Origin: Mucilaginibacter robiniae
GTDB taxonomy: Bacteria; Bacteroidota; Bacteroidia; Sphingobacteriales; Sphingobacteriaceae
DNA length: 64,000 nucleotides
Reading direction: 5' to 3'
NCBI RefSeq assembly: GCF_012849215.1
Contig: NZ_CP051682.1
Span: 2,604,001-2,668,000 of the forward strand
This document shows positions 1-64,000 of the stretch, in pieces. The notes under the pieces are model-generated. The model was not told the DNA's origin. It did not search any database and saw nothing but the letters and a program-made list of their open reading frames with translations. The stretch's first letter is position 1; every line of letters begins with the position of its first letter. The position numbers were made by a program, and so were the translations under genes.

Positions 1-1334
1 AAGTGTTTGCCATCAAAACCTACCCGGCATAGTTGACTAAAGTAAGGGTTTTCTGATTCACGACCTGTAGTCAGGAAGTACACTAAGCGATTTTTCTCAT
101 CTACCTTGAGTAGTTGGGTTACTAACCAGTTGCCTTTGGTAATTTGGTTTTTTAGTTTACCGGTTGAAGCATTGTACAAGTACAAGTGGCCCCAGTTATC
201 ACGTTCCGAGAACCAGATAATTTCGTTGGTTTTTTGCAGATAGCGCCAGTTAATGCTGCCCCAGCCCGACTCATACTGTGTAGGTATGGTTTCTTCAAAC
301 ACCTCACGCACAGTGCCAGTGGTGGCGTTGGCAATACGGAATTTTTCCTGCTTATGATCGCGTGAGGTAGATACGAAAGCTAATTGTGAAGCATCCGCGT
401 TCCAATCTATATCATCAAAAGTACCGCTGCTGGATATATCATCACTCAAGGTAGCGCGGTGCGGATCGGGCTGTACTTGCAATCGTACTACTTTGGGCTG
501 ATCTACATCAATAATTACGCGCTGAATCATGGCAATATTTTTATCGCCAGGTAGTGGATATTTCCAGCTGCGTAATTCTGGGTGCCCTACGTTAGTAGTA
601 ACCAAGTACATGTCGCCCACTTTGCGCTGATCTTGTTGAAAAGTAGCAATCTTTTTAGAATCAGGTGACCAACGCAATATAGCCCGGTCACTGTGCGACC
701 AGCCGGCATTATCAGTTGCATAGCCAAAATCTTTTACACCATCAGTAGTAAGTTGGGTTTGCTGATTAGTTTTAGTATCGCGTACCCACAAGTTATAATC
801 TTTAATAAAAGCCGCCCGTTTGCCATCAGGTGATAAAACTTCATTACCGGCACCACCACGTCTGCGTCCAAAGCCGGTTGCTGCTTCGTTGCTTGCCGGT
901 TCTGTATCTTCAGCTACTTGTTGAGTTTGCAGGTTGTATTTCCATGACTTACCTTCTGCCTGAAATTTCACAAACCGGTTATCAGATGAAAAGCTAATGG
1001 TTTGAAAAGGTAACATAGCTGCTTGGTAGCTTTTCCCTGTAGCTGTTGAAAGCGCCATAGCCAATTTTTGATGATCAAACGCTACAGTGCGCGTTTTTTT
1101 TACCGGATCAACCAAAATGTACTCGCTTCCTTGAGCGGTGAGATCACGATACCAAAAACGATCATTAGGTTGCCAATTGGGGCGTACGTTGGCATGATCA
1201 ATTAACGGTGCCGTGTTGTAGGTCATGAAACTTTCTGCATGTTCATAGTCCTTGGTGGTTAAAGTATTGCTCTGCTGAGCCTGTGCGCTCAGGGTAGTGG
1301 CTACAACCAAGGCCGGGAGTAAAATTTTATGCAT
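1..1334 (-). CDS. S9 family peptidase, dipeptidyl peptidase IV-like (partial)
   Basis: The reading frame is open from an ATG at 1334 to the left edge, about 444 codons, so the C-terminal half is missing. The start encodes a signal peptide (MHKILLPALVVATTLSAQAQ), giving a secreted or periplasmic protein. The visible part matches the N-terminal beta-propeller of DPP-IV-type serine peptidases: it reads LSPDGKRAAFIKDYNLWVRD and later RWSPDSKKIATFQQDQRKVG, repeats typical of this fold. The Ser-Asp-His catalytic domain would lie outside the window, so activity cannot be judged. Family members release N-terminal dipeptides from peptides. It is transcribed away from the SusC gene, with 875 bases between them. 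The family is fairly sure; substrate unknown. Confidence 0.85.
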   Translation of the reverse strand, partial: MHKILLPALVVATTLSAQAQQSNTLTTKDYEHAESFMTYNTAPLIDHANVRPNWQPNDRFWYRDLTAQGSEYILVDPVKKTRTVAFDHQKLAMALSTATGKSYQAAMLPFQTISFSSDNRFVKFQAEGKSWKYNLQTQQVAEDTEPASNEAATGFGRRRGGAGNEVLSPDGKRAAFIKDYNLWVRDTKTNQQTQLTTDGVKDFGYATDNAGWSHSDRAILRWSPDSKKIATFQQDQRKVGDMYLVTTNVGHPELRSWKYPLPGDKNIAMIQRVIIDVDQPKVVRLQVQPDPHRATLSDDISSSGTFDDIDWNADASQLAFVSTSRDHKQEKFRIANATTGTVREVFEETIPTQYESGWGSINWRYLQKTNEIIWFSERDNWGHLYLYNASTGKLKNQITKGNWLVTQLLKVDEKNRLVYFLTTGRESENPYFSQLCRVGFDGKH

Positions 1335-2209
1335 AGCTGGCCAAATATGTTATGAGTATTGGATATAGTACGTGTTTGAACAAAAAAATCAATAAACAAC
1401 AAAGTAACATTTTTAGAAAGTTATTTGCCCGTTATTGATAGTAAATTATTTGTTATAGCTAACCTGTACCATGAATGATCTGCTAATACTTGTACATATT
1501 AATCAAGCTGTATAAAATTTGAATGCTCTTATTGATAGTTTAAGCTTGACTAACCTAACGTGTAAAATCAACTAATTGAGTTTAGTTGATTTTTAAGTGT
1601 CAACTATACAGGTGTAGTTAAAATAATATCAACTTTAATAAATATTTACAAAGTTGTAATGTTCCTGATAGTTTTTTTGATATTATATATGCTATATAAT
1701 TCATTTTAACACGAAATATAGTAAATGGATTTAGCTGGAGTCACTTACCACTTCAAATTAGTAAGATGTATTTATAAGAGGTTATTGGGAGGTTTTATAA
1801 CAGAGTTCTTATAAACTGTTTAACTGAAAATAAATTTTGAGCGTTGGTTTAATAACAATTGCAATCGGTTGAAACATAGGCGTAGGCTATATTATAGGTT
1901 AGTCTTCGTAAAGGTGCCTATGTTTAGTATCTATTAATAAGAAAATTAATAACACACCGCAGCCTATAATAATTAAGCGAAGGAATTTATAATAACAAAA
2001 TATTGTGTTAAAGTACTCCTGCGTGCAACTATGATGAATGTTAGGTTTTATAGCTGATACTATTTTGCCTTTACACTCTAATTCCTACTTTCTTGTTCAA
2101 TAGAATAAAGAATACTATAGGCAATTATGTATTGCATAATGTTAAAATAGTATTATGCAGGCAGCGGAGTGCTCAACTACTTTTGAACTAATCAATTATA
2201 TAATAATTT
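1335..2209. other. Intergenic promoter region with inverted repeats
   Basis: This AT-rich gap separates the divergent peptidase and SusC genes, and I see no convincing gene in it. It holds a perfect 12-bp inverted repeat with a 6-nt spacer (arms 1564-1575 and 1582-1593, AAAATCAACTAA and its complement). A second, 10-bp inverted repeat has arms at 1872-1881 and 1916-1925 (AAACATAGGC and its complement). A TACTTTTG box at 2178-2185 fits the Bacteroidota -7 consensus and lies 24 bases before the SusC ATG, but there is no good -33 element. The repeats could be regulator binding sites for the polysaccharide locus; that is inference. Confidence 0.45.
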
Positions 2210-5200
2210 ATGGGAAAATTTCTACGAATAGCTATGCTGTTTGTGTGTTTTTTTGCTTGTATCAGGGCTTTTGCTCAAGATGCAGGTACGAGAATTACTG
2301 GAACAGTATCAGACGACAAAGGTGTTACTCTGCCTGGTGTAACCGTTAAGGTAACCGGCACCTCGAATGCAGTAGTAACCAACTTAGATGGTAAATACAC
2401 TATTACTGCCCCAGCCGGCGCAAAATCTTTAACCTACACTTTCGTAGGTATGGAAACGCATGTGGAAAATATTGCTGGCCGTACAGTAATTAATGCTACG
2501 CTTGGGCAATCCTCTAAAGCATTAAATGATGTAGTGGTGATTGGTTATGGTACCCAAAAAAGAGGCGACGTAAACGGTGCAATAGCTTCAGTAACAGCTA
2601 CGCAAATAGCCGACATTCCACAACCCAGTGTTGACCAGATGTTGCAAGGTAAAGCAGCCGGTGTAACGGTTACTCAAAACTCAGGTGCGCCGGGTAGTGC
2701 AACTTCAGTTCACATACGTGGTATTACTGCGTTTGGTAACAGCGAGCCGCTGTATGTAATTGATGGGGTGGAAAGATCAGGTTCTGCACCAACTGCTGTA
2801 TTGGGGAGGCCTGGTGGTGGTCAGGATGAAACCGGTGTGAGTGCATTAGCTACGCTGAACCCTGATGACATTGAATCTATCGACATTTTGAAAGATGCTT
2901 CAGCAACTGCCATTTATGGTAGCCGTGGCGCAAACGGTGTGGTAATCATCACGACCAAAAAAGGTAAAACCGGAACGCCAATTGTTACTTACGATGGTTT
3001 TGTAGGTATGCAGCAACAAGGCAAGTTTCTGGATATGATGAATTTGCAGCAATATGCTACTTTAGAAAACAGACTGGCTACTGCTTTCCGTATTCAACCT
3101 CGTGCTGAGTTTTCTGATCCAAGTGTTTTAGGCCCTGGTACCGATTGGCAAAAAGCTATTTTCCGTACCGCACTAGAGCAAAGCCATAATATTGCCGTTT
3201 CTGGCGCTAACAACAATACTGACTATTACGTTTCGGGAGGGTACTTTAAGCAAAATGGTACTATCATCGGTAGTAAATATGATCGTTATACTATCCGTAC
3301 TTCTGTTAACTCGCAAGCCAAATCATGGTTGAAACTGGGTACTAGCTTAGGTGCAAGCCGAAGCAACGAAAGTTCAGTAATTGGTAATAACTCGGGTGTA
3401 ATTTATTATGCTTTATTAGCTGCACCAGACCAAGCAGTTTATAATGCTGATGGTACTTATGCAGGTCCTCAAGAAGATGCGTCTGGTCAGCGTTTAGGTG
3501 GTCTTAATCCAGTTCAGCAAGCCTTAAGTATTACTAATAATACAGTTAGAAATAACGTAAACGGTAATCTTTATGCTGAAGTAAAATTCTTTAAAGATTT
3601 AAATTTACGATCAGAAGTTAGCGGTGATTTTAACTGGAACGATGCGCAAACCTTTAATCCAACTTATTCTTATGGTTCTCCGGGCAGCATTAATCCAATC
3701 AGTAATAATCTAGCTACTTTAAACCGCTTAATCAGTAACTCAAGTTACTGGAGCTGGAAAGAGTATTTCAACTATTCTCACACTTTTGGCAAGCATAGTG
3801 TTAGTGCATTGGCTGGTCGTGAGGTTTGGGAATCCAAATATGATAATGTTCCATTGTCAGGTTCAAACTTTGTGGCTGGTAATAACGTGCAAAGCATTGC
3901 CTTGGCTAATACAGTAGGTTCTACTATTGCTGAATCAAAAGGAACTACTACTATGGAGTCATATCTGGCTCGTGTAATTTATACTTTCAATAACCGGTAT
4001 AGCATTACGGCTAATATTCGTAGTGATAAAAGCTCAAACTTTGCAGAAGGCCACCAAGTAGGTTATTTTCCTGGTGTGGCTGTATCCTGGAGATTGTCTG
4101 ATGAACCGTTTTTATCTGGTATAAAATCATTTGCTGATAATATTAAAATCAGAGCCGGTTATGGTGAAGTAGGTAATTCTAACGTAGGTCAGTATGTATA
4201 TGGTGCCTCACTTAGAGCAGTAGCTACTGCATTCGGTACAGGCTTCCTGATTAATAATGTAGCTAACCCTAACTTAACCTGGCAGCATGCTAAGCAAACC
4301 GATTTAGGTGTTGACTTTACATTGTTGAATCGTATTGATGGATCGGTAGATTACTACAACAAAACATCAAGCAAATTCCTGTTCCAACAACCGCTTCCTT
4401 ATTTCTTGCTAGGTGGTCCAAACGAGTATGGTGATAACCCTGCTGGTATTAATCCTCCTTATATTAATGCTGGTCAAATTCGTAACCGTGGTATTGATAT
4501 TACTTTAAACAGCCGTAACATTGTTACTAAAAACTTTAAATGGTCAACTAGTTTAACGTTTAGCCATTACAACAATAAAGTAACCTCACTTAACGGTGCT
4601 CCTGAAATCAATACTTCAGTAACTACCAGCTATATTAGCATTGCACCTACCAAAACATCAGTAGGTTTCCCTGTAGGTGAATTTTACGGCTATAAAGTGC
4701 AGGGTGTAGTTAAAACTCAGGCACAATTACAATACTTGGCTGCTCACCCGCAAAACGTAACTGGTACTACTCCGCAAGCGGTTACTAATGATCCAAACGT
4801 GTCAAATTCTATTTGGTTGGGTGACTTACAGTATGTAGACGTAAATGGAGACGGTAAAGTAGATGCTAATGACCGTACACAATTAGGTAGTCCTAACCCA
4901 ACCTTTACTTATGGATTTACTAACACCTTTAACTACAAAGATTTTGATTTATCTATCTTCTTCTATGGTTCTTACGGTGGTAAAATCCTGAACGTGTTGG
5001 AATATCAAACTGCAGGTTTATCAAGTTTGTACCTGAACCAATTAGCATCAACCGCTAATTACTGGACACCAACCAACCCGAACTCCAATACGCCGGCACC
5101 ACGTGCCGGTATTGATAATCCGAACTTGGTAATGTCTAACCGGTTTTTAGAAAGTGCCTCTTTCCTGCGTTTGCAAAATGCTCGCATAGGTTACAACTTA

Positions 5201-5401
5201 CCAATAAGATGGGCTAAATATGCTAAACTAAGAACCTTAAAGGTGTACCTAAGTGGTCAAAACATATTCGTAATTTCTAAATACAAAGGTTTAGATCCGG
5301 AGGTAGGTTCATTGAATCAAAACCCTACCTTATCTAACGTTGATTTGGGCAGATATCCTATTCCTCGTGTATTAACCGTTGGCGTTAACGCATCATTTTA
5401 A
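2210..5401 (+). CDS. SusC/RagA-type TonB-linked outer membrane receptor
   Basis: This is an outer membrane TonB-dependent transporter of 1063 residues that would import oligosaccharides together with SusD. It has a signal peptide ending near AFAQ, then a carboxypeptidase-regulatory-like domain (GTVSDDKGVTLPGVTVKVTG, about residues 30-110). The TonB box follows as DVVVIGYGTQ, then a plug domain with the SusC pattern IYGSRGANGVVIITTKKGK, and a beta-barrel ending in a terminal Phe. It lacks the extra N-terminal STN domain of receptors that signal to anti-sigma factors, which fits control by the nearby AraC-type regulator. The SusD gene starts 18 bases after its stop. Neighbouring enzymes point to beta-mannan oligosaccharides; the substrate is inferred. 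Confidence 0.93.
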   Translation: MGKFLRIAMLFVCFFACIRAFAQDAGTRITGTVSDDKGVTLPGVTVKVTGTSNAVVTNLDGKYTITAPAGAKSLTYTFVGMETHVENIAGRTVINATLGQSSKALNDVVVIGYGTQKRGDVNGAIASVTATQIADIPQPSVDQMLQGKAAGVTVTQNSGAPGSATSVHIRGITAFGNSEPLYVIDGVERSGSAPTAVLGRPGGGQDETGVSALATLNPDDIESIDILKDASATAIYGSRGANGVVIITTKKGKTGTPIVTYDGFVGMQQQGKFLDMMNLQQYATLENRLATAFRIQPRAEFSDPSVLGPGTDWQKAIFRTALEQSHNIAVSGANNNTDYYVSGGYFKQNGTIIGSKYDRYTIRTSVNSQAKSWLKLGTSLGASRSNESSVIGNNSGVIYYALLAAPDQAVYNADGTYAGPQEDASGQRLGGLNPVQQALSITNNTVRNNVNGNLYAEVKFFKDLNLRSEVSGDFNWNDAQTFNPTYSYGSPGSINPISNNLATLNRLISNSSYWSWKEYFNYSHTFGKHSVSALAGREVWESKYDNVPLSGSNFVAGNNVQSIALANTVGSTIAESKGTTTMESYLARVIYTFNNRYSITANIRSDKSSNFAEGHQVGYFPGVAVSWRLSDEPFLSGIKSFADNIKIRAGYGEVGNSNVGQYVYGASLRAVATAFGTGFLINNVANPNLTWQHAKQTDLGVDFTLLNRIDGSVDYYNKTSSKFLFQQPLPYFLLGGPNEYGDNPAGINPPYINAGQIRNRGIDITLNSRNIVTKNFKWSTSLTFSHYNNKVTSLNGAPEINTSVTTSYISIAPTKTSVGFPVGEFYGYKVQGVVKTQAQLQYLAAHPQNVTGTTPQAVTNDPNVSNSIWLGDLQYVDVNGDGKVDANDRTQLGSPNPTFTYGFTNTFNYKDFDLSIFFYGSYGGKILNVLEYQTAGLSSLYLNQLASTANYWTPTNPNSNTPAPRAGIDNPNLVMSNRFLESASFLRLQNARIGYNLPIRWAKYAKLRTLKVYLSGQNIFVISKYKGLDPEVGSLNQNPTLSNVDLGRYPIPRVLTVGVNASF

Positions 5402-5419
5402 TCCTTTAGATTTTTCAAT

Positions 5420-7039
5420 ATGAAACAATATATAAAATATTTATTCAGCATGGCAGCTGTTGTGGGTATCACAGCTACCGGTTGTAAAAAAGAGTTTTTT
5501 AATCGTACGCCTGAATCGGGTGTTACTGTAGGTAACTATTACCAAACCGAAGATCAGGTAAGAGCCAGTACTAACGGATTATATGGTTCACCTTGGTTTG
5601 GTTGGAATAATAAAGCTGGTTGGGCTATTACTGAATTAGCCGGCGGTAATGGTCGTACGTACTCATCAGATGTGGTAGCATTTTTAAACTTAAACGTTTC
5701 CAATACTAACCCTGAAATACTTGCTGCCTGGGATTCACCTTTTACCGTTATCGCGCAAGCTAATGGTATATTAACCAATTTACCCACTACGGTACCATCT
5801 TCGGTATCAAAAACTGCGGTAAACAATGCTTTGGGCGAAGCGCATTTGATGCGAGCTGCCGCTTACTTTTATCTGGTAAGAGTATTTGGTAATGTGCCCC
5901 TCATTGAAAACCCGTTAGATTATGTAGGCAACTTTCAAAGCGTATATCCTAACCCGGTAACTGATGTTTATAAATTCATGGTACGTGATCTTCAATTTGC
6001 TGAAGCTAACTGCTCTGCTAGTGTTGCCACTACAGGCCATGGTTCAAGCGGTTCAGCATCGGCATTATTGGCTAAAGTGTATTTGTACATGCAGGATTAT
6101 GCCAATGCTCGTAAAGAAGCTGAGAAAGTAATTGCCAGCGGCGAATTCTCCTTGTTGCCAAACTTTGGTGATCTTTTCCTGACAGCCAATAATAATAACA
6201 AAGAATCTATTTTGGCTATGCAGTGGATTTATAATGGTGGTTACGATTATGGTAACACTATCCAAGCATCATGGGCATTCAGTAGTGCTATCACACAAAC
6301 TGGTGATGGCTACGGTGTGTTAGCGCCATCGTTTGACTTGCAAAGCGCTTTTGCAGCAGAAGGCTCAGACACTACTCGCCGCCATGCTACTTACATGGTA
6401 GGCGGAAGCTATTATCCTGAACTTAATAAAGCTGGTGGAGGTTATACTTTGCCTTTCAATGCCAGTTCGGCAGGCACACATGCTCAAGCTAAAAAGTATG
6501 TAGTAGGCTCGCCAGCTGATAACGGTGGTAAAAGTGCCGCTCAGGCATCTGGTAATAATACCTACATTATGCGTTATGCTGATGTTTTGTTGATTGAAGC
6601 TGAGGCCATATTAGGTCAGGAAGCTGGTGTTAGTGCAGGTAAAGGTATTCCTTTAACTGCCAGCACATCTAACGCTACAGCATTGCAATACTTTAATGCG
6701 GTTAGAACACGCGCTCATATTCCAAGTGTAACTAAGTTTACTTATAGTGATTTGTTATTGGAACGCCGTTGCGAGTTTGCATTAGAACAAGATTACTGGT
6801 TTGATTTGGGCCGTATTGATGGATACAATGTTACTTCGCATCCGGTAGCTACAGCTATCATCAATAATCAGGAAAGGGGTGACTCAAGTGGTGGTACTTC
6901 TCCTTATTATCGTGATTATACCATCTATAGCAAAAAGGCAACTATAACCGATGCGTTATTCTTGTTCCCAATTCCGGTAAGCGAAACTACGTCTGATCCA
7001 AACCTGTTAAAGGCACCGGTTCCATACACATTTAAATAA
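5420..7039 (+). CDS. SusD/RagB-type glycan-binding lipoprotein
   Basis: This is the surface lipoprotein partner of the preceding SusC; SusD proteins form a lid over the SusC barrel and bind glycan. The lipobox is ITATGC at about residues 17-22. The SusD N-terminal signature follows (FFNRTPESGVTVGNYYQTED), then the TPR-like helical region (EAHLMRAAAYFYLVRVFGNVPL) and the C-terminal SusD domain with NNTYIMRYADVLLIEAEAIL and LLLERRCEFALEQDYWFDL. Its 539 residues are typical for the family. It is in one transcription unit with SusC and with the lipoprotein gene 17 bases downstream. Confidence 0.93.
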   Translation: MKQYIKYLFSMAAVVGITATGCKKEFFNRTPESGVTVGNYYQTEDQVRASTNGLYGSPWFGWNNKAGWAITELAGGNGRTYSSDVVAFLNLNVSNTNPEILAAWDSPFTVIAQANGILTNLPTTVPSSVSKTAVNNALGEAHLMRAAAYFYLVRVFGNVPLIENPLDYVGNFQSVYPNPVTDVYKFMVRDLQFAEANCSASVATTGHGSSGSASALLAKVYLYMQDYANARKEAEKVIASGEFSLLPNFGDLFLTANNNNKESILAMQWIYNGGYDYGNTIQASWAFSSAITQTGDGYGVLAPSFDLQSAFAAEGSDTTRRHATYMVGGSYYPELNKAGGGYTLPFNASSAGTHAQAKKYVVGSPADNGGKSAAQASGNNTYIMRYADVLLIEAEAILGQEAGVSAGKGIPLTASTSNATALQYFNAVRTRAHIPSVTKFTYSDLLLERRCEFALEQDYWFDLGRIDGYNVTSHPVATAIINNQERGDSSGGTSPYYRDYTIYSKKATITDALFLFPIPVSETTSDPNLLKAPVPYTFK

Positions 7040-7056
7040 GACATTAAGTAAGTAAT

Positions 7057-8322
7057 ATGAAACAGACTAACAACTTAATAAAATACCTATTATCAGCAGT
7101 TCTGCTGGTAATAGGCTTCTCGTCCTGTAAAAAGGATAGTAACGGGCAGTTGGAGGGTAGTAAAGGAACGCCAACCATCAGCAGCGTACGTACCATCAGC
7201 AAATCAGTAGTTGATTCTTCAAAAACTGAAACTTATACGACTATTGCTAGTAACGGTACTTCTTCTTCCACCACCGTCTCTAACTATAACCCGCAAATAT
7301 CAGCGTTTGATTCTACAACCACTACTGGTAAGCTGGGTAACTACTATGCAGCTATGGGGGATCATTTAGGTAGCGCAACCAAGGTCATGATTAATAATGT
7401 ATCTATCCCATTTAACCGAGCTTTGAATTCTGATAATTCAGTAATATTCAACATACCAAGCAGTATTCCTTATGTACAGCCGCAGCCTAATACGTTAACT
7501 ATTGTTACTTTATATGGAACGGTGACTTACAGTTTTACTACATTGCCACCAGCGCCAAGTATTTCTGCAGCATCAGATTATAATTTTACATCAGGTACAA
7601 AAATTACCCTTAAGGGTACTGGCTTCAGTGCAGTAACAGCCATAAAGCTTAGAGCAAGCAATGAGGCCGTAACTATAGTGACTAAAGCTGATACGCAGTT
7701 GGTAGTTACTATGCCTAAGAGTACCGCTACCAGATCAACTTTGTTGTTTACTTACACTTCTGGTTCTAGTACAGTACAAACAGCTTCAGGACAAGAGTTT
7801 GTTAACATAGATTTGGCTTATTCAATTTTTACAAACGGTCAATACCAAAATAACTGGACAAATAATTCTTGGGCAAATCCATCAGGAGCAACACCAACTG
7901 CACCTTCTATATCAGGTCAGGGTTCATTTGTGGCTACCTATCCTGCAGGTGGATGGCAAATTGAAGGCTTCGCTAATTATTCAGGAGGCTTTAAATATGA
8001 TGCTTCTTACAAATACTTAACTTTCTGGGTAAAAGGTGGAACGGTAGATCACACGCTGGTATTGGTTGGTGACCAAATGGCTGGCGGAGATGCGCAGGTG
8101 CAAAATGCTAATGCTTATGCAGCTCAGTTGATTAAAGTGCCAGCGAAAGTTTGGACCTACTTCAAAATCCCGTTAACTACTTCACAAAGTTCAACTAACG
8201 TAAATCAATTGAACTATTGGGCTAAAGGAAATACAGCAACTACATTGCGTTTCTTCCTGATGGGGCAATCTGGCGATGTTAATGAAACCTACTACTTTGA
8301 TGAAGTGATGTTTGTGAAATAA
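7057..8322 (+). CDS. IPT/TIG-domain surface glycan-binding lipoprotein
   Basis: This 421-residue lipoprotein has a signal peptide with lipobox GFSSC followed by KKDSNGQ. The N-terminal half contains Ig-like IPT/TIG material, for example ITLKGTGFSAVTAIKLRASN near residue 190. The C-terminal half looks like a jelly-roll ligand-binding module with aromatic residues (KYLTFWVKGGTVDHTLVLVG; YYFDEVMFVK at the end). The third position after susC and susD is the usual place of a surface glycan-binding protein (SusE/SusF or SGBP-B analogue), which holds the polysaccharide at the cell surface without hydrolysing it. No catalytic motif is visible. A strong terminator follows at 8345-8373. The mannan specificity is inferred from the locus. 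Confidence 0.8.
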   Translation: MKQTNNLIKYLLSAVLLVIGFSSCKKDSNGQLEGSKGTPTISSVRTISKSVVDSSKTETYTTIASNGTSSSTTVSNYNPQISAFDSTTTTGKLGNYYAAMGDHLGSATKVMINNVSIPFNRALNSDNSVIFNIPSSIPYVQPQPNTLTIVTLYGTVTYSFTTLPPAPSISAASDYNFTSGTKITLKGTGFSAVTAIKLRASNEAVTIVTKADTQLVVTMPKSTATRSTLLFTYTSGSSTVQTASGQEFVNIDLAYSIFTNGQYQNNWTNNSWANPSGATPTAPSISGQGSFVATYPAGGWQIEGFANYSGGFKYDASYKYLTFWVKGGTVDHTLVLVGDQMAGGDAQVQNANAYAAQLIKVPAKVWTYFKIPLTTSQSSTNVNQLNYWAKGNTATTLRFFLMGQSGDVNETYYFDEVMFVK

Positions 8323-8344
8323 AGCTTATTCATATCTTGTAAAT

Positions 8345-8373
8345 AAAAGCCATCCTGTACTAGGATGGCTTTT
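8345..8373 (+). terminator. Rho-independent terminator of the SusCD operon
   Basis: A perfect 12-bp stem (arms 8345-8356 and 8362-8373, AAAAGCCATCCT and its complement) closes a 5-nt loop and runs into a T-rich tract. It ends the susC-susD-lipoprotein unit 22 bases after the last stop codon. Confidence 0.9.
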
Positions 8374-8448
8374 ATTTTTATATGGCTTAATAGAATAATT
8401 CCAGCTAGTATAAAGTATGGCGTATAGCCATGTTTTTCTATGAATTAG

Positions 8449-8478
8449 TTTGATAAATTAGCAATATTGTTAAATTTG
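8449..8478 (+). promoter_or_regulatory. Bacteroidota-type promoter of the AraC regulator gene
   Basis: TTTG at 8449-8452 and TAAATTTG at 8471-8478 are separated by 18 bases, which fits the -33 TTTG / -7 TAnnTTTG consensus of the Bacteroidota primary sigma factor. The regulator ATG follows 44 bases later. It suggests expression independent of the upstream operon. Confidence 0.65.
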
Positions 8479-8522
8479 TATCATAGTCGGGTAAACACCT
8501 GCTAACCAATTATTGCCTTCCC

Positions 8523-9398
8523 ATGAACGCAAATGTGATGCATGAAATTACGCCGCTTACACCCGGCGATTGTTTTACTATTTTCTCGAGAGTTAAGCAG
8601 AAATTTGATTTTCCGCTGCATTATCATGATGAGTATGAATTGAACCTGATTGTAAATGCACCGGGTGCGCGGCGCATTGTAGGCGGCCACATGGAAGTAA
8701 TTGAGGATTTGGAGTTGGTGTTGGTAGGGCCTAATTTATACCATGCCTGGATGACGCATCAGTGCCAGAGTGAGGCTATTACCGAAGTAACTATACAGTT
8801 TCACCATGACTTATTTGATGAGAAACTCTTGAGGCGAAATCAATTAGGGTTTGTTAAAAACATGCTTGATCGTTCACAGCGTGGAGTGGCATTTTCGCGT
8901 GAAACCATACAGGTTATTAAAGATCGAATTATTTCTTTGAGTCAAAAAAGCGGCTTTGATTCAGTGCTGGAATTAATGTCTATACTGCATGATTTATCCA
9001 TATCACGTAATATTAAAACACTTTCAGAACCTTTCTTTGCTAACGAAAAGCCTACTTACAATAGCCGTCGTATTGAAAAGGTATTTGAATATATGAATGC
9101 TAATTATAGCAAGCATATTACCTTGGCCGAAGTGGCTAAAATTGCCAATATGCCTGAAGCTTCATTTAGTCGTTTTATAAAAAAGAGAACTAATAAAACC
9201 TTTATTGATAGCTTAAATGAAATTCGCTTAGGCCATGCTTCCCGAATGCTGATTGACACCACTTATACTGTGGCTGAAATTGCTTATAAGTGCGGTTTTA
9301 ATAATATTTCAAACTTTAATAGATTGTTCAAGCGCAAAAAGCTATGCATTCCTAAAGAGTTTAGAGAAACTTACATAGGTAGCCGAATTTTTATATAA
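8523..9398 (+). CDS. AraC family transcriptional regulator
   Basis: This cytoplasmic DNA-binding regulator has 291 residues. The N-terminal part is a cupin-like sensing domain with FPLHYHDEYELNLI (about residues 29-42). The C-terminal 100 residues carry the two helix-turn-helix motifs of the AraC family: HITLAEVAKIANMPEASFSR, then TVAEIAYKCGFNNISNFNRL with the typical GFNNISNFNR signature. It sits between the susCD operon and the catabolic genes, is transcribed in the same direction and has its own promoter. It is the only regulator visible in the mannan locus. The inducer is probably a mannan-derived sugar, which is inference. Confidence 0.9.
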   Translation: MNANVMHEITPLTPGDCFTIFSRVKQKFDFPLHYHDEYELNLIVNAPGARRIVGGHMEVIEDLELVLVGPNLYHAWMTHQCQSEAITEVTIQFHHDLFDEKLLRRNQLGFVKNMLDRSQRGVAFSRETIQVIKDRIISLSQKSGFDSVLELMSILHDLSISRNIKTLSEPFFANEKPTYNSRRIEKVFEYMNANYSKHITLAEVAKIANMPEASFSRFIKKRTNKTFIDSLNEIRLGHASRMLIDTTYTVAEIAYKCGFNNISNFNRLFKRKKLCIPKEFRETYIGSRIFI

Positions 9399-9461
9399 AC
9401 CACCTTACTGTAATGTCTTATTAAAGTGTAATTACATAGCTTTTAGTTAAAATAGTATTAG

Positions 9462-9489
9462 TTTGTTGCTGTTTGAGAAAATATATTTG
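9462..9489 (+). promoter_or_regulatory. Candidate promoter for the mannan catabolic operon
   Basis: TATATTTG at 9482-9489 fits the -7 consensus, and TTTG at 9462-9465 lies 16 bases before it, a little short of the usual spacing. It is in the 187-base gap between the AraC gene and the symporter gene, the likely start of the 9586-19453 transcription unit. Confidence 0.5.
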
Positions 9490-9585
9490 AGCTATCAATT
9501 ATAAGCACCTTTTGGTAGATGATTTATCCGGCTACTCATTAATAAGCCCGTGTTGTAAATAAATTATCCTTGCTGAAAATTTAGT

Positions 9586-11418
9586 ATGAAGTTATCTTTC
9601 ATAGATATAACTATAATCGTTTTATACCTATTAGCCACAGTATTTATTGGTTTTTGGTACCGTAAAAAAGCGCGCCAAAACAAAGAGAGTTACATGCTGG
9701 GTGGCAAAAGTTTGCCTTGGTATATGCTGGGGCTGAGTGATGCATCAGATATGTTCGACATAAGCGGTACCATGTGGATGGTGAGCCTGTGTTTTACTTA
9801 CGGTATGAAAAGTATCTGGGTACCCTGGTTATGGCCGGTGTTTAACCAAATATTCTTAATGATGTACTTATCACGCTGGTTGCGCCGTTCCAATGCCACA
9901 ACCGGTGCCGAATGGTTAGAAACGAGGTTTGGGATCAAAGGCCCTGGTGTAAGCAGTTCTCATAAAATTGTAATTGTTTTTGCTTTACTAAGCTGCCTCG
10001 CCTTTTTAGCGTATGGCTTTATCGGCTTAGGTAAGTTCATTGAAATTTTTATTCCGTGGAGCTATGTAAAAGCGTATGTGCCTTTTCAGGTAGCGCCGCA
10101 ATATGTACCGCACGTATATGGTATTGTATTTACCCTGTTTGCCATGTTTTATTCTATACTGGGTGGTATGCACAGTATTGTAGTAGGCGATGTAATTAAG
10201 TATATCATCATGACGGTGGCTTGCATTTGGGTAGCAGTTATTGCAATTATTAAGCTGCAAAGTGGTACTATACACGTACCCGGCGGCTGGTATAGTCCGT
10301 TTTTCGGTACTCACTTGCAACTGGACTGGACTCGAATTATACCGGAGGTTAATCGAAAAATCAAGAGCGACGGTTACTCATTATTCGCTTTGTTTTTTAT
10401 GATGATGACCTTTAAGGGATTTTTTGCAGCACTAGCTGGACCCGCTCCCAACTACGATATGCAAAAAATCTTATCTACCCGTTCGCCAGAGGAGGCCAGT
10501 AAGATGAGTGGTTTTGTGAACCTTATTCTGTTACCTATTCGTTATTCGCTGGTAATTAGTCTTACTGTATTAGGTTTGCTGTACTATAAACAAATGGACT
10601 TGCATGGTGCCAATGGCAGTATAGATTTTGAGCGTATATTACCTGAGGTAATCAATAACTTTCTGCCTGTAGGATTGATTGGTATTCTGCTGACCGGCCT
10701 ATTGGGTGCTTTTATGGGTACCTTCAGCGGTACTGTTAATGCTGCACAAGCTTACATTGTAAATGATATTTACCTGAAATATTTCAACCCTAATGCTTCT
10801 ACCAAAAAGGTAATTTACATGAATTACTTAGTAGGCATTGTGGTTGTTGGCATCGGCGTAATTTTAGGTTTTTTTGTTCGGGATGTAAACCAGATGCTCA
10901 ACTGGATCGTGTCGGCCCTGTATGGCGGCTACATAGCAGCTAATGTATTAAAATGGCACTGGTGGCGTTTCAATGCCAATGGCTTCTTTTGGGGAATGCT
11001 TACTGGTATTGTTTCGGCTATGGTATTATCCAAATTAGTTACCGACAATCAATTACTTTATTATTTTCCGGTACTGTTTGGCTTGTCTTTAGCCGGTTCT
11101 ATTATTGGCTCTTACGCCACGCCCCCTACGGAGGCTGCGGTGTTAAAATCTTTTTATGTCAATGTGCGTCCTTGGGGCTTTTGGGAACCTGTAAGAACGC
11201 AGGTGATGATTGATGACCCAAGCTTCCAACCCAACAGAAACTTCAAACTAAATATGTTCAATGTTGTGCTGGGTACCATAGCGCAGCTATGCCTCACCAT
11301 ACTACCCATGTATTTGATATTGATGCAGAAAATGCCTCTGCTAATTACTGTAGCTCTGCTAGCCATAATTATACTGATACTGAAAAAAACGTGGTGGGAT
11401 AAATTAAAAGATTATTGA
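9586..11418 (+). CDS. Sodium:solute symporter (SSS family), probable mannosylglucose/disaccharide importer
   Basis: This inner membrane protein of 610 residues has many hydrophobic segments. It opens with the SSS pattern ([20 protein letters not shown], then [20 protein letters not shown]). Members use the sodium gradient to import sugars and other small solutes. It is followed after 8 bases by the GH130 phosphorylase and then the epimerase. The same set of transporter, phosphorylase and epimerase is known from the Bacteroides fragilis mannan pathway, where the transporter is thought to bring mannobiose or mannosylglucose into the cytoplasm. The substrate is inferred from that context. At 610 residues it is somewhat long for the family, with an extended C-terminus of extra membrane segments. 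Confidence 0.88.
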
Positions 11419-11426
11419 TAATAATT

Positions 11427-12623
11427 ATGATAAAGGATTTTGAAGCCAGATTGCAACAGCTAACCGAAGCTTATGAGCAATTGATACAGCAACCCAATGT
11501 GGCCGTACCTCATACCAATGGTATTTACCAGCGGTATCAAAACCCGGTGCTTACGGCAGCTCATGCGCCATTAACCTGGCGTTATGATTTTAATCTTGAA
11601 ACCAACCCTTATCTTATGGAAAGGATTGGCGTAAACGCTGTCTTTAATGCAGGTGCCATTAAATGGAATAACAAGTACCTAATGGTGGCCCGTGTAGAAG
11701 GTGCTGACCGCAAATCGTTTTTTGCTGTGGCCGAAAGTCCGAATGGGGTAGATAATTTTCGCTTTTGGGATTATCCTATTGCCTTACCGGAAACTGATGA
11801 TCCTGACGTGAATGTATATGATATACGCCTGACTGAACACGAGGATGGTTGGATATATGGCTTATTCTGTACCGAGCGTCGTGATCCCGAAGCGCCAGCG
11901 TACGACCAATCAATGGCTATTGCCGCCTGTGGTATAGCACGTACCAAAGATTTTATGACTTGGGAGCGTTTGGCAGATTTGAAAACCAATTCTCCGCAGC
12001 AGCGCAATGTGGTGCTGCATCCGGAGTTCGTTGATGGGCAATATGCCTTTTATACTCGTCCGCAAGATGGTTTTATTAGCGCTGGTACAGGTGGTGGTAT
12101 TGGGTTCGGATTAAGCACCAGTATGGAGAATGCCTATATCGGTAAAGAAGCCATTATTGATAATAAAGCTTATCATACCGTTTATGAAGCTAAAAACGGA
12201 CAAGGGCCAACCCCTATTAAAACCGCAAAGGGATGGCTGCACCTGGCACATGGTGTACGTAATACGGCTGCCGGCTTGCGTTATGTGCTGTATATGTTTA
12301 TGACATCGCTGGATGATTTGACTAAAGTAATATACAAGCCTGCCGGTTATTTTATAGCGCCTGAAGGTATAGAGCGTGTGGGCGATGTATCTAACGTCGC
12401 TTTCTCAAACGGCTGGATTAAGGATGAGGATGGCACGGTATATATTTATTATGCTTCATCTGACACCCGTATGCATGTAGCGGTATCTTCTATTGAGCAG
12501 CTGGTGGATTATGTAATGCATACACCGGCCGATGGTTTTAAATCGGCAGTGTCGGTACAGAGCATCTATAAATTGATAGAAAGCAATAAGCAGGCTGCTT
12601 TAAGCCTTTCACATCATAATTAA
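11427..12623 (+). CDS. 4-O-beta-D-mannosyl-D-glucose phosphorylase (GH130)
   Basis: This cytoplasmic enzyme would split mannosyl-beta-1,4-glucose with phosphate into mannose-1-phosphate and glucose. Diagnostic stretches close to my memory of the Bacteroides fragilis enzyme are [58 protein letters not shown] and [12 protein letters not shown]. Asp132 in [14 protein letters not shown] corresponds to the catalytic Asp of GH130. The frame is open from a TTG at 11415 that overlaps the symporter stop; the ATG at 11427 is chosen because it gives the family-like start MIKDFEARL and a protein of 398 residues. It is translated within one unit with the symporter and the epimerase, which would supply its substrate. 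Confidence 0.93.
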
Positions 12624-12631
12624 GTGTCAGA

Positions 12632-13840
12632 ATGCTGCTACAATCTACAATAGAGCAACAACTTATTACTTTTAAAGAGGAAGTCACAACAGAGTTGCAC
12701 CAAATACTCTCGTATTGGCTTACCCATACGCCCGATCAGGAAAATGGTGGCTTTTATGGCAAAATAGACCATCAAAATCATGTATATGCCAATGCACCTA
12801 AAGGTTCGGTATTACATGCCAGAATTTTGTGGGCATTTTCGGCTGCTTATAACTTATATTCTGATGAAAGTTACAAGCAACAAGCAGAAAGATCCTATCT
12901 ATATCTACTAAGCAATTTTATAGATAAATCCTATGGTGGAATTTACTGGACGGTTACTTACGATGGAAAGCCGCTAGATACCAAAAAGCAGGTATATGCT
13001 AATGCTTTTGTTATTTATGCCTTAGCCGAGTACCACAAGACTTTCGGGAATGAGGATGCAAAGCAGCTAGCTATTAGTTTGTACCGGTTGTTGGTTAAAA
13101 AAAGCTATGATACAGCGCAAGCCGGTTATCTGGAAGCTTTTACCCGCGAGTGGCAACCTATTAGCGACTTGCGCCTGAGTGCTAAAGATGCTAATGAGAA
13201 GAAAACCATGAATACCCATTTGCATGTACTGGAGGCCTATGCTAACCTATACCGCATTTGGCCAGATAAAGGTTTAAAGCAACAGATAGCTACCCTGCTC
13301 GATAATTTCATTAACCATATTATTGATGCACAAACGCATCATTTAATCTTGTTTTTTGATGAGAACTGGAACCAACGATCCGATACAATATCATACGGGC
13401 ACGATATCGAAGCTTCTTGGCTATTGCTGGAAGCTGCCGAAATTATTGGTGATGAAAGTCGTATAGCTCAGCTTAAAAAACTAGCTGTTGAAATGGCTGA
13501 GGCAACTACTGAAGGCTTGGATGCCGATGGTGGTTTATGGTACGAATATGAACCTGCCGGGCAGCACCTGATTAAAGAAAAACACTGGTGGGTACAAGCC
13601 GAAGCCATAGTAGGTTTTTACAATGCCTGGCAAATTACAGACAATGTGAAGTATGCTGAGCTGGCATTAAACAATTGGAACTTTGTTAAGCAACATATTT
13701 TGGATCGTGAAAATGGAGAATGGGTGTGGGGCATAACGGCCGATGGCAGCTTAATGCTTGGTGAAGATAAAGCTGGTTTATGGAAATGCCCTTACCATAA
13801 CAGTCGTACTTGTTTAGAAATTATTAAACGAATTAAATAA
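12632..13840 (+). CDS. Cellobiose 2-epimerase (AGE superfamily)
   Basis: This enzyme of 402 residues has the (alpha/alpha)6-barrel pattern of N-acylglucosamine 2-epimerase relatives. Motifs are WALTHTP-like WLTHTPDQENGGFYGKID near residue 31, YGHDIEASWLLLEA with the catalytic His near 255, KHWWVQAEAIVGF near 316 and WKCPYHNSRTCLEI at the end. Cellobiose 2-epimerases convert the reducing-end glucose or mannose of beta-1,4 disaccharides. Here it would turn mannobiose into mannosylglucose for the phosphorylase encoded 8 bases upstream. No signal peptide is present, so it is cytoplasmic. Epimerase and GH130 phosphorylase together form a known non-hydrolytic mannobiose pathway. Confidence 0.92.
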   Translation: MLLQSTIEQQLITFKEEVTTELHQILSYWLTHTPDQENGGFYGKIDHQNHVYANAPKGSVLHARILWAFSAAYNLYSDESYKQQAERSYLYLLSNFIDKSYGGIYWTVTYDGKPLDTKKQVYANAFVIYALAEYHKTFGNEDAKQLAISLYRLLVKKSYDTAQAGYLEAFTREWQPISDLRLSAKDANEKKTMNTHLHVLEAYANLYRIWPDKGLKQQIATLLDNFINHIIDAQTHHLILFFDENWNQRSDTISYGHDIEASWLLLEAAEIIGDESRIAQLKKLAVEMAEATTEGLDADGGLWYEYEPAGQHLIKEKHWWVQAEAIVGFYNAWQITDNVKYAELALNNWNFVKQHILDRENGEWVWGITADGSLMLGEDKAGLWKCPYHNSRTCLEIIKRIK

Positions 13841-13917
13841 ATAGCTATGCTGTTAAAATTGAAGGTTGGTCTGGTCTGTAATTTTAGCGTAATAGCACCA
13901 ATATAACTATCTATACT
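13841..13917 (+). promoter_or_regulatory. 77-base gap with a weak internal promoter candidate
   Basis: TTG at 13859-13861 and TAATTTTA at 13879-13886 (17 bases apart) resemble, but do not fully match, the Bacteroidota promoter consensus. The gap separates the cytoplasmic genes (symporter, phosphorylase, epimerase) from the exported enzymes, so an internal start here is possible. Confidence 0.25.
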
Positions 13918-15192
13918 ATGAAGAAAACAGTTGGTCAAATTTTATGGATGGGCGTATTTACGCTGCTCTCTACCTCATCTCTGCTAGCGCAAACCGGCAA
14001 TGAAGCGCCTGTGAAAGTTGAAAAAGCAAGTCGCGTTAATAAAGTAACCAACCTGGCACCTACACCACCTATGGGCTGGAACAGCTGGAATACTTTTCAA
14101 ACCAATATCAACGAGCAATTGCTGCGTAATATGGTAGATGTATATGTATCATCAGGCATGAAGGATGCCGGTTACCGGTATTTTACGCTGGATGATGGCT
14201 GGATGTCGATGGAGCGTGATCAGAACGGGCAATTAGTGGCCGATCCTAAAAAGTTTCCATCCGGCATGAAAGCTTTTGCTGATTATGTGCATAGCAAAGG
14301 ATTGAAATTCGGCATCTATAACTGCGCCGGTGATAAAACCTGTGCTGGCTACCCCGGTACACGCGGACATGAGTATGAAGATGCTCGTTTGTACGCCTCA
14401 TGGGGCGTAGATTTGTTGAAGTACGATTGGTGCAATACCGATAGTTTAAACGCTCGTGAGGCTTACATCACAATGGCTCGTGCCTTACAGGCCACCGGCC
14501 GGCCTATTTTGTTCAGCTTGTGCGAGTGGGGTAATCACCAGCCTTGGCTTTGGGCTGATGGTGTAGGCGAAATGTACCGGGCTACTGGTGATATTACCGC
14601 CAATTTTGATAAAGACAAGCACATGGGTACCTGGACGGCCTTAAGTGTACTAACCATTGTGGATAAACAACCAGCCATCAGGCAATATAATGGGCCCAAC
14701 CACTGGAATGATGCTGATATGTTGGAGGTGGGTAATGGCATGAGCTATGGCGAAGATAAAGCGCATTTTACCATGTGGTGTATGCTAGCGGCTCCCTTAG
14801 TAGCTGGTAATGATCTGCGCAAAATGTCGGCTCAAACCCGTGGTATTTTAACTGACAAGGAAGCTATAGCAATCAATCAGGATGCTATGGGTGTAGCTGC
14901 TTACCGTATTTCGGGTAATGCTGATGGGGTTGAGATTTGGATAAAGCCGTTAAGTAATAAAAACTGGGCGATATGCTTTTTAAACCGGAGTGCACAACCA
15001 CAAACGGTAGATTATAACTGGACCAAAAATGCACTGCATGATGCTCAAACAAAGCAGGATGCTGATTTTACCAAAACTACTTACAAATTGCATAGTCTAT
15101 GGGATAAGAAAGATATCGGCACTACCAAAAAAGCTTTTAAGCAAACCATTCCTGCGCATGATGTGGTGCTGTTAACTTTAAAACAATCTTAA
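13918..15192 (+). CDS. Alpha-galactosidase, GH27
   Basis: This 424-residue enzyme has a cleavable signal peptide (ending near SLLAQ) and so acts in the periplasm or outside. It shows the GH27 signature: TPPMGWNSWNTF near residue 49, FTLDDGWM near 89, the nucleophile Asp170 in LLKYDWCN, and the acid/base Asp225 in RATGD. It would remove alpha-1,6-linked galactose side chains from galactomannan or galactoglucomannan so that the GH26 mannanase can reach the backbone. A beta-sandwich C-terminal domain follows the TIM barrel, as in the family. It is part of the 13918-19453 run of exported enzymes. Confidence 0.95.
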   Translation: MKKTVGQILWMGVFTLLSTSSLLAQTGNEAPVKVEKASRVNKVTNLAPTPPMGWNSWNTFQTNINEQLLRNMVDVYVSSGMKDAGYRYFTLDDGWMSMERDQNGQLVADPKKFPSGMKAFADYVHSKGLKFGIYNCAGDKTCAGYPGTRGHEYEDARLYASWGVDLLKYDWCNTDSLNAREAYITMARALQATGRPILFSLCEWGNHQPWLWADGVGEMYRATGDITANFDKDKHMGTWTALSVLTIVDKQPAIRQYNGPNHWNDADMLEVGNGMSYGEDKAHFTMWCMLAAPLVAGNDLRKMSAQTRGILTDKEAIAINQDAMGVAAYRISGNADGVEIWIKPLSNKNWAICFLNRSAQPQTVDYNWTKNALHDAQTKQDADFTKTTYKLHSLWDKKDIGTTKKAFKQTIPAHDVVLLTLKQS

Positions 15193-15218
15193 ACGCAGTA
15201 AGCCGTTATCGTTTTTAC

Positions 15219-17189
15219 ATGAAAAATTTTGTAGGCTTAGCTTTAACGCTTTTAGTCAGTTTAGCAGCGCAAGCCACTATCCGGTTGCCGCATTTGGTTG
15301 GCAATCATATGGTATTGCAGCGCAATAAACCTATTCATATCTGGGGATGGGCTGATGCAGGCGAAAAGGTATCTGTAAGCTTCAATAATTATAATTATCT
15401 AGCCACTGCTAACGTAAAAGGCGAGTGGGGTTTACAGTTGCCCAAAATGCAGGCTGGTGGTCCATACCAGATGGTATTGCAGGGAAGTAACAAGATAGTG
15501 CTTAGCGATATATTAATCGGCGATGTATGGGTATGTTCCGGGCAATCCAACATGGAGTTTCCTTTATCCATAGCTAAAAATGCTGACGAAGAGATACGAA
15601 ATGCCAATTACCCCAACATCCGTTTATACACAGTTAACAAAACGATAGCGCTAAAGCCAGTTGATGATACCCAAGGCCAATGGTTGACATGCAATAGCGA
15701 AACAGTAGCTAACTTTTCAGCTATCGGTTACTTCTTTGCTCGTGAGATTCAACAAAAGCTGCATGTTCCTATCGGTTTAATTCATGCCAGTTGGGGCGGT
15801 ACGGTGGTAGAAACCTGGATTAGTACCGAAGGTTTAGCTGGCGAACCCACCTTTGCCCAGTCAGCAACGCAGGTAGCTGGTTTAGATACGTTATCTTATA
15901 ACACCACACACCGGCAGCAATATGCCGCTTGGATAGCTAACTTTCAGCAACAGGATACAGGTACGCAAAACGGCCAAGCAATATGGGCTGCACCCGAGCT
16001 GAACACAGCCGATTGGAAGCCAATTAATTTACCCATTATATGGGAGTGGACAGGCATAGATGATTTATGGAACATGGATGGTACAGTATGGTTCCGTAAA
16101 AAGATTACCCTGACCAAAGCGGATTTACAAGGTAATGCTATGTTAAGCTTAGGTGTGATACAAAACGCCGATGTAACTTATGTAAATGGTATTGAGGTTG
16201 GGCGCATACCTGAAGCTTGGGGCAAATACCGTTCGTACGCTATTCCAACTTCCGTGTTGAAAGAAGGGGAAAATGTAATTGCCGTTAAGGTAGAAAACTA
16301 CGGCGGCGATGGCGGCTTTACCGATCCTGCCAAAAACTTTTATTTGAAAACAGCTAGCCGGAAAATAGACATAGCAGGCGAATGGCAGTTTAAAATAGGT
16401 TATAAACTGACTAAGTCCGACCGACCAGCTAAAGAATTCGGCCCTAATAATGCACCAACGTTGCTGTACAATGGCATGATTAACCCATTGACACGGTATG
16501 GCATTAAAGGGGTATTATGGTATCAGGGTGAGTCGAACTGGTTTAGGGGGCATCAGTACCGTGATTTGTTTCCGCGCCTGATTACAGATTGGCGGCAAAA
16601 GTTTAAACAGGACGATTTTCCGTTCTTGTATGTACAATTAGCCAATTATCAGCGTAAATCAGCTACACCCTACGGTTCTTACTGGGCCGAAGTGCGCGAA
16701 GCGCAAGATAGGACCTTAAAACTAAAAAATACCGGCATGGTTACCGCTATTGATGTGGGCGATGCCGGAAATATTCATCCTAAAAACAAGCAGGCTGTAG
16801 GTCATCGTTTGGTGTTGCTGGCCGAACAGCAAGTGTACAATTTGCCGGTTAAAGGGCAAGAGCCACGATTGGCATCTTACCAGGTAAAAGGTGATTACAT
16901 ACTGGTAAACATTAAAAATGCAGGTGACGGGTTGAAAGCTAATGGCGAACCCGGCGCTTTTCAGATAGCAGGTGCCGATCAGCAATTTCACTGGGCACAG
17001 GCTAAGATAGTAAGTAAAAGCACCATAAAGGTTTATGCTAAGGAAGTGTCTGCTCCGGTTGCCGTGCGTTATGCCTGGGAAGATAACCCAGCAGATGCCA
17101 ACATTTACAATAGCGAGAATTTGCCACTATTCCCTTTCCGAACAGATGCGTGGAAAGGCTTATCAGACAATAATACGGTAGATAAATAA
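15219..17189 (+). CDS. Sialate O-acetylesterase (SASA)-type SGNH carbohydrate esterase with inserted beta-sandwich domain
   Basis: This 656-residue secreted protein has a signal peptide ending near AAQA. It begins with an Ig-like domain (LPHLVGNHMVLQRNKPIHIW). The SGNH catalytic domain starts at GDVWVCSGQSNMEFPL with nucleophile Ser110, resumes at GVLWYQGESNWFRG and ends with the DVGDAGNIHPKNK block that holds the catalytic His. Between the two halves, about residues 230-390, lies a galactose-binding-like beta-sandwich (NADVTYVNGIEVGR). Bacteroidota commonly use such enzymes on plant polysaccharides rather than sialic acid, and some are classed as CE20. Given its neighbours it probably removes acetyl groups from mannan or its oligosaccharides. 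The exact position specificity cannot be seen. Confidence 0.85.
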   Translation: MKNFVGLALTLLVSLAAQATIRLPHLVGNHMVLQRNKPIHIWGWADAGEKVSVSFNNYNYLATANVKGEWGLQLPKMQAGGPYQMVLQGSNKIVLSDILIGDVWVCSGQSNMEFPLSIAKNADEEIRNANYPNIRLYTVNKTIALKPVDDTQGQWLTCNSETVANFSAIGYFFAREIQQKLHVPIGLIHASWGGTVVETWISTEGLAGEPTFAQSATQVAGLDTLSYNTTHRQQYAAWIANFQQQDTGTQNGQAIWAAPELNTADWKPINLPIIWEWTGIDDLWNMDGTVWFRKKITLTKADLQGNAMLSLGVIQNADVTYVNGIEVGRIPEAWGKYRSYAIPTSVLKEGENVIAVKVENYGGDGGFTDPAKNFYLKTASRKIDIAGEWQFKIGYKLTKSDRPAKEFGPNNAPTLLYNGMINPLTRYGIKGVLWYQGESNWFRGHQYRDLFPRLITDWRQKFKQDDFPFLYVQLANYQRKSATPYGSYWAEVREAQDRTLKLKNTGMVTAIDVGDAGNIHPKNKQAVGHRLVLLAEQQVYNLPVKGQEPRLASYQVKGDYILVNIKNAGDGLKANGEPGAFQIAGADQQFHWAQAKIVSKSTIKVYAKEVSAPVAVRYAWEDNPADANIYNSENLPLFPFRTDAWKGLSDNNTVDK

Positions 17190-17204
17190 ACCGACAATTA
17201 GTGC

Positions 17205-18341
17205 ATGAAAAACTATATCAAATGGTTATTGACTACTGCGGTATTTGCAAGCAGTTTTAATGCAAAAGCTCAGCTTTATGCCCCGTGCGACAATCAAGCT
17301 ACCACGGAAACCCACTGGCTATACAGTAGCATGCAACGGTTGCAGGGTGCCGGTGTGCTATTTGGGCACCATGATGATACTGCTTATGGCGTAGGCTGGC
17401 GCTTTGATAAAAACCGGTCGGATGTAAAAAGTGTAACCGGCTCCTACCCGGCCCTATACGGTTGGGATTTAGCCCGGGTAGAACATGAAAGTGCAAAAGA
17501 TATCAATGGCATTCCTTTTAAACTGCAACGTAAGCTGGTAAAGCAGGCTTATCGTCGTGGTGGCATTAATACTTTTTGCTGGCACATGGATAATCCGTTT
17601 AATAATAAAACGGCATGGGATACTACTCACAACTCAGTAAAAGAGTTGTTGCCAAACGGTAGCGCTCACGCGAGGTATGTACAATGGCTAGATAGGGCGG
17701 CCCATTATATGCACACCTTGAAAGGTGATGAAGGCGAAGCTATTCCTATCTTGTTTCGTCCTTTTCATGAGCTTACGGGTAACTGGTTCTGGTGGTGCCG
17801 CAACACGTGTACCCCAGAAGAGTTTAAAGCTTTATGGCGCTTTACTGTAGATTATCTGCGTACAAAGAAAAAGCTGCATAACTTACTCATCGTATATTCT
17901 GTTGCTGATTTTAATACCAAAGAAGATTTTCTGAGCCGTTATCCCGGTGATGAATATGTGGATTTTATGGGTTTTGATAATTACTGCACCAAAAGCATCC
18001 CTGATTATCAGCGTAACCTCAGCAAGCGTTTAGCTTTACAACAGGAAATAGCAACGGAGCACCACAAAGTAGCTTGCCTGGCCGAAACGGGTTACGAGCA
18101 AATACCTTTGGCTAATTGGTGGACATCTGTTTTACAACCCGAATTGCAAAAGAACTATAAAACAGCCTACGTGCTTACCTGGCGTAATGGCCGTACCGAT
18201 CATTACTATGTTCCTTACGCCGGGCAAATCAGTGCGGATGATTTTAAACGATTTTTCAATAACCAAAGCAATATCTTTCAGAATCGTTTGACAGCACTGG
18301 CAGTGTATGGTAAATACATCGTGCCCAACAAGGAAGAGTAG
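17205..18341 (+). CDS. Endo-beta-1,4-mannanase, GH26
   Basis: This 378-residue enzyme with a signal peptide (ending NAKAQ) has the GH26 TIM barrel. The acid/base Glu189 is in RPFHELTGNWFWW, and the nucleophile Glu294 is in CLAETGYE. Further family stretches are GHHDDTAYGVGW and MDNPFNNKTAWD. It cuts the beta-1,4-mannan backbone, giving mannobiose or short oligosaccharides for import. There is no lipobox, so it is probably soluble in the periplasm or secreted. The gene starts 15 bases after the SASA esterase gene and is followed by the CE2-type esterase. Confidence 0.94.
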   Translation: MKNYIKWLLTTAVFASSFNAKAQLYAPCDNQATTETHWLYSSMQRLQGAGVLFGHHDDTAYGVGWRFDKNRSDVKSVTGSYPALYGWDLARVEHESAKDINGIPFKLQRKLVKQAYRRGGINTFCWHMDNPFNNKTAWDTTHNSVKELLPNGSAHARYVQWLDRAAHYMHTLKGDEGEAIPILFRPFHELTGNWFWWCRNTCTPEEFKALWRFTVDYLRTKKKLHNLLIVYSVADFNTKEDFLSRYPGDEYVDFMGFDNYCTKSIPDYQRNLSKRLALQQEIATEHHKVACLAETGYEQIPLANWWTSVLQPELQKNYKTAYVLTWRNGRTDHYYVPYAGQISADDFKRFFNNQSNIFQNRLTALAVYGKYIVPNKEE

Positions 18342-18388
18342 CATTGCATTTACAAAAGCTATAAAGCGATCATAAAAACTATCACTTT

Positions 18389-19453
18389 ATGAAATATAAA
18401 TTACTCATTATGCTTACTCTGCTCGGCGTTTGGGCACATGCCAAGCCAGTAGCTTTAAAGTATTATAAAGCCAATAATTCTAGCATCCATTACGTAGGGC
18501 GTATTGATTTTACTAATCCAGCCAAACCTAAATTCTGGGCACCCGGCGTATATATGCAGGTACGTTTCAGCGGCACTTCATTAATGATGGATTTGAATGA
18601 TGAAGTACTATACAATAAAAATCATAACTATATCGAGATAGCGGTTGATCAGCGTGTACCTTACCGTATTCAAACCACGGGTAAAAGCAACCATATTGTT
18701 GTAGCAGAACATTTATCGCCAGGCATACATACAGCCACCATCTGTAAAGACACAGAAACTAATATCGGCTATCTGGAAATGGTAGGGCTGCAATGTGCTA
18801 AGCTGTTACCCTGGGTAGAGCATACCCAACATAAAATTGAATTCATTGGCAACTCTATTACCTGCGGTACAGGAAGCGATCAGTCGGTAGTGCCTTGCGG
18901 TAAAGGCGTGTGGCAAGATCAGCACAATGCCTATATGGCTTATGGCCCGCGGGTAGCACGTATGCTGAATGCCCAATGGAACTTAACCTCTTACTCCGGC
19001 ATTGGCCTTATTCATAGCTGTTGCGATATAAAATTCACGATGCCTGACATTTTTGATCGTACCAACTTGTTGCAGGATTCATTGAAATGGAACTTCAATA
19101 AGTACGTGCCTGATGTAGTTACGGTTTGCTTGGGTCAGAATGATGGTATTCAAGATTCTACCGCATTTTGCAGTGCTTATGTGAAATTTATAGGGCAGCT
19201 TAGGCAGCACTATCCGCAAGCTGATATTGTTGCTTTAACCAGTCCGATGGGAGATGAAAAACTTACTGCTGTTCTTAAAAAATACATTTTGAGCATTGAG
19301 GCTGATCGGCAAAAAAATGGAGATACTAAAGTGCATCATTACTTCTTTAGCCGCCAATATCATAGTGGTTGTGATAGTCACCCGAGTTTGGAAGAACACG
19401 GGTTGATTGCTGCCGAACTGGGTAGTTATCTCAAAAAGCTGAAAGGTTGGTAG
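18389..19453 (+). CDS. SGNH/GDSL acetyl esterase, CE2-like
   Basis: This 354-residue exported protein combines an N-terminal jelly-roll (about residues 25-140; IHYVGRIDF, VYMQVRFSGTSLMMDL) with a C-terminal SGNH hydrolase domain, the layout of carbohydrate esterase family 2. Block I is EFIGNSITCGTG with nucleophile Ser156; the VCLGQNDG block and HPSLEEHGLIAAEL supply the remaining conserved residues. CE2 enzymes remove acetyl groups from xylan and glucomannan. In this locus it would deacetylate mannan oligosaccharides, alongside the unrelated SASA-type esterase. It is the last gene of the unit; a long hairpin terminator follows 25 bases after the stop. Confidence 0.87.
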   Translation: MKYKLLIMLTLLGVWAHAKPVALKYYKANNSSIHYVGRIDFTNPAKPKFWAPGVYMQVRFSGTSLMMDLNDEVLYNKNHNYIEIAVDQRVPYRIQTTGKSNHIVVAEHLSPGIHTATICKDTETNIGYLEMVGLQCAKLLPWVEHTQHKIEFIGNSITCGTGSDQSVVPCGKGVWQDQHNAYMAYGPRVARMLNAQWNLTSYSGIGLIHSCCDIKFTMPDIFDRTNLLQDSLKWNFNKYVPDVVTVCLGQNDGIQDSTAFCSAYVKFIGQLRQHYPQADIVALTSPMGDEKLTAVLKKYILSIEADRQKNGDTKVHHYFFSRQYHSGCDSHPSLEEHGLIAAELGSYLKKLKGW

Positions 19454-19478
19454 CCTTTTAATCGAAAAAAACTTAGAG

Positions 19479-19530
19479 CAAAAAATAGCTTGCTGAATAA
19501 ATTTAATGGTATTCAACAAGCTATTTTTTG
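19479..19530 (+). terminator. Long hairpin terminator of the mannan operon
   Basis: A perfect 14-bp stem (arms 19479-19492 and 19517-19530, CAAAAAATAGCTTG and its complement) is extended inward by six further pairs after one mismatch. The 3' arm holds the T run. The stem is nearly symmetric, so it could stop transcription from either side. Confidence 0.8.
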
Positions 19531-19676
19531 TTAGTTAAAAATTGAAGACTTATATGTAAAAATGGAAGGTTTTATAACTGCCATTTAAAACCTCTTGGAA
19601 TCAGTATAAATAAACATTTTATTGCCCTGCTGTGCCATAAAACAGGTAGCTTGGTATAGACAATTTAAATTAACTG

Positions 19677-20324
19677 ATGGAAGACCTGAATAAGGATGCT
19701 TGTCCTCATCATCATGGGAATGAGCCGAAGGAGAACCCGAGAAGAAATTTCCTGAAACAAACATCGCTGCTTACCGCAGTGGCTTTAACGCCCGGCGTAG
19801 CGGTAAAAGCAGCCGAAAATCACCTGGACGAAGCTGTTGCGGCTGTGTTTGAAAAAATGCCGTTGCATGTAGAAATAAATGGCGTAAATCAAAGCCTTTC
19901 TATTGAACCCCGCGTTACCTTGTTGGATTTATTGCGCGAACAATTACACCTGACCGGCACTAAAAAAGGTTGCGATTATGGCCAATGTGGTGCTTGTACC
20001 GTGCATGTTGACGGACATCGCGTAAATTCATGCCTGACTTTGGCTATGACAGTAGATGGCAAAAAAGTAACCACTATTGAAGGTTTAGCTAATGGCGACG
20101 AATTGCACCCGATGCAGGAGGCTTTTATTAAGCATGATGGCTTTCAGTGCGGCTATTGCACGCCAGGGCAAATCATGTCGGCGGTGGCTTGTATTCGTGA
20201 AGGTCACGCTAACTCAGAAGCTGAAATTCGTGAGTATATGAGTGGTAATATTTGCCGTTGTGGCGCTTACCCCAACATTGTAAATGCTATACAGGAAGTA
20301 AAAGCAGGAGGGCAGCAGGTATGA
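19677..20324 (+). CDS. Aldehyde oxidoreductase 2Fe-2S subunit (PaoA/YagT-like), Tat-exported
   Basis: This small iron-sulfur subunit of a xanthine-oxidase-family enzyme has 215 residues. A twin-arginine signal (NPRRNFLKQTSLLTAVAL, residues 20-37) sends the folded complex to the periplasm. The plant-ferredoxin-type cluster is bound by Cys99, Cys104, Cys107 and Cys119 (KGCDYGQCGACTV), and the second cluster by Cys158, Cys161, Cys193 and Cys195 (CGYCTPGQ, NICRCGAYPN). It passes electrons between the molybdenum and FAD subunits encoded next. Its last codons overlap the FAD subunit start in an ATGA junction, so the two are translationally coupled. The aldehyde substrate is not visible. Confidence 0.93.
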   Translation: MEDLNKDACPHHHGNEPKENPRRNFLKQTSLLTAVALTPGVAVKAAENHLDEAVAAVFEKMPLHVEINGVNQSLSIEPRVTLLDLLREQLHLTGTKKGCDYGQCGACTVHVDGHRVNSCLTLAMTVDGKKVTTIEGLANGDELHPMQEAFIKHDGFQCGYCTPGQIMSAVACIREGHANSEAEIREYMSGNICRCGAYPNIVNAIQEVKAGGQQV

Positions 20325-21310
20325 AACAGTTTCAATACGTACGCCCAACCACGCAGCAAAGCGTGCTGGATGCTATAGCCAAACCCGGCGCCAAAGTTCT
20401 GGCCGGTGGTAGTAATCTGGTCGATTTAATGAAACATGGCGTCATGTCCCCTGATAAATTGATCGATATTCAAAAGCTGCCGTTAAGAGGAATCAGTAAG
20501 TCGCTAGGAAATACAAGTTCTATATCCATTGGTGCACTAGAACTGAACAGCGCCGTTGCAGAACATGCTTTAATTAAACAGGAACTACCGTTATTATCAC
20601 AAGCTTTAAATGCCGGAGCTTCGGCGCAGTTGCGTAACATGGCTACCGTTGGTGGTAACATGATGCAGCGTACCCGTTGCCCGTACTTTTATGATATTGC
20701 GATGCCTTGCAATAAACGCAACCCAGGTTCGGGCTGTGGTGCATTGGAAGGCTTTAACCGTATGCATGCTATATTTGGTGCCAGCGATAAGTGTATTGCT
20801 GTACATCCCAGTGATATGTGCATAGCATTGGTGGCGTTGGATGCAACCGTAGAAGTGGCCAGCCGTAAAGGAAAACGCTATATTAAGTTTGCTGATTTTC
20901 ACCGGTTGCCAGGTAATACACCTGAACTGGATAACAATTTGGCGCATGATGAATTGATTACCCGCGTTATTGTACCTACCAATAATTTTGCTAAAAATAG
21001 CTATTACCTGAAAGTGCGCGACCGAGCCTCTTACGCTTTTGCACTGGTATCGGTAGCGGCTGCTTTGGATATTGATAATGGTACTATCCGTTCGGCACGT
21101 TTAGCTATGGGCGGCGTAGCTCATAAGCCTTGGCGCTTACATGAGGCTGAAAAGGCACTTGTGGGCAAACCTGCCAATAAAGCCAGCTTTGAGCAGGCTG
21201 CACAAATAGCTATGCAGGGTGCCAAAGCTTATAAAGACAATGCCTTCAAGTTAAAACTGGCTCCGGCTACTATTACAGAGGCTTTAACCCATGCTGCAGG
21301 CTTAGCTTAA
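20321..21310 (+). CDS. Aldehyde oxidoreductase FAD-binding subunit with 4Fe-4S insert (PaoB/YagS-like)
   Basis: This 329-residue FAD subunit shows the flavin-binding loops KVLAGGSNLVDLMK and NMATVGGNMMQRTRC. Cys120, Cys130, Cys139 and Cys158, in an insert read as TRCPYFYDIAMPCNKR...GSGC...KCIA, match the extra 4Fe-4S site known from E. coli PaoB and 4-hydroxybenzoyl-CoA reductase. The frame is open upstream to 20252, but the ATG at 20321 is chosen. It follows GGAGGG, overlaps the stop of the previous gene by four bases and yields the usual family N-terminus. It forms a heterotrimer with the flanking gene products and has no signal of its own, so it would be carried out with PaoA. Confidence 0.93.
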   Translation: MKQFQYVRPTTQQSVLDAIAKPGAKVLAGGSNLVDLMKHGVMSPDKLIDIQKLPLRGISKSLGNTSSISIGALELNSAVAEHALIKQELPLLSQALNAGASAQLRNMATVGGNMMQRTRCPYFYDIAMPCNKRNPGSGCGALEGFNRMHAIFGASDKCIAVHPSDMCIALVALDATVEVASRKGKRYIKFADFHRLPGNTPELDNNLAHDELITRVIVPTNNFAKNSYYLKVRDRASYAFALVSVAAALDIDNGTIRSARLAMGGVAHKPWRLHEAEKALVGKPANKASFEQAAQIAMQGAKAYKDNAFKLKLAPATITEALTHAAGLA

Positions 21311-21323
21311 TTATTCTACCATC

Positions 21324-23486
21324 ATGAAACCACAAGAACTTCTAAATATACCGCCCGAAACAGATGCGATCAGCAGAGTTGACGGGCGCCTGAAGGTAAC
21401 GGGCGCTGCCCAGTATTCGGCTGAGTTTACCTTGCCGGGCATGACCTATGCCGTATTTGCTACCAGTAATATTACCAAAGGCACTATTAAAACGCTCGAT
21501 ACTAAAGCTGCCCTAAGGGCGCCCGGCGTTATTTCGGTTATTACTTACCAGAATGCTCCCAAATTGCCAGGTTATGAAACGGGTAAAGATCCATCAAAGC
21601 CAGCAACTGCTGGCGGACCGCTTCGGTTGTTTTTTGATAATACCATCAAGTTTAATGGCGAACCCATAGCGCTGGTTATAGCCGATAGCTTTGAACGTGC
21701 TACCTATGCTGCATCGTTGGTAAAGGCCGAGTATGAGCAGGAATCTTTTCAAACTGATACATCTAAAAAATTAAATCAGGCGGCTACGCCTCATGGCCCA
21801 CGTTTTTCCGATTACAAACGTGGCACGCCTGACGATTGGCAAAACGCTCAGGTAAAATTAGAGGCAGAATACGTTATACCTGTCAACGTGCATAACCCTA
21901 TGGAACTGCACGCTATTATTGCCAATTGGGATGCACCGGATAAAGTAACGGTGTATGATAAAACGCAGGGTGTAAAATCAACCCAACGTAGCATCGCCCA
22001 AGCCTTTAAATTACCACCCGAAAACGTGCAGGTCATCTCGAAATTTGTAGGCGGTGCTTTTGGTGCAGCCCTGCGCACCTGGCCTCATGAAACCGCTGCG
22101 GTAATGGCTGCCCAAATGGTTAAACGCCCGGTAAAGCTGGTACTTACCCGCGAGCAAATGTTCAATTCGGTAGGTTATCGCCCTTATACCTGGCAAAAAA
22201 TGAGTATGGGGGCTACTGCCGATGGTAAATTAACAGCTATGATACACGAGGCTACCGGGCAAACTTCCACTTTTGAAGAGTTTACCGAAGGCACCGTGAA
22301 CCTAACCCGCTTTATGTATGCCTGCCCTAGTGTAGGTACCATTTATAAAATTGCGCCGGTTGATGTAAACACGCCCACCTGGATGCGTGGTCCGGGAGAG
22401 GCTACGGGTGCTTTTGCGTTGGAATCGGCTATGGATGAACTAGCGGATAAGTTAGGCATTGACCCTATAGAGTTCCGCATACGTAATCATGCCGATACTG
22501 ACCCGGAGAATGGCAAACCTTTTAGTAGTAAGTACCTGAAAGAGGCTTACCAATTAGGTGCTGATAAAATTGGCTGGAAAGACCGCCCTGCTAAAGCCGG
22601 CACGTTGATGCAAGATGGCTGGCTGGTAGGTTACGGCATGGGGTCGGGTACGTTTGGTGCTGGCCGCGGACAAGCTACTGTAAAAGCTATTTTAACAGCT
22701 GATGGTAGGTTAACCCTGCAAACAGCTGTAAGCGATATTGGCCCTGGTACGGGTACTGCCATGACGCAGGTAGCCTCCGAAGTAATGGGTATACCTGCGC
22801 AAAACATTAAAATTGAACTGGGTGATTCCTCATTGCCGCCTTCACCAACGCAAGGTGGGTCGATGATTACCTCAACGGTAGGTTCAGCCGTGCATGATAC
22901 CTGCGTGGCCCTGCGCGAAAAGTTTCAGCAGCTATTAGGCAATGGTGGAACGGATGACCCCGATTATGTAAAAATATTAAAAGATAAAAACCTGCCGCAA
23001 CTGGATGTAACGCTAATTTCGCAAGGTTCACCCGAAATGCGTAACTACTCAATGTATTCCTTTTCGGTGCATTTTGTGCAGGTAAAAGTAAACCCCAAAA
23101 CCGGTGTGGTGCGGGTGAATAAAGTAGTGTCAGTAGCTGATTCAGGTCATATTGTAAGTCCGAAAACGGCACGTAGTCAAGTAATAGGTGGTGCCATTGG
23201 TGGCATTGGTATGGCCTTGATGGAAGATGGCGTTATGGATCATCGTTATGGCCGCTACGTTAATGCCGACTTGGCCGGGTACCACGTACCTGTTCATGCT
23301 GATATTCCGCAGATTGATGCCTTGTTTGTAAACAAACCCGACTACAAGGTGAACCCTATAGGTGCCAAAGGTATGGGCGAAATTGCCCTAATTGGTATGT
23401 CGGCCGCAGTAGCCAACGCGGTGTACAACGCCACCGGCAAACGGATTAGAGAATTACCTATTACGCCAGATAAATTGCTGGGGTAA
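21324..23486 (+). CDS. Aldehyde oxidoreductase molybdopterin-binding subunit (PaoC/YagR-like)
   Basis: This is the large catalytic subunit of 720 residues. Family stretches include TAYAVFATSN-like TYAVFATSNITKGTI, the molybdopterin loop KFVGGAFGAALR, MRGPGEATGAFALESAMDEL and, near the C-terminus, GAKGMGEIAL, where Glu686 is the conserved catalytic base of the xanthine oxidase family. It hydroxylates an aldehyde or heterocycle at the molybdenum centre and passes electrons to PaoA and PaoB. Only 13 bases separate it from the FAD subunit, and a strong terminator follows. No XdhC/PaoD-type cofactor chaperone is encoded beside it here. Substrate unknown. Confidence 0.93.
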   Translation: MKPQELLNIPPETDAISRVDGRLKVTGAAQYSAEFTLPGMTYAVFATSNITKGTIKTLDTKAALRAPGVISVITYQNAPKLPGYETGKDPSKPATAGGPLRLFFDNTIKFNGEPIALVIADSFERATYAASLVKAEYEQESFQTDTSKKLNQAATPHGPRFSDYKRGTPDDWQNAQVKLEAEYVIPVNVHNPMELHAIIANWDAPDKVTVYDKTQGVKSTQRSIAQAFKLPPENVQVISKFVGGAFGAALRTWPHETAAVMAAQMVKRPVKLVLTREQMFNSVGYRPYTWQKMSMGATADGKLTAMIHEATGQTSTFEEFTEGTVNLTRFMYACPSVGTIYKIAPVDVNTPTWMRGPGEATGAFALESAMDELADKLGIDPIEFRIRNHADTDPENGKPFSSKYLKEAYQLGADKIGWKDRPAKAGTLMQDGWLVGYGMGSGTFGAGRGQATVKAILTADGRLTLQTAVSDIGPGTGTAMTQVASEVMGIPAQNIKIELGDSSLPPSPTQGGSMITSTVGSAVHDTCVALREKFQQLLGNGGTDDPDYVKILKDKNLPQLDVTLISQGSPEMRNYSMYSFSVHFVQVKVNPKTGVVRVNKVVSVADSGHIVSPKTARSQVIGGAIGGIGMALMEDGVMDHRYGRYVNADLAGYHVPVHADIPQIDALFVNKPDYKVNPIGAKGMGEIALIGMSAAVANAVYNATGKRIRELPITPDKLLG

Positions 23487-23510
23487 ATCTTAAACAGATA
23501 ATAGTAAAAG

Positions 23511-23545
23511 AAAGCCGTAACGAGTTGTACTCGTTACGGCTTTTT
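23511..23545 (+). terminator. Terminator of the paoABC-like operon
   Basis: A perfect 15-bp stem (arms 23511-23525 and 23529-23543, AAAGCCGTAACGAGT and its complement) closes a 3-nt loop and is followed by T residues. Confidence 0.9.
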
Positions 23546-23586
23546 AGTTTTCTTTTAGAAGGTGTACGTTATGGTAGCTTTTCGCC

Positions 23587-23681
23587 ATTGTCTGTGTCCT
23601 CACAGATAATTTTGCTAATAACAAGGCGGAAGTGCTACTTGCAATCCAGTAAATATTATTGTCTGTGAGGACACAGACAAT
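23587..23681. repeat. Pair of related extragenic palindromes in inverted orientation
   Basis: Two 24-base palindromes lie 47 bases apart. The first (23587-23610) is ATTGTCTGTG, TCCT, CACAGATAAT; the second (23658-23681) is ATTGTCTGTG, AGGA, CACAGACAAT. The stems are alike, the first with one mismatch, and the loops are reverse complements, so the two units are inverted copies of one element. This is the layout of REP doublets. No gene is present; the rest of the 23487-24039 gap shows only the terminator and the hairpin at 23825-23848. Confidence 0.7.
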
Positions 23682-23824
23682 GGTGGGCAGAAAACAACAT
23701 AAAAAAACACAGAACCACCAATAACCTTTTTAGGCGGCATCAGGAATGTTGCGGATAGCATTAGATAGCAAAAGCACTCACTTACAAAGCAACATAACGT
23801 AGCCGCAAGTTTTCTTTTGGTTAT

Positions 23825-23848
23825 CTTTTCTTTTGTATAAAAGAAAAG
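23825..23848. repeat. Purine/pyrimidine inverted repeat, likely dispersed intergenic element
   Basis: CTTTTCTTTT, GTAT, AAAAGAAAAG forms a perfect 10-bp inverted repeat. The surrounding bases (ACTTTTCTTTT-type with neighbouring CGCAAGTTTTCTTTTGG) resemble a low-complexity intergenic repeat seen in many bacterial genomes; that family resemblance is from memory. It has no T tail typical of a terminator for a nearby gene. Confidence 0.5.
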
Positions 23849-24039
23849 TAACATCCACTAACTTTGAGATAGCACTTTACCCATCCTCACGAAGAACCAG
23901 CGTAGAATAAAGCACAGTAATCATTCACACAAATGCAGCTAGCTATTCAATTAGTAAAGCTTTTCTGCTATTTTGGCACTTCAAAATCAAATATTTAACC
24001 TTGGTTTAACTTGGCACTGCTATTGCAATAGTACCCGTA

Positions 24040-25242
24040 ATGAAGCAAAAATTTTATGATACTGCGGTAAAGCAGGAAACCGCTGTTCTGGTCGGTATCA
24101 TTACCCCTAATGAAACTGACGAACAGGAAAAAGAATACTTAGAAGAGTTAGAATTTCTGGTGGATACTGCTGGTGGTAAAACAGTAAAAACGTTTACGCA
24201 GCGTATGCAGCGGCCAGAACGGGCTACGTTTGTAGGCTCCGGTAAGCTGGAAGAAATTAAAGAATATGTAATTGCTGAAGAGATTGATATGGTGGTGTTT
24301 GATGACGAGCTATCACCTTCACAGCTGCGTAATATTGAAAATGAGCTACAGGTTAAAATACTAGACCGTAGCAACCTGATATTGGATATCTTCGCCGGGC
24401 GTGCGCAAACGGCGCAAGCTAAAACGCAGGTAGAGTTGGCCCAGCTACAATACTTGTTGCCTCGCCTTACCCGTTTATGGACCCACTTGGAACGCCAGAA
24501 AGGTGGTATTGGTATGCGTGGACCGGGTGAGTCGCAGATTGAGACTGACCGCCGTTTAATCCTGAATAAAATATCATTGCTGAAAGATCGGCTGAAAAGT
24601 ATTGACCGACAAAATGAAACCCAACGTAAAAACCGACATCAGCTAGTACGTGTAGCCTTAGTGGGTTATACCAACGTAGGTAAATCTACCATCATGAACA
24701 TGATCTCCAAATCGGAAGTATTTGCTGAGAACAAATTGTTTGCTACGCTGGATACTACCGTACGTAAGGTGGTGATTGAAAACTTACCTTTTCTGCTATC
24801 CGATACGGTAGGTTTTATCCGCAAATTACCTCACCATTTGGTAGAATGCTTTAAATCTACTTTAGATGAGGTGCGCGAGGCTGATATATTAGTACACGTT
24901 GTAGATGTATCTCACCCAAACTTTGAAGACCAGATACGCACTGTTAACGAAACCTTGAAAGATATAGGTGCTATTGATAAACCGGTAATTACCGTATTTA
25001 ACAAGATTGATGCGTACCAGCCTGCTCAAACTCATCCCGAAGATGTGGCTGAACCTTTAACCCTGGAAGATTTTAAACATAGCTGGATGGCAGCTAATAA
25101 CAGCCCTGCTATCTTTATTTCGGCTTTGAAAAAGGAAAATGTTAACGAGTTCAGGAAAATGCTGTATGATAAAGTAATTGCTATTCATACCGAAAGGTAC
25201 CCGTACGATCATTTGCTGTACACCATCCCTGAACAAGAGTAA
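24040..25242 (+). CDS. hflX: Ribosome-associated GTPase HflX
   Basis: This 400-residue cytoplasmic GTPase binds the 50S subunit and rescues or splits stalled ribosomes in known homologues. An N-terminal HflX domain (about 1-200) includes TFVGSGKLEEIKEYV and the linker signature GGIGMRGPGESQIETDRR. The G domain follows: P-loop VGYTNVGKST, G3 DTVGFI and G4 NKID. Length is normal for the family. It stands alone between a repeat-rich gap upstream and a bidirectional terminator facing the convergent gene at 25316. Start and function are secure. Confidence 0.96.
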   Translation: MKQKFYDTAVKQETAVLVGIITPNETDEQEKEYLEELEFLVDTAGGKTVKTFTQRMQRPERATFVGSGKLEEIKEYVIAEEIDMVVFDDELSPSQLRNIENELQVKILDRSNLILDIFAGRAQTAQAKTQVELAQLQYLLPRLTRLWTHLERQKGGIGMRGPGESQIETDRRLILNKISLLKDRLKSIDRQNETQRKNRHQLVRVALVGYTNVGKSTIMNMISKSEVFAENKLFATLDTTVRKVVIENLPFLLSDTVGFIRKLPHHLVECFKSTLDEVREADILVHVVDVSHPNFEDQIRTVNETLKDIGAIDKPVITVFNKIDAYQPAQTHPEDVAEPLTLEDFKHSWMAANNSPAIFISALKKENVNEFRKMLYDKVIAIHTERYPYDHLLYTIPEQE

Positions 25243-25252
25243 ATACGTTGTT

Positions 25253-25304
25253 AAGAATATAGAATCAAGAAGTTGTGTTTATAAACTCTTGATTCTATAT
25301 TCTT
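25253..25304. terminator. Bidirectional terminator between convergent genes
   Basis: A perfect 18-bp inverted repeat (arms 25253-25270 and 25287-25304, AAGAATATAGAATCAAGA and its complement) lies in the 73-base gap between hflX and the converging gene at 25316. T-rich 3' sides on both strands make it usable from both directions. Confidence 0.75.
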
Positions 25305-25315
25305 GGTTCTAGTCC

Positions 25316-26152
25316 TCACTCCTTTACAATACGCTTCATTGCAGTTAAGCTGCCCTGCTTTACCACTAAAAAGTAAATGCCATTCAGCGTCCAGCTGAAT
25401 GATTTGCTGAAGGTTTCCGTATTGGCTTTCTCTTTCCAAATAGCTTTCCCTTCGCTGTCAGTCAGCTCTACTTCAGCCAATGTTTTAGCAGGCAGGCCGA
25501 AGGTAAGTAATGTTTTGCCTGCTGTAAATTGTGGCACCAGGCTAATATCTTTTAGCTCCAAACCAGTTTTAGCTGTACCCATTAGTTGCTGCACTTCATT
25601 CTCCATCGGGTCTGAAATTTGGAAGCTGACCTGCGTATTAATGCCATTATTATCGGTGTTGCTGTAATCAAAAGTTTGAATGTTACGGCGCTTAAAATAA
25701 CGTATGCCTGTTACCCCGGCAGGGTTACTGTTAGGAAATGGAAAGTTACCCATGCGTTCAGGGCCATTCCTATCCGGATTAAACGGGCGATGGTGCATTA
25801 AGCCAAAGCCATTGATATTATCGTTTCTGAAATGATCTATGTTTACCTGCAGGTGTGCCGAATCATCAGCTGGTGCAGGCATCATAGGATTGCTGTGCCG
25901 TAAGTAGTTGATGCGGGCCACACCTCCCGGCGCCAGGTGACTGAGTTTTTCGATTTCAGTTACCGCCTCTTGCCGGTCGTTAGCAGGTAAGTCCTTCAAA
26001 TTTTTGCCGTTAATAAGGGTGTCCTGACCATGAATACTGATTTCCATGTTTTTATGGTCTTGTGCCATCAGTATTTGCGGTATAATAATAATCGCTATAA
26101 TGCTGACCGAAAACAGTAACTCCAAACTAAGTTTACGGGTTAAATTTTTCAT
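25316..26152 (-). CDS. Secreted protein with probable type IX secretion sorting domain
   Basis: I do not recognise a function for the main part of this 278-residue protein. It begins with a hydrophobic signal segment (residues 8-30, ending ILMAQ) and then has a charged, Asn/Pro-rich middle with no enzyme motif. The last 75 residues, from about LLTFGLPAKTLAEVELTDSE to the end NGIYFLVVKQGSLTAMKRIV plus KE, look like a type A T9SS C-terminal sorting domain, which directs export across the outer membrane. It is divergent from a histidine kinase gene, with 141 bases between the start codons, so the two may share control. It could alternatively be a periplasmic modulator of that kinase. Confidence 0.65.
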   Translation of the reverse strand: MKNLTRKLSLELLFSVSIIAIIIIPQILMAQDHKNMEISIHGQDTLINGKNLKDLPANDRQEAVTEIEKLSHLAPGGVARINYLRHSNPMMPAPADDSAHLQVNIDHFRNDNINGFGLMHHRPFNPDRNGPERMGNFPFPNSNPAGVTGIRYFKRRNIQTFDYSNTDNNGINTQVSFQISDPMENEVQQLMGTAKTGLELKDISLVPQFTAGKTLLTFGLPAKTLAEVELTDSEGKAIWKEKANTETFSKSFSWTLNGIYFLVVKQGSLTAMKRIVKE

Positions 26153-26293
26153 GATAGATAAGTGTTAACTGGATTGTTTTGCAAAGCTAAAGCTATTATT
26201 AATCAGTAGGTTAAGTTGGTGTATGCAAAATTGTTAAATTTTGTTAAACACTCGATAAAGGTTGGCTTTTAAAGTATTTTTGTTGAATTGGGT

Positions 26294-28132
26294 ATGAAGA
26301 AAAGAAGTATTGGCTTTATTGTAGGTTTGATGGGATTTGCATTGTTGGGTGTAATGGCCATGCAATTGTATTTTCTGCATCAATCGTACCTGATGCAATC
26401 GGCCATGTTTGACCGTGATGTGAGTGAGGCATTGCATACCGTAGTGGCTAAACTATCGTTACAAGATGCAAACCGTTTTTTGAACAAAAAGGCTAACGCT
26501 ATGAATGTGGTGGTTAACCGCCAACAGGTAGTTATTACCCATCAGCATATTCAAAATGATGTGCCACCGCCAGTAAGTAACCGGAAGGTGCCGGCCAAAG
26601 GTCAAACACAGCATAACCGGCAAATTGCCAAGCTGCGCGATAGCCTGAAACGGATGATAGACCGTACCCGGCTAAATAATGAACTGGAAAGCCTTACCCA
26701 AGCTACTACGGTAAGCGGCCGCTGGCAACTGGAAGAATATACAGATGATTTTGGTGTTATTCATCAGCGGCAATCTTTTACCCCGCTTCCTGCGCTTCCA
26801 AAAAATCAGTTAATCAAACCCAAACTGCGCAAGTACGATACGGCCTATTTTTACTACCTCGATCCGCAATTGGGTAGGCAGGTGCTCACTAAAACTTATA
26901 TCAACCCTTTGTGGGCGCAAGAACAGCAGCACAAATTGGAAACACGCCGACTAAACCAAATTAAAAAAATGCTGGCTGCTGAAACAGCCGACTCAATTGC
27001 TAATGCTAAAACCGGCAGCAATCAGGTTACTATTATGGCTTTGGCCGAAGAATACCAAAAAGCAGGCAAGCCGCTGATTGAACGTATTAACCTGATGTGG
27101 ATTGATTCATTGTTGCGCTTTGAGATGAAAAATCAAGGTATTTCTCTGCCTTTCAGCTATGAGGTCAGTACGGCGAACAATGATTCGGTAATTTACTCCA
27201 AAGCGTATGATTTGAAAGGTGAGCGGCCTGTATTTGATCCCAAATCTTCTTACCAAACACCGATATTTACGCATGATGTAATTAATGATCCTGGAAAGAT
27301 CATGGTTACCTTTCCAGATAAAAACACGCTCATTTTAAACCGCATGACGTACACGATGGCTATTAGCGGTGGATTGCTGGTAGTGTTAGTGATTTGTTTT
27401 GGTTATACCATATTTTCTATCCTGAAGCAGAAGAAGATATCGGAAATGAAAACGGATTTCATCAACAATATGACGCACGAGTTTAAAACGCCGGTATCTA
27501 CCATCATGATAGCTAGTGAGGCGTTGAAAGATCCGGAAGTGGCGCAGGATAAAAGCCGGGTAGGTAGGTTAGCCGATATCATTTTTGAAGAAAATGAACG
27601 TTTGGGCAGTCATATTGAACGGGTGCTGAACATTGCCCGTATAGAAAAAGACGATTTCAAGTTGGATAAAAAGCCACTGGATGTAAATGAACTAATTTCG
27701 GATGTGTTGGATAGCATGGCTTTAAAGCTGCAAAAAAATAACGCACAGGTTGAATTACATCTGGATGCTATCAATCCAGTGGTGGAAGCTGATGAATTAC
27801 ACTTTTCAAACGTGTTGTACAACCTGATTGATAATGCCATCAAATACAGTCGTGAAGCGCCGCAAATTACCATTAGTACCCTGAACAGGAACAGCCAGCT
27901 GGTAATTCGGGTGGCCGATAAAGGTATTGGTATGAGCCGCGACCAGCAAGCTAAAATTTTTGAACAGTTTTACCGTGTACCAACGGGCAATCTGCATGAT
28001 GTAAAAGGCTTTGGTTTGGGCCTTAGCTATGTGAATACCATTGTGAAGCGCTTGAATGGCATGATCAGCGTAAAATCAGAAAAAGAAAAAGGCTCAGAGT
28101 TTGAATTAAAGTTTGGCTTAGCCGTTGCCTAA
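26294..28132 (+). CDS. Two-component sensor histidine kinase
   Basis: This inner membrane kinase has 612 residues. A first membrane helix (about 7-28) and a second (about 355-378) enclose a large, basic periplasmic sensor region of unknown family. The HisKA domain has His395 in NNMTHEFKTPVSTIMIASEA. The ATPase domain has N-box NLIDNAIKYS, G1 VADKGIGMS and G2 GFGLGLSYV. The frame is open from a TTG six bases upstream, but the ATG at 26294 is preferred; a TATTTTTG -7-like box at 26275-26282 lies just before it. The partner response regulator follows after 10 bases. Confidence 0.93.
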   Translation: MKKRSIGFIVGLMGFALLGVMAMQLYFLHQSYLMQSAMFDRDVSEALHTVVAKLSLQDANRFLNKKANAMNVVVNRQQVVITHQHIQNDVPPPVSNRKVPAKGQTQHNRQIAKLRDSLKRMIDRTRLNNELESLTQATTVSGRWQLEEYTDDFGVIHQRQSFTPLPALPKNQLIKPKLRKYDTAYFYYLDPQLGRQVLTKTYINPLWAQEQQHKLETRRLNQIKKMLAAETADSIANAKTGSNQVTIMALAEEYQKAGKPLIERINLMWIDSLLRFEMKNQGISLPFSYEVSTANNDSVIYSKAYDLKGERPVFDPKSSYQTPIFTHDVINDPGKIMVTFPDKNTLILNRMTYTMAISGGLLVVLVICFGYTIFSILKQKKISEMKTDFINNMTHEFKTPVSTIMIASEALKDPEVAQDKSRVGRLADIIFEENERLGSHIERVLNIARIEKDDFKLDKKPLDVNELISDVLDSMALKLQKNNAQVELHLDAINPVVEADELHFSNVLYNLIDNAIKYSREAPQITISTLNRNSQLVIRVADKGIGMSRDQQAKIFEQFYRVPTGNLHDVKGFGLGLSYVNTIVKRLNGMISVKSEKEKGSEFELKFGLAVA

Positions 28133-28142
28133 ACTAAAATAT

Positions 28143-28838
28143 ATGAAGAAAATTTTGCTGGTTGAAGATGATCCTAACTTAGGAGCTTTGTTGCAGGAGT
28201 ATTTGCAGCTGAAAGGTAAGTTTGATGTAACGTTGTGCAAAGATGGCGATGCTGGCTTACGAGAGTTTACACAGCGCGACTATGATTTACTGATTCTGGA
28301 TGTAATGATGCCTAAAAAAGATGGCTTTACCTTAGGCAAGGAAATCCGTAAACTGAACCAGCAGGTACCTATTATTTTTGCCACAGCCAAAGGCATGATT
28401 GAGGATAAAACCCAGGCATTTACTTTAGGTGGCGATGACTATATTACCAAGCCGTTCCGCATTGAAGAATTGCTGTTGCGAATTAACGCTTTACTTAAAC
28501 GTGCCGGCACAAACCCTGTTAAAGAAGAAGAAAAACCCACTCACTTTAAGGTAGGCCGTTACGATTTCGATTTTATGCAGCAAACCATTACAACTGATGG
28601 GGTACAGCAAAAGCTATCCACCAAAGAAGCTGCTTTACTACGCTTATTGTGCCTGCATAAAAACGAAGTGCTTACCCGCGAAGAAGCCCTACTGAACATC
28701 TGGAACGACGACAACTATTTCAACGGTCGCAGTATGGATGTTTTTCTAAGTAAAATACGCAAGTATTTGAAGGACGATCCGAGTGTAGAAATCATCAATG
28801 TGCATGGTCGCGGCTATAAGTTGCTGGTAAATGCGTAA
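28143..28838 (+). CDS. OmpR-family response regulator
   Basis: This 231-residue regulator pairs with the upstream kinase. The receiver domain has acidic residues in LVEDDPN, phospho-acceptor Asp53 in LLILDVMMPKKDG, and the conserved Lys in DDYITKPF. The C-terminal winged helix (about 135-231) reads STKEAALLRLLC and ends VEIINVHGRGYKLLV. The frame extends upstream to a TTG at 28125 inside the kinase gene, but the ATG at 28143 gives the standard family start MKKILLVEDD. The divergent secreted protein at 25316 is a plausible target. Confidence 0.95.
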   Translation: MKKILLVEDDPNLGALLQEYLQLKGKFDVTLCKDGDAGLREFTQRDYDLLILDVMMPKKDGFTLGKEIRKLNQQVPIIFATAKGMIEDKTQAFTLGGDDYITKPFRIEELLLRINALLKRAGTNPVKEEEKPTHFKVGRYDFDFMQQTITTDGVQQKLSTKEAALLRLLCLHKNEVLTREEALLNIWNDDNYFNGRSMDVFLSKIRKYLKDDPSVEIINVHGRGYKLLVNA

Positions 28839-28858
28839 GGATAGCAGTAGCCTAGGGG

Positions 28859-30031
28859 TTAGTTACGCTGCAATTGTGTTATTTTCTCCTGGTATTTTGC
28901 TATGCTCGAATTAGCTTGTGCCAATTGCAAATACTGAATAGCTCCTTTAATATTACCTTGTTTGTGCAGCACATCGGCCATCAATGCATATGATTCATCA
29001 TCATTAGGATATAGGTTGATAATCATTTCAGCCAGTTGCTTGGCTTGGAGTATTTTATTAGTACTCAGGCACATTTTGGCAAACTGGTAATACACACTAT
29101 AAGGTAGTGCTATATCAACACCATAATCATTTATGATTTTCTCTTTTTGCTTCTGTAAAGCTACAATGGGGTCTGTTTGGTGCATAAGTAAAACATCCAT
29201 AGCCAAGCTGTCTGCAAAATGCCAGTCATGATATATAAAGGTGAGTCCGGCTGGTATGCTTACAAGAGGCATCGTCATGTGATTGAATCCTCTCATTTTA
29301 TCAAAATGCCAGTTTAAACAGGGTGTAGGATATTGTTTAAGCAAGCTGTCTGCCGTTAATGCACCTATCTTGAAACCGCTATCCTGAAAACCTTCATTAC
29401 CTACCGAAAAATAGTATTTCTGTTTGGCTAAGTTAATATGCGGTACGCTTACATAATTCTGCAATGCGGTTAATACTTTCCGCTGGTAAAAAGTGTACTC
29501 AGATGGATAATTCAGTGCGCCACTAATGCTGATTACCGACCGGAAAACTTTAGGTTCAACCGTTAGGGCATAGGTTACAAATTGCCCGCCTAAGGAATGG
29601 CCTATAAAGGTAAAATAATCATTAATTCGGTAATGACTATGCAGGTAGGCTATCAAATCATTCTTCACAAAGTTTAAAAACTGCTTGGCAGTTGTATCAT
29701 TGCGTTCAACCCCTAGTTCTTTACTCCTGTCGTTTTGTACAATACCTACCAAAATAGCGTTTGGTATATCGTTGGTGTACATCAACCGATCAACAGTGCT
29801 TGAGGTATAATTAAACAAGGTTGGGTCCTGTGCATCAAACAATAAAATAACTGGATAGTGGCTATTGAGCTTACCATAACTTTGAGGCAGTTGCAGGTAA
29901 ATACTATAATCAGTATTGCTGGCAGTTGCATGTAAGGTTACGGTTAACTTCGGCTGCAATTCACTTAGTTGAGCATGCAAACGAGTGAACCCTAAAACAA
30001 GCAGCAGGATAGTACAATGCAAATGTTTCAT
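28859..30031 (-). CDS. Secreted alpha/beta-hydrolase esterase with C-terminal TPR region
   Basis: This 390-residue protein has a signal peptide ending near RLHAQ. Residues 25-270 match the putative esterase family (esterase D / enterochelin esterase type): DYSIYLQLPQSYGKLNSHYP VILLF region, then the nucleophile elbow GHSLGG with Ser146, and a likely catalytic His in FNHMTMP. The last 80 residues look like tetratricopeptide repeats (ESYALMADVLHKQGNIKGAI). Such proteins act on esters in the periplasm; substrate unknown. It converges with the response regulator gene, leaving only 20 bases between them. Confidence 0.82.
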   Translation of the reverse strand: MKHLHCTILLLVLGFTRLHAQLSELQPKLTVTLHATASNTDYSIYLQLPQSYGKLNSHYPVILLFDAQDPTLFNYTSSTVDRLMYTNDIPNAILVGIVQNDRSKELGVERNDTTAKQFLNFVKNDLIAYLHSHYRINDYFTFIGHSLGGQFVTYALTVEPKVFRSVISISGALNYPSEYTFYQRKVLTALQNYVSVPHINLAKQKYYFSVGNEGFQDSGFKIGALTADSLLKQYPTPCLNWHFDKMRGFNHMTMPLVSIPAGLTFIYHDWHFADSLAMDVLLMHQTDPIVALQKQKEKIINDYGVDIALPYSVYYQFAKMCLSTNKILQAKQLAEMIINLYPNDDESYALMADVLHKQGNIKGAIQYLQLAQANSSIAKYQEKITQLQRN

Positions 30032-30047
30032 GATGTAATGTAAGTCG

Positions 30048-30392
30048 TTAAAATCTGTCGGCTTTTCTGTAAGCCATGTTATAGTAAATGAAGAAACCTA
30101 ATGCTATAAAAATGGCTTCGATGCCATACGGCAAAGGGTTGTTTATGGTATAAGGAATAAATTGTAGTAGGATAAGGCCCAAACCACCAAAAAATAGCAG
30201 TAATGCCCATTTTAACGACTTTTGCTTGTTATCGCCATGAAGTTGATTAAGTAGTTTCAAATTTTCTGCATCCATTAAGCCCGATTTAATTAACCTGGAT
30301 TTTAATCGGTAATAGAGGATGGTGTGAATGATGAATGCAGTAGCTGCAAAAGCAGATACAAACATGACAGCGACACTTGAATTACTATCCAT
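30048..30392 (-). CDS. DUF6249-like small membrane protein
   Basis: This 114-residue protein has one helix near the N-terminus (SVAVMFVSAFAATAFIIHTI) and two near the C-terminus (WALLLFFGGLGLILLQFI; YGIEAIFIALGFFIYYNM), separated by a short charged part. The arrangement fits DUF6249 proteins, commonly encoded next to ECF sigma genes in Bacteroidota. The frame is open upstream to 30554, but that would overlap the sigma factor gene, so the ATG at 30392 is chosen; it gives MDSNSSVAVMF. It is divergent from the sigma gene. Function unknown; a role in envelope sensing is only a guess. Confidence 0.7.
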   Translation of the reverse strand: MDSNSSVAVMFVSAFAATAFIIHTILYYRLKSRLIKSGLMDAENLKLLNQLHGDNKQKSLKWALLLFFGGLGLILLQFIPYTINNPLPYGIEAIFIALGFFIYYNMAYRKADRF

Positions 30393-30440
30393 AAGCTTGG
30401 TTTGTTTAATTTGCTGCATTAGACAAGCCATGGAAAGCAG

Positions 30441-30478
30441 ATGTTGCAAAAAAAATTCTGCAACATTTGTAGCAGAAT
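30441..30478. promoter_or_regulatory. Overlapping inverted repeats in the divergent sigma/DUF6249 promoter
   Basis: Two inverted repeats interlock in the 103-base gap between divergent start codons. ATGTTGCA (30441-30448) pairs with TGCAACAT (30459-30466). ATTCTGC (30455-30461) pairs with GCAGAAT (30472-30478). They could be an operator or alternative hairpins; there is no terminator-like T run for the sigma gene. Confidence 0.45.
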
Positions 30479-30495
30479 ACAGGTCTAACAGCCTC

Positions 30496-31041
30496 ATGCA
30501 ATCTGAAGAGAGCCTTATTAAAAAAGTTGTTACTGGTGATTTATCTGCCTTCAAGCAGTTAATCAGCCAGCATGAACGACTGGTTATACATATGGTAGGC
30601 AGAATTATTAATAATGAGGAAGATATTAAAGATGTAAGTCAGGAAGTATTTATTAAAGTATACCATAACCTAAACAAGTTTCACTTCAAAGCCAAGCTAT
30701 CTACCTGGATTGCCAGAATTGCTTACAGTACCGCTATTAACTATGTGAAAAAGTACAACAAACAAGGGGTTACAGAAGATATTGAGCTGAAACGGCAATT
30801 AGTTGATTATACAACGCCCGAACACTTGTTACATATAAAGAATGAAGCTGAATTTGTACACAATCAAGTTAGTAAGCTACCATTACAATACCGCACGGTG
30901 TTAACCTTATATCATTTAAACGAGTTTTCCTATCAGGAAATCGAAGAGATAACAGGAATGCCGGAAGGTACGGTAAAAAGTTATTTATTCAGAGCGCGAA
31001 AGCTGTTGAAAGAGCGTTTAGCGCGTTATTACCATAGGTAA
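30496..31041 (+). CDS. ECF-type RNA polymerase sigma factor
   Basis: This 181-residue sigma-70 family protein has region 2 (VIHMVGRIINNEEDIKDVSQEVFIKVY, core-binding and -10 recognition) and region 4 (LPLQYRTVLTLYHLNEFSYQ, then GMPEGTVKSYLFRARKLLK, -35 recognition). The frame extends upstream to 30328, but that part overlaps the divergent gene and has no family match; the ATG at 30496 gives the typical start MQSEESLIKKVV. A membrane protein with anti-sigma-like features begins 3 bases after its stop. It probably controls a small envelope-related regulon, including its own promoter. Confidence 0.93.
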   Translation: MQSEESLIKKVVTGDLSAFKQLISQHERLVIHMVGRIINNEEDIKDVSQEVFIKVYHNLNKFHFKAKLSTWIARIAYSTAINYVKKYNKQGVTEDIELKRQLVDYTTPEHLLHIKNEAEFVHNQVSKLPLQYRTVLTLYHLNEFSYQEIEEITGMPEGTVKSYLFRARKLLKERLARYYHR

Positions 31042-31044
31042 GTT

Positions 31045-31443
31045 ATGAAAGAATTAAGCGACGAATATTTACAAAAAATGCTGGAAAATGGTTTGCCGGT
31101 AAAGCATAACCCTGATGCTGAACTTTACCAGCAAGTGTTTAAACAACTAGAGCAAGAGCCTCGGCTACAAGTAGAGGATTTATCTACTCAGGTAATACAA
31201 AAAATTCAACATCATCACGAGTGGGGTGGTTTCTTTAAATCGTTAATGATAGCTGCTGGTATACTGCTGCTTGGAACGGCGGTCTTGGTTATTGGAGTCG
31301 GCTTAGTAGATGTTCAATTGATAAATAAATTTTTAAACGTAATTGTAACTTACAAGTGGTTAATCTTACTTCTATTGGGACTGTTAGTTGTGATAGAGGT
31401 GCTGGATAAACAATGGGCTATAAAGTGGTATAATATAAAGTAA
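31045..31443 (+). CDS. Putative membrane anti-sigma factor
   Basis: This 132-residue protein has a soluble acidic N-terminal half (MKELSDEYLQKMLENGLPV) that would face the cytoplasm, and two membrane helices (FKSLMIAAGILLLGTAVLVI about 74-93 and WLILLLLGLLVVIEVL about 110-126). I do not see a classical zinc anti-sigma motif. Its position three bases after the sigma gene, its size and its topology suggest it holds the sigma factor at the membrane. This is inference from context; it could instead be an unrelated small membrane protein. Confidence 0.65.
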   Translation: MKELSDEYLQKMLENGLPVKHNPDAELYQQVFKQLEQEPRLQVEDLSTQVIQKIQHHHEWGGFFKSLMIAAGILLLGTAVLVIGVGLVDVQLINKFLNVIVTYKWLILLLLGLLVVIEVLDKQWAIKWYNIK

Positions 31444-31493
31444 CCTATGCTGAAAATAGTGGAGTAATAATTGGAATCTCTAAAATAAAGCAT

Positions 31494-31517
31494 AAAAAAA
31501 GCCCGCTAAAAGCGGGC
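31494..31517 (-). terminator. Hairpin with a T run on the minus strand only
   Basis: GCCCGC (31501-31506), TAAAA, GCGGGC (31512-31517) is preceded on the + strand by seven A residues and followed by GGGTATC. Read on the minus strand it is a GC stem followed by TTTTTTT, so it terminates leftward transcription. No minus-strand gene lies to its right before 34013. Confidence 0.65.
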
Positions 31518-31849
31518 GGGTATCGGCAAATATATAAACCTATCAGCATAAAATTTTATCTACCTTAAAGCGGTTTTAGCTTTTAATAGAATACTGTCTT
31601 GTACGTAGTTAGTCAAGTTAAGGTTACCTGAAAAGCAAAATTTCTTATCTCCAGTGTTGCTGATAAAATTTATGCAAAGTTGTTATACGGGAAGTATATG
31701 CGTTTATTGTGTCGACGAAACCCACTTTAAAGTCGATGAATGATTTAGTCGGTGTAAACAACCGTTTATCTATGATTACTGACCGTTAGTCTAAATCATT
31801 TTAGAGAAATGACAATTTGATGTTCTTTTGTTTCATCAAGTCAGTCACA
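31518..31849. other. Gene-free stretch upstream of the small membrane protein
   Basis: I find no protein gene with good coding features here. The left boundary is the minus-strand hairpin at 31494-31517. A TATATTTG box on the minus strand (31533-31526) lies too close to that hairpin to drive a useful transcript. A promoter for the genes to the right must lie here, but no full consensus is visible. Confidence 0.4.
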
Positions 31850-32059
31850 ATGAAAAAGTTGATTTTTAACCAAAGCCCTTTTGTTCTGTTGTTAGTTCCA
31901 GTACTGTTTGCCTTAATTATGGGTATCAGCTATCAGGTACAGCAAGCACGCGAGTTTTCTCAGCATCAGTTTAGCACTGTGCAGGCTACCTCGTTGTTTT
32001 ACAAAGGCGTACAATTGGTAAAAACAGTATGTTCAGTTTCTAAATTGAACGTATGGTAA
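31850..32059 (+). CDS. Small membrane protein of unknown function, upstream of ABC exporter
   Basis: This 69-residue protein has one membrane helix (SPFVLLLVPVLFALIMGISY, residues 9-28) followed by a Gln/Ser-rich, mildly basic tail (VQQAREFSQHQF). The frame is open 33 bases further upstream, but the ATG at 31850 gives the cleaner start MKKLIFNQSPF. It overlaps the ABC ATPase gene by 7 bases, so the two are probably translated together. I do not recognise the family. It could be an accessory subunit or a small regulator of the exporter. Confidence 0.55.
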   Translation: MKKLIFNQSPFVLLLVPVLFALIMGISYQVQQAREFSQHQFSTVQATSLFYKGVQLVKTVCSVSKLNVW

Positions 32060-32952
32060 TCCGTACCGAAAACCTTACACATTACTTTGGGTCGCAGCCA
32101 GTGGTTAAATCACTATCGCTGCAAGTGCCCGAAGGCAGTATATTCGGTTTTCTGGGCCCTAACGGCGCCGGAAAAACTACGACGATCAAGTTGTTGTTAA
32201 GCCTGTTGCAAATACAAGAAGGCCAGATTGAGCTTTTTGGCCACGATTTGCCTGGTAACCGTATATCCATCCTGTCACAAATTGGCTCATTGATTGAACA
32301 GCCTGCTATTTACGCGCATTTAACCGGCAAAGAAAATTTGGTTAACCGAGCCCGTTTATTGCAGGTACCCGTAAGCCGGATTGAAGATATGCTTGCTTTG
32401 GTGCACCTGAAAGATGCCGCACATAAGAAAGCCGGTAACTATTCATTAGGCATGAAGCAGCGTTTGGGCATAGCCTTAGCCTTATTGGGTGACCCAAAAC
32501 TACTGGTGCTGGATGAACCTACCAACGGATTAGACCCTAATGGGATTATTGAAGTCCGCGAATTGCTAGTTAAGCTGGTGGCCCAGCAAGGTAAAACCGT
32601 GTTTATATCAAGCCACTTGCTGGTTGAGATTGAACGAATTGCCACACACGTGGGCATTATCAATCACGGTGCTATGCTGTTTCAGGGCAGCATTAGTGAG
32701 TTGAAAAATATCAGTCAGCCGGTAGTTCATATCGAAACCGACCAGACTGCCGATGCCGCCAACTTGCTAAAAAACCAGGGTTTTAGCGTTACAGATGCTT
32801 ACGAAACTTATCTTTCTGTGCCTTATACTTCTAAAGAAAACATGGCGGCTATGAATGCATTACTGCACCAGCAAGGTCATCAGGTATATAGCATTTTTAA
32901 AGTGCAGAAAGATTTGGAAGAACTTTTCCTGAATATTACACAACAAGCCTAA
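32053..32952 (+). CDS. ABC transporter ATP-binding protein (bacitracin/lantibiotic-exporter type)
   Basis: This 299-residue ATPase has Walker A GPNGAGKTT near residue 38, the signature YSLGMKQRLGIALALLGDP, Walker B LLVLDEPTNGLDPNG and an H-loop ISSHLL. The C-terminal 80 residues form the extension typical of the CcmA/BcrA subgroup (VVHIETDQTADAANLLKNQG). It powers the permease encoded 18 bases downstream. Relatives export or resist peptide antibiotics, or extract membrane components; the actual substrate is unknown. Confidence 0.93.
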   Translation: MVIRTENLTHYFGSQPVVKSLSLQVPEGSIFGFLGPNGAGKTTTIKLLLSLLQIQEGQIELFGHDLPGNRISILSQIGSLIEQPAIYAHLTGKENLVNRARLLQVPVSRIEDMLALVHLKDAAHKKAGNYSLGMKQRLGIALALLGDPKLLVLDEPTNGLDPNGIIEVRELLVKLVAQQGKTVFISSHLLVEIERIATHVGIINHGAMLFQGSISELKNISQPVVHIETDQTADAANLLKNQGFSVTDAYETYLSVPYTSKENMAAMNALLHQQGHQVYSIFKVQKDLEELFLNITQQA

Positions 32953-32970
32953 ACCTTATCACTGTTATTT

Positions 32971-33768
32971 ATGAAAGGATTTTTCCTCTCGCTGCAATCC
33001 GAATTTTATAAAAGCCGAAAAACATTGGGGTTTTGGAGTGCTATCTTACTGCCACTTTTATTAACTTTTTTTGTGGCATTGGGCTTTTTTATTAAAAGTG
33101 CCAAGCTAGCTCATCTACCTCCTCAACTGCTCTGGATTGATTTTGCCACCCCTATGCTGGGTATTATGGGTTCTTTACTGCTTCCTATGTTCGTGATATT
33201 TGTAGCTTATTCAGTAAACAGTATAGAACATAAGGCAGATACTTGGAAAACGTTGTTTACCTTACCTATTTCTAAGTGGGCTATATATAGTGCCAAGTAC
33301 TTATATGCCTTACTATTGGTTTTACTGTGCCTGATGCTGTTCCCCACCTTAACTGTTGGTTTTGGTAATTTGTTAGGTGTGCTTAAACCCGAGCTGAAGT
33401 TTAGTGGCTTCCACATGGAAAAGCAACTATATGAAATTTATTTTAAACTGTTTTTGGGTGCATTGGCCATTCTGTCTATACAATTTTTGCTAAGCATTTT
33501 ATGGAGCGATTTTTTGAAGCCTATGGGCATTGGCTTTGTAGGTACTATTGTAGGTGTTGTATTATTTAGCAGTAAGTGGGAGTATGCCTATATGTTTCCG
33601 TACGCGCAACCACTGCTATCTATGGCTAACAATGACAAGCCTAAGTCAAGAGCCTTAGAGCAGGTGAGCTTTGATTTTTTTACTAATGCGACATTAGTGA
33701 GCCTGGCTATAGCCTTAGTGGTATTTATTATGGGGTACTTTATTGTACAACGTAAAAGCATAAAATAA
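32971..33768 (+). CDS. ABC transporter permease
   Basis: This 265-residue inner membrane protein has about six hydrophobic segments (FWSAILLPLLLTFFVALGFF; PMLGIMGSLLLPMFVIFVAY; YALLLVLLCLMLFPTLTVGF; GIGFVGTIVGVVLFSS; and a last helix ending IMGYFIV). It starts with the ABC-2 pattern LQSEFYKSRKTLGFW. It pairs with the preceding ATPase; the nine-helix-free, short form is usual for lantibiotic-protection type permeases. A terminator follows at 33792. Confidence 0.88.
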   Translation: MKGFFLSLQSEFYKSRKTLGFWSAILLPLLLTFFVALGFFIKSAKLAHLPPQLLWIDFATPMLGIMGSLLLPMFVIFVAYSVNSIEHKADTWKTLFTLPISKWAIYSAKYLYALLLVLLCLMLFPTLTVGFGNLLGVLKPELKFSGFHMEKQLYEIYFKLFLGALAILSIQFLLSILWSDFLKPMGIGFVGTIVGVVLFSSKWEYAYMFPYAQPLLSMANNDKPKSRALEQVSFDFFTNATLVSLAIALVVFIMGYFIVQRKSIK

Positions 33769-33791
33769 CCTTATCTACATACTGACAAACC

Positions 33792-33824
33792 AAAAGAGAC
33801 ACCCCAATGGGCGTCTCTTTTTTT
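33792..33824 (+). terminator. Terminator of the ABC exporter genes
   Basis: AAAAGAGAC (33792-33800) pairs with GTCTCTTTT (33813-33821), with an inner CCC/GGG after one A-C mismatch, and runs into T residues, 23 bases after the permease stop. Confidence 0.85.
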
Positions 33825-33886
33825 GTTAAAAAATCTGGTTAATGTTCCTTTGTAAACCTATATGGAACGTTTTTTACCCATAACGT

Positions 33887-33980
33887 ACTGACAGAACAGT
33901 GCCACCACTGCCAATGGTTTGTCAGTGTTACAGGGTGTTACAAGTGTTACACACTGAAACATGTAACACCTGTAACACTG
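33887..33980. repeat. Nested inverted repeats built on GTGTTAC/GTAACAC
   Basis: CAGTGTTACAGG (33923-33934) pairs perfectly with CCTGTAACACTG (33969-33980). After one bulged G, TGTTACA (33936-33942) pairs with TGTAACA (33962-33968), giving 19 pairs. The loop itself can form AGTGT-TAC-ACACT (33943-33955). An overlapping ACTGACA/TGTCAGT repeat (33887-33893 and 33920-33926) lies to the left. There is no T tail on either strand, so it is not an ordinary terminator. Confidence 0.65.
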
Positions 33981-34012
33981 CTTCCAGTACTAAAACAGAT
34001 CAAGTATAAGCT

Positions 34013-35362
34013 TTATCTAATCGGTTTTGGATAGATCGGCAAACTTTCATGTCCCTGATCATCTACCGATTGTACGGCGAAGAAGTAGTTATCTTTCGAG
34101 TAATCCAGTGTAGCTTCATTGCCTGTAACGTAGTATTTACGCTCCCAATAAGGGCTGGTGGTTTCACGCATTAGTATGTAGTAACCAACTGGTTTTTTAC
34201 CCATTTTAGGTGTCTCCCATTTTAACGTAGTACGGTTGGTAAGTCCGCTGGTAGTTACGCCTACATTTTGTGGCTCTGCCGGTGCTAAGGCTAGGTTAGC
34301 TAATACAGACAGGTTCATGCGGGCTACTTTCTGTATATATGGGTAATCGGCAAATTCAGGTAAGTCACCATAATCTACTCCCTTTTCTTTGCGTATGTTT
34401 TGATGCTGGCGGTTAAAGTCCTCGTTCATCTCGGTAAACCGCACAGCGGTAAAGCCTTGCTGTAAAAATGGTACATGATCGCCGCTGCGTAAAAAGCGGT
34501 CGCGACGGTAAATTAGTTTCACATCCAGTTGGCCTACATAACGCTCGGCCACCTCTTTAATATAACGGGCCAACTGCCTGGATGGGCTGTCGTTTTCGCC
34601 ACCATTATTAATTAAAGCGGCTAAAGCTCGTTGCTCTGTAGCTATAGGCGTAGGTACCCCCTCGCTAAATACACGTACGCTGCGGTTATCTTTCAAGCCG
34701 GTTTCCATGCCATAGGTGTTACCTACTATATCATTGTTCAGCATGGCATCTACATTCCACTTCTCCGCTTTAGCTCGTTTAGCTACGTTGGCCGAACCAT
34801 TCAGCCCTTGCTCCTCGCCTGCTACCGCCATAAATATAATGGTAGATGGGAACGAACGCTTAGACATCACCCGGGCCAGTTCCATAGATACAGCGGTACC
34901 TGAAGCATCATCAACAGCACCCGGTGCTACCGAAGCTGAATCCATCACGTTGTTCACCCGCGAATCATAATGACCTGAAACCAGGTAAACCCGTGTATCG
35001 GTAGGGTCGGTGCCTTTTAAAATAGCCAGTACATTCTTTAATACCGTAGGCTTACCTACGCGGCCACCTGCCGGCTGGGTAAAGGTGTCAAACTCTATAT
35101 GCATGCGCCCGTTTGAGGCAACGGCATAACGCTCCATTTCAGCTTTAATCCAGTTACGGGCAGCACCAATACCTGTAGTTTTGCTGGTGGTATCACTTAG
35201 CGTATGGCGGGTTTTAAAGCTGACCAGTTTACGTACAATACCTTCAATATTTTGAACAGATATTTCATCTGTCATCTGGGTGATCTGAGCATCTGGCTTA
35301 ATGGTAGTTTGTGCCATAGCCGGAACGGCAAACAATAAAGGGAGTAAAAATTTAAACTTCAT
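34013..35362 (-). CDS. Secreted M28-family zinc aminopeptidase
   Basis: This 449-residue exported peptidase has a signal peptide (ending PAMAQ). The M28 metal and catalytic residues are visible in order: His131 in VSGHYDSR, Asp151 in PGAVDDASGTA, the catalytic Glu183 and ligand Glu184 in VAGEEQGLNGS, Asp211 in LNNDIVGN and His296 in SGDHVPFL. The last 90 residues form a fibronectin-like domain (TTLKWETPKMGKKPVGYYIL). It would remove N-terminal amino acids from peptides outside the inner membrane. It is monocistronic as far as can be seen, and divergent from the riboswitch operon. Confidence 0.93.
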   Translation of the reverse strand: MKFKFLLPLLFAVPAMAQTTIKPDAQITQMTDEISVQNIEGIVRKLVSFKTRHTLSDTTSKTTGIGAARNWIKAEMERYAVASNGRMHIEFDTFTQPAGGRVGKPTVLKNVLAILKGTDPTDTRVYLVSGHYDSRVNNVMDSASVAPGAVDDASGTAVSMELARVMSKRSFPSTIIFMAVAGEEQGLNGSANVAKRAKAEKWNVDAMLNNDIVGNTYGMETGLKDNRSVRVFSEGVPTPIATEQRALAALINNGGENDSPSRQLARYIKEVAERYVGQLDVKLIYRRDRFLRSGDHVPFLQQGFTAVRFTEMNEDFNRQHQNIRKEKGVDYGDLPEFADYPYIQKVARMNLSVLANLALAPAEPQNVGVTTSGLTNRTTLKWETPKMGKKPVGYYILMRETTSPYWERKYYVTGNEATLDYSKDNYFFAVQSVDDQGHESLPIYPKPIR

Positions 35363-35560
35363 GAGCGTTAGCGGTTGTTGCGTACCGCCAATATACTGTA
35401 AACCTCAAGAACAGGCTCTACAGGAACAAGATTTTTACTTTTGAAACGATTTTAATAAAAAAGCAAGATAAATGAACCTTTCTTTAGCTTGTTCATGGAT
35501 CATTTATCGTCAATTCTAGCACAAATCACAAATCCATTCTTTAAATCTGAATCCTAAACC

Positions 35561-35568
35561 TATCTTTG
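35561..35568 (+). promoter_or_regulatory. -7 box of the thiamine operon promoter
   Basis: TATCTTTG matches TAnnTTTG and lies about 16 bases before the conserved core of the TPP riboswitch, the distance expected if transcription starts just ahead of the aptamer. The -33 element is weak. Confidence 0.65.
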
Positions 35569-35582
35569 CGGCATAATTTCTT

Positions 35583-35746
35583 AAGGGGTGCCTTGCTTTG
35601 AGCAATCAAACTGAAAGACAGGCTGAGATCATACCCATGGAGAGGAGTTAAAAGACTATAGTTGAAAGTTAAAAGATGTTTTAAACTTTCAATCTTTCAC
35701 TTTCAACTCCCCCAGCACCTGATCCGGGTAATGCCGGCGTAGGGAG
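35583..35746 (+). promoter_or_regulatory. TPP riboswitch (THI element) with an extra hairpin insertion
   Basis: The conserved blocks are present in order: GGGGTGCC at 35585-35592, a small hairpin TTGCTTTGAGCAA, GGCTGAGATCATACCC at 35621-35636, ACCTGATCCGGGTAATGCC starting at 35718, and GGCGTAGGGA ending about 35745. It binds thiamine pyrophosphate and turns down the downstream genes. Between the CTGAGA arm and the ACCTGATC arm lies an unusual insert of about 75 bases that folds into a tall hairpin (AGTTGAAAGT 35660-35669 with ACTTTCAACT 35699-35708, plus AAAGAT/ATCTTT inside). How it controls expression is not obvious; there is no clear T-rich terminator before the receptor gene, so translational control is more likely. 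Confidence 0.95.
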
Positions 35747-35825
35747 AGGTAACAAGTTAAGTGTACTGCACGCAATTTACACCCTTAGCGAGCAGATGGT
35801 TTAACGTAATGTTTTTATTTACATT

Positions 35826-38219
35826 TTGAAAAATTTTTACCTGGCTTTTGTAGCCTTGCTGTTGCCTGTAGTGGCTGCAGCCCAGTTTTCCGTATCCGGA
35901 AAAGTAACCGATCAGCAAACCGGACAGCCATTGCCTGGTGCTACTGTGAGTATTGCTAACCTGCAAAGTACCGTAACTAATGCCAATGGTAGCTATGAGC
36001 TTAGCAATGTTAAAGGCGGTAACTATACTGTTCTTGTTAGTTATGTGGGTTATCAGGCCTTGCCCAAAAGTGTAACAGTTCGGGGGAGCATGACGGTTAG
36101 CTTTGCCCTAATGCATAGTAATTTAATGACTGAAGATGTAACTGTAAGTGCTACCCGGGCATCAGCTAACTCGCCAACAGCCTTTACCAACCTCCGCAAA
36201 AAAGACTTACAGAAAAACAACTTAGGTCAGGATTTGCCATTTCTACTCGATCAGACGCCTTCGGCTGTAGTCACTTCCAATGCAGGGGCTGGTGTGGGGT
36301 ATACTGGTATTCGCATACGGGGTTCTGATGCTACCCGTATCAACGTAACATTAAATGGTATCCCATTAAATGATGCGGAAAGTCAAGGCGCTTTCTTTAT
36401 TGATTTACCTGATCTAGCATCATCAGTAGATAATATTCAAATACAACGTGGCGTAGGTACCTCAACCAATGGCGCTGGTGCTTTTGGGGCTAGTATCAAT
36501 ATTCAAACTACAACCCGGCAAGATACAGCCTATGCGCAGCTCGATAATTCGGCCGGTTCGTACGGAACGGTAAAAAATACCGTTAGCCTGGGTACTGGTT
36601 TGCTGGGTGGGCACTTCACGGTAGATGGCCGCTTATCGCGCGTGAACTCCGATGGGTATATTGATCGGGCATTCTCTAAGCTGAAATCGTTTTTCGTGAG
36701 CGGTGCTTATTATGGTAAAAGCAGCGTAGTACGCCTAAACGTATTTTCAGGTTACGAACAAACTTACCAAGCTTGGGATGGCGTACCGGAAGATAGTGTA
36801 CGCAAAGGCAACCGTCGGTACAATGAATTAGGTTACATTAACCGTACTGGAACGTATTATCCTAATCAAACGGATAATTATACGCAGAACCATTACCAGT
36901 TGCTCTACAATCAGCAAATTACGCCGAAGCTTTCCTTTGCGGGTGCCTTGCATTATACCAGAGGAGAAGGTTACTATGAAGAGTATAAGAATGATGCTAA
37001 GCTAACCAGTTATGGTGTTACACCAGCCATTGTTGGAGGTGATACCTTGAATGTTACCGACCTAGTACGCCGATTGTGGTTGAAGAATGATTTTTATGGG
37101 GTTACTTACAACTTTAAATATCAGCCGCAAAATAACTTGAACCTGACTTTGGGTGGTGCTTACAACGAATACCGCGGCGATCACTTTAACAATATTGAAT
37201 GGACCCAACAAAGCACTAATATTTTGCCCGATTATGAATATTCGCGCAATAAAGGGGTGAAGAAAGATTTCAACCTTTTTGGCCGGATAGATTACCGCAT
37301 AGGGCAAGTGTTATTGTATGGCGATATGCAGTACCGCCACATTAATTACTCGTTTCTGGGTTATGACCGGAATCTGAACAACGTACAGCAAGCTGTGCAG
37401 CTTAACTTCTTCAATCCGAAAGTTGGAGCTACCTACCTGATCGACGATCACAACAGTGTATATGCCTCATTTGCGGTAGGTAACCATGAGCCCAACCGTG
37501 ATGATTATGTAAATTCATCACCCGAAAGTCGCCCAAAATCTGAGAACCTGAAAGATTTTGAAGCAGGTTACCGTGTACGTGGTACCAATTTTACAGCAGG
37601 CATTAATGGCTTTTATATGCTTTACAAAAATCAGTTGGTGTTAACAGGCTCTTTAAACGATGTGGGTGAAGCTATCCGCACCAACATCAAAGATAGTTAC
37701 CGTACCGGTGTTGAGCTGGATGGTCGGGTAAGAATTATAGAGCAATTGAGTTGGGCAGCTAACGCCTCATTTAGTGCCAATAGGGTGAAAAACTTTCAAC
37801 AGTACTTGTATAACGTCGATACCGATAACACCGATTTATATGCTCAATATGGCAAAACCAATATTGCTTTTTCACCAAGTGTAGTAGCTTCTAGCGAAAT
37901 TAGCTACCATCCTATCAAGAATAGCGAAATTGCTTTTATCAGCAAATATGTAAGTCGGCAGTATCTGGACAATACCTCAACCGAAAGCCGTTCACTGAAC
38001 CCATATTTTGTAAGCAATGTAAGATTAGGCTATAGTTTCAGTGCTTTTTCTATCAAGAACATCGGTGTGAGTTTACTGGTGAATAACGTGTTCAGCAAAA
38101 AATATCAATCTGACGGAGCCACCTATCCAGACCTTGAAGGCGGCAAAGTGGTGAACTATAACTATTGGTTCGCGCAAGCTCCAATCAACTTTTTAGGGTC
38201 ATTGAGTTTAAGGTTTTAA
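35826..38219 (+). CDS. TonB-dependent receptor for thiamine (TPP-riboswitch controlled)
   Basis: This 797-residue outer membrane receptor has a signal peptide (ending VAAAQ). A carboxypeptidase-like domain comes next (SVSGKVTDQQTGQPLPGATV), then a plug with VTVSATRA and GVGYTGIRIRGSDATRINVT, and a barrel ending in SLRF with terminal Phe. No ATG start is available in frame; TTG at 35826 fits the signal peptide start. The TPP riboswitch directly upstream and the PnuT-like gene downstream identify the substrate as thiamine or a related compound, a set-up described for Bacteroidota by comparative genomics. It is a classical receptor rather than a SusC type. Confidence 0.9.
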   Translation: MKNFYLAFVALLLPVVAAAQFSVSGKVTDQQTGQPLPGATVSIANLQSTVTNANGSYELSNVKGGNYTVLVSYVGYQALPKSVTVRGSMTVSFALMHSNLMTEDVTVSATRASANSPTAFTNLRKKDLQKNNLGQDLPFLLDQTPSAVVTSNAGAGVGYTGIRIRGSDATRINVTLNGIPLNDAESQGAFFIDLPDLASSVDNIQIQRGVGTSTNGAGAFGASINIQTTTRQDTAYAQLDNSAGSYGTVKNTVSLGTGLLGGHFTVDGRLSRVNSDGYIDRAFSKLKSFFVSGAYYGKSSVVRLNVFSGYEQTYQAWDGVPEDSVRKGNRRYNELGYINRTGTYYPNQTDNYTQNHYQLLYNQQITPKLSFAGALHYTRGEGYYEEYKNDAKLTSYGVTPAIVGGDTLNVTDLVRRLWLKNDFYGVTYNFKYQPQNNLNLTLGGAYNEYRGDHFNNIEWTQQSTNILPDYEYSRNKGVKKDFNLFGRIDYRIGQVLLYGDMQYRHINYSFLGYDRNLNNVQQAVQLNFFNPKVGATYLIDDHNSVYASFAVGNHEPNRDDYVNSSPESRPKSENLKDFEAGYRVRGTNFTAGINGFYMLYKNQLVLTGSLNDVGEAIRTNIKDSYRTGVELDGRVRIIEQLSWAANASFSANRVKNFQQYLYNVDTDNTDLYAQYGKTNIAFSPSVVASSEISYHPIKNSEIAFISKYVSRQYLDNTSTESRSLNPYFVSNVRLGYSFSAFSIKNIGVSLLVNNVFSKKYQSDGATYPDLEGGKVVNYNYWFAQAPINFLGSLSLRF

Positions 38220-38230
38220 AAACAAGATTT

Positions 38231-38316
38231 GTCATTGCGAGGCGTATCAACAACGAAGCAATCTCATTGGTTTATCAATGAAGCAACGGAATTGCTACGC
38301 TGACACTCGCAATGAC
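38231..38316. repeat. REP-like element GTCATTGCGAG...CTCGCAATGAC
   Basis: GTCATTGCGAG (38231-38241) and CTCGCAATGAC (38306-38316) form perfect arms, with GAAGCAAT and ATTGCT-type inner pairing between them. The GTCATTGCGAGG...GAAGCAATCTC pattern is a widespread extragenic repeat in bacteria as I recall it. It sits in the 114-base gap between the receptor and pnuT genes. Confidence 0.75.
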
Positions 38317-38333
38317 ATTAAAGGAGAATAGTA

Positions 38334-38960
38334 ATGCAACACTGGGCAGACCTTTTGCTGGAGCAAATACGGCAAACTACTGGGTTAGAATGGGTGGCAG
38401 TGATATTCGGTATAGCCGAAGTATTACTAGCCCGTAAAAATAACGTGTTGTTATATCCTGCGGGTATAGCCGGTTCAGCTATTTCTATATTTCTATTTAT
38501 TGAAGCCGGTTTATTTGCCGATGCCAGCTTAAACGGCTACTATGTGCTGATGAGCTTGTATGGCTGGATAATCTGGAGCCGTCGTAAAAACGAGCCGCCG
38601 GTACAAATAGCACATGCCAATGGCCGGGAATGGTTAATTACAGCCTTGATTGCTTTTGTTGGATGGGGTGTAATCTATTTCATTCTGAAGAATTATACTT
38701 CATCAACAGTGCCGGTTTCTGATGCATGGGTATCCTCATCAGCGTGGGCAGGTACCTGGTTGCTGGCCCGGCGACGTATTGAAAATTGGGTGGTACTCAA
38801 TATATCTAATCTGTTTGCCATACCGTTACTGTTTTACAAGCATTTGCCGCTGTTTGCCTTATTAACGTTGTTTTTATTTGTGATTGCAATTTTGGGTTAT
38901 TACGACTGGCGAAAATTATATCGGGAACAAATTATTAAATCTTCTAATCTGCTGGCATGA
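38334..38960 (+). CDS. pnuT: PnuC-family transporter, probable thiamine importer PnuT
   Basis: This 208-residue inner membrane protein has about seven hydrophobic helices and the PnuC pattern: ARKNNVLLYPAGIAGSAISI early, YVLMSLYGWIIWSRR in the middle, and ARRRIENWVVLNISNLFAIP towards the end. PnuC proteins carry nicotinamide riboside; the PnuT branch carries thiamine and is typically under TPP riboswitch control. The riboswitch and receptor upstream support PnuT. Its stop codon overlaps the start of the flavoprotein gene in an ATGA junction. Confidence 0.9.
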   Translation: MQHWADLLLEQIRQTTGLEWVAVIFGIAEVLLARKNNVLLYPAGIAGSAISIFLFIEAGLFADASLNGYYVLMSLYGWIIWSRRKNEPPVQIAHANGREWLITALIAFVGWGVIYFILKNYTSSTVPVSDAWVSSSAWAGTWLLARRRIENWVVLNISNLFAIPLLFYKHLPLFALLTLFLFVIAILGYYDWRKLYREQIIKSSNLLA

Positions 38961-40063
38961 GAACTGAACCACATCCATCGGCCTTATTAAAACCGGAATG
39001 GGTAAGCATTATTCGTATCCATGCATTTGCAGCCGAGCAGCAGGGCGAGTTGCAGCCTGAACAACTGGAACTGATTTATTTACAGCAGTGGTTTAAAATG
39101 TTGGTACCTACGGTTTACGGCGGTTCTGAATTGCCCTTGCCTGATATGGTGCGTTTAGAAGAAGCCTTGAGCTGGGCCGATGGTAGCTTGGGCTGGGTAA
39201 TTACCTTATGTGCTGGTGCAGCCTGGTTCGGCGGCTTTATAGCGCCTGATGCTGCGAAAGAAATATTTGCCAATCCTAAAGTATGCTTAGCAGGTAGTGG
39301 TGCCAGTACAGGTACTGCTAACTCAACCGAAAATAGCTATCTGCTTAATGGTAGTTGGAAATATGCCAGTGGCGTACGTCATGCTACTCATTTTACAGCT
39401 AATTGCTTGGTTGAACAAGATGAGGAAGTCTTGTCGTATGCAAACAACAATCCGTTGGTGCAATCCTTTGTTGTAGATGCACAAAAGGCTGAATTGATTC
39501 CGGCTTGGAAATATATAGGCATGATGGGCACGGGGAGCCATGCTTTTCGTTTTGAGAATGTAGAGGTGCCAGCCAATCGCTGCTTTAAAATAGATGGTGC
39601 AGCTGCTTATGTGAATACCCCACTGTATCGTTATCCCTTTTTGCAATTGGCAGAAGCTACGCTGGCTGCCAACTTATCAGGTATGGCGATACACTTTGTA
39701 GATTTATGCGAGCCTGTGCTGATGGAAAAGATGCAGCAGCCTAAATTAACAGAAAAGCAACACCATGTACTTAAAAGTACGTTGCAGGAGGTGAAAGATA
39801 ATCTACAAGGCATACGTGCCCAGTTTTACCATGCACTGGATGCTTCGTGGCAGGCTGGTGTATCAGCAGAAAACATAGATGACCACTACCTAAAGGCTGT
39901 AAGCAATTCAAGCCGTTTACTGGCGCAGATAGCCCGCGAAAGTGTAGATGCCTTATATCCTTATTGTGGCTTATGGGCAGCATCGCCTGATACAGAATTA
40001 AATTTGGTGTGGCGCGATTTACATACGGCCAGTCAGCACTCGCTACTTACGTTTACTGAATAA
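38957..40063 (+). CDS. Acyl-CoA dehydrogenase-fold flavoprotein (class D flavin monooxygenase-like)
   Basis: This 368-residue soluble protein shows the acyl-CoA dehydrogenase fold: an N-terminal helical part with WFKMLVPTVYGGSELPLPDM, a middle beta domain (YLLNGSWKYASGVRHATHFT; KYIGMMGTGSHAFRFENVEV) and a C-terminal helical bundle ending RDLHTASQHSLLTF. The last motif and the lack of the usual catalytic Glu pattern resemble flavin-dependent hydroxylases such as HsaA and DszC more than true acyl-CoA dehydrogenases. The 4-base overlap with pnuT ties it to the TPP-controlled unit. It has no established place in thiamine uptake; a role in salvaging or modifying a thiamine-related compound is a hypothesis. 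Confidence 0.8.
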   Translation: MRTEPHPSALLKPEWVSIIRIHAFAAEQQGELQPEQLELIYLQQWFKMLVPTVYGGSELPLPDMVRLEEALSWADGSLGWVITLCAGAAWFGGFIAPDAAKEIFANPKVCLAGSGASTGTANSTENSYLLNGSWKYASGVRHATHFTANCLVEQDEEVLSYANNNPLVQSFVVDAQKAELIPAWKYIGMMGTGSHAFRFENVEVPANRCFKIDGAAAYVNTPLYRYPFLQLAEATLAANLSGMAIHFVDLCEPVLMEKMQQPKLTEKQHHVLKSTLQEVKDNLQGIRAQFYHALDASWQAGVSAENIDDHYLKAVSNSSRLLAQIARESVDALYPYCGLWAASPDTELNLVWRDLHTASQHSLLTFTE

Positions 40064-40130
40064 TCATGCTATAATCTGGATGTTCAAAACAAAGCAAACC
40101 AACCTTTCAATTGGCTGTTAATGCAGGCAA

Positions 40131-40595
40131 ATGAAGTTTATAATCACATCCCTGATATATTGCTGCTTGTTGGTAACTGCGCAGGCACAAAAACATACAC
40201 CACTACCGCATGGTATGGTATTTGGTTCGGCACCCAGCCATGTAAGCCTGATGCCGGCTTCAAAGCTAGAAACTTTTATGGGCAAGCGTACGCGTACTAC
40301 GGCCTCGGTTATTGGTACCGTTATTAAAGTAACCAAGCCTAAAGGGGGCTGGTTTATTTTAGATGCTGGCAACGGACAAACCATCCAAGCCCATTTTAGA
40401 AACTACAATGTTGTTTTGCCCGAAGATTTAAAAGGCAGGCAGGTGGTAATTGCCGGTGTGGCTCAAAAAGAGTTCATTGCTGATGATCATCAGCAACTGG
40501 CCGGTAACCGTAAAACAGATAAAAATACGTTATCTTCCAAAAACAAACCGCCGCAGCTTACTTATGAAGTAACCGGGTTGTTTGTTAATAAGTAG
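40131..40595 (+). CDS. DUF4920 domain protein, exported
   Basis: This 154-residue protein has a signal peptide (ending VTAQAQ) and a small beta-rich domain that fits DUF4920: ASVIGTVIKVTKPKGGWFIL, then DLKGRQVVIAGVAQKEFIAD. The layout suggests an OB-like fold in the periplasm. Function unknown. It lies 67 bases after the flavoprotein gene in the same direction, with no terminator between them, so it may be read from the thiamine operon or from its own promoter. Confidence 0.72.
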   Translation: MKFIITSLIYCCLLVTAQAQKHTPLPHGMVFGSAPSHVSLMPASKLETFMGKRTRTTASVIGTVIKVTKPKGGWFILDAGNGQTIQAHFRNYNVVLPEDLKGRQVVIAGVAQKEFIADDHQQLAGNRKTDKNTLSSKNKPPQLTYEVTGLFVNK

Positions 40596-40617
40596 CAGCG
40601 TACGTTTGCCGGATAAA

Positions 40618-41805
40618 TTAATATACCCGGCAAAGTAACCCTTTCAGGTACTCACCTTCTGGGAATGAAGCTCGTACCGGATGATCTTCAGGTTGGCAAA
40701 ACTGGTAAATAAATTGTACTTGTTTACCAGCATCTAGTGCTGCCCAAGCTAATACCTGTTTAAAAGTATCAATATCCATAGCGCCGGAGCAGGAAAAAGT
40801 GGCCAGTAAGCCACCGCTGTTCAGCAATAACATCGCTATACGATTCAAGTCTTTGTAAGCCCGTGAAGCGCGATCTAATGCTGAGCGTGATGGGGCATAT
40901 TTGGGTGGGTCCAGTACAATCACGTCGAACTTTTCCCCATCCTCTTTAAACTTGCGTAGCTGTTTGTTAACATCTGATTGAATGGCCGCATGCTTGGTGG
41001 CATCCAGCCCATTTAGTACAATATTCTTTTTTAAAGTTTCTATGGCTAAGGCGGAACTATCTACACTGATTACCGAGGCTACGCCTTGTTGCAGGCTGTT
41101 CAGGGTAAAGCCACCCGTATAGCAAAAACAATCCAGCACTTTTTTACCTGCCGTATGAGCAGCTAGCAAGTGGCGGTTATCACGCTGATCACAGTAGAAA
41201 CCTGATTTTTGACCTTCGGCAATGTTGATGCCGTAAGTCAGGTTGTTTTCTTTAACCTCTACCAGTTCAGGTGGTGGGCTGCCGGCCAGTACTTCATTAA
41301 CTGTGTCGAGGCCTTCATGGGCGCGTGATGATGCATCACTTTTATCAAATATTCCTTTAGGCTGTAACAAGCGTTGTAGCTCATCAATAATAATTGCTTT
41401 GTTGTTTTCAATACCCGAGGTCAGAATTTGCAGCGAAAGGTAGTCTGCATATTTATCTACAATGAGGCCAGGAAGGTAATCGGCTTCACTAAAAACCAAG
41501 CGGCAGGTGTTGGTGCGACCATCCTGCAAAATATAGCTTCGGCTTTGTACCGCAGTTGCTACTTTAGTGCGGAACCATTGTTCATCAACTGGCGTATGTT
41601 CATCCCATTCTAGCAAACGCAAAGCCACACGCGATTGATTGTTGTAAAAGCCATAAGCCATAAATTTGCCTTGGGCATCTACTAACTTTACCAAATCGCC
41701 ATTTGCAGGCTTGCCTTTTACACGCTCAATAGCCCCTGAAAATACCCAGGGATGACGCTGTAGTACTGCTTTTTCTTTACCTTTTTTCAGGATAACATCC
41801 ACCAT
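40618..41805 (-). CDS. Class I SAM-dependent rRNA methyltransferase (RlmI-like)
   Basis: This cytoplasmic enzyme of 395 residues has an N-terminal PUA domain (LQRHPWVFSGAIERVKGKPA) and a C-terminal Rossmann methyltransferase domain with SAM motif KVLDCFCYTGGFTLNSLQ and the catalytic-type motif VIVLDPPKYAPSR. Family members methylate a cytosine in 23S rRNA (RlmI); the exact target is inferred. The frame is open to a TTG at 41814, but the ATG at 41805 is preferred. A TATCTTTG box (41819-41812) ends only six bases before it, suggesting a leaderless mRNA. Confidence 0.9.
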   Translation of the reverse strand: MVDVILKKGKEKAVLQRHPWVFSGAIERVKGKPANGDLVKLVDAQGKFMAYGFYNNQSRVALRLLEWDEHTPVDEQWFRTKVATAVQSRSYILQDGRTNTCRLVFSEADYLPGLIVDKYADYLSLQILTSGIENNKAIIIDELQRLLQPKGIFDKSDASSRAHEGLDTVNEVLAGSPPPELVEVKENNLTYGINIAEGQKSGFYCDQRDNRHLLAAHTAGKKVLDCFCYTGGFTLNSLQQGVASVISVDSSALAIETLKKNIVLNGLDATKHAAIQSDVNKQLRKFKEDGEKFDVIVLDPPKYAPSRSALDRASRAYKDLNRIAMLLLNSGGLLATFSCSGAMDIDTFKQVLAWAALDAGKQVQFIYQFCQPEDHPVRASFPEGEYLKGLLCRVY

Positions 41806-41811
41806 AAGCTG

Positions 41812-41819
41812 CAAAGATA
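41812..41819 (-). promoter_or_regulatory. -7 box immediately upstream of the rRNA methyltransferase gene
   Basis: TATCTTTG on the minus strand fits TAnnTTTG and ends six bases before the chosen ATG. Transcription would start at or next to the start codon. The -33 element is not clear. Confidence 0.6.
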
Positions 41820-41879
41820 CGCAGCCCTGTGTAAATCTGCCCTGACTAACTAGACTTTTGTTAATAGCATGAAATTAGT

Positions 41880-42452
41880 TTACTCTTTTAGTTTTCTAAA
41901 GTTGAACTTATAAGCAATCCCCAACCCTGCTATGGCGCCTACTTCACGATGGTTAGTTTTGAAGTTGATAATATCTGTACGTAAGGTAAGTTCAAATGTG
42001 CTACGCTTATCTATAGTCCAATCGTAACCTACGGCTGCGGTTCCGCCTATACCGCCGGTAACCAAATCTTCGTTACCGCCGCCTATGTAAATCATGGCTC
42101 CTGCACGGGCAAAAAACTGTTTATCGAAATAATATTTAGCGCCTAAGCCTAAATAGAATAAATCGATATTATCTCTGTAGCGATAGTGCCCGTAACCATC
42201 GTTGCTATAAATAATGCCACCATCGCTATTAATTCTGTCATAGCCCAATACGGGCGAGATAGCTACCTTATTGCTTACCTTAATATTGGTTTGCCAATTG
42301 AAACCGTAACCAAACTTGTAACCCGAGTGTAGTGGTAAGTTAACATCATACCCTAAGCTGGTAGATGTTCGGGCTTGACTGTAAACTTGTGTTAAACACA
42401 GGTTTAATAATAGAAATATGATAGCAGTTGTGATATAAATAGGCTTCTTCAT
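41880..42452 (-). CDS. Outer membrane beta-barrel protein
   Basis: This 190-residue protein has a signal peptide (MKKPIYITTAIIFLLLNL, ending QVYSQ) and alternating hydrophobic strands rich in Tyr, Gly and Phe (YKFGYGFNWQTNIKVSN; FYLGLGAKYYFDKQFFARAG; AVGYDWTIDKRSTFELTLRT), ending GIAYKFNFRKLKE. It fits the small OmpW/OprF-like porin-fold group of Bacteroidota. The frame extends to 42467, but the ATG at 42452 gives the proper signal peptide. Function unknown. Neighbours are unrelated housekeeping genes. Confidence 0.8.
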   Translation of the reverse strand: MKKPIYITTAIIFLLLNLCLTQVYSQARTSTSLGYDVNLPLHSGYKFGYGFNWQTNIKVSNKVAISPVLGYDRINSDGGIIYSNDGYGHYRYRDNIDLFYLGLGAKYYFDKQFFARAGAMIYIGGGNEDLVTGGIGGTAAVGYDWTIDKRSTFELTLRTDIINFKTNHREVGAIAGLGIAYKFNFRKLKE

Positions 42453-42550
42453 GATGATTAGGTTCAACGGGTTGTAATTAAAATTTATGAAAGGTAGAAT
42501 TATTTAACCAATAGATAAAAAACCGTCTGCCTTCTTACTATCTATGGTAG

Positions 42551-43651
42551 TTAAAACAAACTAAGCTGTTCACCTATCACTGTCTTTTTTTCTTTAATAG
42601 GTTGCTCTCCAAAGTTGGAAACTGAAATGCCTAGTAGTCGTATTCGGGCATCTTCAGGATTGGTGGCGGCTAACAGTTGTTTAGCGGTTTGGGTTAATGT
42701 ATCAGCATCTCTTACTGGATGGTTAAAAGATTGATTCCGAGTGATCTGCTTGAAATCGCTATACTTTATTTTAAGCGTAACAGTGCGGCCTTTAAGTTGG
42801 TAGCGATCTAGCCGGGCAGCTACTGTTTGCGCTATTTTATCCAATTCCTCGTGCATATCTTCGGTGGTGGTTAGGTCATAGGCAAAAGTATCTTCAGCCC
42901 CCATGGATTTAGTTTCACGATGGGGCTGTACCGGCCGATTGTCAATGCCCCGTACAATCTGGTAATAAAAGCCACCTACTTTACCAAAGTGTTGTGTGAG
43001 TTCCTGCTCTGTCAGTGTTTTTAAATCTGCACCGGTATGCAGACCCATCTTTTTCATCTTTTCGGCTGTTACTTTACCTACACCAAAAAACTTTTCGACC
43101 GGCAGGTTCTCCATAAACTTTTCAATAGCAGACGGGCCGATAAATTTTAGCCCGTCAGGCTTATTGATGTCTGAAGCAATTTTAGCCACAAACTTATTAA
43201 TAGATACACCGGCTGATGCGGTTAAGTTCAGTTCCTCCTGAATAGCCTGTTTAATCTGCTTGGCCACTTCAATGGCCGAACCTACGCCTAATTTATCTTC
43301 AGTTACATCCAGGTAAGCTTCATCTAACGATAGCGGCTCTATTAAATCCGTATATCGTCGAAAAATTTCCCGAATATGCTGCGATACTTCTTTGTACACC
43401 GCAAACCGTGGACGTACAAATATAGCTTGCGGACACAGCTGTTTCGCTTGCTTAGCCGACATAGCCGAGCGTATGCCGAACTTACGCGCCTCGTAGCTGG
43501 CTGTAGCCACCACCCCGCCCCGACCTTCCGGCGAGCCACCTACTACAATAGGTTTACCGCGATATTCCGGCTCATCACGTTGCTCTACCGATGCATAAAA
43601 GGCATCCATATCAATGTGGATGATTTTGCGGTATGGTGTAGCGGAGGGCAT
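42551..43651 (-). CDS. dinB: DNA polymerase IV (Y family)
   Basis: This 366-residue translesion polymerase has the catalytic acidic motifs HIDMDAFYASVEQRD near the start and EPLSLDEAYLDVT near residue 107, the thumb helix-hairpin-helix region (FFGVGKVTAEKMKKMGLHTG), a little-finger domain, and a C-terminal clamp-binding motif (GEQLSLF). It copies damaged DNA at the cost of accuracy. The frame is open to a TTG at 43657, but the ATG at 43651 is chosen; a TATCTTTG box lies only 3 bases upstream, suggesting a leaderless mRNA. Divergent from csaA. Confidence 0.96.
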   Translation of the reverse strand: MPSATPYRKIIHIDMDAFYASVEQRDEPEYRGKPIVVGGSPEGRGGVVATASYEARKFGIRSAMSAKQAKQLCPQAIFVRPRFAVYKEVSQHIREIFRRYTDLIEPLSLDEAYLDVTEDKLGVGSAIEVAKQIKQAIQEELNLTASAGVSINKFVAKIASDINKPDGLKFIGPSAIEKFMENLPVEKFFGVGKVTAEKMKKMGLHTGADLKTLTEQELTQHFGKVGGFYYQIVRGIDNRPVQPHRETKSMGAEDTFAYDLTTTEDMHEELDKIAQTVAARLDRYQLKGRTVTLKIKYSDFKQITRNQSFNHPVRDADTLTQTAKQLLAATNPEDARIRLLGISVSNFGEQPIKEKKTVIGEQLSLF

Positions 43652-43654
43652 ATA

Positions 43655-43712
43655 CAAAGATAAGAGATGTGATAAATTTAAGCACTATCCTGTCTCGCCC
43701 TTGTTATCTTTA
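43655..43712. promoter_or_regulatory. Divergent dinB/csaA promoters
   Basis: On the minus strand TATCTTTG (43662-43655) ends 3 bases before the dinB ATG. On the plus strand TATCTTTA (43705-43712), one base off consensus, ends 5 bases before the csaA ATG. Both would give leaderless or nearly leaderless mRNAs. Confidence 0.5.
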
Positions 43713-43717
43713 CTTTT

Positions 43718-44053
43718 ATGCAACCCATTACTTGGAACGATTTTGAGAAAGTAGAGCTACGGGCTGGTACCATATTGGAGGTATTAGACTTTCCGGAAGC
43801 TCGAAAGCCTGCTTACAAACTGAAGGTTGACTTTGGTCCATTTGGCGTAAAGTGGTCAAGTGCGCAGATTACTAGGCATTATATGAAGGAGGAGTTGGTA
43901 GGTCGACAAATATTAGGCATAATTAATTTTCCGGAGAAACAGATTGGTAAATTTATGTCGCAGTTTTTGGTAACTGGTTTAGCCGATGAAAACGGTGATA
44001 TTGTATTAACTGCTGTAGAGCGGGTAGTACCCAATGGTAGCAAGCTGATTTAA
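43718..44053 (+). CDS. csaA: tRNA-binding protein CsaA
   Basis: This 111-residue OB-fold protein matches CsaA: ITWNDFEKVELRAGTILEV at the start, DFPEARKPAYKLKVDFGP, and SQFLVTGLADENGDIVLTA near the end. Family members are homodimers that bind tRNA and have been linked to chaperone or secretion functions. It is followed after 6 bases by the SdpI-like gene. Confidence 0.93.
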   Translation: MQPITWNDFEKVELRAGTILEVLDFPEARKPAYKLKVDFGPFGVKWSSAQITRHYMKEELVGRQILGIINFPEKQIGKFMSQFLVTGLADENGDIVLTAVERVVPNGSKLI

Positions 44054-44059
44054 CAAAGT

Positions 44060-44431
44060 ATGAACTGGATAGTAGGTCCGCAACTGATTGGTTTTATTAT
44101 TTTGCTAGCTGGTTTAATACAAAAGCGGTTCCCTCCCAAAACCATCAATGGTCTTTACGGCTACCGCACAGCTTCCTCTATGCGTAACTCGCAAAGCTGG
44201 AATGAAGCGAACCGTTATAGTGCGCAGCTGATGATTAAAGCAGGAGGAATAACCTTAGCATCAGGGCTATTGATTACCTGGATGATGACTTTCTTTCATT
44301 TTGCTGAAACAACACAAAGCATTATTCAATTAGTTCTGGTATTAGTACCTACCTTTGGTATAGCTGGAGGGTTAATTTATTTTACCGAAAAATACCTGAA
44401 AAAAGTATTCGGTAACCACCTTGAATCTTAA
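44060..44431 (+). CDS. SdpI-family membrane protein
   Basis: This 123-residue protein has three hydrophobic helices (GPQLIGFIILLAGLI; MIKAGGITLASGLLITWMM; IIQLVLVLVPTFGIAGGLIY) and the SdpI signature between the first two (RFPPKTINGLYGYRTASSMRN, then WNEANRYSA). In Bacillus, SdpI gives immunity to a killing peptide and regulates; here it is a short, common relative of unknown role. It is closely spaced between csaA and tadA. Confidence 0.85.
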   Translation: MNWIVGPQLIGFIILLAGLIQKRFPPKTINGLYGYRTASSMRNSQSWNEANRYSAQLMIKAGGITLASGLLITWMMTFFHFAETTQSIIQLVLVLVPTFGIAGGLIYFTEKYLKKVFGNHLES

Positions 44432-44433
44432 AC

Positions 44434-44910
44434 ATGCGTTTTATAAGTTTTGATAATGAAAGTTCGGTATCACCGGATGAGTTCTTTATGAATGAAGCCG
44501 TGCGCGAAGCTCGCTTGGCATTAGCTGAAGATGAAATACCGATTGGTGCTATTGTAACCTGCCAGGGTAAAATCATAGGCCGCGGGCATAACCTAACCGA
44601 ACGCCTGAATGATGTATCGGCCCATGCCGAAATGCAGGCGCTTACGGCAGCAGCCAATTATTTAGGCGGCAAATACCTGAAAGATTGTACGCTGTATGTA
44701 ACTATTGAGCCTTGTGTAATGTGTGCCGGTGCCTCTTATTGGTTTCAGGTAGGCAAAATTGTATTTGGCGCTTATGATACTAAATTAGGCTTCGGCCGAC
44801 TTAATCAAAAGATTACACATCCTAAAACTTTAATTACTGGTGGCATACGTGAGGCTGAATGCGCTGAATTGGTACGCGAGTTTTTCAGAAGCAAGCGTCT
44901 GAAAAGTTGA
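44434..44910 (+). CDS. tadA: tRNA-specific adenosine deaminase
   Basis: This 158-residue zinc deaminase has the motif HAEMQAL, with a zinc-ligand His and catalytic Glu, and PCVMCAGASYW with two zinc-ligand Cys. It converts the wobble adenosine of tRNA-Arg to inosine in the bacterial tRNA anticodon. It starts 2 bases after the SdpI gene, and no promoter is seen between them. A guanine-deaminase-like relative is possible but less likely. Confidence 0.92.
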   Translation: MRFISFDNESSVSPDEFFMNEAVREARLALAEDEIPIGAIVTCQGKIIGRGHNLTERLNDVSAHAEMQALTAAANYLGGKYLKDCTLYVTIEPCVMCAGASYWFQVGKIVFGAYDTKLGFGRLNQKITHPKTLITGGIREAECAELVREFFRSKRLKS

Positions 44911-44943
44911 CATTTATTAGAACAAATATGTAACCAACGCGAT

Positions 44944-44951
44944 TATATTTG
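44944..44951 (+). promoter_or_regulatory. -7 box of the superoxide dismutase promoter
   Basis: TATATTTG fits TAnnTTTG and lies 38 bases before the sod start codon, leaving a normal-length leader. The -33 element is unclear. Confidence 0.55.
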
Positions 44952-44989
44952 CAACCATACAACATTCATTAACCTTAAAAAATAGCACT

Positions 44990-45604
44990 ATGGCATTCGT
45001 ATTACCGGCGTTACCTTACGCTACCGACGCTTTGGAACCGCACATTGATAAGCAAACCATGGAAATTCACCACGGTAAGCATCACCAGGCTTATGTAACC
45101 AACCTGAACAAAGCACTGGAAGGCAAACCAGAGGCCAACAGCAGCATTGAAGAGATCATCACTCATATTTCTAAATATCCGGCAGCCGTACGTAATAACG
45201 GTGGTGGCCACTATAACCATACCCTGTTCTGGACTTTGTTATCACCTAATGGTGGTGGCGAGCCTACCGGCGAATTAGCTCAGGCTATTAAAAACACTTT
45301 TGGCTCATTAGATGAGCTAAAAACCAAAATGAACGAGGCTGGTGCTACTCGTTTCGGTTCAGGTTGGGCTTGGCTGGTAGTTACAGCAGATAAAAAACTG
45401 GCCGTAACATCAACGCCTAACCAAGATAACCCCTTGATGGATTTGCCTGAAATTACAGTAAAAGGTACCCCAATTTTAGGTATTGACGTTTGGGAACACG
45501 CTTATTACTTGAAATACCAAAACCGTCGTCCGGATTACTTATCAGCTATCTGGAATGTAGTTAACTGGAACCACGTAGCTGAACTGTATAAAAAAGCAGT
45601 TTAA
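44990..45604 (+). CDS. Superoxide dismutase, Fe/Mn family
   Basis: This 204-residue enzyme turns superoxide into oxygen and hydrogen peroxide. Metal ligand regions are visible: [16 protein letters not shown] (His), [13 protein letters not shown] (His), and [20 protein letters not shown] (Asp and His). There is no signal peptide, so it is cytoplasmic. The sequence alone does not settle iron versus manganese. A terminator follows, and an OxyR gene is nearby. Confidence 0.96.
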
Positions 45605-45681
45605 GCAGAAAAATACAGGCAATAGAAAGGAGTCAGACGCAAAAGTCTGTAATCGCTCTCTGTTGCAATTGCATGAAAATT

Positions 45682-45719
45682 AAAACGGCAGGATATAAAC
45701 AAATCCTGCCGTTTTTTTA
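45682..45719 (+). terminator. Terminator of the superoxide dismutase gene
   Basis: A perfect 13-bp stem (AAAACGGCAGGAT 45682-45694 with its complement 45703-45715) closes an 8-nt loop and runs into a T tract. Confidence 0.92.
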
Positions 45720-45730
45720 TTTATTCAGGT

Positions 45731-45904
45731 ATGAAAAAGATGATAATTCCGGCTTTAATTTCTATGCTGTTCCTGCTGGATAGCTGCCGGGTAGTTGGCG
45801 ATATTTTTAAAGCTGGTTTTTATGCAGGTATAACGGTAGTGGTTGTTATTATTGCGGTTATCATTTATTTCATTTCCAAATTTAGGGGCGGCAGTAACCG
45901 TTAA
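45731..45904 (+). CDS. Small lipoprotein-like membrane protein (57 aa)
   Basis: This 57-residue frame from an ATG at 45731 encodes MKKMIIPALISMLFLLDSC, a signal peptide with a lipobox-like LLDSC, followed by RVVGDIFKAGFYAG and a membrane helix (ITVVVVIIAVIIYFIS), ending FRGGSNR. Similar short proteins are common in Sphingobacteriaceae as I recall. It precedes the MDR gene by 9 bases, which supports translation in one unit. Function unknown. Confidence 0.7.
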   Translation: MKKMIIPALISMLFLLDSCRVVGDIFKAGFYAGITVVVVIIAVIIYFISKFRGGSNR

Positions 45905-45913
45905 TCAAATAGT

Positions 45914-46909
45914 ATGAAAGCAGTAGTTTTAGTAGGCAAAGATCAGCCTTTGCAATTACAAGATATTGATAAGCCCACTTTAGGAGCGGGCGAAGTGTTG
46001 GTGAAAGTTAAAGCCGCAGCCTTAAACCGGCGCGATTACTGGATTACCATAGGACAGTATGCAGGTATTCAATACCCCTCTGTTTTAGGTTCTGACGGGT
46101 CTGGCATCGTAGCTGAAGTAGGTGAAGGTGTAGATCAATCTTGGTTGAATAAAGAAGTTATTATTAATCCTTCACACGATTGGGGAGAGCATACGGAGTA
46201 TCAATCTCAAGATTTCAAAATATTAGGCTTACCTGAATACGGCACAATGGCGGAATACGTAAAAACCAAAGCCGAGTATCTGCAACCTAAGCCAGCCCAT
46301 TTAAATTGGGAACAAGCGGCTGCTATTCCGCTGGCAGGCTTAACAGCTTACCGGGCATTGTTCACAAAAGGTAGGGCCAAGAAAGGAGATAAAGTCCTGA
46401 TTGTAGGCGTAGGTTCTGGTACAGGAAGCTTTGCTCTACAATGGGCTGTAGCGGCAGGTTGCCAAGTATTTGTCACATCAGGTAGCGGTGATAAAATTGA
46501 ACGTGCTCGTGAAATGGGCGCAGCAGCTGGCGTAAACTATAAAGCTCAGGATTGGGCCGACGAGTTAAAGCATATGGCCGGTGGCTTTGATGTAATTATT
46601 GATAGTGCCTTAGGTAAAGATTTTACCAAAGTAATCGATTTATGTAATCCTGGCGCTCGCGTCGTGTTTTTTGGTGCCACAGCAGGTAGCATTCCAGAAT
46701 TGAATGCCCGTGTTTTGTTTTGGAAGCAAATACAACTGTTGGGTACTACCATGGGTACTGCGGATGAGTTTAAAGCTATGCTGGACCTGATTAATGAATA
46801 TCAAATTGTACCTGTTATCGATGAGGTATTCCCTCTAGCCAATGCGCAGCAAGCGGTAGATAAGATGGGGAACTCATCACAGTTTGGTAAACTGGTATTA
46901 ACCCTATAA
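45914..46909 (+). CDS. Zinc-independent medium-chain dehydrogenase (quinone oxidoreductase-like)
   Basis: This 331-residue enzyme of the MDR superfamily has the catalytic domain with ALNRRDYWITIG and YPSVLGSDGSGIV, and a Rossmann domain with GVGSGTGSFALQWA. The zinc-ligand His and Cys of true alcohol dehydrogenases are not in place, so it is more likely an NADPH-dependent quinone or enone reductase. It lies 6 bases upstream of the ferredoxin-reductase-like gene, and a shared role in redox defence is plausible. Confidence 0.87.
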   Translation: MKAVVLVGKDQPLQLQDIDKPTLGAGEVLVKVKAAALNRRDYWITIGQYAGIQYPSVLGSDGSGIVAEVGEGVDQSWLNKEVIINPSHDWGEHTEYQSQDFKILGLPEYGTMAEYVKTKAEYLQPKPAHLNWEQAAAIPLAGLTAYRALFTKGRAKKGDKVLIVGVGSGTGSFALQWAVAAGCQVFVTSGSGDKIERAREMGAAAGVNYKAQDWADELKHMAGGFDVIIDSALGKDFTKVIDLCNPGARVVFFGATAGSIPELNARVLFWKQIQLLGTTMGTADEFKAMLDLINEYQIVPVIDEVFPLANAQQAVDKMGNSSQFGKLVLTL

Positions 46910-46915
46910 TTCCGA

Positions 46916-47926
46916 ATGCTTCAGTTACAGGTAGAAGCTATTAAACCTGAAACGCCTGATACAGCTACGTTTTATCTAAAACCTGTATCAGGCCAAAAGG
47001 TATTGTACCAAGCCGGACAATTTATTACCCTGGTGGTTGATCATCATGGTGAGGAAATTAGGCGTTCGTACTCGCTTAGCTCATCACCTGATGAGGATTT
47101 GCTTTCTATTATGGTAAAGCGGGTACAAAATGGAGAAATATCAAGGTATCTGTTAACCCATGCGCGTATTGGTGATATATGGAATGTAGTTGAGCCTGCC
47201 GGGAGGTTTACTGTGCCCAATACAGCAATCTCCAAAGAGTTAGTCTACTTTGTGGCAGGTAGTGGCATTGCACCTGTGTTTGCACAACTAAAGTATATTC
47301 TGGCTCATTATGAAAAATATACTATCACCCTGTTTTACAGTAATCAGAGCGCCTCGACCATAATTTATAAGCAACAACTGGATGCATTGTCAGCCTCTTA
47401 TCCTAATCAGCTACATGTGCATTATTTGATTAGCGATGAAGGCAAAAGGTTAAACAATATCATGGTGGAGCAACTGGTGAAAAAGCATACCACTAATTTT
47501 GAAGCTGCCGAGTATTATTTATGCGGACCGTTCACCTACATGCGTATGGTGAGGCTTACGCTATTATACATGGGTGTTAAGGCTGAGCATATCCATAAAG
47601 AAAATTTCGTGCTGGAAACAGTTCCGGTGAATAGCAATGCCACCAACTTTGCACCTCGTAAACTCCGCATTCATTTTCAAGATGAGTGGCACGATTTAAT
47701 GGCTGGCGAAAATCAAACCATATTACAGGCCGCACTGCAAAATCAATTACATCTGCCCTATAGCTGTGGAAATGGGGTATGTGCCGCTTGTGCCGTGAAG
47801 TGTAAAAGTGGTAAGGTAACCATTGTTAAAAACGAAGTACTAACTGATAGTGAAATACAGCAAGGTTGGGTGCTTACTTGTACGGGTTATGCTGTAAGTG
47901 ATGGCGTGCAGTTAGACTATGAATAA
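46916..47926 (+). CDS. Flavodoxin/ferredoxin-NADP reductase with 2Fe-2S domain
   Basis: This 336-residue electron transfer protein has three parts: an FAD domain with RRSYSLSSSP (about 49-58), an NAD(P) domain with YFVAGSGIAPVFAQL and YYLCGPFTYMR, and a C-terminal plant-type ferredoxin with Cys284, Cys289 and Cys292 in LPYSCGNGVCAACAVKC and a fourth Cys in VLTCTGY. The layout matches phenylacetate-oxygenase-reductase (PaaE) and related proteins. No oxygenase gene is next to it, so its partner is unknown. It converges with oxyR. Confidence 0.9.
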   Translation: MLQLQVEAIKPETPDTATFYLKPVSGQKVLYQAGQFITLVVDHHGEEIRRSYSLSSSPDEDLLSIMVKRVQNGEISRYLLTHARIGDIWNVVEPAGRFTVPNTAISKELVYFVAGSGIAPVFAQLKYILAHYEKYTITLFYSNQSASTIIYKQQLDALSASYPNQLHVHYLISDEGKRLNNIMVEQLVKKHTTNFEAAEYYLCGPFTYMRMVRLTLLYMGVKAEHIHKENFVLETVPVNSNATNFAPRKLRIHFQDEWHDLMAGENQTILQAALQNQLHLPYSCGNGVCAACAVKCKSGKVTIVKNEVLTDSEIQQGWVLTCTGYAVSDGVQLDYE

Positions 47927-47938
47927 ACTACCGCAATC

Positions 47939-48874
47939 TTAAATATCAATTATCTCTTTCTTTTTCTTGGTGCGAAGCTTTTTCGGTACGAAATCTAAAA
48001 TTTCGTTTTTTAAAGCTTCTATCATGCGGCGTTTCAAAAAGTTGCGTTGTATAACCAAGCTTACCTCGCGGGCGGGTTCAGGGGCTTTAAAGTAGCGTAC
48101 TTTTTCCAATTGTTTGTCGTGCAAATCAGCTAAAGCTAATTCAGGTAGAATAGTAGCCCCACTATTCTGATCAACCATACGTTTCAGCGTGTCAATGCTG
48201 CCGGTATTATACTCGAAATGCTGAAAACCTTTAGTAGAGCGGCGACGCTGACAAATATTAAGCACCTGTTCGCGCATGCAATGGCCTTCATTTAACACCC
48301 ATAATTCTTCCAGATCTAATTCTTCTGCCGCAATGTGTTTCTTTTTAAAAAGCTTACTGGTTTTAGATACATAAGCCACAAAGTTCTCGTAAAAAACAGG
48401 TATTTCAGTTAATGTGCTTTCATGTAGCGGGGTCGACATAATGCCACAATCCAACGTGCCCAGTTTAAGCTGCTGAATAATTTGCTCTGTATTCTGCTCC
48501 CATACCAAAAGCTTCACTAACGGGTACTTTTCAATAAACCGGGCGATAATTTTAGGTAAAATATAAGGCGCAATAGTAGGGATAATACCTAATTTCAATT
48601 CGCCTGCTAAGTCTTTTTGACGATCTGTTACAATTTCCTTAATCTTATAAGCTTCAGCCAGCATAATGCGGGCTTGGGCTATTACATCGGCACCAGTTTC
48701 AGTAGCCGCAATAGGCTGTCGGGTACGATCAAAAATTTTGAGGCCCAAGGTGTCTTCCAACTTTTGTATCTGCATACTTAAAGTAGGCTGAGTTACAAAG
48801 CATTTTTCGGCAGCCAGCACAAAGCTTTTGTAAGTATCTACTGCTACAATATATTCCAGTTGTGTAATAGTCAT
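47939..48874 (-). CDS. oxyR: LysR-type peroxide sensor OxyR
   Basis: This 311-residue LysR-type regulator has an N-terminal helix-turn-helix (LEYIVAVDTYKSFVLAAEKC, TQPTLSMQIQKLE) and a C-terminal sensor domain. The two redox cysteines are in LNEGHCMREQVLNICQ at positions 199 and 208, the same numbers as in E. coli OxyR, which gives strong support. It senses hydrogen peroxide by disulfide formation and activates antioxidant genes. The frame is open to a TTG at 48895, but the ATG at 48874 gives the family start MTITQLEYIV. A TACTTTTG box lies just upstream. Confidence 0.95.
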   Translation of the reverse strand: MTITQLEYIVAVDTYKSFVLAAEKCFVTQPTLSMQIQKLEDTLGLKIFDRTRQPIAATETGADVIAQARIMLAEAYKIKEIVTDRQKDLAGELKLGIIPTIAPYILPKIIARFIEKYPLVKLLVWEQNTEQIIQQLKLGTLDCGIMSTPLHESTLTEIPVFYENFVAYVSKTSKLFKKKHIAAEELDLEELWVLNEGHCMREQVLNICQRRRSTKGFQHFEYNTGSIDTLKRMVDQNSGATILPELALADLHDKQLEKVRYFKAPEPAREVSLVIQRNFLKRRMIEALKNEILDFVPKKLRTKKKKEIIDI

Positions 48875-48892
48875 ATATAAGAAGTATTTATA

Positions 48893-48900
48893 CAAAAGTA
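48893..48900 (-). promoter_or_regulatory. -7 box of the oxyR promoter
   Basis: TACTTTTG on the minus strand fits TAnnTTTG and ends 18 bases before the chosen oxyR ATG. Together with the palindrome to its right it separates oxyR from glmS. Confidence 0.6.
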
Positions 48901-48917
48901 GTTTATCTATTTAAAAA

Positions 48918-48971
48918 AGCTATCAATAAAAAGGGAGTTATTAATTAATAACTCCCTTTTTATTGATAGCT
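48918..48971 (-). terminator. 54-bp perfect palindrome, probable glmS terminator
   Basis: The sequence is a perfect 27-bp inverted repeat without spacer, centred between 48944 and 48945 (core TTAATTAA; arms AGCTATCAATAAAAAGGGAG and so on). It begins 5 bases after the glmS stop on the minus strand, and the stem contains a T run, so it is a good terminator there. Being symmetric, it could act on either strand. It is unusually long and exact for a terminator. Confidence 0.75.
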
Positions 48972-48976
48972 CTGTA

Positions 48977-50818
48977 TTACTCTACAGTAACTGATTTGGC
49001 TAAGTTACGTGGCTGGTCAACGTTACAGCCTCTCATTACAGCTATGTGGTAAGCCAAGAGTTGCAACGGGATAGTGGCCAGCAATGGTACAAAAGGCTCG
49101 GATACCTGAGGTATTTCAATCACGTAATCGGCCATTTCACGTACCTCTTTATCACCTTCCGACACAATAGCGATAATATGACCGCCACGGGCTTTTACTT
49201 CTTGAATGTTGCTGATTACCTTTTCGTAAGAAGAATGTTTAGTAGCAATAACAACAACCGGCATGTCTTCATCAATCAAGGCAATTGGCCCGTGTTTCAT
49301 TTCTGCAGCCGGATAACCCTCCGCATGGATGTAAGATATTTCTTTTAGCTTTAAGGCGCCTTCTAAAGCCACCGGGAAAGAACTGCCTCTACCTAAAAAC
49401 AAGCAGTTGGCAGAATCTTTAAACTTCTGAGCTATAGCATGTACATGATTGTTTACTTGTAGCGCTTGCTCCACCAACTGAGGTATGGTGTTGAGTTCAG
49501 TTAAGTATTCAATCAGCTTGCTTTGCGTAATGGTACCGCGTTGCTGGGCAGTGTAAAAAGCAATTAAGGTAAGTACGGTTACCTGTGCCGTAAAAGCTTT
49601 GGTGGAAGCTACACCAATTTCAGGCCCGGCATGTGTATATACACCAGCGTGGGTAATACGGGGTATAGAAGCGCCTACCACGTTACAGATGCCAAAAATA
49701 GTAGCACCTTTTTCTTTAGCCAGTTCAATAGCAGCCATAGTATCAGCCGTTTCGCCTGATTGTGATATAGCAATTACTAAATCCTTTTCAGAAATTATAG
49801 GGTTCCGGTATCGAAATTCTGAAGCATATTCTACTTCAACAGGTATGCGGGCATATTCTTCAATTAAATATTCACCTACCAGGCCAGCATGCCATGAAGT
49901 ACCACAAGCCACAATAATAATCCGGTCAACATTCTTCAGCTTTTCCGTGTATTCTTTAAGGCCACCCAACTGTACTTTGCCTTGTTCCGGATAGATGCGT
50001 CCGCGCATACAATCGTGTATAGAACGAGGCTGCTCATAAATTTCTTTGAGCATAAAGTGCTCGTAACCGCCTTTTTCCAGCATTTCCAACTGTAAATCCA
50101 ACCGTTGTATGTATGGTGTTTGTACAGTATTGTCAATGTTTTTAATCAGCAAATCATTACGGCGTACATAGGCAATTTCATTATCGTTCAAGTAAATTAC
50201 ATTTTTAGTGTACTCCACAATGGGTGTAGCATCTGAAGCGATAAAGTACTCGCCTTCACCAACGCCAATAACCATAGGGCTGCCTTTGCGGGCCGCAATA
50301 ATCTGGTCAGGATCATCAACACTGATGATAACAATGGCATAAGCACCTACTACTTTATTTAAGGCAACGCGTACAGCTTCACGCAAATCTAAGCCGGTTT
50401 CATGTTGTATGTCCTCTACAAAATGTATTAATACTTCTGTATCAGTATCACTATTAAATATATGGCCTTTGGCTTGTAAAGCTTCTTTCAGAACGGCATA
50501 GTTTTCAATAATACCATTGTGTATGATAGTTAGCTTCCGATCACCTGATGAGTGCGGATGGGAGTTACGATCGCTTGGGGCACCATGTGTAGCCCAGCGG
50601 GTATGCCCCATTCCTAACGATCCGGTTAAATCTACTTTTTGAACAAAGTTTTCCAGATCACGTACTTTACCGGCTTTCTTATAAACTTTAAGGTCATTCT
50701 CCTGATTTACAATGGCTACACCAGCACTGTCATATCCACGATATTCTAGTCGGTGCAGTCCTTTTATTACTATCGGATAAGCATCCCGATAACCAATATA
50801 TCCTACAATTCCGCACAT
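48977..50818 (-). CDS. glmS: Glutamine--fructose-6-phosphate aminotransferase (isomerizing)
   Basis: This 613-residue enzyme makes glucosamine-6-phosphate from fructose-6-phosphate and glutamine, the first step towards UDP-GlcNAc. The N-terminal nucleophile is Cys2 of MCGIVGYIGYRDAYPIVIKG, with RGYDSAGVA following. The glutaminase domain has GHTRWATHGAPSDRNSHPH; two SIS domains follow, with ACGTSWHAG and SQSGETADT, and the end is NLAKSVTVE. Length is normal. A riboswitch-ribozyme like that of Gram-positive glmS genes is not evident in the 118-base gap upstream. Confidence 0.97.
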   Translation of the reverse strand: MCGIVGYIGYRDAYPIVIKGLHRLEYRGYDSAGVAIVNQENDLKVYKKAGKVRDLENFVQKVDLTGSLGMGHTRWATHGAPSDRNSHPHSSGDRKLTIIHNGIIENYAVLKEALQAKGHIFNSDTDTEVLIHFVEDIQHETGLDLREAVRVALNKVVGAYAIVIISVDDPDQIIAARKGSPMVIGVGEGEYFIASDATPIVEYTKNVIYLNDNEIAYVRRNDLLIKNIDNTVQTPYIQRLDLQLEMLEKGGYEHFMLKEIYEQPRSIHDCMRGRIYPEQGKVQLGGLKEYTEKLKNVDRIIIVACGTSWHAGLVGEYLIEEYARIPVEVEYASEFRYRNPIISEKDLVIAISQSGETADTMAAIELAKEKGATIFGICNVVGASIPRITHAGVYTHAGPEIGVASTKAFTAQVTVLTLIAFYTAQQRGTITQSKLIEYLTELNTIPQLVEQALQVNNHVHAIAQKFKDSANCLFLGRGSSFPVALEGALKLKEISYIHAEGYPAAEMKHGPIALIDEDMPVVVIATKHSSYEKVISNIQEVKARGGHIIAIVSEGDKEVREMADYVIEIPQVSEPFVPLLATIPLQLLAYHIAVMRGCNVDQPRNLAKSVTVE

Positions 50819-50867
50819 GTGTGAAAGATTTAAAATTATAAAACGGATTTATACTGGTGGCAGTATA

Positions 50868-50904
50868 AAAAAATTGCTGCTAATATATCAAATATATTAG
50901 CAGC
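50868..50904 (-). terminator. Terminator of the DUF4270 gene
   Basis: GCTGCTAATATAT (50876-50888), CAA, ATATATTAGCAGC (50892-50904) is a perfect 13-bp stem. On the minus strand it is followed by AATTTTTTT, so it ends the DUF4270 transcript 33 bases after its stop. Confidence 0.88.
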
Positions 50905-50936
50905 AAAAAGTGTTACAAGCAGGGTGGGCTTGTGTA

Positions 50937-52334
50937 TTACAAAGTGGTTTTAGTATAGATAATGTTTAGCTTGATACGATAAGCTGATGTTTTATCACTG
51001 CCTACAATCACAGTACGTCCAGCAGTTTGTGCCGTAGCTAATACATCTGTAGCGTTAGTGCGGCTAGTAGTATCAATTGGGCCTATAAAAGTACCATAAT
51101 CAACTGTTTTGCCACGAAGTAGATCCTGCAAATAGCCAGTAATTATAAAGTGATATGACTTTTCGGTTTTATCATAACCTCCGCCAAATATGGCAGTACT
51201 AAAATACCTGGAATCAGAAGCCCCTGATGAGGTTCCGTTAGCATCAGGCAATACCGTTCGCTGATGAGCTATATTATACCGGTACATATATATTTGCGGC
51301 TGTGGCGTATAAGGAATATCCGAGCCTGGGTTAGGCGTAAGTACCAGTTCGGCACGGTTTAAGGTTACTGTGCTTACATCGGTTGTGCCAAACAAGGAGC
51401 TAAGGCTAGGAAAGCTGATTTTGGCTCTTAAACCACCTAAGCCTTGTAGGTAAACCAAGTTGTTTGAACTGGTATTGTTTAAAGCCGCAGTAACAGCTAT
51501 GCTGCGTGTATACTTTATTTCAGCAGCATGTGTACCTAAGGAAAGCGTTGTTACTGCAGTATCTACAGCACTGGCTGTGGTAGCCTTGTAGTAAACAGCA
51601 ATGTTGCTGGAATCAAGGTTAAACATGATAGCACCACCAGCACCACTCTGGTTTTTATCTAAAGTTACATACAAGCCTTTAATGGCATTCTGGAAAATGG
51701 CATTGTTAGCTAATGCAGCTGTGCTTGCATTGAACAGGTTTTTCTGAATAAAATCTGAACTAAGTGCTATTCTTAACTGTGCTGGTACTTTTTTCAGGGT
51801 GTCTGCAGCTCCGGTTACAATGTCCCTAATTCTTATAATAGTTTTAGGGCGCACATTAAATGAGCGTGAACCAATAAGGCTACTTGCATGTGCCCAGGTT
51901 TTATTATTATAATAATACGAGCTACTGGTTGGCTGTTCTGTTAGCTGATAAACATTAGCTTTATAGTTGGATGATAAAGAGTCTCCATAGAAACCATCAG
52001 CATAACGCATAACCAGAACAGCTGAGTCAATACTTAAGCTACCAGTAGGCAATGTATATGCGCTGCTACCTGGCAAGCTAACAGCAGTAGCAATATTTGA
52101 TTCGGTAGTGCCTAAAATATTATCTTTAAAGTAAGCTAACGGTGTTTTAGTTAACCCGGAAGTAATTACCGAATCTTCGGCTGTAGTGTTAATGGTAATA
52201 TTATCATCAACCAGTAAAGTACCGTTTAACTGTTGGTTGCCTAATGGCAGGGTAACTGTACTCTGGTTTTTGCAACTACCTAAAATAAAAAGACTTATTA
52301 ACAGGGTTAACAAGTCTAGTCTGAAAAATTTCAT
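50937..52334 (-). CDS. DUF4270 lipoprotein
   Basis: This 465-residue lipoprotein has a signal peptide with lipobox LGSC after FILGS and a DUF4270-type body: strand-rich sequence such as DSAVLVMRYADGFYGDSL, RADLTPN-like RAELVLTPNPGSDIPYTP, and YTKTTL at the end. DUF4270 proteins are surface lipoproteins of unknown function found across Bacteroidota, often near the GT5/panC genes as here. The frame is open to a TTG at 52349; the ATG at 52334 is preferred. It directly follows the GT5-like gene on the minus strand. Confidence 0.85.
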   Translation of the reverse strand: MKFFRLDLLTLLISLFILGSCKNQSTVTLPLGNQQLNGTLLVDDNITINTTAEDSVITSGLTKTPLAYFKDNILGTTESNIATAVSLPGSSAYTLPTGSLSIDSAVLVMRYADGFYGDSLSSNYKANVYQLTEQPTSSSYYYNNKTWAHASSLIGSRSFNVRPKTIIRIRDIVTGAADTLKKVPAQLRIALSSDFIQKNLFNASTAALANNAIFQNAIKGLYVTLDKNQSGAGGAIMFNLDSSNIAVYYKATTASAVDTAVTTLSLGTHAAEIKYTRSIAVTAALNNTSSNNLVYLQGLGGLRAKISFPSLSSLFGTTDVSTVTLNRAELVLTPNPGSDIPYTPQPQIYMYRYNIAHQRTVLPDANGTSSGASDSRYFSTAIFGGGYDKTEKSYHFIITGYLQDLLRGKTVDYGTFIGPIDTTSRTNATDVLATAQTAGRTVIVGSDKTSAYRIKLNIIYTKTTL

Positions 52335-52352
52335 ATTGTGTATTCTCAAATC

Positions 52353-53177
52353 TTATGCAACGTTCACCAATTCATCATCGGTAATTTCGTCGTAAAAATT
52401 GTAATAATTTTCGAAATCAGCGGTCGAATCAAAGCTTAAAACAGGTTTTTGGCTGTTTTTAACATTATTTAACACTTCCGTGTCAATCTGATCGGTAGCT
52501 AAAACAACAGCGTCAGAGTACTGAATAGCACCAATATGGAGCGCATCGTTCGTACCTGATTTAAATATTTCTGTGTTCTTTTCTGTCATGTCATTCATAA
52601 CAGCTTTTTGTGAAAAGTCAGCATTCAGCTGTTCCGTAAAGCCATTTTCGTAGATAGAGTACACTACTTTTGAGTTCTTGAAAGTAGGATCATCTTTGTA
52701 AGTGGTTTTGATGTATGTTGGTACCAACGCGCTCATCCAGCCATGACAGTGTACAATATCAGGAGACCAGCCCAGTTTTTTAACAGTTTCCAGCGCACCT
52801 TTGCAAAAGAAAATCATACGCTCATCATTGTCTGCGTAGAATTTGCCTTCTTTATCTGTAAAAACATGCTTCCGCTGAAAGTATTCTTCATTGTCCAGAA
52901 AATACACCTGCATGCGTGCCGCAGGTATAGAGGCTACCTTAATAATTAAAGGGTTATCATTGTCATTAATAATGATATTCATGCCTGACAATCGAATAAC
53001 CTCATGCAATCGGTTCCGGCGCTCGTTAATATTTCCAAAACGGGGCATCAAGATGCGTATCTCGAAGCCTTTTTCCTGCATGGCCTGGGGTAGCTGACGG
53101 GTTATTTCAGAAATTTTAGTGAGTTCAAGGAAAGGCGACATTTCATGAGTTATAAACAAAAGCTTAGATTTACCCAT
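52353..53177 (-). CDS. Single-domain glycogen/starch synthase-like (GT5) protein
   Basis: This 274-residue protein covers only the N-terminal catalytic domain of glycogen synthase (MGKSKLLFITHEMSPFLE, then DIVHCHGWMSALVPTYI). The C-terminal GT1 nucleotide-sugar-binding half is absent, so it is unlikely to make glycogen by itself. Such short forms are known in Bacteroidota genomes beside panC and DUF4270 as I recall. The early Lys of the KxGG motif is replaced here by LTKISE. A role in binding sugar or in regulation is possible but not shown. It is divergent from panC. Confidence 0.8.
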   Translation of the reverse strand: MGKSKLLFITHEMSPFLELTKISEITRQLPQAMQEKGFEIRILMPRFGNINERRNRLHEVIRLSGMNIIINDNDNPLIIKVASIPAARMQVYFLDNEEYFQRKHVFTDKEGKFYADNDERMIFFCKGALETVKKLGWSPDIVHCHGWMSALVPTYIKTTYKDDPTFKNSKVVYSIYENGFTEQLNADFSQKAVMNDMTEKNTEIFKSGTNDALHIGAIQYSDAVVLATDQIDTEVLNNVKNSQKPVLSFDSTADFENYYNFYDEITDDELVNVA

Positions 53178-53331
53178 CACTAATCAATATTAAAATTTAT
53201 GTATATACGTCAAAAAATTGAGTGTGCAAATATAAGCATTATCTTATGAACTATCAATGAATTATGCAAGTACTTTTGGTAATAAGTAGGCAATTGCTCA
53301 CCTTTGCCCACTTTGTAAAATTATTTTTTAG

Positions 53332-54171
53332 TTGAAAATTTTTACCAATAAAACCGAATTACAGCAGTACGTAAGTGAACTGCATTTGGCCGGCAAAACA
53401 GTTGGTTTTGTACCTACCATGGGTGCTTTACACCAAGGGCACTTATCATTACTGGCCCAGGCCAAGCAGCAAACGGATATTACGGTATGCAGTATTTTCG
53501 TTAACCCTACGCAGTTTAACGATCCTAAAGATTTAGAACGCTATCCACGACCTATTGAGGCTGATATTGCCAAATTGCAGCAAGCCGGTTGCCATGTACT
53601 ATTCAATCCACCAGTTACTGAAATGTATGCCGATAATGAACATTGGCATTTAGATATTGGCGATCTGGAACATCTGCTGGAAGGTAAGTTCAGGCCGGGG
53701 CATTACCAAGGTGTGATGCAGGTGGTTCATAAACTGTTTACGATAGTAAAGCCCGACTTTGCCTTTTTTGGTCAGAAAGATTATCAGCAGGTTATGGTAA
53801 TTGGCCAAATGGTAACGTTAATGCATTTGCCTGTTAAATTAGTAATGTGCCCGATTGAGCGCGAACCTGATGGGTTAGCTATGAGTTCCAGAAATATACA
53901 TTTAACTGAGAGTAATCATCAGCATGCCCTAGTGCTTTCTAAGGCATTGTACCAGGCTAAAGAAAACTTTGCAGCAGGGCAAAGTATTGCTGACATTGAA
54001 CAAGAAGCCAAGAAGTTGATTGAGCAAGAGCCGGAGATGGTGTTAGAATATTTTGAAATGGTTGATGGGGATACTTTGCATCTGGCTACTGAACAAACTC
54101 ATCATGTGGTAGCGTTGGTAGCTGCTAAAGCCGGTGCCACCCGTTTGATTGATAATGTGATAATTCGCTGA
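53332..54171 (+). CDS. panC: Pantothenate synthetase
   Basis: This 279-residue enzyme joins pantoate and beta-alanine with ATP to make pantothenate, the vitamin B5 step. The family motifs are VGFVPTMGALHQGHLSLL, with the HIGH-like HQGH, FVNPTQFNDPKDLERYPR, DFAFFGQKDYQQVMVI and LAMSSRNIHLT. It starts at TTG 53332; no ATG fits the conserved start MKIFTNKTEL. panD follows 35 bases later. The GT5-like gene is divergent, with 154 bases between the start codons. Confidence 0.95.
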   Translation: MKIFTNKTELQQYVSELHLAGKTVGFVPTMGALHQGHLSLLAQAKQQTDITVCSIFVNPTQFNDPKDLERYPRPIEADIAKLQQAGCHVLFNPPVTEMYADNEHWHLDIGDLEHLLEGKFRPGHYQGVMQVVHKLFTIVKPDFAFFGQKDYQQVMVIGQMVTLMHLPVKLVMCPIEREPDGLAMSSRNIHLTESNHQHALVLSKALYQAKENFAAGQSIADIEQEAKKLIEQEPEMVLEYFEMVDGDTLHLATEQTHHVVALVAAKAGATRLIDNVIIR

Positions 54172-54194
54172 TAAGCCTTACGGCTATTAATTGT

Positions 54195-54202
54195 TAATTT
54201 TG
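54195..54202 (+). promoter_or_regulatory. -7 box immediately before panD
   Basis: TAATTTTG fits TAnnTTTG and ends 4 bases before the panD ATG. It would give panD a second, leaderless transcript besides read-through from panC. Confidence 0.5.
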
Positions 54203-54206
54203 TTTT

Positions 54207-54557
54207 ATGATTATTGAGGTTTTAAAGTCTAAAATTCATCGAGTAAAAGTAACGCAGGCTGAACTGAATTATGTAGGCAGCATTACTATAGATGAAGACC
54301 TTATTGAGGCGGCTAACATTATCCCGAACGAGAAAGTGCAGATTGTAAATAATAACAATGGAGCACGTTTTGAAACGTACGTAATAAAAGGGGAACGTGG
54401 TAGTGGTATTGTGTGCCTGAATGGTGCTACTGCCCGTTTAGCACAGGTGGGTGATATTGTGATTATCATGTCATATGCCTCTATGGAAATGGAGGAAGCA
54501 CGCCGTTATGAACCTATTTTGATATTTCCGGATACGGATAATAAATTAATTCGTTAA
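54207..54557 (+). CDS. panD: Aspartate 1-decarboxylase
   Basis: This 116-residue proenzyme makes beta-alanine from aspartate for PanC. The self-cleavage site that yields the pyruvoyl group is Gly-Ser in [13 protein letters not shown], at residues 24-25, and [10 protein letters not shown]-like [15 protein letters not shown] holds further conserved residues. It begins [20 protein letters not shown], as in the family. Adjacent to panC as in many genomes. Confidence 0.96.
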
Positions 54558-54587
54558 ATTAGTACTCCGAATTAATTCAACCTACAA

Positions 54588-55586
54588 ATGAAACTTTTAC
54601 TAAGCCTGTTCCTGATTATAACAGTTACAGCAGCATGGGCGCAAAACAAGCCTGCCGAAAATCAGCAGCTATTTTATTTTAAAAATAACGGTTTGCAGGT
54701 AAAAGAACCTGATAGCTCAGATTATGTCAGAGTTGTGCGTCCGCCAGATTCCTCTTCTGTATTGTTTAATGTAGCTGAATATTACCGTAATGGTAAGGCT
54801 AAGTTGATTGGTAAATCGTCAACTATCAATCCGGCTACTTATGATGGGCAGTGTTTAACCTTTTACCCGTCGGGTAAAAAGCAAATGCTGCTAAACTACA
54901 CTGATGGAGCAATTACGGGTACTAACTATGTTTATCATCCTAATGGTAAAATGTACCTGATTTTTACCATGGATACCTTAAGAAACCAGTCGTTTGAAGA
55001 AAATATGCGCGTAATGAGCTGTATGGATACTACTGGTAAAGCTTTAGTAACTGATGGTAACGGGCATTATGTAGTTTACAATAATTTAACTTATGCTATT
55101 AGTGAAGAGGGTGATGTGAAAGATGGTAAGCGAGTAGGCGAGTGGCATGGCAGTTATCCTGCCGAAAAGGTTACCTATACAGACACTTACCAGAATGGTA
55201 AATTTATTTCTGGCTACTGTGTAACAGCTGCAGGTACTAAATATACGTACACCGGTAAACAGCAATCACCAGAGTTTCCTGCTGGAGGAAATACTGCATT
55301 TATCGCATTATTAAAAAAGAAAGTAAAAGTTCCGGCTACATTAAAAAATAAAAGTACCCAGGTTTTTGTGTCTTTTACTATTCGTAAAGATGGAACTGTA
55401 GGTAATCCGCTATTATTAGGCAGTGTTTCGCCTGAGGCTGATAAAGCCATTACTGCCGCTGTTAATGCATCACCTGCCTGGAAGCCGCGTTTGATTAACG
55501 GACTGCCGGTAGAAACTTCATGGGGAATGCCTATAGTATTCGGTACTGCACCTGCAGCACCAGCTAAAGCAAAAACAGGAAAGTAA
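54588..55586 (+). CDS. Exported protein with MORN-like repeats and a TonB C-terminal domain
   Basis: This 332-residue protein has a signal peptide (ending AAWAQ). The middle carries YwqK/MORN-like repeats (FYPSGKKQMLLNYTDG; YHPNGKMYLIF; GEWHGSYPAEKVTYTDTYQN). The last 90 residues resemble the TonB C-terminal domain (STQVFVSFTIRKDGTVGNPL, EADKAITAAVNASPAWKPRL). It lacks the membrane anchor and Pro-rich linker of a working TonB, so it probably does not drive transport. Such fusions are common in Bacteroidota, with unknown function. It follows panD by 30 bases. Confidence 0.8.
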   Translation: MKLLLSLFLIITVTAAWAQNKPAENQQLFYFKNNGLQVKEPDSSDYVRVVRPPDSSSVLFNVAEYYRNGKAKLIGKSSTINPATYDGQCLTFYPSGKKQMLLNYTDGAITGTNYVYHPNGKMYLIFTMDTLRNQSFEENMRVMSCMDTTGKALVTDGNGHYVVYNNLTYAISEEGDVKDGKRVGEWHGSYPAEKVTYTDTYQNGKFISGYCVTAAGTKYTYTGKQQSPEFPAGGNTAFIALLKKKVKVPATLKNKSTQVFVSFTIRKDGTVGNPLLLGSVSPEADKAITAAVNASPAWKPRLINGLPVETSWGMPIVFGTAPAAPAKAKTGK

Positions 55587-55661
55587 GTTTAATTTAAGTT
55601 AGTGTTCATAAAGCTTATTGATTTAATGTCACTTTTTTAAAGTACATAACTCTTAAAATTA

Positions 55662-55706
55662 TATCTTTGCATCCCGACGCTGAAGTCGGGTTTTTTGTTT
55701 TCAGCG
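55662..55706 (+). promoter_or_regulatory. Short promoter-terminator leader before carB, possible pseudoknot
   Basis: TATCTTTG (55662-55669) is followed after three bases by CCCGAC (55673-55678), loop GCTGAA and GTCGGG (55685-55690), then TTTTTT. The hairpin would sit at the very start of a transcript. The loop bases GCTGAA (55679-55684) are complementary to TTCAGC at 55700-55705, so a pseudoknot or competing hairpin can form across the T run. This could be an attenuator for carB, or a terminator of the upstream gene that happens to overlap a promoter. Confidence 0.55.
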
Positions 55707-55806
55707 CATAGATTTTTGGTAAGTTGATATTTAGTAGTTCGCAAGCTTTAGCTTGGTGCTAACTAATTAAAAGCTACTCACTTTATACTACAGATTATAT
55801 AAAACT

Positions 55807-58626
55807 ATGCCCAAAGATACCTCCATTAAATCGGTACTGATTATCGGCTCTGGCCCTATTATTATTGGACAGGCCTGCGAATTTGACTATGCTGGCTCAC
55901 AAGCAGCTCTTTCTTTAAAAGATGAAGGCATTACCGTGTCTATCATTAACAGCAACCCGGCCACCATCATGACGGATAAGGTAATTGCCGATCATGTGTA
56001 TCTGTTGCCTTTAACCTGCGAAAGTATAGAGCATATTTTAAGTGAACAGCAAATTGATGCCGTACTGCCTACCATGGGCGGGCAAACTGCACTTAACTTG
56101 TGTATTGAAGCTTCTGAGCGCGGTATATGGGAAAAGTATGGCGTAAAGGTAGTTGGGGTAGATGTTGCCGCTATCGAAAAGACTGAAAATCGTGAAGCTT
56201 TCCGCCAGTTGATGGTAGACATCAACGTAGGTGTAGCAAAATCAAAAATTGCTAACTCCTTTTTAGAGGGTAAAGAAGCAGCTCAGGAAATTGGCTTTCC
56301 GTTGGTAATACGCCCAAGCTATACTTTAGGGGGTAAAGGTGCAGGCTTTGTACACAAAAAAGAAGATTTTGATGCAGCCTTAAGCCGGGGGTTGCAAGCT
56401 TCGCCAACTCATGAGGTGTTGGTAGAGCAAGCTGTTTTGGGCTGGAAAGAATATGAGCTGGAGTTGTTGCGTGATAATCGTGATAACGTAATCATTATTT
56501 GCTCTATTGAAAACTTTGACCCTATGGGTATTCATACTGGTGATAGCATAACTGTAGCACCAGCCATGACTTTAAGCGACCGCTGTTATCAAGATATGCG
56601 TAACCAGGCTATCCGCATGATGCGGGCTATTGGCAATTTTGCCGGTGGCTGTAATGTGCAGTTCTCGGTTAATCCGGCTAATGAAGAGATTATCGCTATT
56701 GAGATTAATCCGCGGGTGTCGCGTTCATCAGCCTTAGCCTCTAAAGCTACCGGATACCCAATTGCTAAAATTGCAGCCAAGTTAGCTATTGGTTATAACC
56801 TAGATGAGGTAGAAAATCAAATTACAAAAACCACATCAGCTTATTTTGAGCCAACATTGGATTACGTGATTGTCAAAATTCCTCGTTGGAACTTCGATAA
56901 ATTTAAAGGTGCTAACCGTGAGTTGGGCCTGCAAATGAAATCGGTAGGTGAGGTAATGGGTATTGGCCGTAGTTTTATTGAGGCTTTACAGAAGGCTTGC
57001 CAGAGTTTGGAGATTGGCCGTGCCGGTTTAGGTGCTGATGGTCGCCAAAGCCGGAACCTGGATGAAATTATGAGCAGTCTGGAACATCCAAGCTGGGACC
57101 GCCTTTTCCATGTGTATGATGCCTTGAGCTTGGGTGTACCTGTTGAGTCAGTTCGTAAAGTAACCAAAATTGATCGTTGGTTTTTAAACCAGATACAGGA
57201 AGTAGTTAGTTTAGAAACTGAATTGCGTCGTTATTCAGTAAACAATATTCCTGAAGATATATTCCGTACCGTTAAGCAAAAAGGCTTTTCGGATGTGCAG
57301 ATTGCCTGGATATTGGGTGCAAATACTACCGAAGAAGAAGTATACCAGCGCCGCAAAGCATTAGGAATTAACCGCGTTTATAAGATGGTAGATACCTGTG
57401 CTGCTGAGTTTCAGGCACAAACCCCTTATTACTATTCTACTTACGAAGGGGAGAATGAATCAATTCCGTCTGATAAAAAGAAAATAATTGTATTAGGTTC
57501 TGGTCCTAATCGTATTGGTCAGGGTATTGAGTTTGATTATAGCTGTGTACATGGCTTACTAGCAGCTAAGGAGTCGGGATATGAGTCCATCATGATTAAC
57601 TGTAATCCAGAAACAGTATCTACCGACTTTAATATGGCTGATAAGCTATATTTCGAGCCGGTGTTCTGGGAGCATGTACGTGAAATTATTGACCTGGAAA
57701 AACCTGAAGGTGTAATTGTACAGCTAGGGGGGCAAACGGCGTTAAAGATGGCCGAAAAGCTGGATGAATATGGTATCAAAATCATCGGTACATCTTATAA
57801 TGATATGGATATTGCCGAAGATCGTGGACGTTTCTCCGACCTGCTGAAAGATTTGGATATTCCTTATCCTAAATATGGCGTAGCTGAAAGTGCTGAAGAA
57901 GCATTGGAAGTAGCTCATCAAGTAGGTTATCCGGTACTAGTACGCCCTAGCTATGTATTGGGTGGACAAGGCATGAGCATTGTAATTAACGATGAAGACT
58001 TAGAGCGTGCTGTAGTAAACCTGCTGAAAAACTTGCCAGGTAACCGCGTACTGATTGACCACTTCCTAGATCGTGCGGCAGAAGCAGAGTCAGATTCCAT
58101 TTGTGATGGCGAAAATGTGCATATTATTGGCATGATGGAGCATATTGAACCTGCAGGTATCCACTCCGGCGATTCTTATGCTGTATTACCCCCGTTTGAC
58201 TTATCTGAAACTGTATTGCAGCAAATGGAAGAATACTCCATAAAGCTGGCTAAGGCTTTAAATGTAAGAGGCTTATTGAATATTCAATTTGCAATCAAGA
58301 ATGATAAGGTGTATGTAATTGAAGCTAATCCGCGTGCTTCACGTACTGTACCTTTTATTGCCAAAGCTTATGATGTGCCTTACATCAATATTGCTGCTAA
58401 AGTAATGATGGGGGTAAATAAGCTGACTGACTTTAAAATTGAACGTAAACTACAAGGCTATGCCATTAAAGAACCTGTGTTCTCGTTTGATAAGTTCCCG
58501 GAAGTGAACAAAGAATTAGGCCCAGAAATGAAGTCAACCGGTGAAGCTATTCGTTTTATCCCGAATCTGGAAGATCCTTACTTCCGTCATTTATATCGGG
58601 AAAAATCTATGTACTTAAGTAAATAA
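55807..58626 (+). CDS. carB: Carbamoyl-phosphate synthase large subunit
   Basis: This 939-residue enzyme makes carbamoyl phosphate for pyrimidines and arginine from ammonia, bicarbonate and two ATP. Both homologous halves are present: the first starts VLIIGSGPIIIGQACEFDYA and has IRPSYTLGGKGAGF; the second starts IIVLGSGPNRIGQGIEFDYS and has VRPSYVLGGQGMS. Compared with the roughly 1073 residues of the E. coli enzyme, it ends after the second ATP-grasp unit and lacks the C-terminal MGS-like allosteric domain. The stop is followed by a terminator, and no frameshift is evident. No carA gene lies in the window. Confidence 0.96.
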   Translation: MPKDTSIKSVLIIGSGPIIIGQACEFDYAGSQAALSLKDEGITVSIINSNPATIMTDKVIADHVYLLPLTCESIEHILSEQQIDAVLPTMGGQTALNLCIEASERGIWEKYGVKVVGVDVAAIEKTENREAFRQLMVDINVGVAKSKIANSFLEGKEAAQEIGFPLVIRPSYTLGGKGAGFVHKKEDFDAALSRGLQASPTHEVLVEQAVLGWKEYELELLRDNRDNVIIICSIENFDPMGIHTGDSITVAPAMTLSDRCYQDMRNQAIRMMRAIGNFAGGCNVQFSVNPANEEIIAIEINPRVSRSSALASKATGYPIAKIAAKLAIGYNLDEVENQITKTTSAYFEPTLDYVIVKIPRWNFDKFKGANRELGLQMKSVGEVMGIGRSFIEALQKACQSLEIGRAGLGADGRQSRNLDEIMSSLEHPSWDRLFHVYDALSLGVPVESVRKVTKIDRWFLNQIQEVVSLETELRRYSVNNIPEDIFRTVKQKGFSDVQIAWILGANTTEEEVYQRRKALGINRVYKMVDTCAAEFQAQTPYYYSTYEGENESIPSDKKKIIVLGSGPNRIGQGIEFDYSCVHGLLAAKESGYESIMINCNPETVSTDFNMADKLYFEPVFWEHVREIIDLEKPEGVIVQLGGQTALKMAEKLDEYGIKIIGTSYNDMDIAEDRGRFSDLLKDLDIPYPKYGVAESAEEALEVAHQVGYPVLVRPSYVLGGQGMSIVINDEDLERAVVNLLKNLPGNRVLIDHFLDRAAEAESDSICDGENVHIIGMMEHIEPAGIHSGDSYAVLPPFDLSETVLQQMEEYSIKLAKALNVRGLLNIQFAIKNDKVYVIEANPRASRTVPFIAKAYDVPYINIAAKVMMGVNKLTDFKIERKLQGYAIKEPVFSFDKFPEVNKELGPEMKSTGEAIRFIPNLEDPYFRHLYREKSMYLSK

Positions 58627-58641
58627 TTTTAATACAATCTT

Positions 58642-58677
58642 ATAAAAAGAGGCGCAACATGTTGCGCCTCTTTTTAT
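58642..58677 (+). terminator. Terminator of carB
   Basis: TAAAAAGAGGCGCAACAT and its complement form a perfect 18-bp inverted repeat without spacer (58642-58677), with a T-rich right arm and tail. Confidence 0.92.
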
Positions 58678-59093
58678 TTTATAGCGTTTTTGTTAGGAAT
58701 AGTACTTGCTGTTGGAATAACTAGCCTATAAGTATTTTAATAATTAACTTTTGAGAAATAGCATGAAAGTGGTTGATAATTGCTTTTTCGAGGTATTTAA
58801 GTTGTTTTTTAATATAAATAATAAATTTATTTTAGTGGTAATGTTTTTTTGGGTGTTTGTATTAGATATTTTTAAAGTTTATATGTTATAAAACAGTAAA
58901 TATGAAATAGGAGTAAATTTATTTTATAGAAGGTGAGTTATAAATAGTGAGTTTATTTTAATTAATGGTAAAATAATAAAGGTTTAATGTTTTATTTACA
59001 TGATAAAAGGTTTTTTATTAAATTTTTTTCATAAAAAGTTGCAATGTAAATTTTATGTTATAATTTAAGCCCAATTAATTAAACTATCAACGC
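58678..59093. other. AT-rich upstream region of the second SusC gene
   Basis: This stretch is extremely AT-rich and has no gene-like frame. It must hold the promoter for the susCD pair at 59094; TTG near 59040 and TTATAATTTAAG just before 59070 are the best candidates, but none matches the full consensus. I see no operator-like repeat. Confidence 0.4.
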
Positions 59094-62000
59094 ATGAAAA
59101 AAACTTTACTCTTTTTCTTAGGGGTGTTCATGTTGCTAGGCGCTCAGGTCTATGCACAAACCCGTACAGTTACCGGCGTAATAACCGGAAAAGATGATGG
59201 TCTTCCGCTGCCAGGCGTAAGTGTTACCATTCAAGGTACCAAAACGGGTACACAAACAGGACCAGACGGTTCTTATACCATTAAAGTATCACCCGGTCAA
59301 GCTTTGGTTTTCACTTTTGTAGGATTTAATACGCAAACAATTACGCCAAGTGGTAATCGTCAGGATATCGTATTAACGGGCAGATCTAGTGACTTAAATG
59401 AAGTGGTAGTTGTGGGATACGGTACACAGGTAAAAAGGGCTACTGTAGGTACTATAGCCCAAGTAAAGGGAAGCGACCTAATTGAACAACCTGTTCAAAA
59501 CTTTGAGCAAGCGCTTGCCGGACGTGCTCCGGGTGTGCAGGTTACCATTCCTAATGGTGTTTCTAATACGCCTCCAGTAATTCACATTCGTGGTGTAAAC
59601 TCCATATCATTAAGTTCACAACCTTTGTTTGTGGTTGATGGTGTGGTAAGTATTACAGGTGATTTAAGTGGTGGCGAGTCTGGGGGTAATGCTTTAGCTA
59701 ATATTAATCCTGATGATATAGAAAGCATCTCCATTGCTAAAGATGGTGCTGCTACAGCTATTTATGGTAGTCGTGCTGCAAATGGTGTAGTATTTGTTAC
59801 AACAAAAAGGGGTAAAAAGGGAAATGCTATAGTAAGTTTAGATAGCTGGATTGGTCAAAATCATGTATTTCGGTTGCCTAAAGTGTTGGATGCTAATCAG
59901 TATATATCTATAAAAAATGAAGCTTTAGTTAATGCAGGATTATACAATGCTAATAGTTATTATGTAACTACAACACCAGATGCTAATGGTGTACCTTTTA
60001 ATACGAACTGGGCAAAATTAATTTATAGAACCGGAACCACTTACAATACTACAGCGAGCGTGTCAGGAGGCACTGAAAAAACTAATTACTACGCTTCTGC
60101 TAATTACAGCAAACAAGAAGGTATTATTCGTAAAAATGATTTCATTAGCAAAGGTTTATTATTTAATGTAGATCATAAAGCTAATAAATACATTTCACTA
60201 GGAGCAAAGCTATCTTATGTTGATCAGCAAAATTTGGCAGCTACTTCTTCAGGTTCATTATCGGGAGAGGCGTATGCTACAGCAGGTTTAGGTCGTTTGG
60301 CTTTATTACTTCCTCCAAATATCGGTGCTTACAATGCTGATGGCAGTTACAATTTAAACCCACTTACAGGTGCTATAGGTTTACAAAATAACAAAGGTTA
60401 TAGTAATAGCTATCCAAATCCTAAACCAGCTTTAGATCTGGACCGGGCTAATAATGAGCAGTTTCATACCGCAGCAAATGTTTATTTACAAGTAAAACCA
60501 TTATCATGGATTACTTTGAAAACACAATATGGTATTGACTATATAAATAGTGTGAATGATAACTTTACTAATCCAATAAGTAACTTTACAGTTAGTGGAG
60601 GAGTAGTTACTAATAACGCCAATGCTAATGACAACTATCAACAATATAAGCGTTATGTATGGAGTAACACCTTGCAATTAGATCGTAGCATTGTTGATAA
60701 GCACAATTTTTCATTTTTATTGGGTAATGAGCAGCAACGCACCACGCAATATGGTTTTGGTTTATCACGCTCTATACTATCTGATATTGCTTTTAATCAG
60801 ATACAAGCTGGTTTTGTTAATGTTGCTACCAGTAATTTAGTTAATACAGAAAATTATCTAGTTTCATTTTTTGGAAGATTAAATTATGATTTTGATAAAA
60901 AATATTTTTTATCAGCTACTGTTCGTCGAGACGGCTATTCAGCTTTCGGTTCCGATCATAAGTACGGTATATTTCCTGGTGTAGGTGTAAGCTGGGAAAT
61001 TACCCGTGAGAAGTTCTGGAGTAAAATTGGTGCAGATAAACTATTTAGCAGTTTTCGGTTAAAAGGAAGTTACGCACAAGTAGGTAATAATGCAGGCTTG
61101 AATAACTATGCCTCTTATGGTTTTTATGGCAACAGTTTGTACAACGCTAACCCAACATTGGCTGCTACACAAGCAGGTAATAACGCCCTTAAATGGGAGA
61201 CTAGTAGAAAAACAGATGTGGGCTTAAACTTTGGTATATTCGGTGATCGTATTACAGGTGAGTTGGCTTATTACAAAAATGATATATCCGGCTTAATACT
61301 TAACGTGCCTTTAGCTCCTTCTGCCGGTTTGGCTACTAACCCGCCGGTAAACGTTGGTTCTATGTTCAACAAAGGTCTTGAAATTGACTTAAATGCTGAT
61401 ATTGTAAGAAGTAAAAATTTCCGCTGGAGCGCTAACTTTAACATTGCTTTCAATCAAAACAAAATCACTTCTTTAATTCCAGGTACTAACTACTTTACTT
61501 ATTCTACATCATCACTCGAGGTGAGCAATATTAATCAGGTTGGCCATTCAATTGGTAGCTTATATCTAGTTAATTCAGCTGGTGTGGATCCTACTAACGG
61601 ACGAAGAATATTCATTAATGGTAAAGGTCAGAAAGTGGAATATACCTTTTTAGGTACACAGCATTGGTACTATATGGATGGTAGCAATGCCCCTGCTATC
61701 AGCCAAGCGGCCGATGCGCATAATCAAGGTAATACTGTACCTAAAGAAACAGGCGGTTTCAGCAACTCATTCCATTACAAAAATTTTGATTTGAATGTAT
61801 TATTTACTTACCAATTAGGCTTTTATGTATACTACGGTACTCAATCTACTTTAACCGATCAGCGTTTCTGGAATAACTCTACTGTTATTTTAGATCATTG
61901 GACTACTCCAGGCCAGATAGCACGTTACCCACAAGTAGTATTCGGTGATAACGTTTCAAACGGTACTTCCTTCCCAACAGATTTCAATACTTATCGCGGA

Positions 62001-62252
62001 GATTTCTTAAAGTTCAAAACAGTTAATTTGGGTTATACGCTGCCCAAATCTTTGTTAGGCAGAACAGGCTTATCAAGCTTACGAGTTTATGTAACCGCAC
62101 AAAATCTGTTTATAATAACCAAATATCCTGGACCTGATCCTGAAGTTTCTTCTAATGGTGATTCTATTAACGGTAACAGTACTTCGGGTGTTGATAGAAA
62201 TACCAGCCCGAACAGCAGGTCTTTTACTGCAGGTTTCTCAATTAAGTTTTAA
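59094..62252 (+). CDS. SusC/RagA-type TonB-linked outer membrane receptor (second locus)
   Basis: This 1052-residue transporter has a signal peptide ending VYAQ, a carboxypeptidase-like domain (TGVITGKDDGLPLPGVSVTI), the TonB box NEVVVVGYGTQ, the SusC plug motif AIYGSRAANGVVFVTTKRGK, and a barrel ending GFSIKF with terminal Phe. As in the first pair there is no STN domain. It forms a complex with the SusD encoded 19 bases downstream. No carbohydrate-active enzyme or regulator lies beside it in the window, so its substrate, glycan or peptide, cannot be named. Confidence 0.93.
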   Translation: MKKTLLFFLGVFMLLGAQVYAQTRTVTGVITGKDDGLPLPGVSVTIQGTKTGTQTGPDGSYTIKVSPGQALVFTFVGFNTQTITPSGNRQDIVLTGRSSDLNEVVVVGYGTQVKRATVGTIAQVKGSDLIEQPVQNFEQALAGRAPGVQVTIPNGVSNTPPVIHIRGVNSISLSSQPLFVVDGVVSITGDLSGGESGGNALANINPDDIESISIAKDGAATAIYGSRAANGVVFVTTKRGKKGNAIVSLDSWIGQNHVFRLPKVLDANQYISIKNEALVNAGLYNANSYYVTTTPDANGVPFNTNWAKLIYRTGTTYNTTASVSGGTEKTNYYASANYSKQEGIIRKNDFISKGLLFNVDHKANKYISLGAKLSYVDQQNLAATSSGSLSGEAYATAGLGRLALLLPPNIGAYNADGSYNLNPLTGAIGLQNNKGYSNSYPNPKPALDLDRANNEQFHTAANVYLQVKPLSWITLKTQYGIDYINSVNDNFTNPISNFTVSGGVVTNNANANDNYQQYKRYVWSNTLQLDRSIVDKHNFSFLLGNEQQRTTQYGFGLSRSILSDIAFNQIQAGFVNVATSNLVNTENYLVSFFGRLNYDFDKKYFLSATVRRDGYSAFGSDHKYGIFPGVGVSWEITREKFWSKIGADKLFSSFRLKGSYAQVGNNAGLNNYASYGFYGNSLYNANPTLAATQAGNNALKWETSRKTDVGLNFGIFGDRITGELAYYKNDISGLILNVPLAPSAGLATNPPVNVGSMFNKGLEIDLNADIVRSKNFRWSANFNIAFNQNKITSLIPGTNYFTYSTSSLEVSNINQVGHSIGSLYLVNSAGVDPTNGRRIFINGKGQKVEYTFLGTQHWYYMDGSNAPAISQAADAHNQGNTVPKETGGFSNSFHYKNFDLNVLFTYQLGFYVYYGTQSTLTDQRFWNNSTVILDHWTTPGQIARYPQVVFGDNVSNGTSFPTDFNTYRGDFLKFKTVNLGYTLPKSLLGRTGLSSLRVYVTAQNLFIITKYPGPDPEVSSNGDSINGNSTSGVDRNTSPNSRSFTAGFSIKF

Positions 62253-62271
62253 TCATTAATTTGAAAATGAA

Positions 62272-63732
62272 ATGAAAAAGAAATTTTTAATTATATTAGG
62301 TATAGCATTATTGGGTAGTACGGCTTGCCAAAAAAGTAAGCTCTATCCAGTTTCGCAAACTTCTATTTCCAACCAAGATGGGCAGCCATTTTCCACTTCC
62401 GCTCGTATCCAAAGTCAGGTGCTAGGCTTATATGCCACTATGAGAAGCGGACAATTATATGGAGGTCGGTATGAAGTGTATGAAGATGTAAAAGGTGAAA
62501 ATTGGATTAATTCTACCTCAAATTCGGTAACCGCTTACCAGACTTGGACAGAAACGGTAAGCAGTACCAGTTCGGAAGTTTTAAACTTGTGGTCACAAGC
62601 TTATTTAACCATTAATAATTGTAACCTTTTTATTGATGGTATGGCTTCTACAGGCACCGCTGTAGTAGGTGCTGCAACAAGTGCACAGTATGTAGCCGAA
62701 GCTAAGTTTATCAGAGCTGCTGCTTATTACGCTTTATTGCAGTTTTATTGCCAGCCTTATGTAGTTAATAACGGTGCTAGTCCAGGCGTGCCATTACGCC
62801 TTACCGGAAATTCTGCATATGGTAATTATGATTTAGCGCCTGTTACTGTAGCTCAGGTTTATGCGCAAATCATCAGTGATTTAAATGGTGCTGAAACTGG
62901 ATTGCCTTTGGTATATTATACAACAGGAACCACTACAATTGATGCAGCCTCCAATACTACCAGAGCACACCGTAATACAGCTATAGCTTTTAAAACCAGA
63001 GTTTACCTGAGCATGCAGCAGTATGCTAATGTAATTACCGAAGCTAACAAAATTGTAAGCAGCGCCGCGCCTTTTACAGCTACTACAGGCTATCCTAACG
63101 CTTTACAAGCCAATGAGGTGAATATGTTTAAGGCTAATTATACCAACACAGAATACATTTTGGCCATGCCATTTAATGCTAATGAAACTCCTGGAACACA
63201 AAACCAAATAGCTACTTATTTCAGTGGTTTGGGTTCATCTGAGTTTTATTTAAATCCGAATGGTATTATTGCTGATGCTACCTGGAAAAGTACTGATACA
63301 CGCAGAAGCTTAATTACTGTGAAAAGTGGCCGTAGCTATCAACTGAAGTTTCCAACTTCTTCACCTTATACTGACTGGGTACCTGTAATGCGATATGCTG
63401 AGGTTGTTTTGAACTTAGCCGAAGCCCGTGCACGTACCTCAGGTATTGATGCGCAATCTATAGCTTTACTGAACGCCATTCGTGGTAGAAATGATGCAAC
63501 AACAGTATATACGGCCTCTAGTTTCAGTTCAGCTAATGACTTGATTAATGCGATTCTGAAAGAAAGAAATATCGAGTTTTTAGGTGAAGGTTTGCGCTGG
63601 TCCGATTTGATGCGTCTTAATTTGCCGATCCCTGCAAAATCAAACGTTCCACAAGTTAACCCTACAGATGCTTCTTACATTTGGCCAATGTCCGGTAATG
63701 AGCAATTGTATAACAAACTTATAGGTAGGTAA
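62272..63732 (+). CDS. SusD/RagB-type lipoprotein (second locus)
   Basis: This 486-residue surface lipoprotein partner of the preceding SusC has lipobox GSTAC (residues 15-19) and the SusD N-terminal region. It continues with the helical motif EAKFIRAAAYYALLQFYCQP, and ends with the SusD C-terminal pattern WVPVMRYAEVVLNLAEARAR and ILKERNIEFLGEGLRWSDLMRLN. It would bind the substrate and close the SusC barrel. A terminator follows 18 bases after the stop, so the operon contains only the two genes. Confidence 0.93.
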   Translation: MKKKFLIILGIALLGSTACQKSKLYPVSQTSISNQDGQPFSTSARIQSQVLGLYATMRSGQLYGGRYEVYEDVKGENWINSTSNSVTAYQTWTETVSSTSSEVLNLWSQAYLTINNCNLFIDGMASTGTAVVGAATSAQYVAEAKFIRAAAYYALLQFYCQPYVVNNGASPGVPLRLTGNSAYGNYDLAPVTVAQVYAQIISDLNGAETGLPLVYYTTGTTTIDAASNTTRAHRNTAIAFKTRVYLSMQQYANVITEANKIVSSAAPFTATTGYPNALQANEVNMFKANYTNTEYILAMPFNANETPGTQNQIATYFSGLGSSEFYLNPNGIIADATWKSTDTRRSLITVKSGRSYQLKFPTSSPYTDWVPVMRYAEVVLNLAEARARTSGIDAQSIALLNAIRGRNDATTVYTASSFSSANDLINAILKERNIEFLGEGLRWSDLMRLNLPIPAKSNVPQVNPTDASYIWPMSGNEQLYNKLIGR

Positions 63733-63750
63733 GCTACAAAGTTTGATCAT

Positions 63751-63793
63751 AAAAAAGCCTCATCAGATTAAGCAGTTCTGATGAGGCTTTTTT
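63751..63793. terminator. Bidirectional terminator after the second SusCD pair
   Basis: AAAAAAGCCTCATCAGA (63751-63767) pairs perfectly with its complement at 63777-63793. A and T runs at both ends let it serve the susD gene from the left and the LD-carboxypeptidase gene from the right. Confidence 0.9.
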
Positions 63794-63801
63794 TATAACA
63801 T

Positions 63802-64000
63802 TCAAAGGTAATTAACAGTTACTCTATCTTTCAGAACATTTAATTGTACTAATTTGCCCAAAAGCAAAGTTCTATTATCAGCCACATGCCCGGCTGGAAA
63901 ATCGAAACAAACAGGATAATTGTATTCTTTTACGGCATCTAAGATAATTTCCTGTGCTGTTTGCCCAAATGGAATGTCATTGTCCTTTAAATCAGTAAAG
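63802..64000 (-). CDS. LD-carboxypeptidase, peptidase S66 (C-terminal part)
   Basis: The frame enters from the right edge, and 65 residues plus the stop are visible. They read DNDIPFGQTAQEIILDAVKE and YPVCFDFPAGHVADNRTLLL, which match the C-terminal end of muramoyltetrapeptide carboxypeptidases; the His in PAGHVADN is the conserved catalytic His of family S66. These cytoplasmic enzymes remove the terminal D-Ala from murein tetrapeptides during cell-wall recycling. The N-terminal nucleophile Ser lies beyond the window. Confidence 0.85.
   Translation of the reverse strand, partial: FTDLKDNDIPFGQTAQEIILDAVKEYNYPVCFDFPAGHVADNRTLLLGKLVQLNVLKDRVTVNYL

Follow-up and report, generated by a model that had tools for sequence, protein, structure and literature searches.

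The uptake and activation of vitamin B1 have been treated as a solved matter, needing a transporter and a pyrophosphokinase. In Bacteroides, known operons couple the transporter PnuT with thiamine pyrophosphokinase (TPK; PMC5613172). An operon of Mucilaginibacter robiniae, found within a stretch of 64,000 nucleotides that is referred to here as the window, raises the question of what a flavoprotein is doing next to the same transporter. The OMthi and pnuT-tnr3 loci of Bacteroides thetaiotaomicron also have a TPP riboswitch, a TonB-type outer-membrane receptor and an inner-membrane PnuT, but there the third gene is the thiamine pyrophosphokinase tnr3 (PMC5613172), whereas here a flavin monooxygenase-type protein follows pnuT. 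The parts are of known kinds; no description of their coupling, PnuT with a group D monooxygenase in a TPP-riboswitch operon, was found in the open-access papers that were searched, and nothing relevant came up there on PnuT in connection with an acyl-CoA dehydrogenase, a monooxygenase or the loss of TPK.

The operon runs in the order TPP riboswitch, TonB receptor, PnuT and flavoprotein, with all genes on the plus strand, and spans positions 35574-40063 of the window (Table 1). This is the arrangement given in the initial annotation, and it is borne out by the matches to RF00059, PF04973 and PF08028 and by the sequence ATGA at 38957-38960, in which the pnuT stop and the flavoprotein start overlap by 4 bases. 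The start of the receptor as listed is TTG and the real start may differ; a receptor orthologue occupies the same position in 71 of 80 named relatives. No promoter- or terminator-like excess that would suggest a separate promoter for the flavoenzyme was seen in a scan of sigma-70 type, a scope from which Bacteroidota promoters differ.

Table 1. Coordinates of the operon (window positions) and of related genes at other loci
Feature	Position	Strand	Remarks
TPP riboswitch aptamer, RF00059	35574..35762	+	48.8 bits, E 1.3e-8, full model matched
TonB-dependent receptor, CarboxypepD_reg N-terminal domain	35826..38219	+	putative thiamine/TPP outer-membrane importer
Inverted repeat TGTCATTGCGAG.../...CTCGCAATGACA	38230..38317	.	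between receptor and pnuT; hairpin like that of a repeat element
PnuT, predicted thiamine transporter of PnuC family	38334..38960	+	PF04973, E 1.1e-50
Flavoprotein, 368 aa, ACAD fold, predicted group D oxygenase component	38957..40063	+	PF08028, E 4.8e-8
TPK-like gene, genome of the window	G000:C1:2900453-2901016 (L170:7454-8023)		phosphodiesterase and transposase-like ORF upstream
TPK-like genes, relatives	L157:10099-10668; L033:3159-3722; L071:3339-3905		
Type I phosphodiesterase/nucleotide pyrophosphatase	L033:4456-6093; L157:8211-9896; L170:3427-5076; L218:12426-14114		in or near thiamine uptake operon

The riboswitch lies about 64 nt upstream of the receptor start. Its score is below the RF00059 gathering score of 54.3, and a search at that cut-off does not report it; a 76-nt insertion within P3 is the probable cause. 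It is identified as a TPP riboswitch, with predicted TPP binding and gene control, by the covariance-model match and by a conserved aptamer core, of which CTGAGAT and CACCTGATCCGGGTAATGCCGGCGTAGGGA recur unchanged in relatives that share the operon; a full-genome RF00059 search also recovers its 3' part (C1:2639680-2639762). The P3 insertion (window 35640-35715) is a long A/T-rich hairpin whose sequence varies by genus, yet it is present in all aligned relatives. The inverted repeat downstream of the receptor gave two matches where 0.07 were expected; it resembles a mobile repeat element and occurs as a single copy within the window.

Membership of the PnuC family, the TPP-riboswitch context and its distinctness from the nicotinamide-riboside PnuC mark the transporter as PnuT, with thiamine as its predicted cargo. 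Carriers of this family are facilitators of low selectivity. A separate PnuC paralogue adjoins a NadR-like gene and therefore probably carries nicotinamide riboside; this neighbour led us to reject the paralogue as the thiamine importer of genomes that lack PnuT.

The flavoenzyme itself gave weak acyl-CoA dehydrogenase (ACAD) domain matches in Pfam, the best being the C-terminal Acyl-CoA_dh_2. Among NCBIfam models the best were HsaA (E 6.5e-28) and the oxygenase of p-hydroxyphenylacetate hydroxylase (HPAH), and it is the equivalog of neither, with 97.6 bits against a cut-off of 450 and 63.3 bits against 650, respectively. The closest PDB relatives by sequence are Rv3094c, HsaA, XiaF and HPAH C2. 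An AlphaFold model (pLDDT 94.3, pTM 0.93) gave the same picture in a fold search: Rv3094c was matched with Z 44.6 and an rmsd of 2.0 over 348 residues, HsaA with Z 43 and HPAH C2 with Z 41.6. Acyl-CoA dehydrogenases scored about 33-35, as against 41-45 for group D oxygenases, and an assignment as a dehydrogenase was rejected. Although the Pfam domains and the overall fold are common to both, the flavoenzyme has a C-terminal RDxxTASQH where the usual catalytic glutamate region of the dehydrogenases lies. The nearest named homologues are from Mucilaginibacter, at 71% identity; among 102 records of a plasmid collection only distant matches were found, none of which reaches 60% identity; the ten that were listed are 26-28% identical.

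The residues of the flavin site are consistent with this grouping. The motif WRDLHTASQHS is present, and R353, Q360 and H361 are invariant among 28 aligned homologues that are 33-67% identical to the flavoenzyme. W80, S/T138, W184 and H361 are likewise conserved in all 28 and align with W80, S138, W174 and H351, the FMN-site residues of Rv3094c (PMC9904262). This group D enzyme of Mycobacterium tuberculosis (7f70/7f72/7f74) shares the full-length fold at 22% identity, but its gene is transcribed together with that of a flavin reductase and its substrate is ethionamide (PMC9904262), whereas no reductase was seen near the window flavoenzyme, whose context is thiamine uptake. In addition W115 of Rv3094c is an invariant glycine in the window flavoenzyme and its aligned homologues, and therefore the pocket beside the flavin should differ. 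When L056 and L070, a pair of divergent homologues that lack PnuT, are set aside, T83, C85, T235, N239 and T357 do not vary among the remaining 26 aligned sequences and are therefore candidate substrate contacts. HsaA and HPAH C2 also share the position of the C-terminal histidine. By sequence, model and the invariant flavin-site histidine the protein groups with the two-component flavin monooxygenases of group D, as the likeness to class D monooxygenases remarked on in the initial annotation had suggested. Monooxygenase activity would follow from this grouping; no flavin reductase partner was seen among the operon neighbours that were read, and a reductase encoded elsewhere would be expected to serve the enzyme. 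Taken alone, the operon and the enzyme class are held with high confidence.

A survey of 201 genomes of the family showed how closely the enzyme is bound to the transporter. The flavoenzyme was found in 122 genomes and a PnuT orthologue in 117; every one of these 117 encodes the flavoenzyme, which in 116 lies directly downstream on the same strand, with a gap of -8 to 226 nt (co-occurrence by Fisher test 1.7e-50, kinship of the genomes being ignored). The pair also occurs outside this family, in three or more others (G462, G289 and G581; G513; G405). It is clear that the association is not limited to one strain, the finding by which the initial annotation would have been overturned. Only the pair is constant; it is usually last in its operon, and its neighbours on either side differ between genera. 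Upstream lies the TonB receptor in Mucilaginibacter-like genomes and elsewhere a topoisomerase-like or malate:quinone oxidoreductase-like gene, these two names coming from reading of the translations. With the Rfam model a TPP aptamer was found before the pair in 20 of 32 PnuT genomes; the aptamer core pattern, which had no match in 2 Mb of reversed sequence, precedes the pair at 85 of 109 loci and in three of the genomes outside the family. The distance from aptamer to pnuT is 18-114 nt, or about 2.5 kb where the receptor intervenes. At several pair loci of Sphingobacterium- and Olivibacter-like genomes (genus names that are guesses) no TPP aptamer was found; this could reflect either its absence or a very extended form.

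PnuT-less relatives keep the rest of the operon, that is the TPP riboswitch, receptor, phosphodiesterase, ThiE-like and TPK-like genes, without the flavoenzyme; in G021, G005 and G036, for example, receptor and phosphodiesterase are retained beside a ThiE-like gene and/or the TPK descendant. The flavoenzyme is therefore tied to PnuT and not to the rest. Homologues without an adjoining PnuT were found in five of the 122 family genomes, in three Flavobacterium and in three genomes of another family, and from these other settings it follows that PnuT is not necessarily required for the reaction. In a tree of 88 homologues the PnuT-linked proteins gather in a single large group that also encloses several detached members, and the unlinked deeper relatives lie outside it; the nine label changes counted on this tree are an overestimate, as L037, L161 and L195 were labelled “none” though PnuT lies upstream. 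The homologues of the other family (L187, L189 and L191) stand beside EstA-like secreted esterases, L187 also beside a GMC oxidoreductase, and those of Flavobacterium (L152, L154 and L158) follow a porin of the phosphate-selective type.

The canonical TPK (PF04263) was found in none of the 201 family genomes, by a search that did detect it in Bacteroides and, across the phylum, in 194 of 395 genomes. However, the remark in the initial annotation that TPK was not seen, true of the window, does not mean that the gene is simply missing: a degenerate orthologue lies elsewhere in the genome, and in many relatives it is part of the same operon. This protein of 190 aa (start MSSHHIVREKQEPALL) is kept in 178 of the 201 genomes. 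In many Mucilaginibacter operons receptor, pnuT and flavoenzyme are followed by genes for a type I phosphodiesterase, a ThiE-like protein and this TPK-like protein, in that order. It has no significant Pfam match and a phmmer-type search of the PDB gave none; its kinship was visible only by fold search and by comparison with flavobacterial TPKs. The first 14 matches in the fold search with its model (pLDDT 89.9) are all TPKs, the best being that of B. thetaiotaomicron (2omk; Z 16.6, rmsd 2.5, 174 residues), and most of its length aligns at 29-40% identity with intact TPKs of flavobacterial type, whose N-terminus it shares. The motifs GDFD, TDLEKA, ADHTITN and GSSN are deleted or replaced in nine aligned family sequences, and the copy in the genome of the window retains only GD of GDFD. 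An active but divergent TPK was rejected as an identity for this protein, since the fold agrees and the catalytic motifs do not; the family's TPK descendant looks catalytically dead.

Genes for thiamine synthesis bear on what the substrate might be; they were inventoried with profile or concatenated-protein searches. ThiC is present in 55 of the 117 pair-bearing genomes and absent from 62, and thus the flavoenzyme is not tied to de novo thiamine synthesis. Among 30 pair-bearing genomes without ThiC, six had no match to any ThiE-family protein and 27 had no TenA. By profile search ThiC, ThiE and TenA are all absent from at least six pair-bearing genomes (G051, G106, G001, G002, G026 and G071), and in a wider inventory four of these (G051, G001, G002 and G026) gave no match for ThiD or ThiG. 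The genome of the window itself has no ThiC, ThiD, ThiG or TenA by these searches and only a divergent ThiE-like protein. In the six genomes, known enzymes could therefore not put pyrimidine and thiazole pieces back together, a role in salvaging fragments would be useless, and the likely cargo is an intact thiamine skeleton.

A possible working of the pair can be put together from these observations. When TPP is low, the riboswitch would permit expression of the operon, TPP presumably acting to repress it. The TonB receptor and PnuT would then import thiamine along with thiamine-like molecules. The oxygenase, supplied with O2 and with FMN or FAD that a flavin reductase encoded elsewhere in the genome has reduced, would oxygenate a compound with the thiamine skeleton that arrives via PnuT, the substrate being presumed to be PnuT's own cargo. 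As a result a modified thiamine might be repaired or an analogue inactivated before it is pyrophosphorylated, the choice between the two being a guess. This account builds on the operon, the co-occurrence with PnuT, the fold, the group D identity and the conservation of the flavin site. As a joint statement, that the flavoprotein serves as oxygenase component in a two-component group D system and is an obligate partner of PnuT, acting on a PnuT-imported compound with the thiamine skeleton, we would give it an even chance. More tentatively, these flavoenzymes could represent a group D subfamily dedicated to thiamine acquisition, oxygenating such an imported compound, by a repair or detoxification reaction new to vitamin B1, in bacteria whose TPK has decayed.

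The initial annotation had proposed an undescribed salvage step on a thiamine precursor or breakdown product. Membership of a TPP-riboswitch operon and a wide association are borne out. The TPP-riboswitch operon, the ThiE-like gene downstream in many Mucilaginibacter operons and the ThiC of the 55 pair-bearing genomes would suit an enzyme that oxidises a pyrimidine or thiazole piece imported by PnuT, from which ThiD, ThiE and ThiL would rebuild thiamine phosphate. The six genomes that carry the pair without ThiC, ThiE and TenA, four of them also without ThiD or ThiG, and the meagre set in the genome of the window stand against this, and salvage from pieces into TPP is improbable. A substrate with an intact thiamine skeleton, repaired or detoxified, is more likely, being most consistent with all of the genomes. 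Alternatively, the flavoenzyme might belong to a pathway, so far undescribed, that leads from thiamine to TPP in place of the lost TPK. It is the partner of PnuT here, as TPK is in Bacteroides (PMC5613172), the family has only the degenerate orthologue, and in the phylum sample the canonical TPK is absent from 13 of 14 pair-bearing genomes as against 188 of 381 others (p 0.0016). However, phosphate transfer is impossible for a monooxygenase; outside the family the anticorrelation (4 of 5, p 0.37) is not significant; G405 has both the pair and a canonical TPK, so the flavoenzyme is not simply a stand-in for the kinase; and TPK is also missing from many ThiC-less genomes that do not carry the pair, so the TPK step must be carried out by other means. 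Such a replacement is improbable.

Detoxification, one half of the preferred reading, might also be the whole of it, with PnuT admitting toxic analogues and the oxygenase inactivating them. Toxic thiamine analogues include 2'-methoxythiamine, oxythiamine and pyrithiamine. A role of this kind needs no thi synthesis gene and fits a flavoenzyme that appears and disappears together with PnuT; furthermore, the relative Rv3094c S-oxygenates a small drug, ethionamide (PMC9904262). Control by TPP, however, would remove the protection at times of ample thiamine, and this makes sense only if the analogues enter mainly through PnuT; detoxification as the sole role is unlikely. The enzyme could instead perform a reaction that benefits the cell under thiamine shortage, its substrate being, for instance, some other small molecule that PnuT carries or the cell makes. 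The PnuT-less homologues, with secreted esterases, a GMC oxidoreductase or a porin as neighbours, are in keeping with this, but the adjacency in 116 of 117 genomes holds in genera that have diverged deeply (identities as low as 32%) and therefore favours a shared small-molecule link; an unrelated substrate is thus unlikely.

The family pairs its vitamin B1 transporter with a flavoenzyme predicted to insert oxygen and has no recognisable intact pyrophosphokinase. This pairing, under a riboswitch that senses the vitamin, points to an undescribed step in obtaining or guarding vitamin B1. If the flavoenzyme does act on a thiamine compound, a new reaction would be added to B1 metabolism, and selection within cells for or against the thiamine-like molecules of soil and water would be suggested.

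The type I phosphodiesterase found in or near the thiamine uptake operon (Table 1) perhaps dephosphorylates external TPP. A second TPP riboswitch (71.5 bits) was observed at L073:12390-15004 (G000:C1:996389-999003, minus strand). It controls a methyltransferase, an AIR-synthase/ThiL-like protein and a ThiE-like protein, all far under the equivalog cut-offs; the same trio occurs in G003, G017 and G039 and is possibly a thiamine-related pathway of a new kind.
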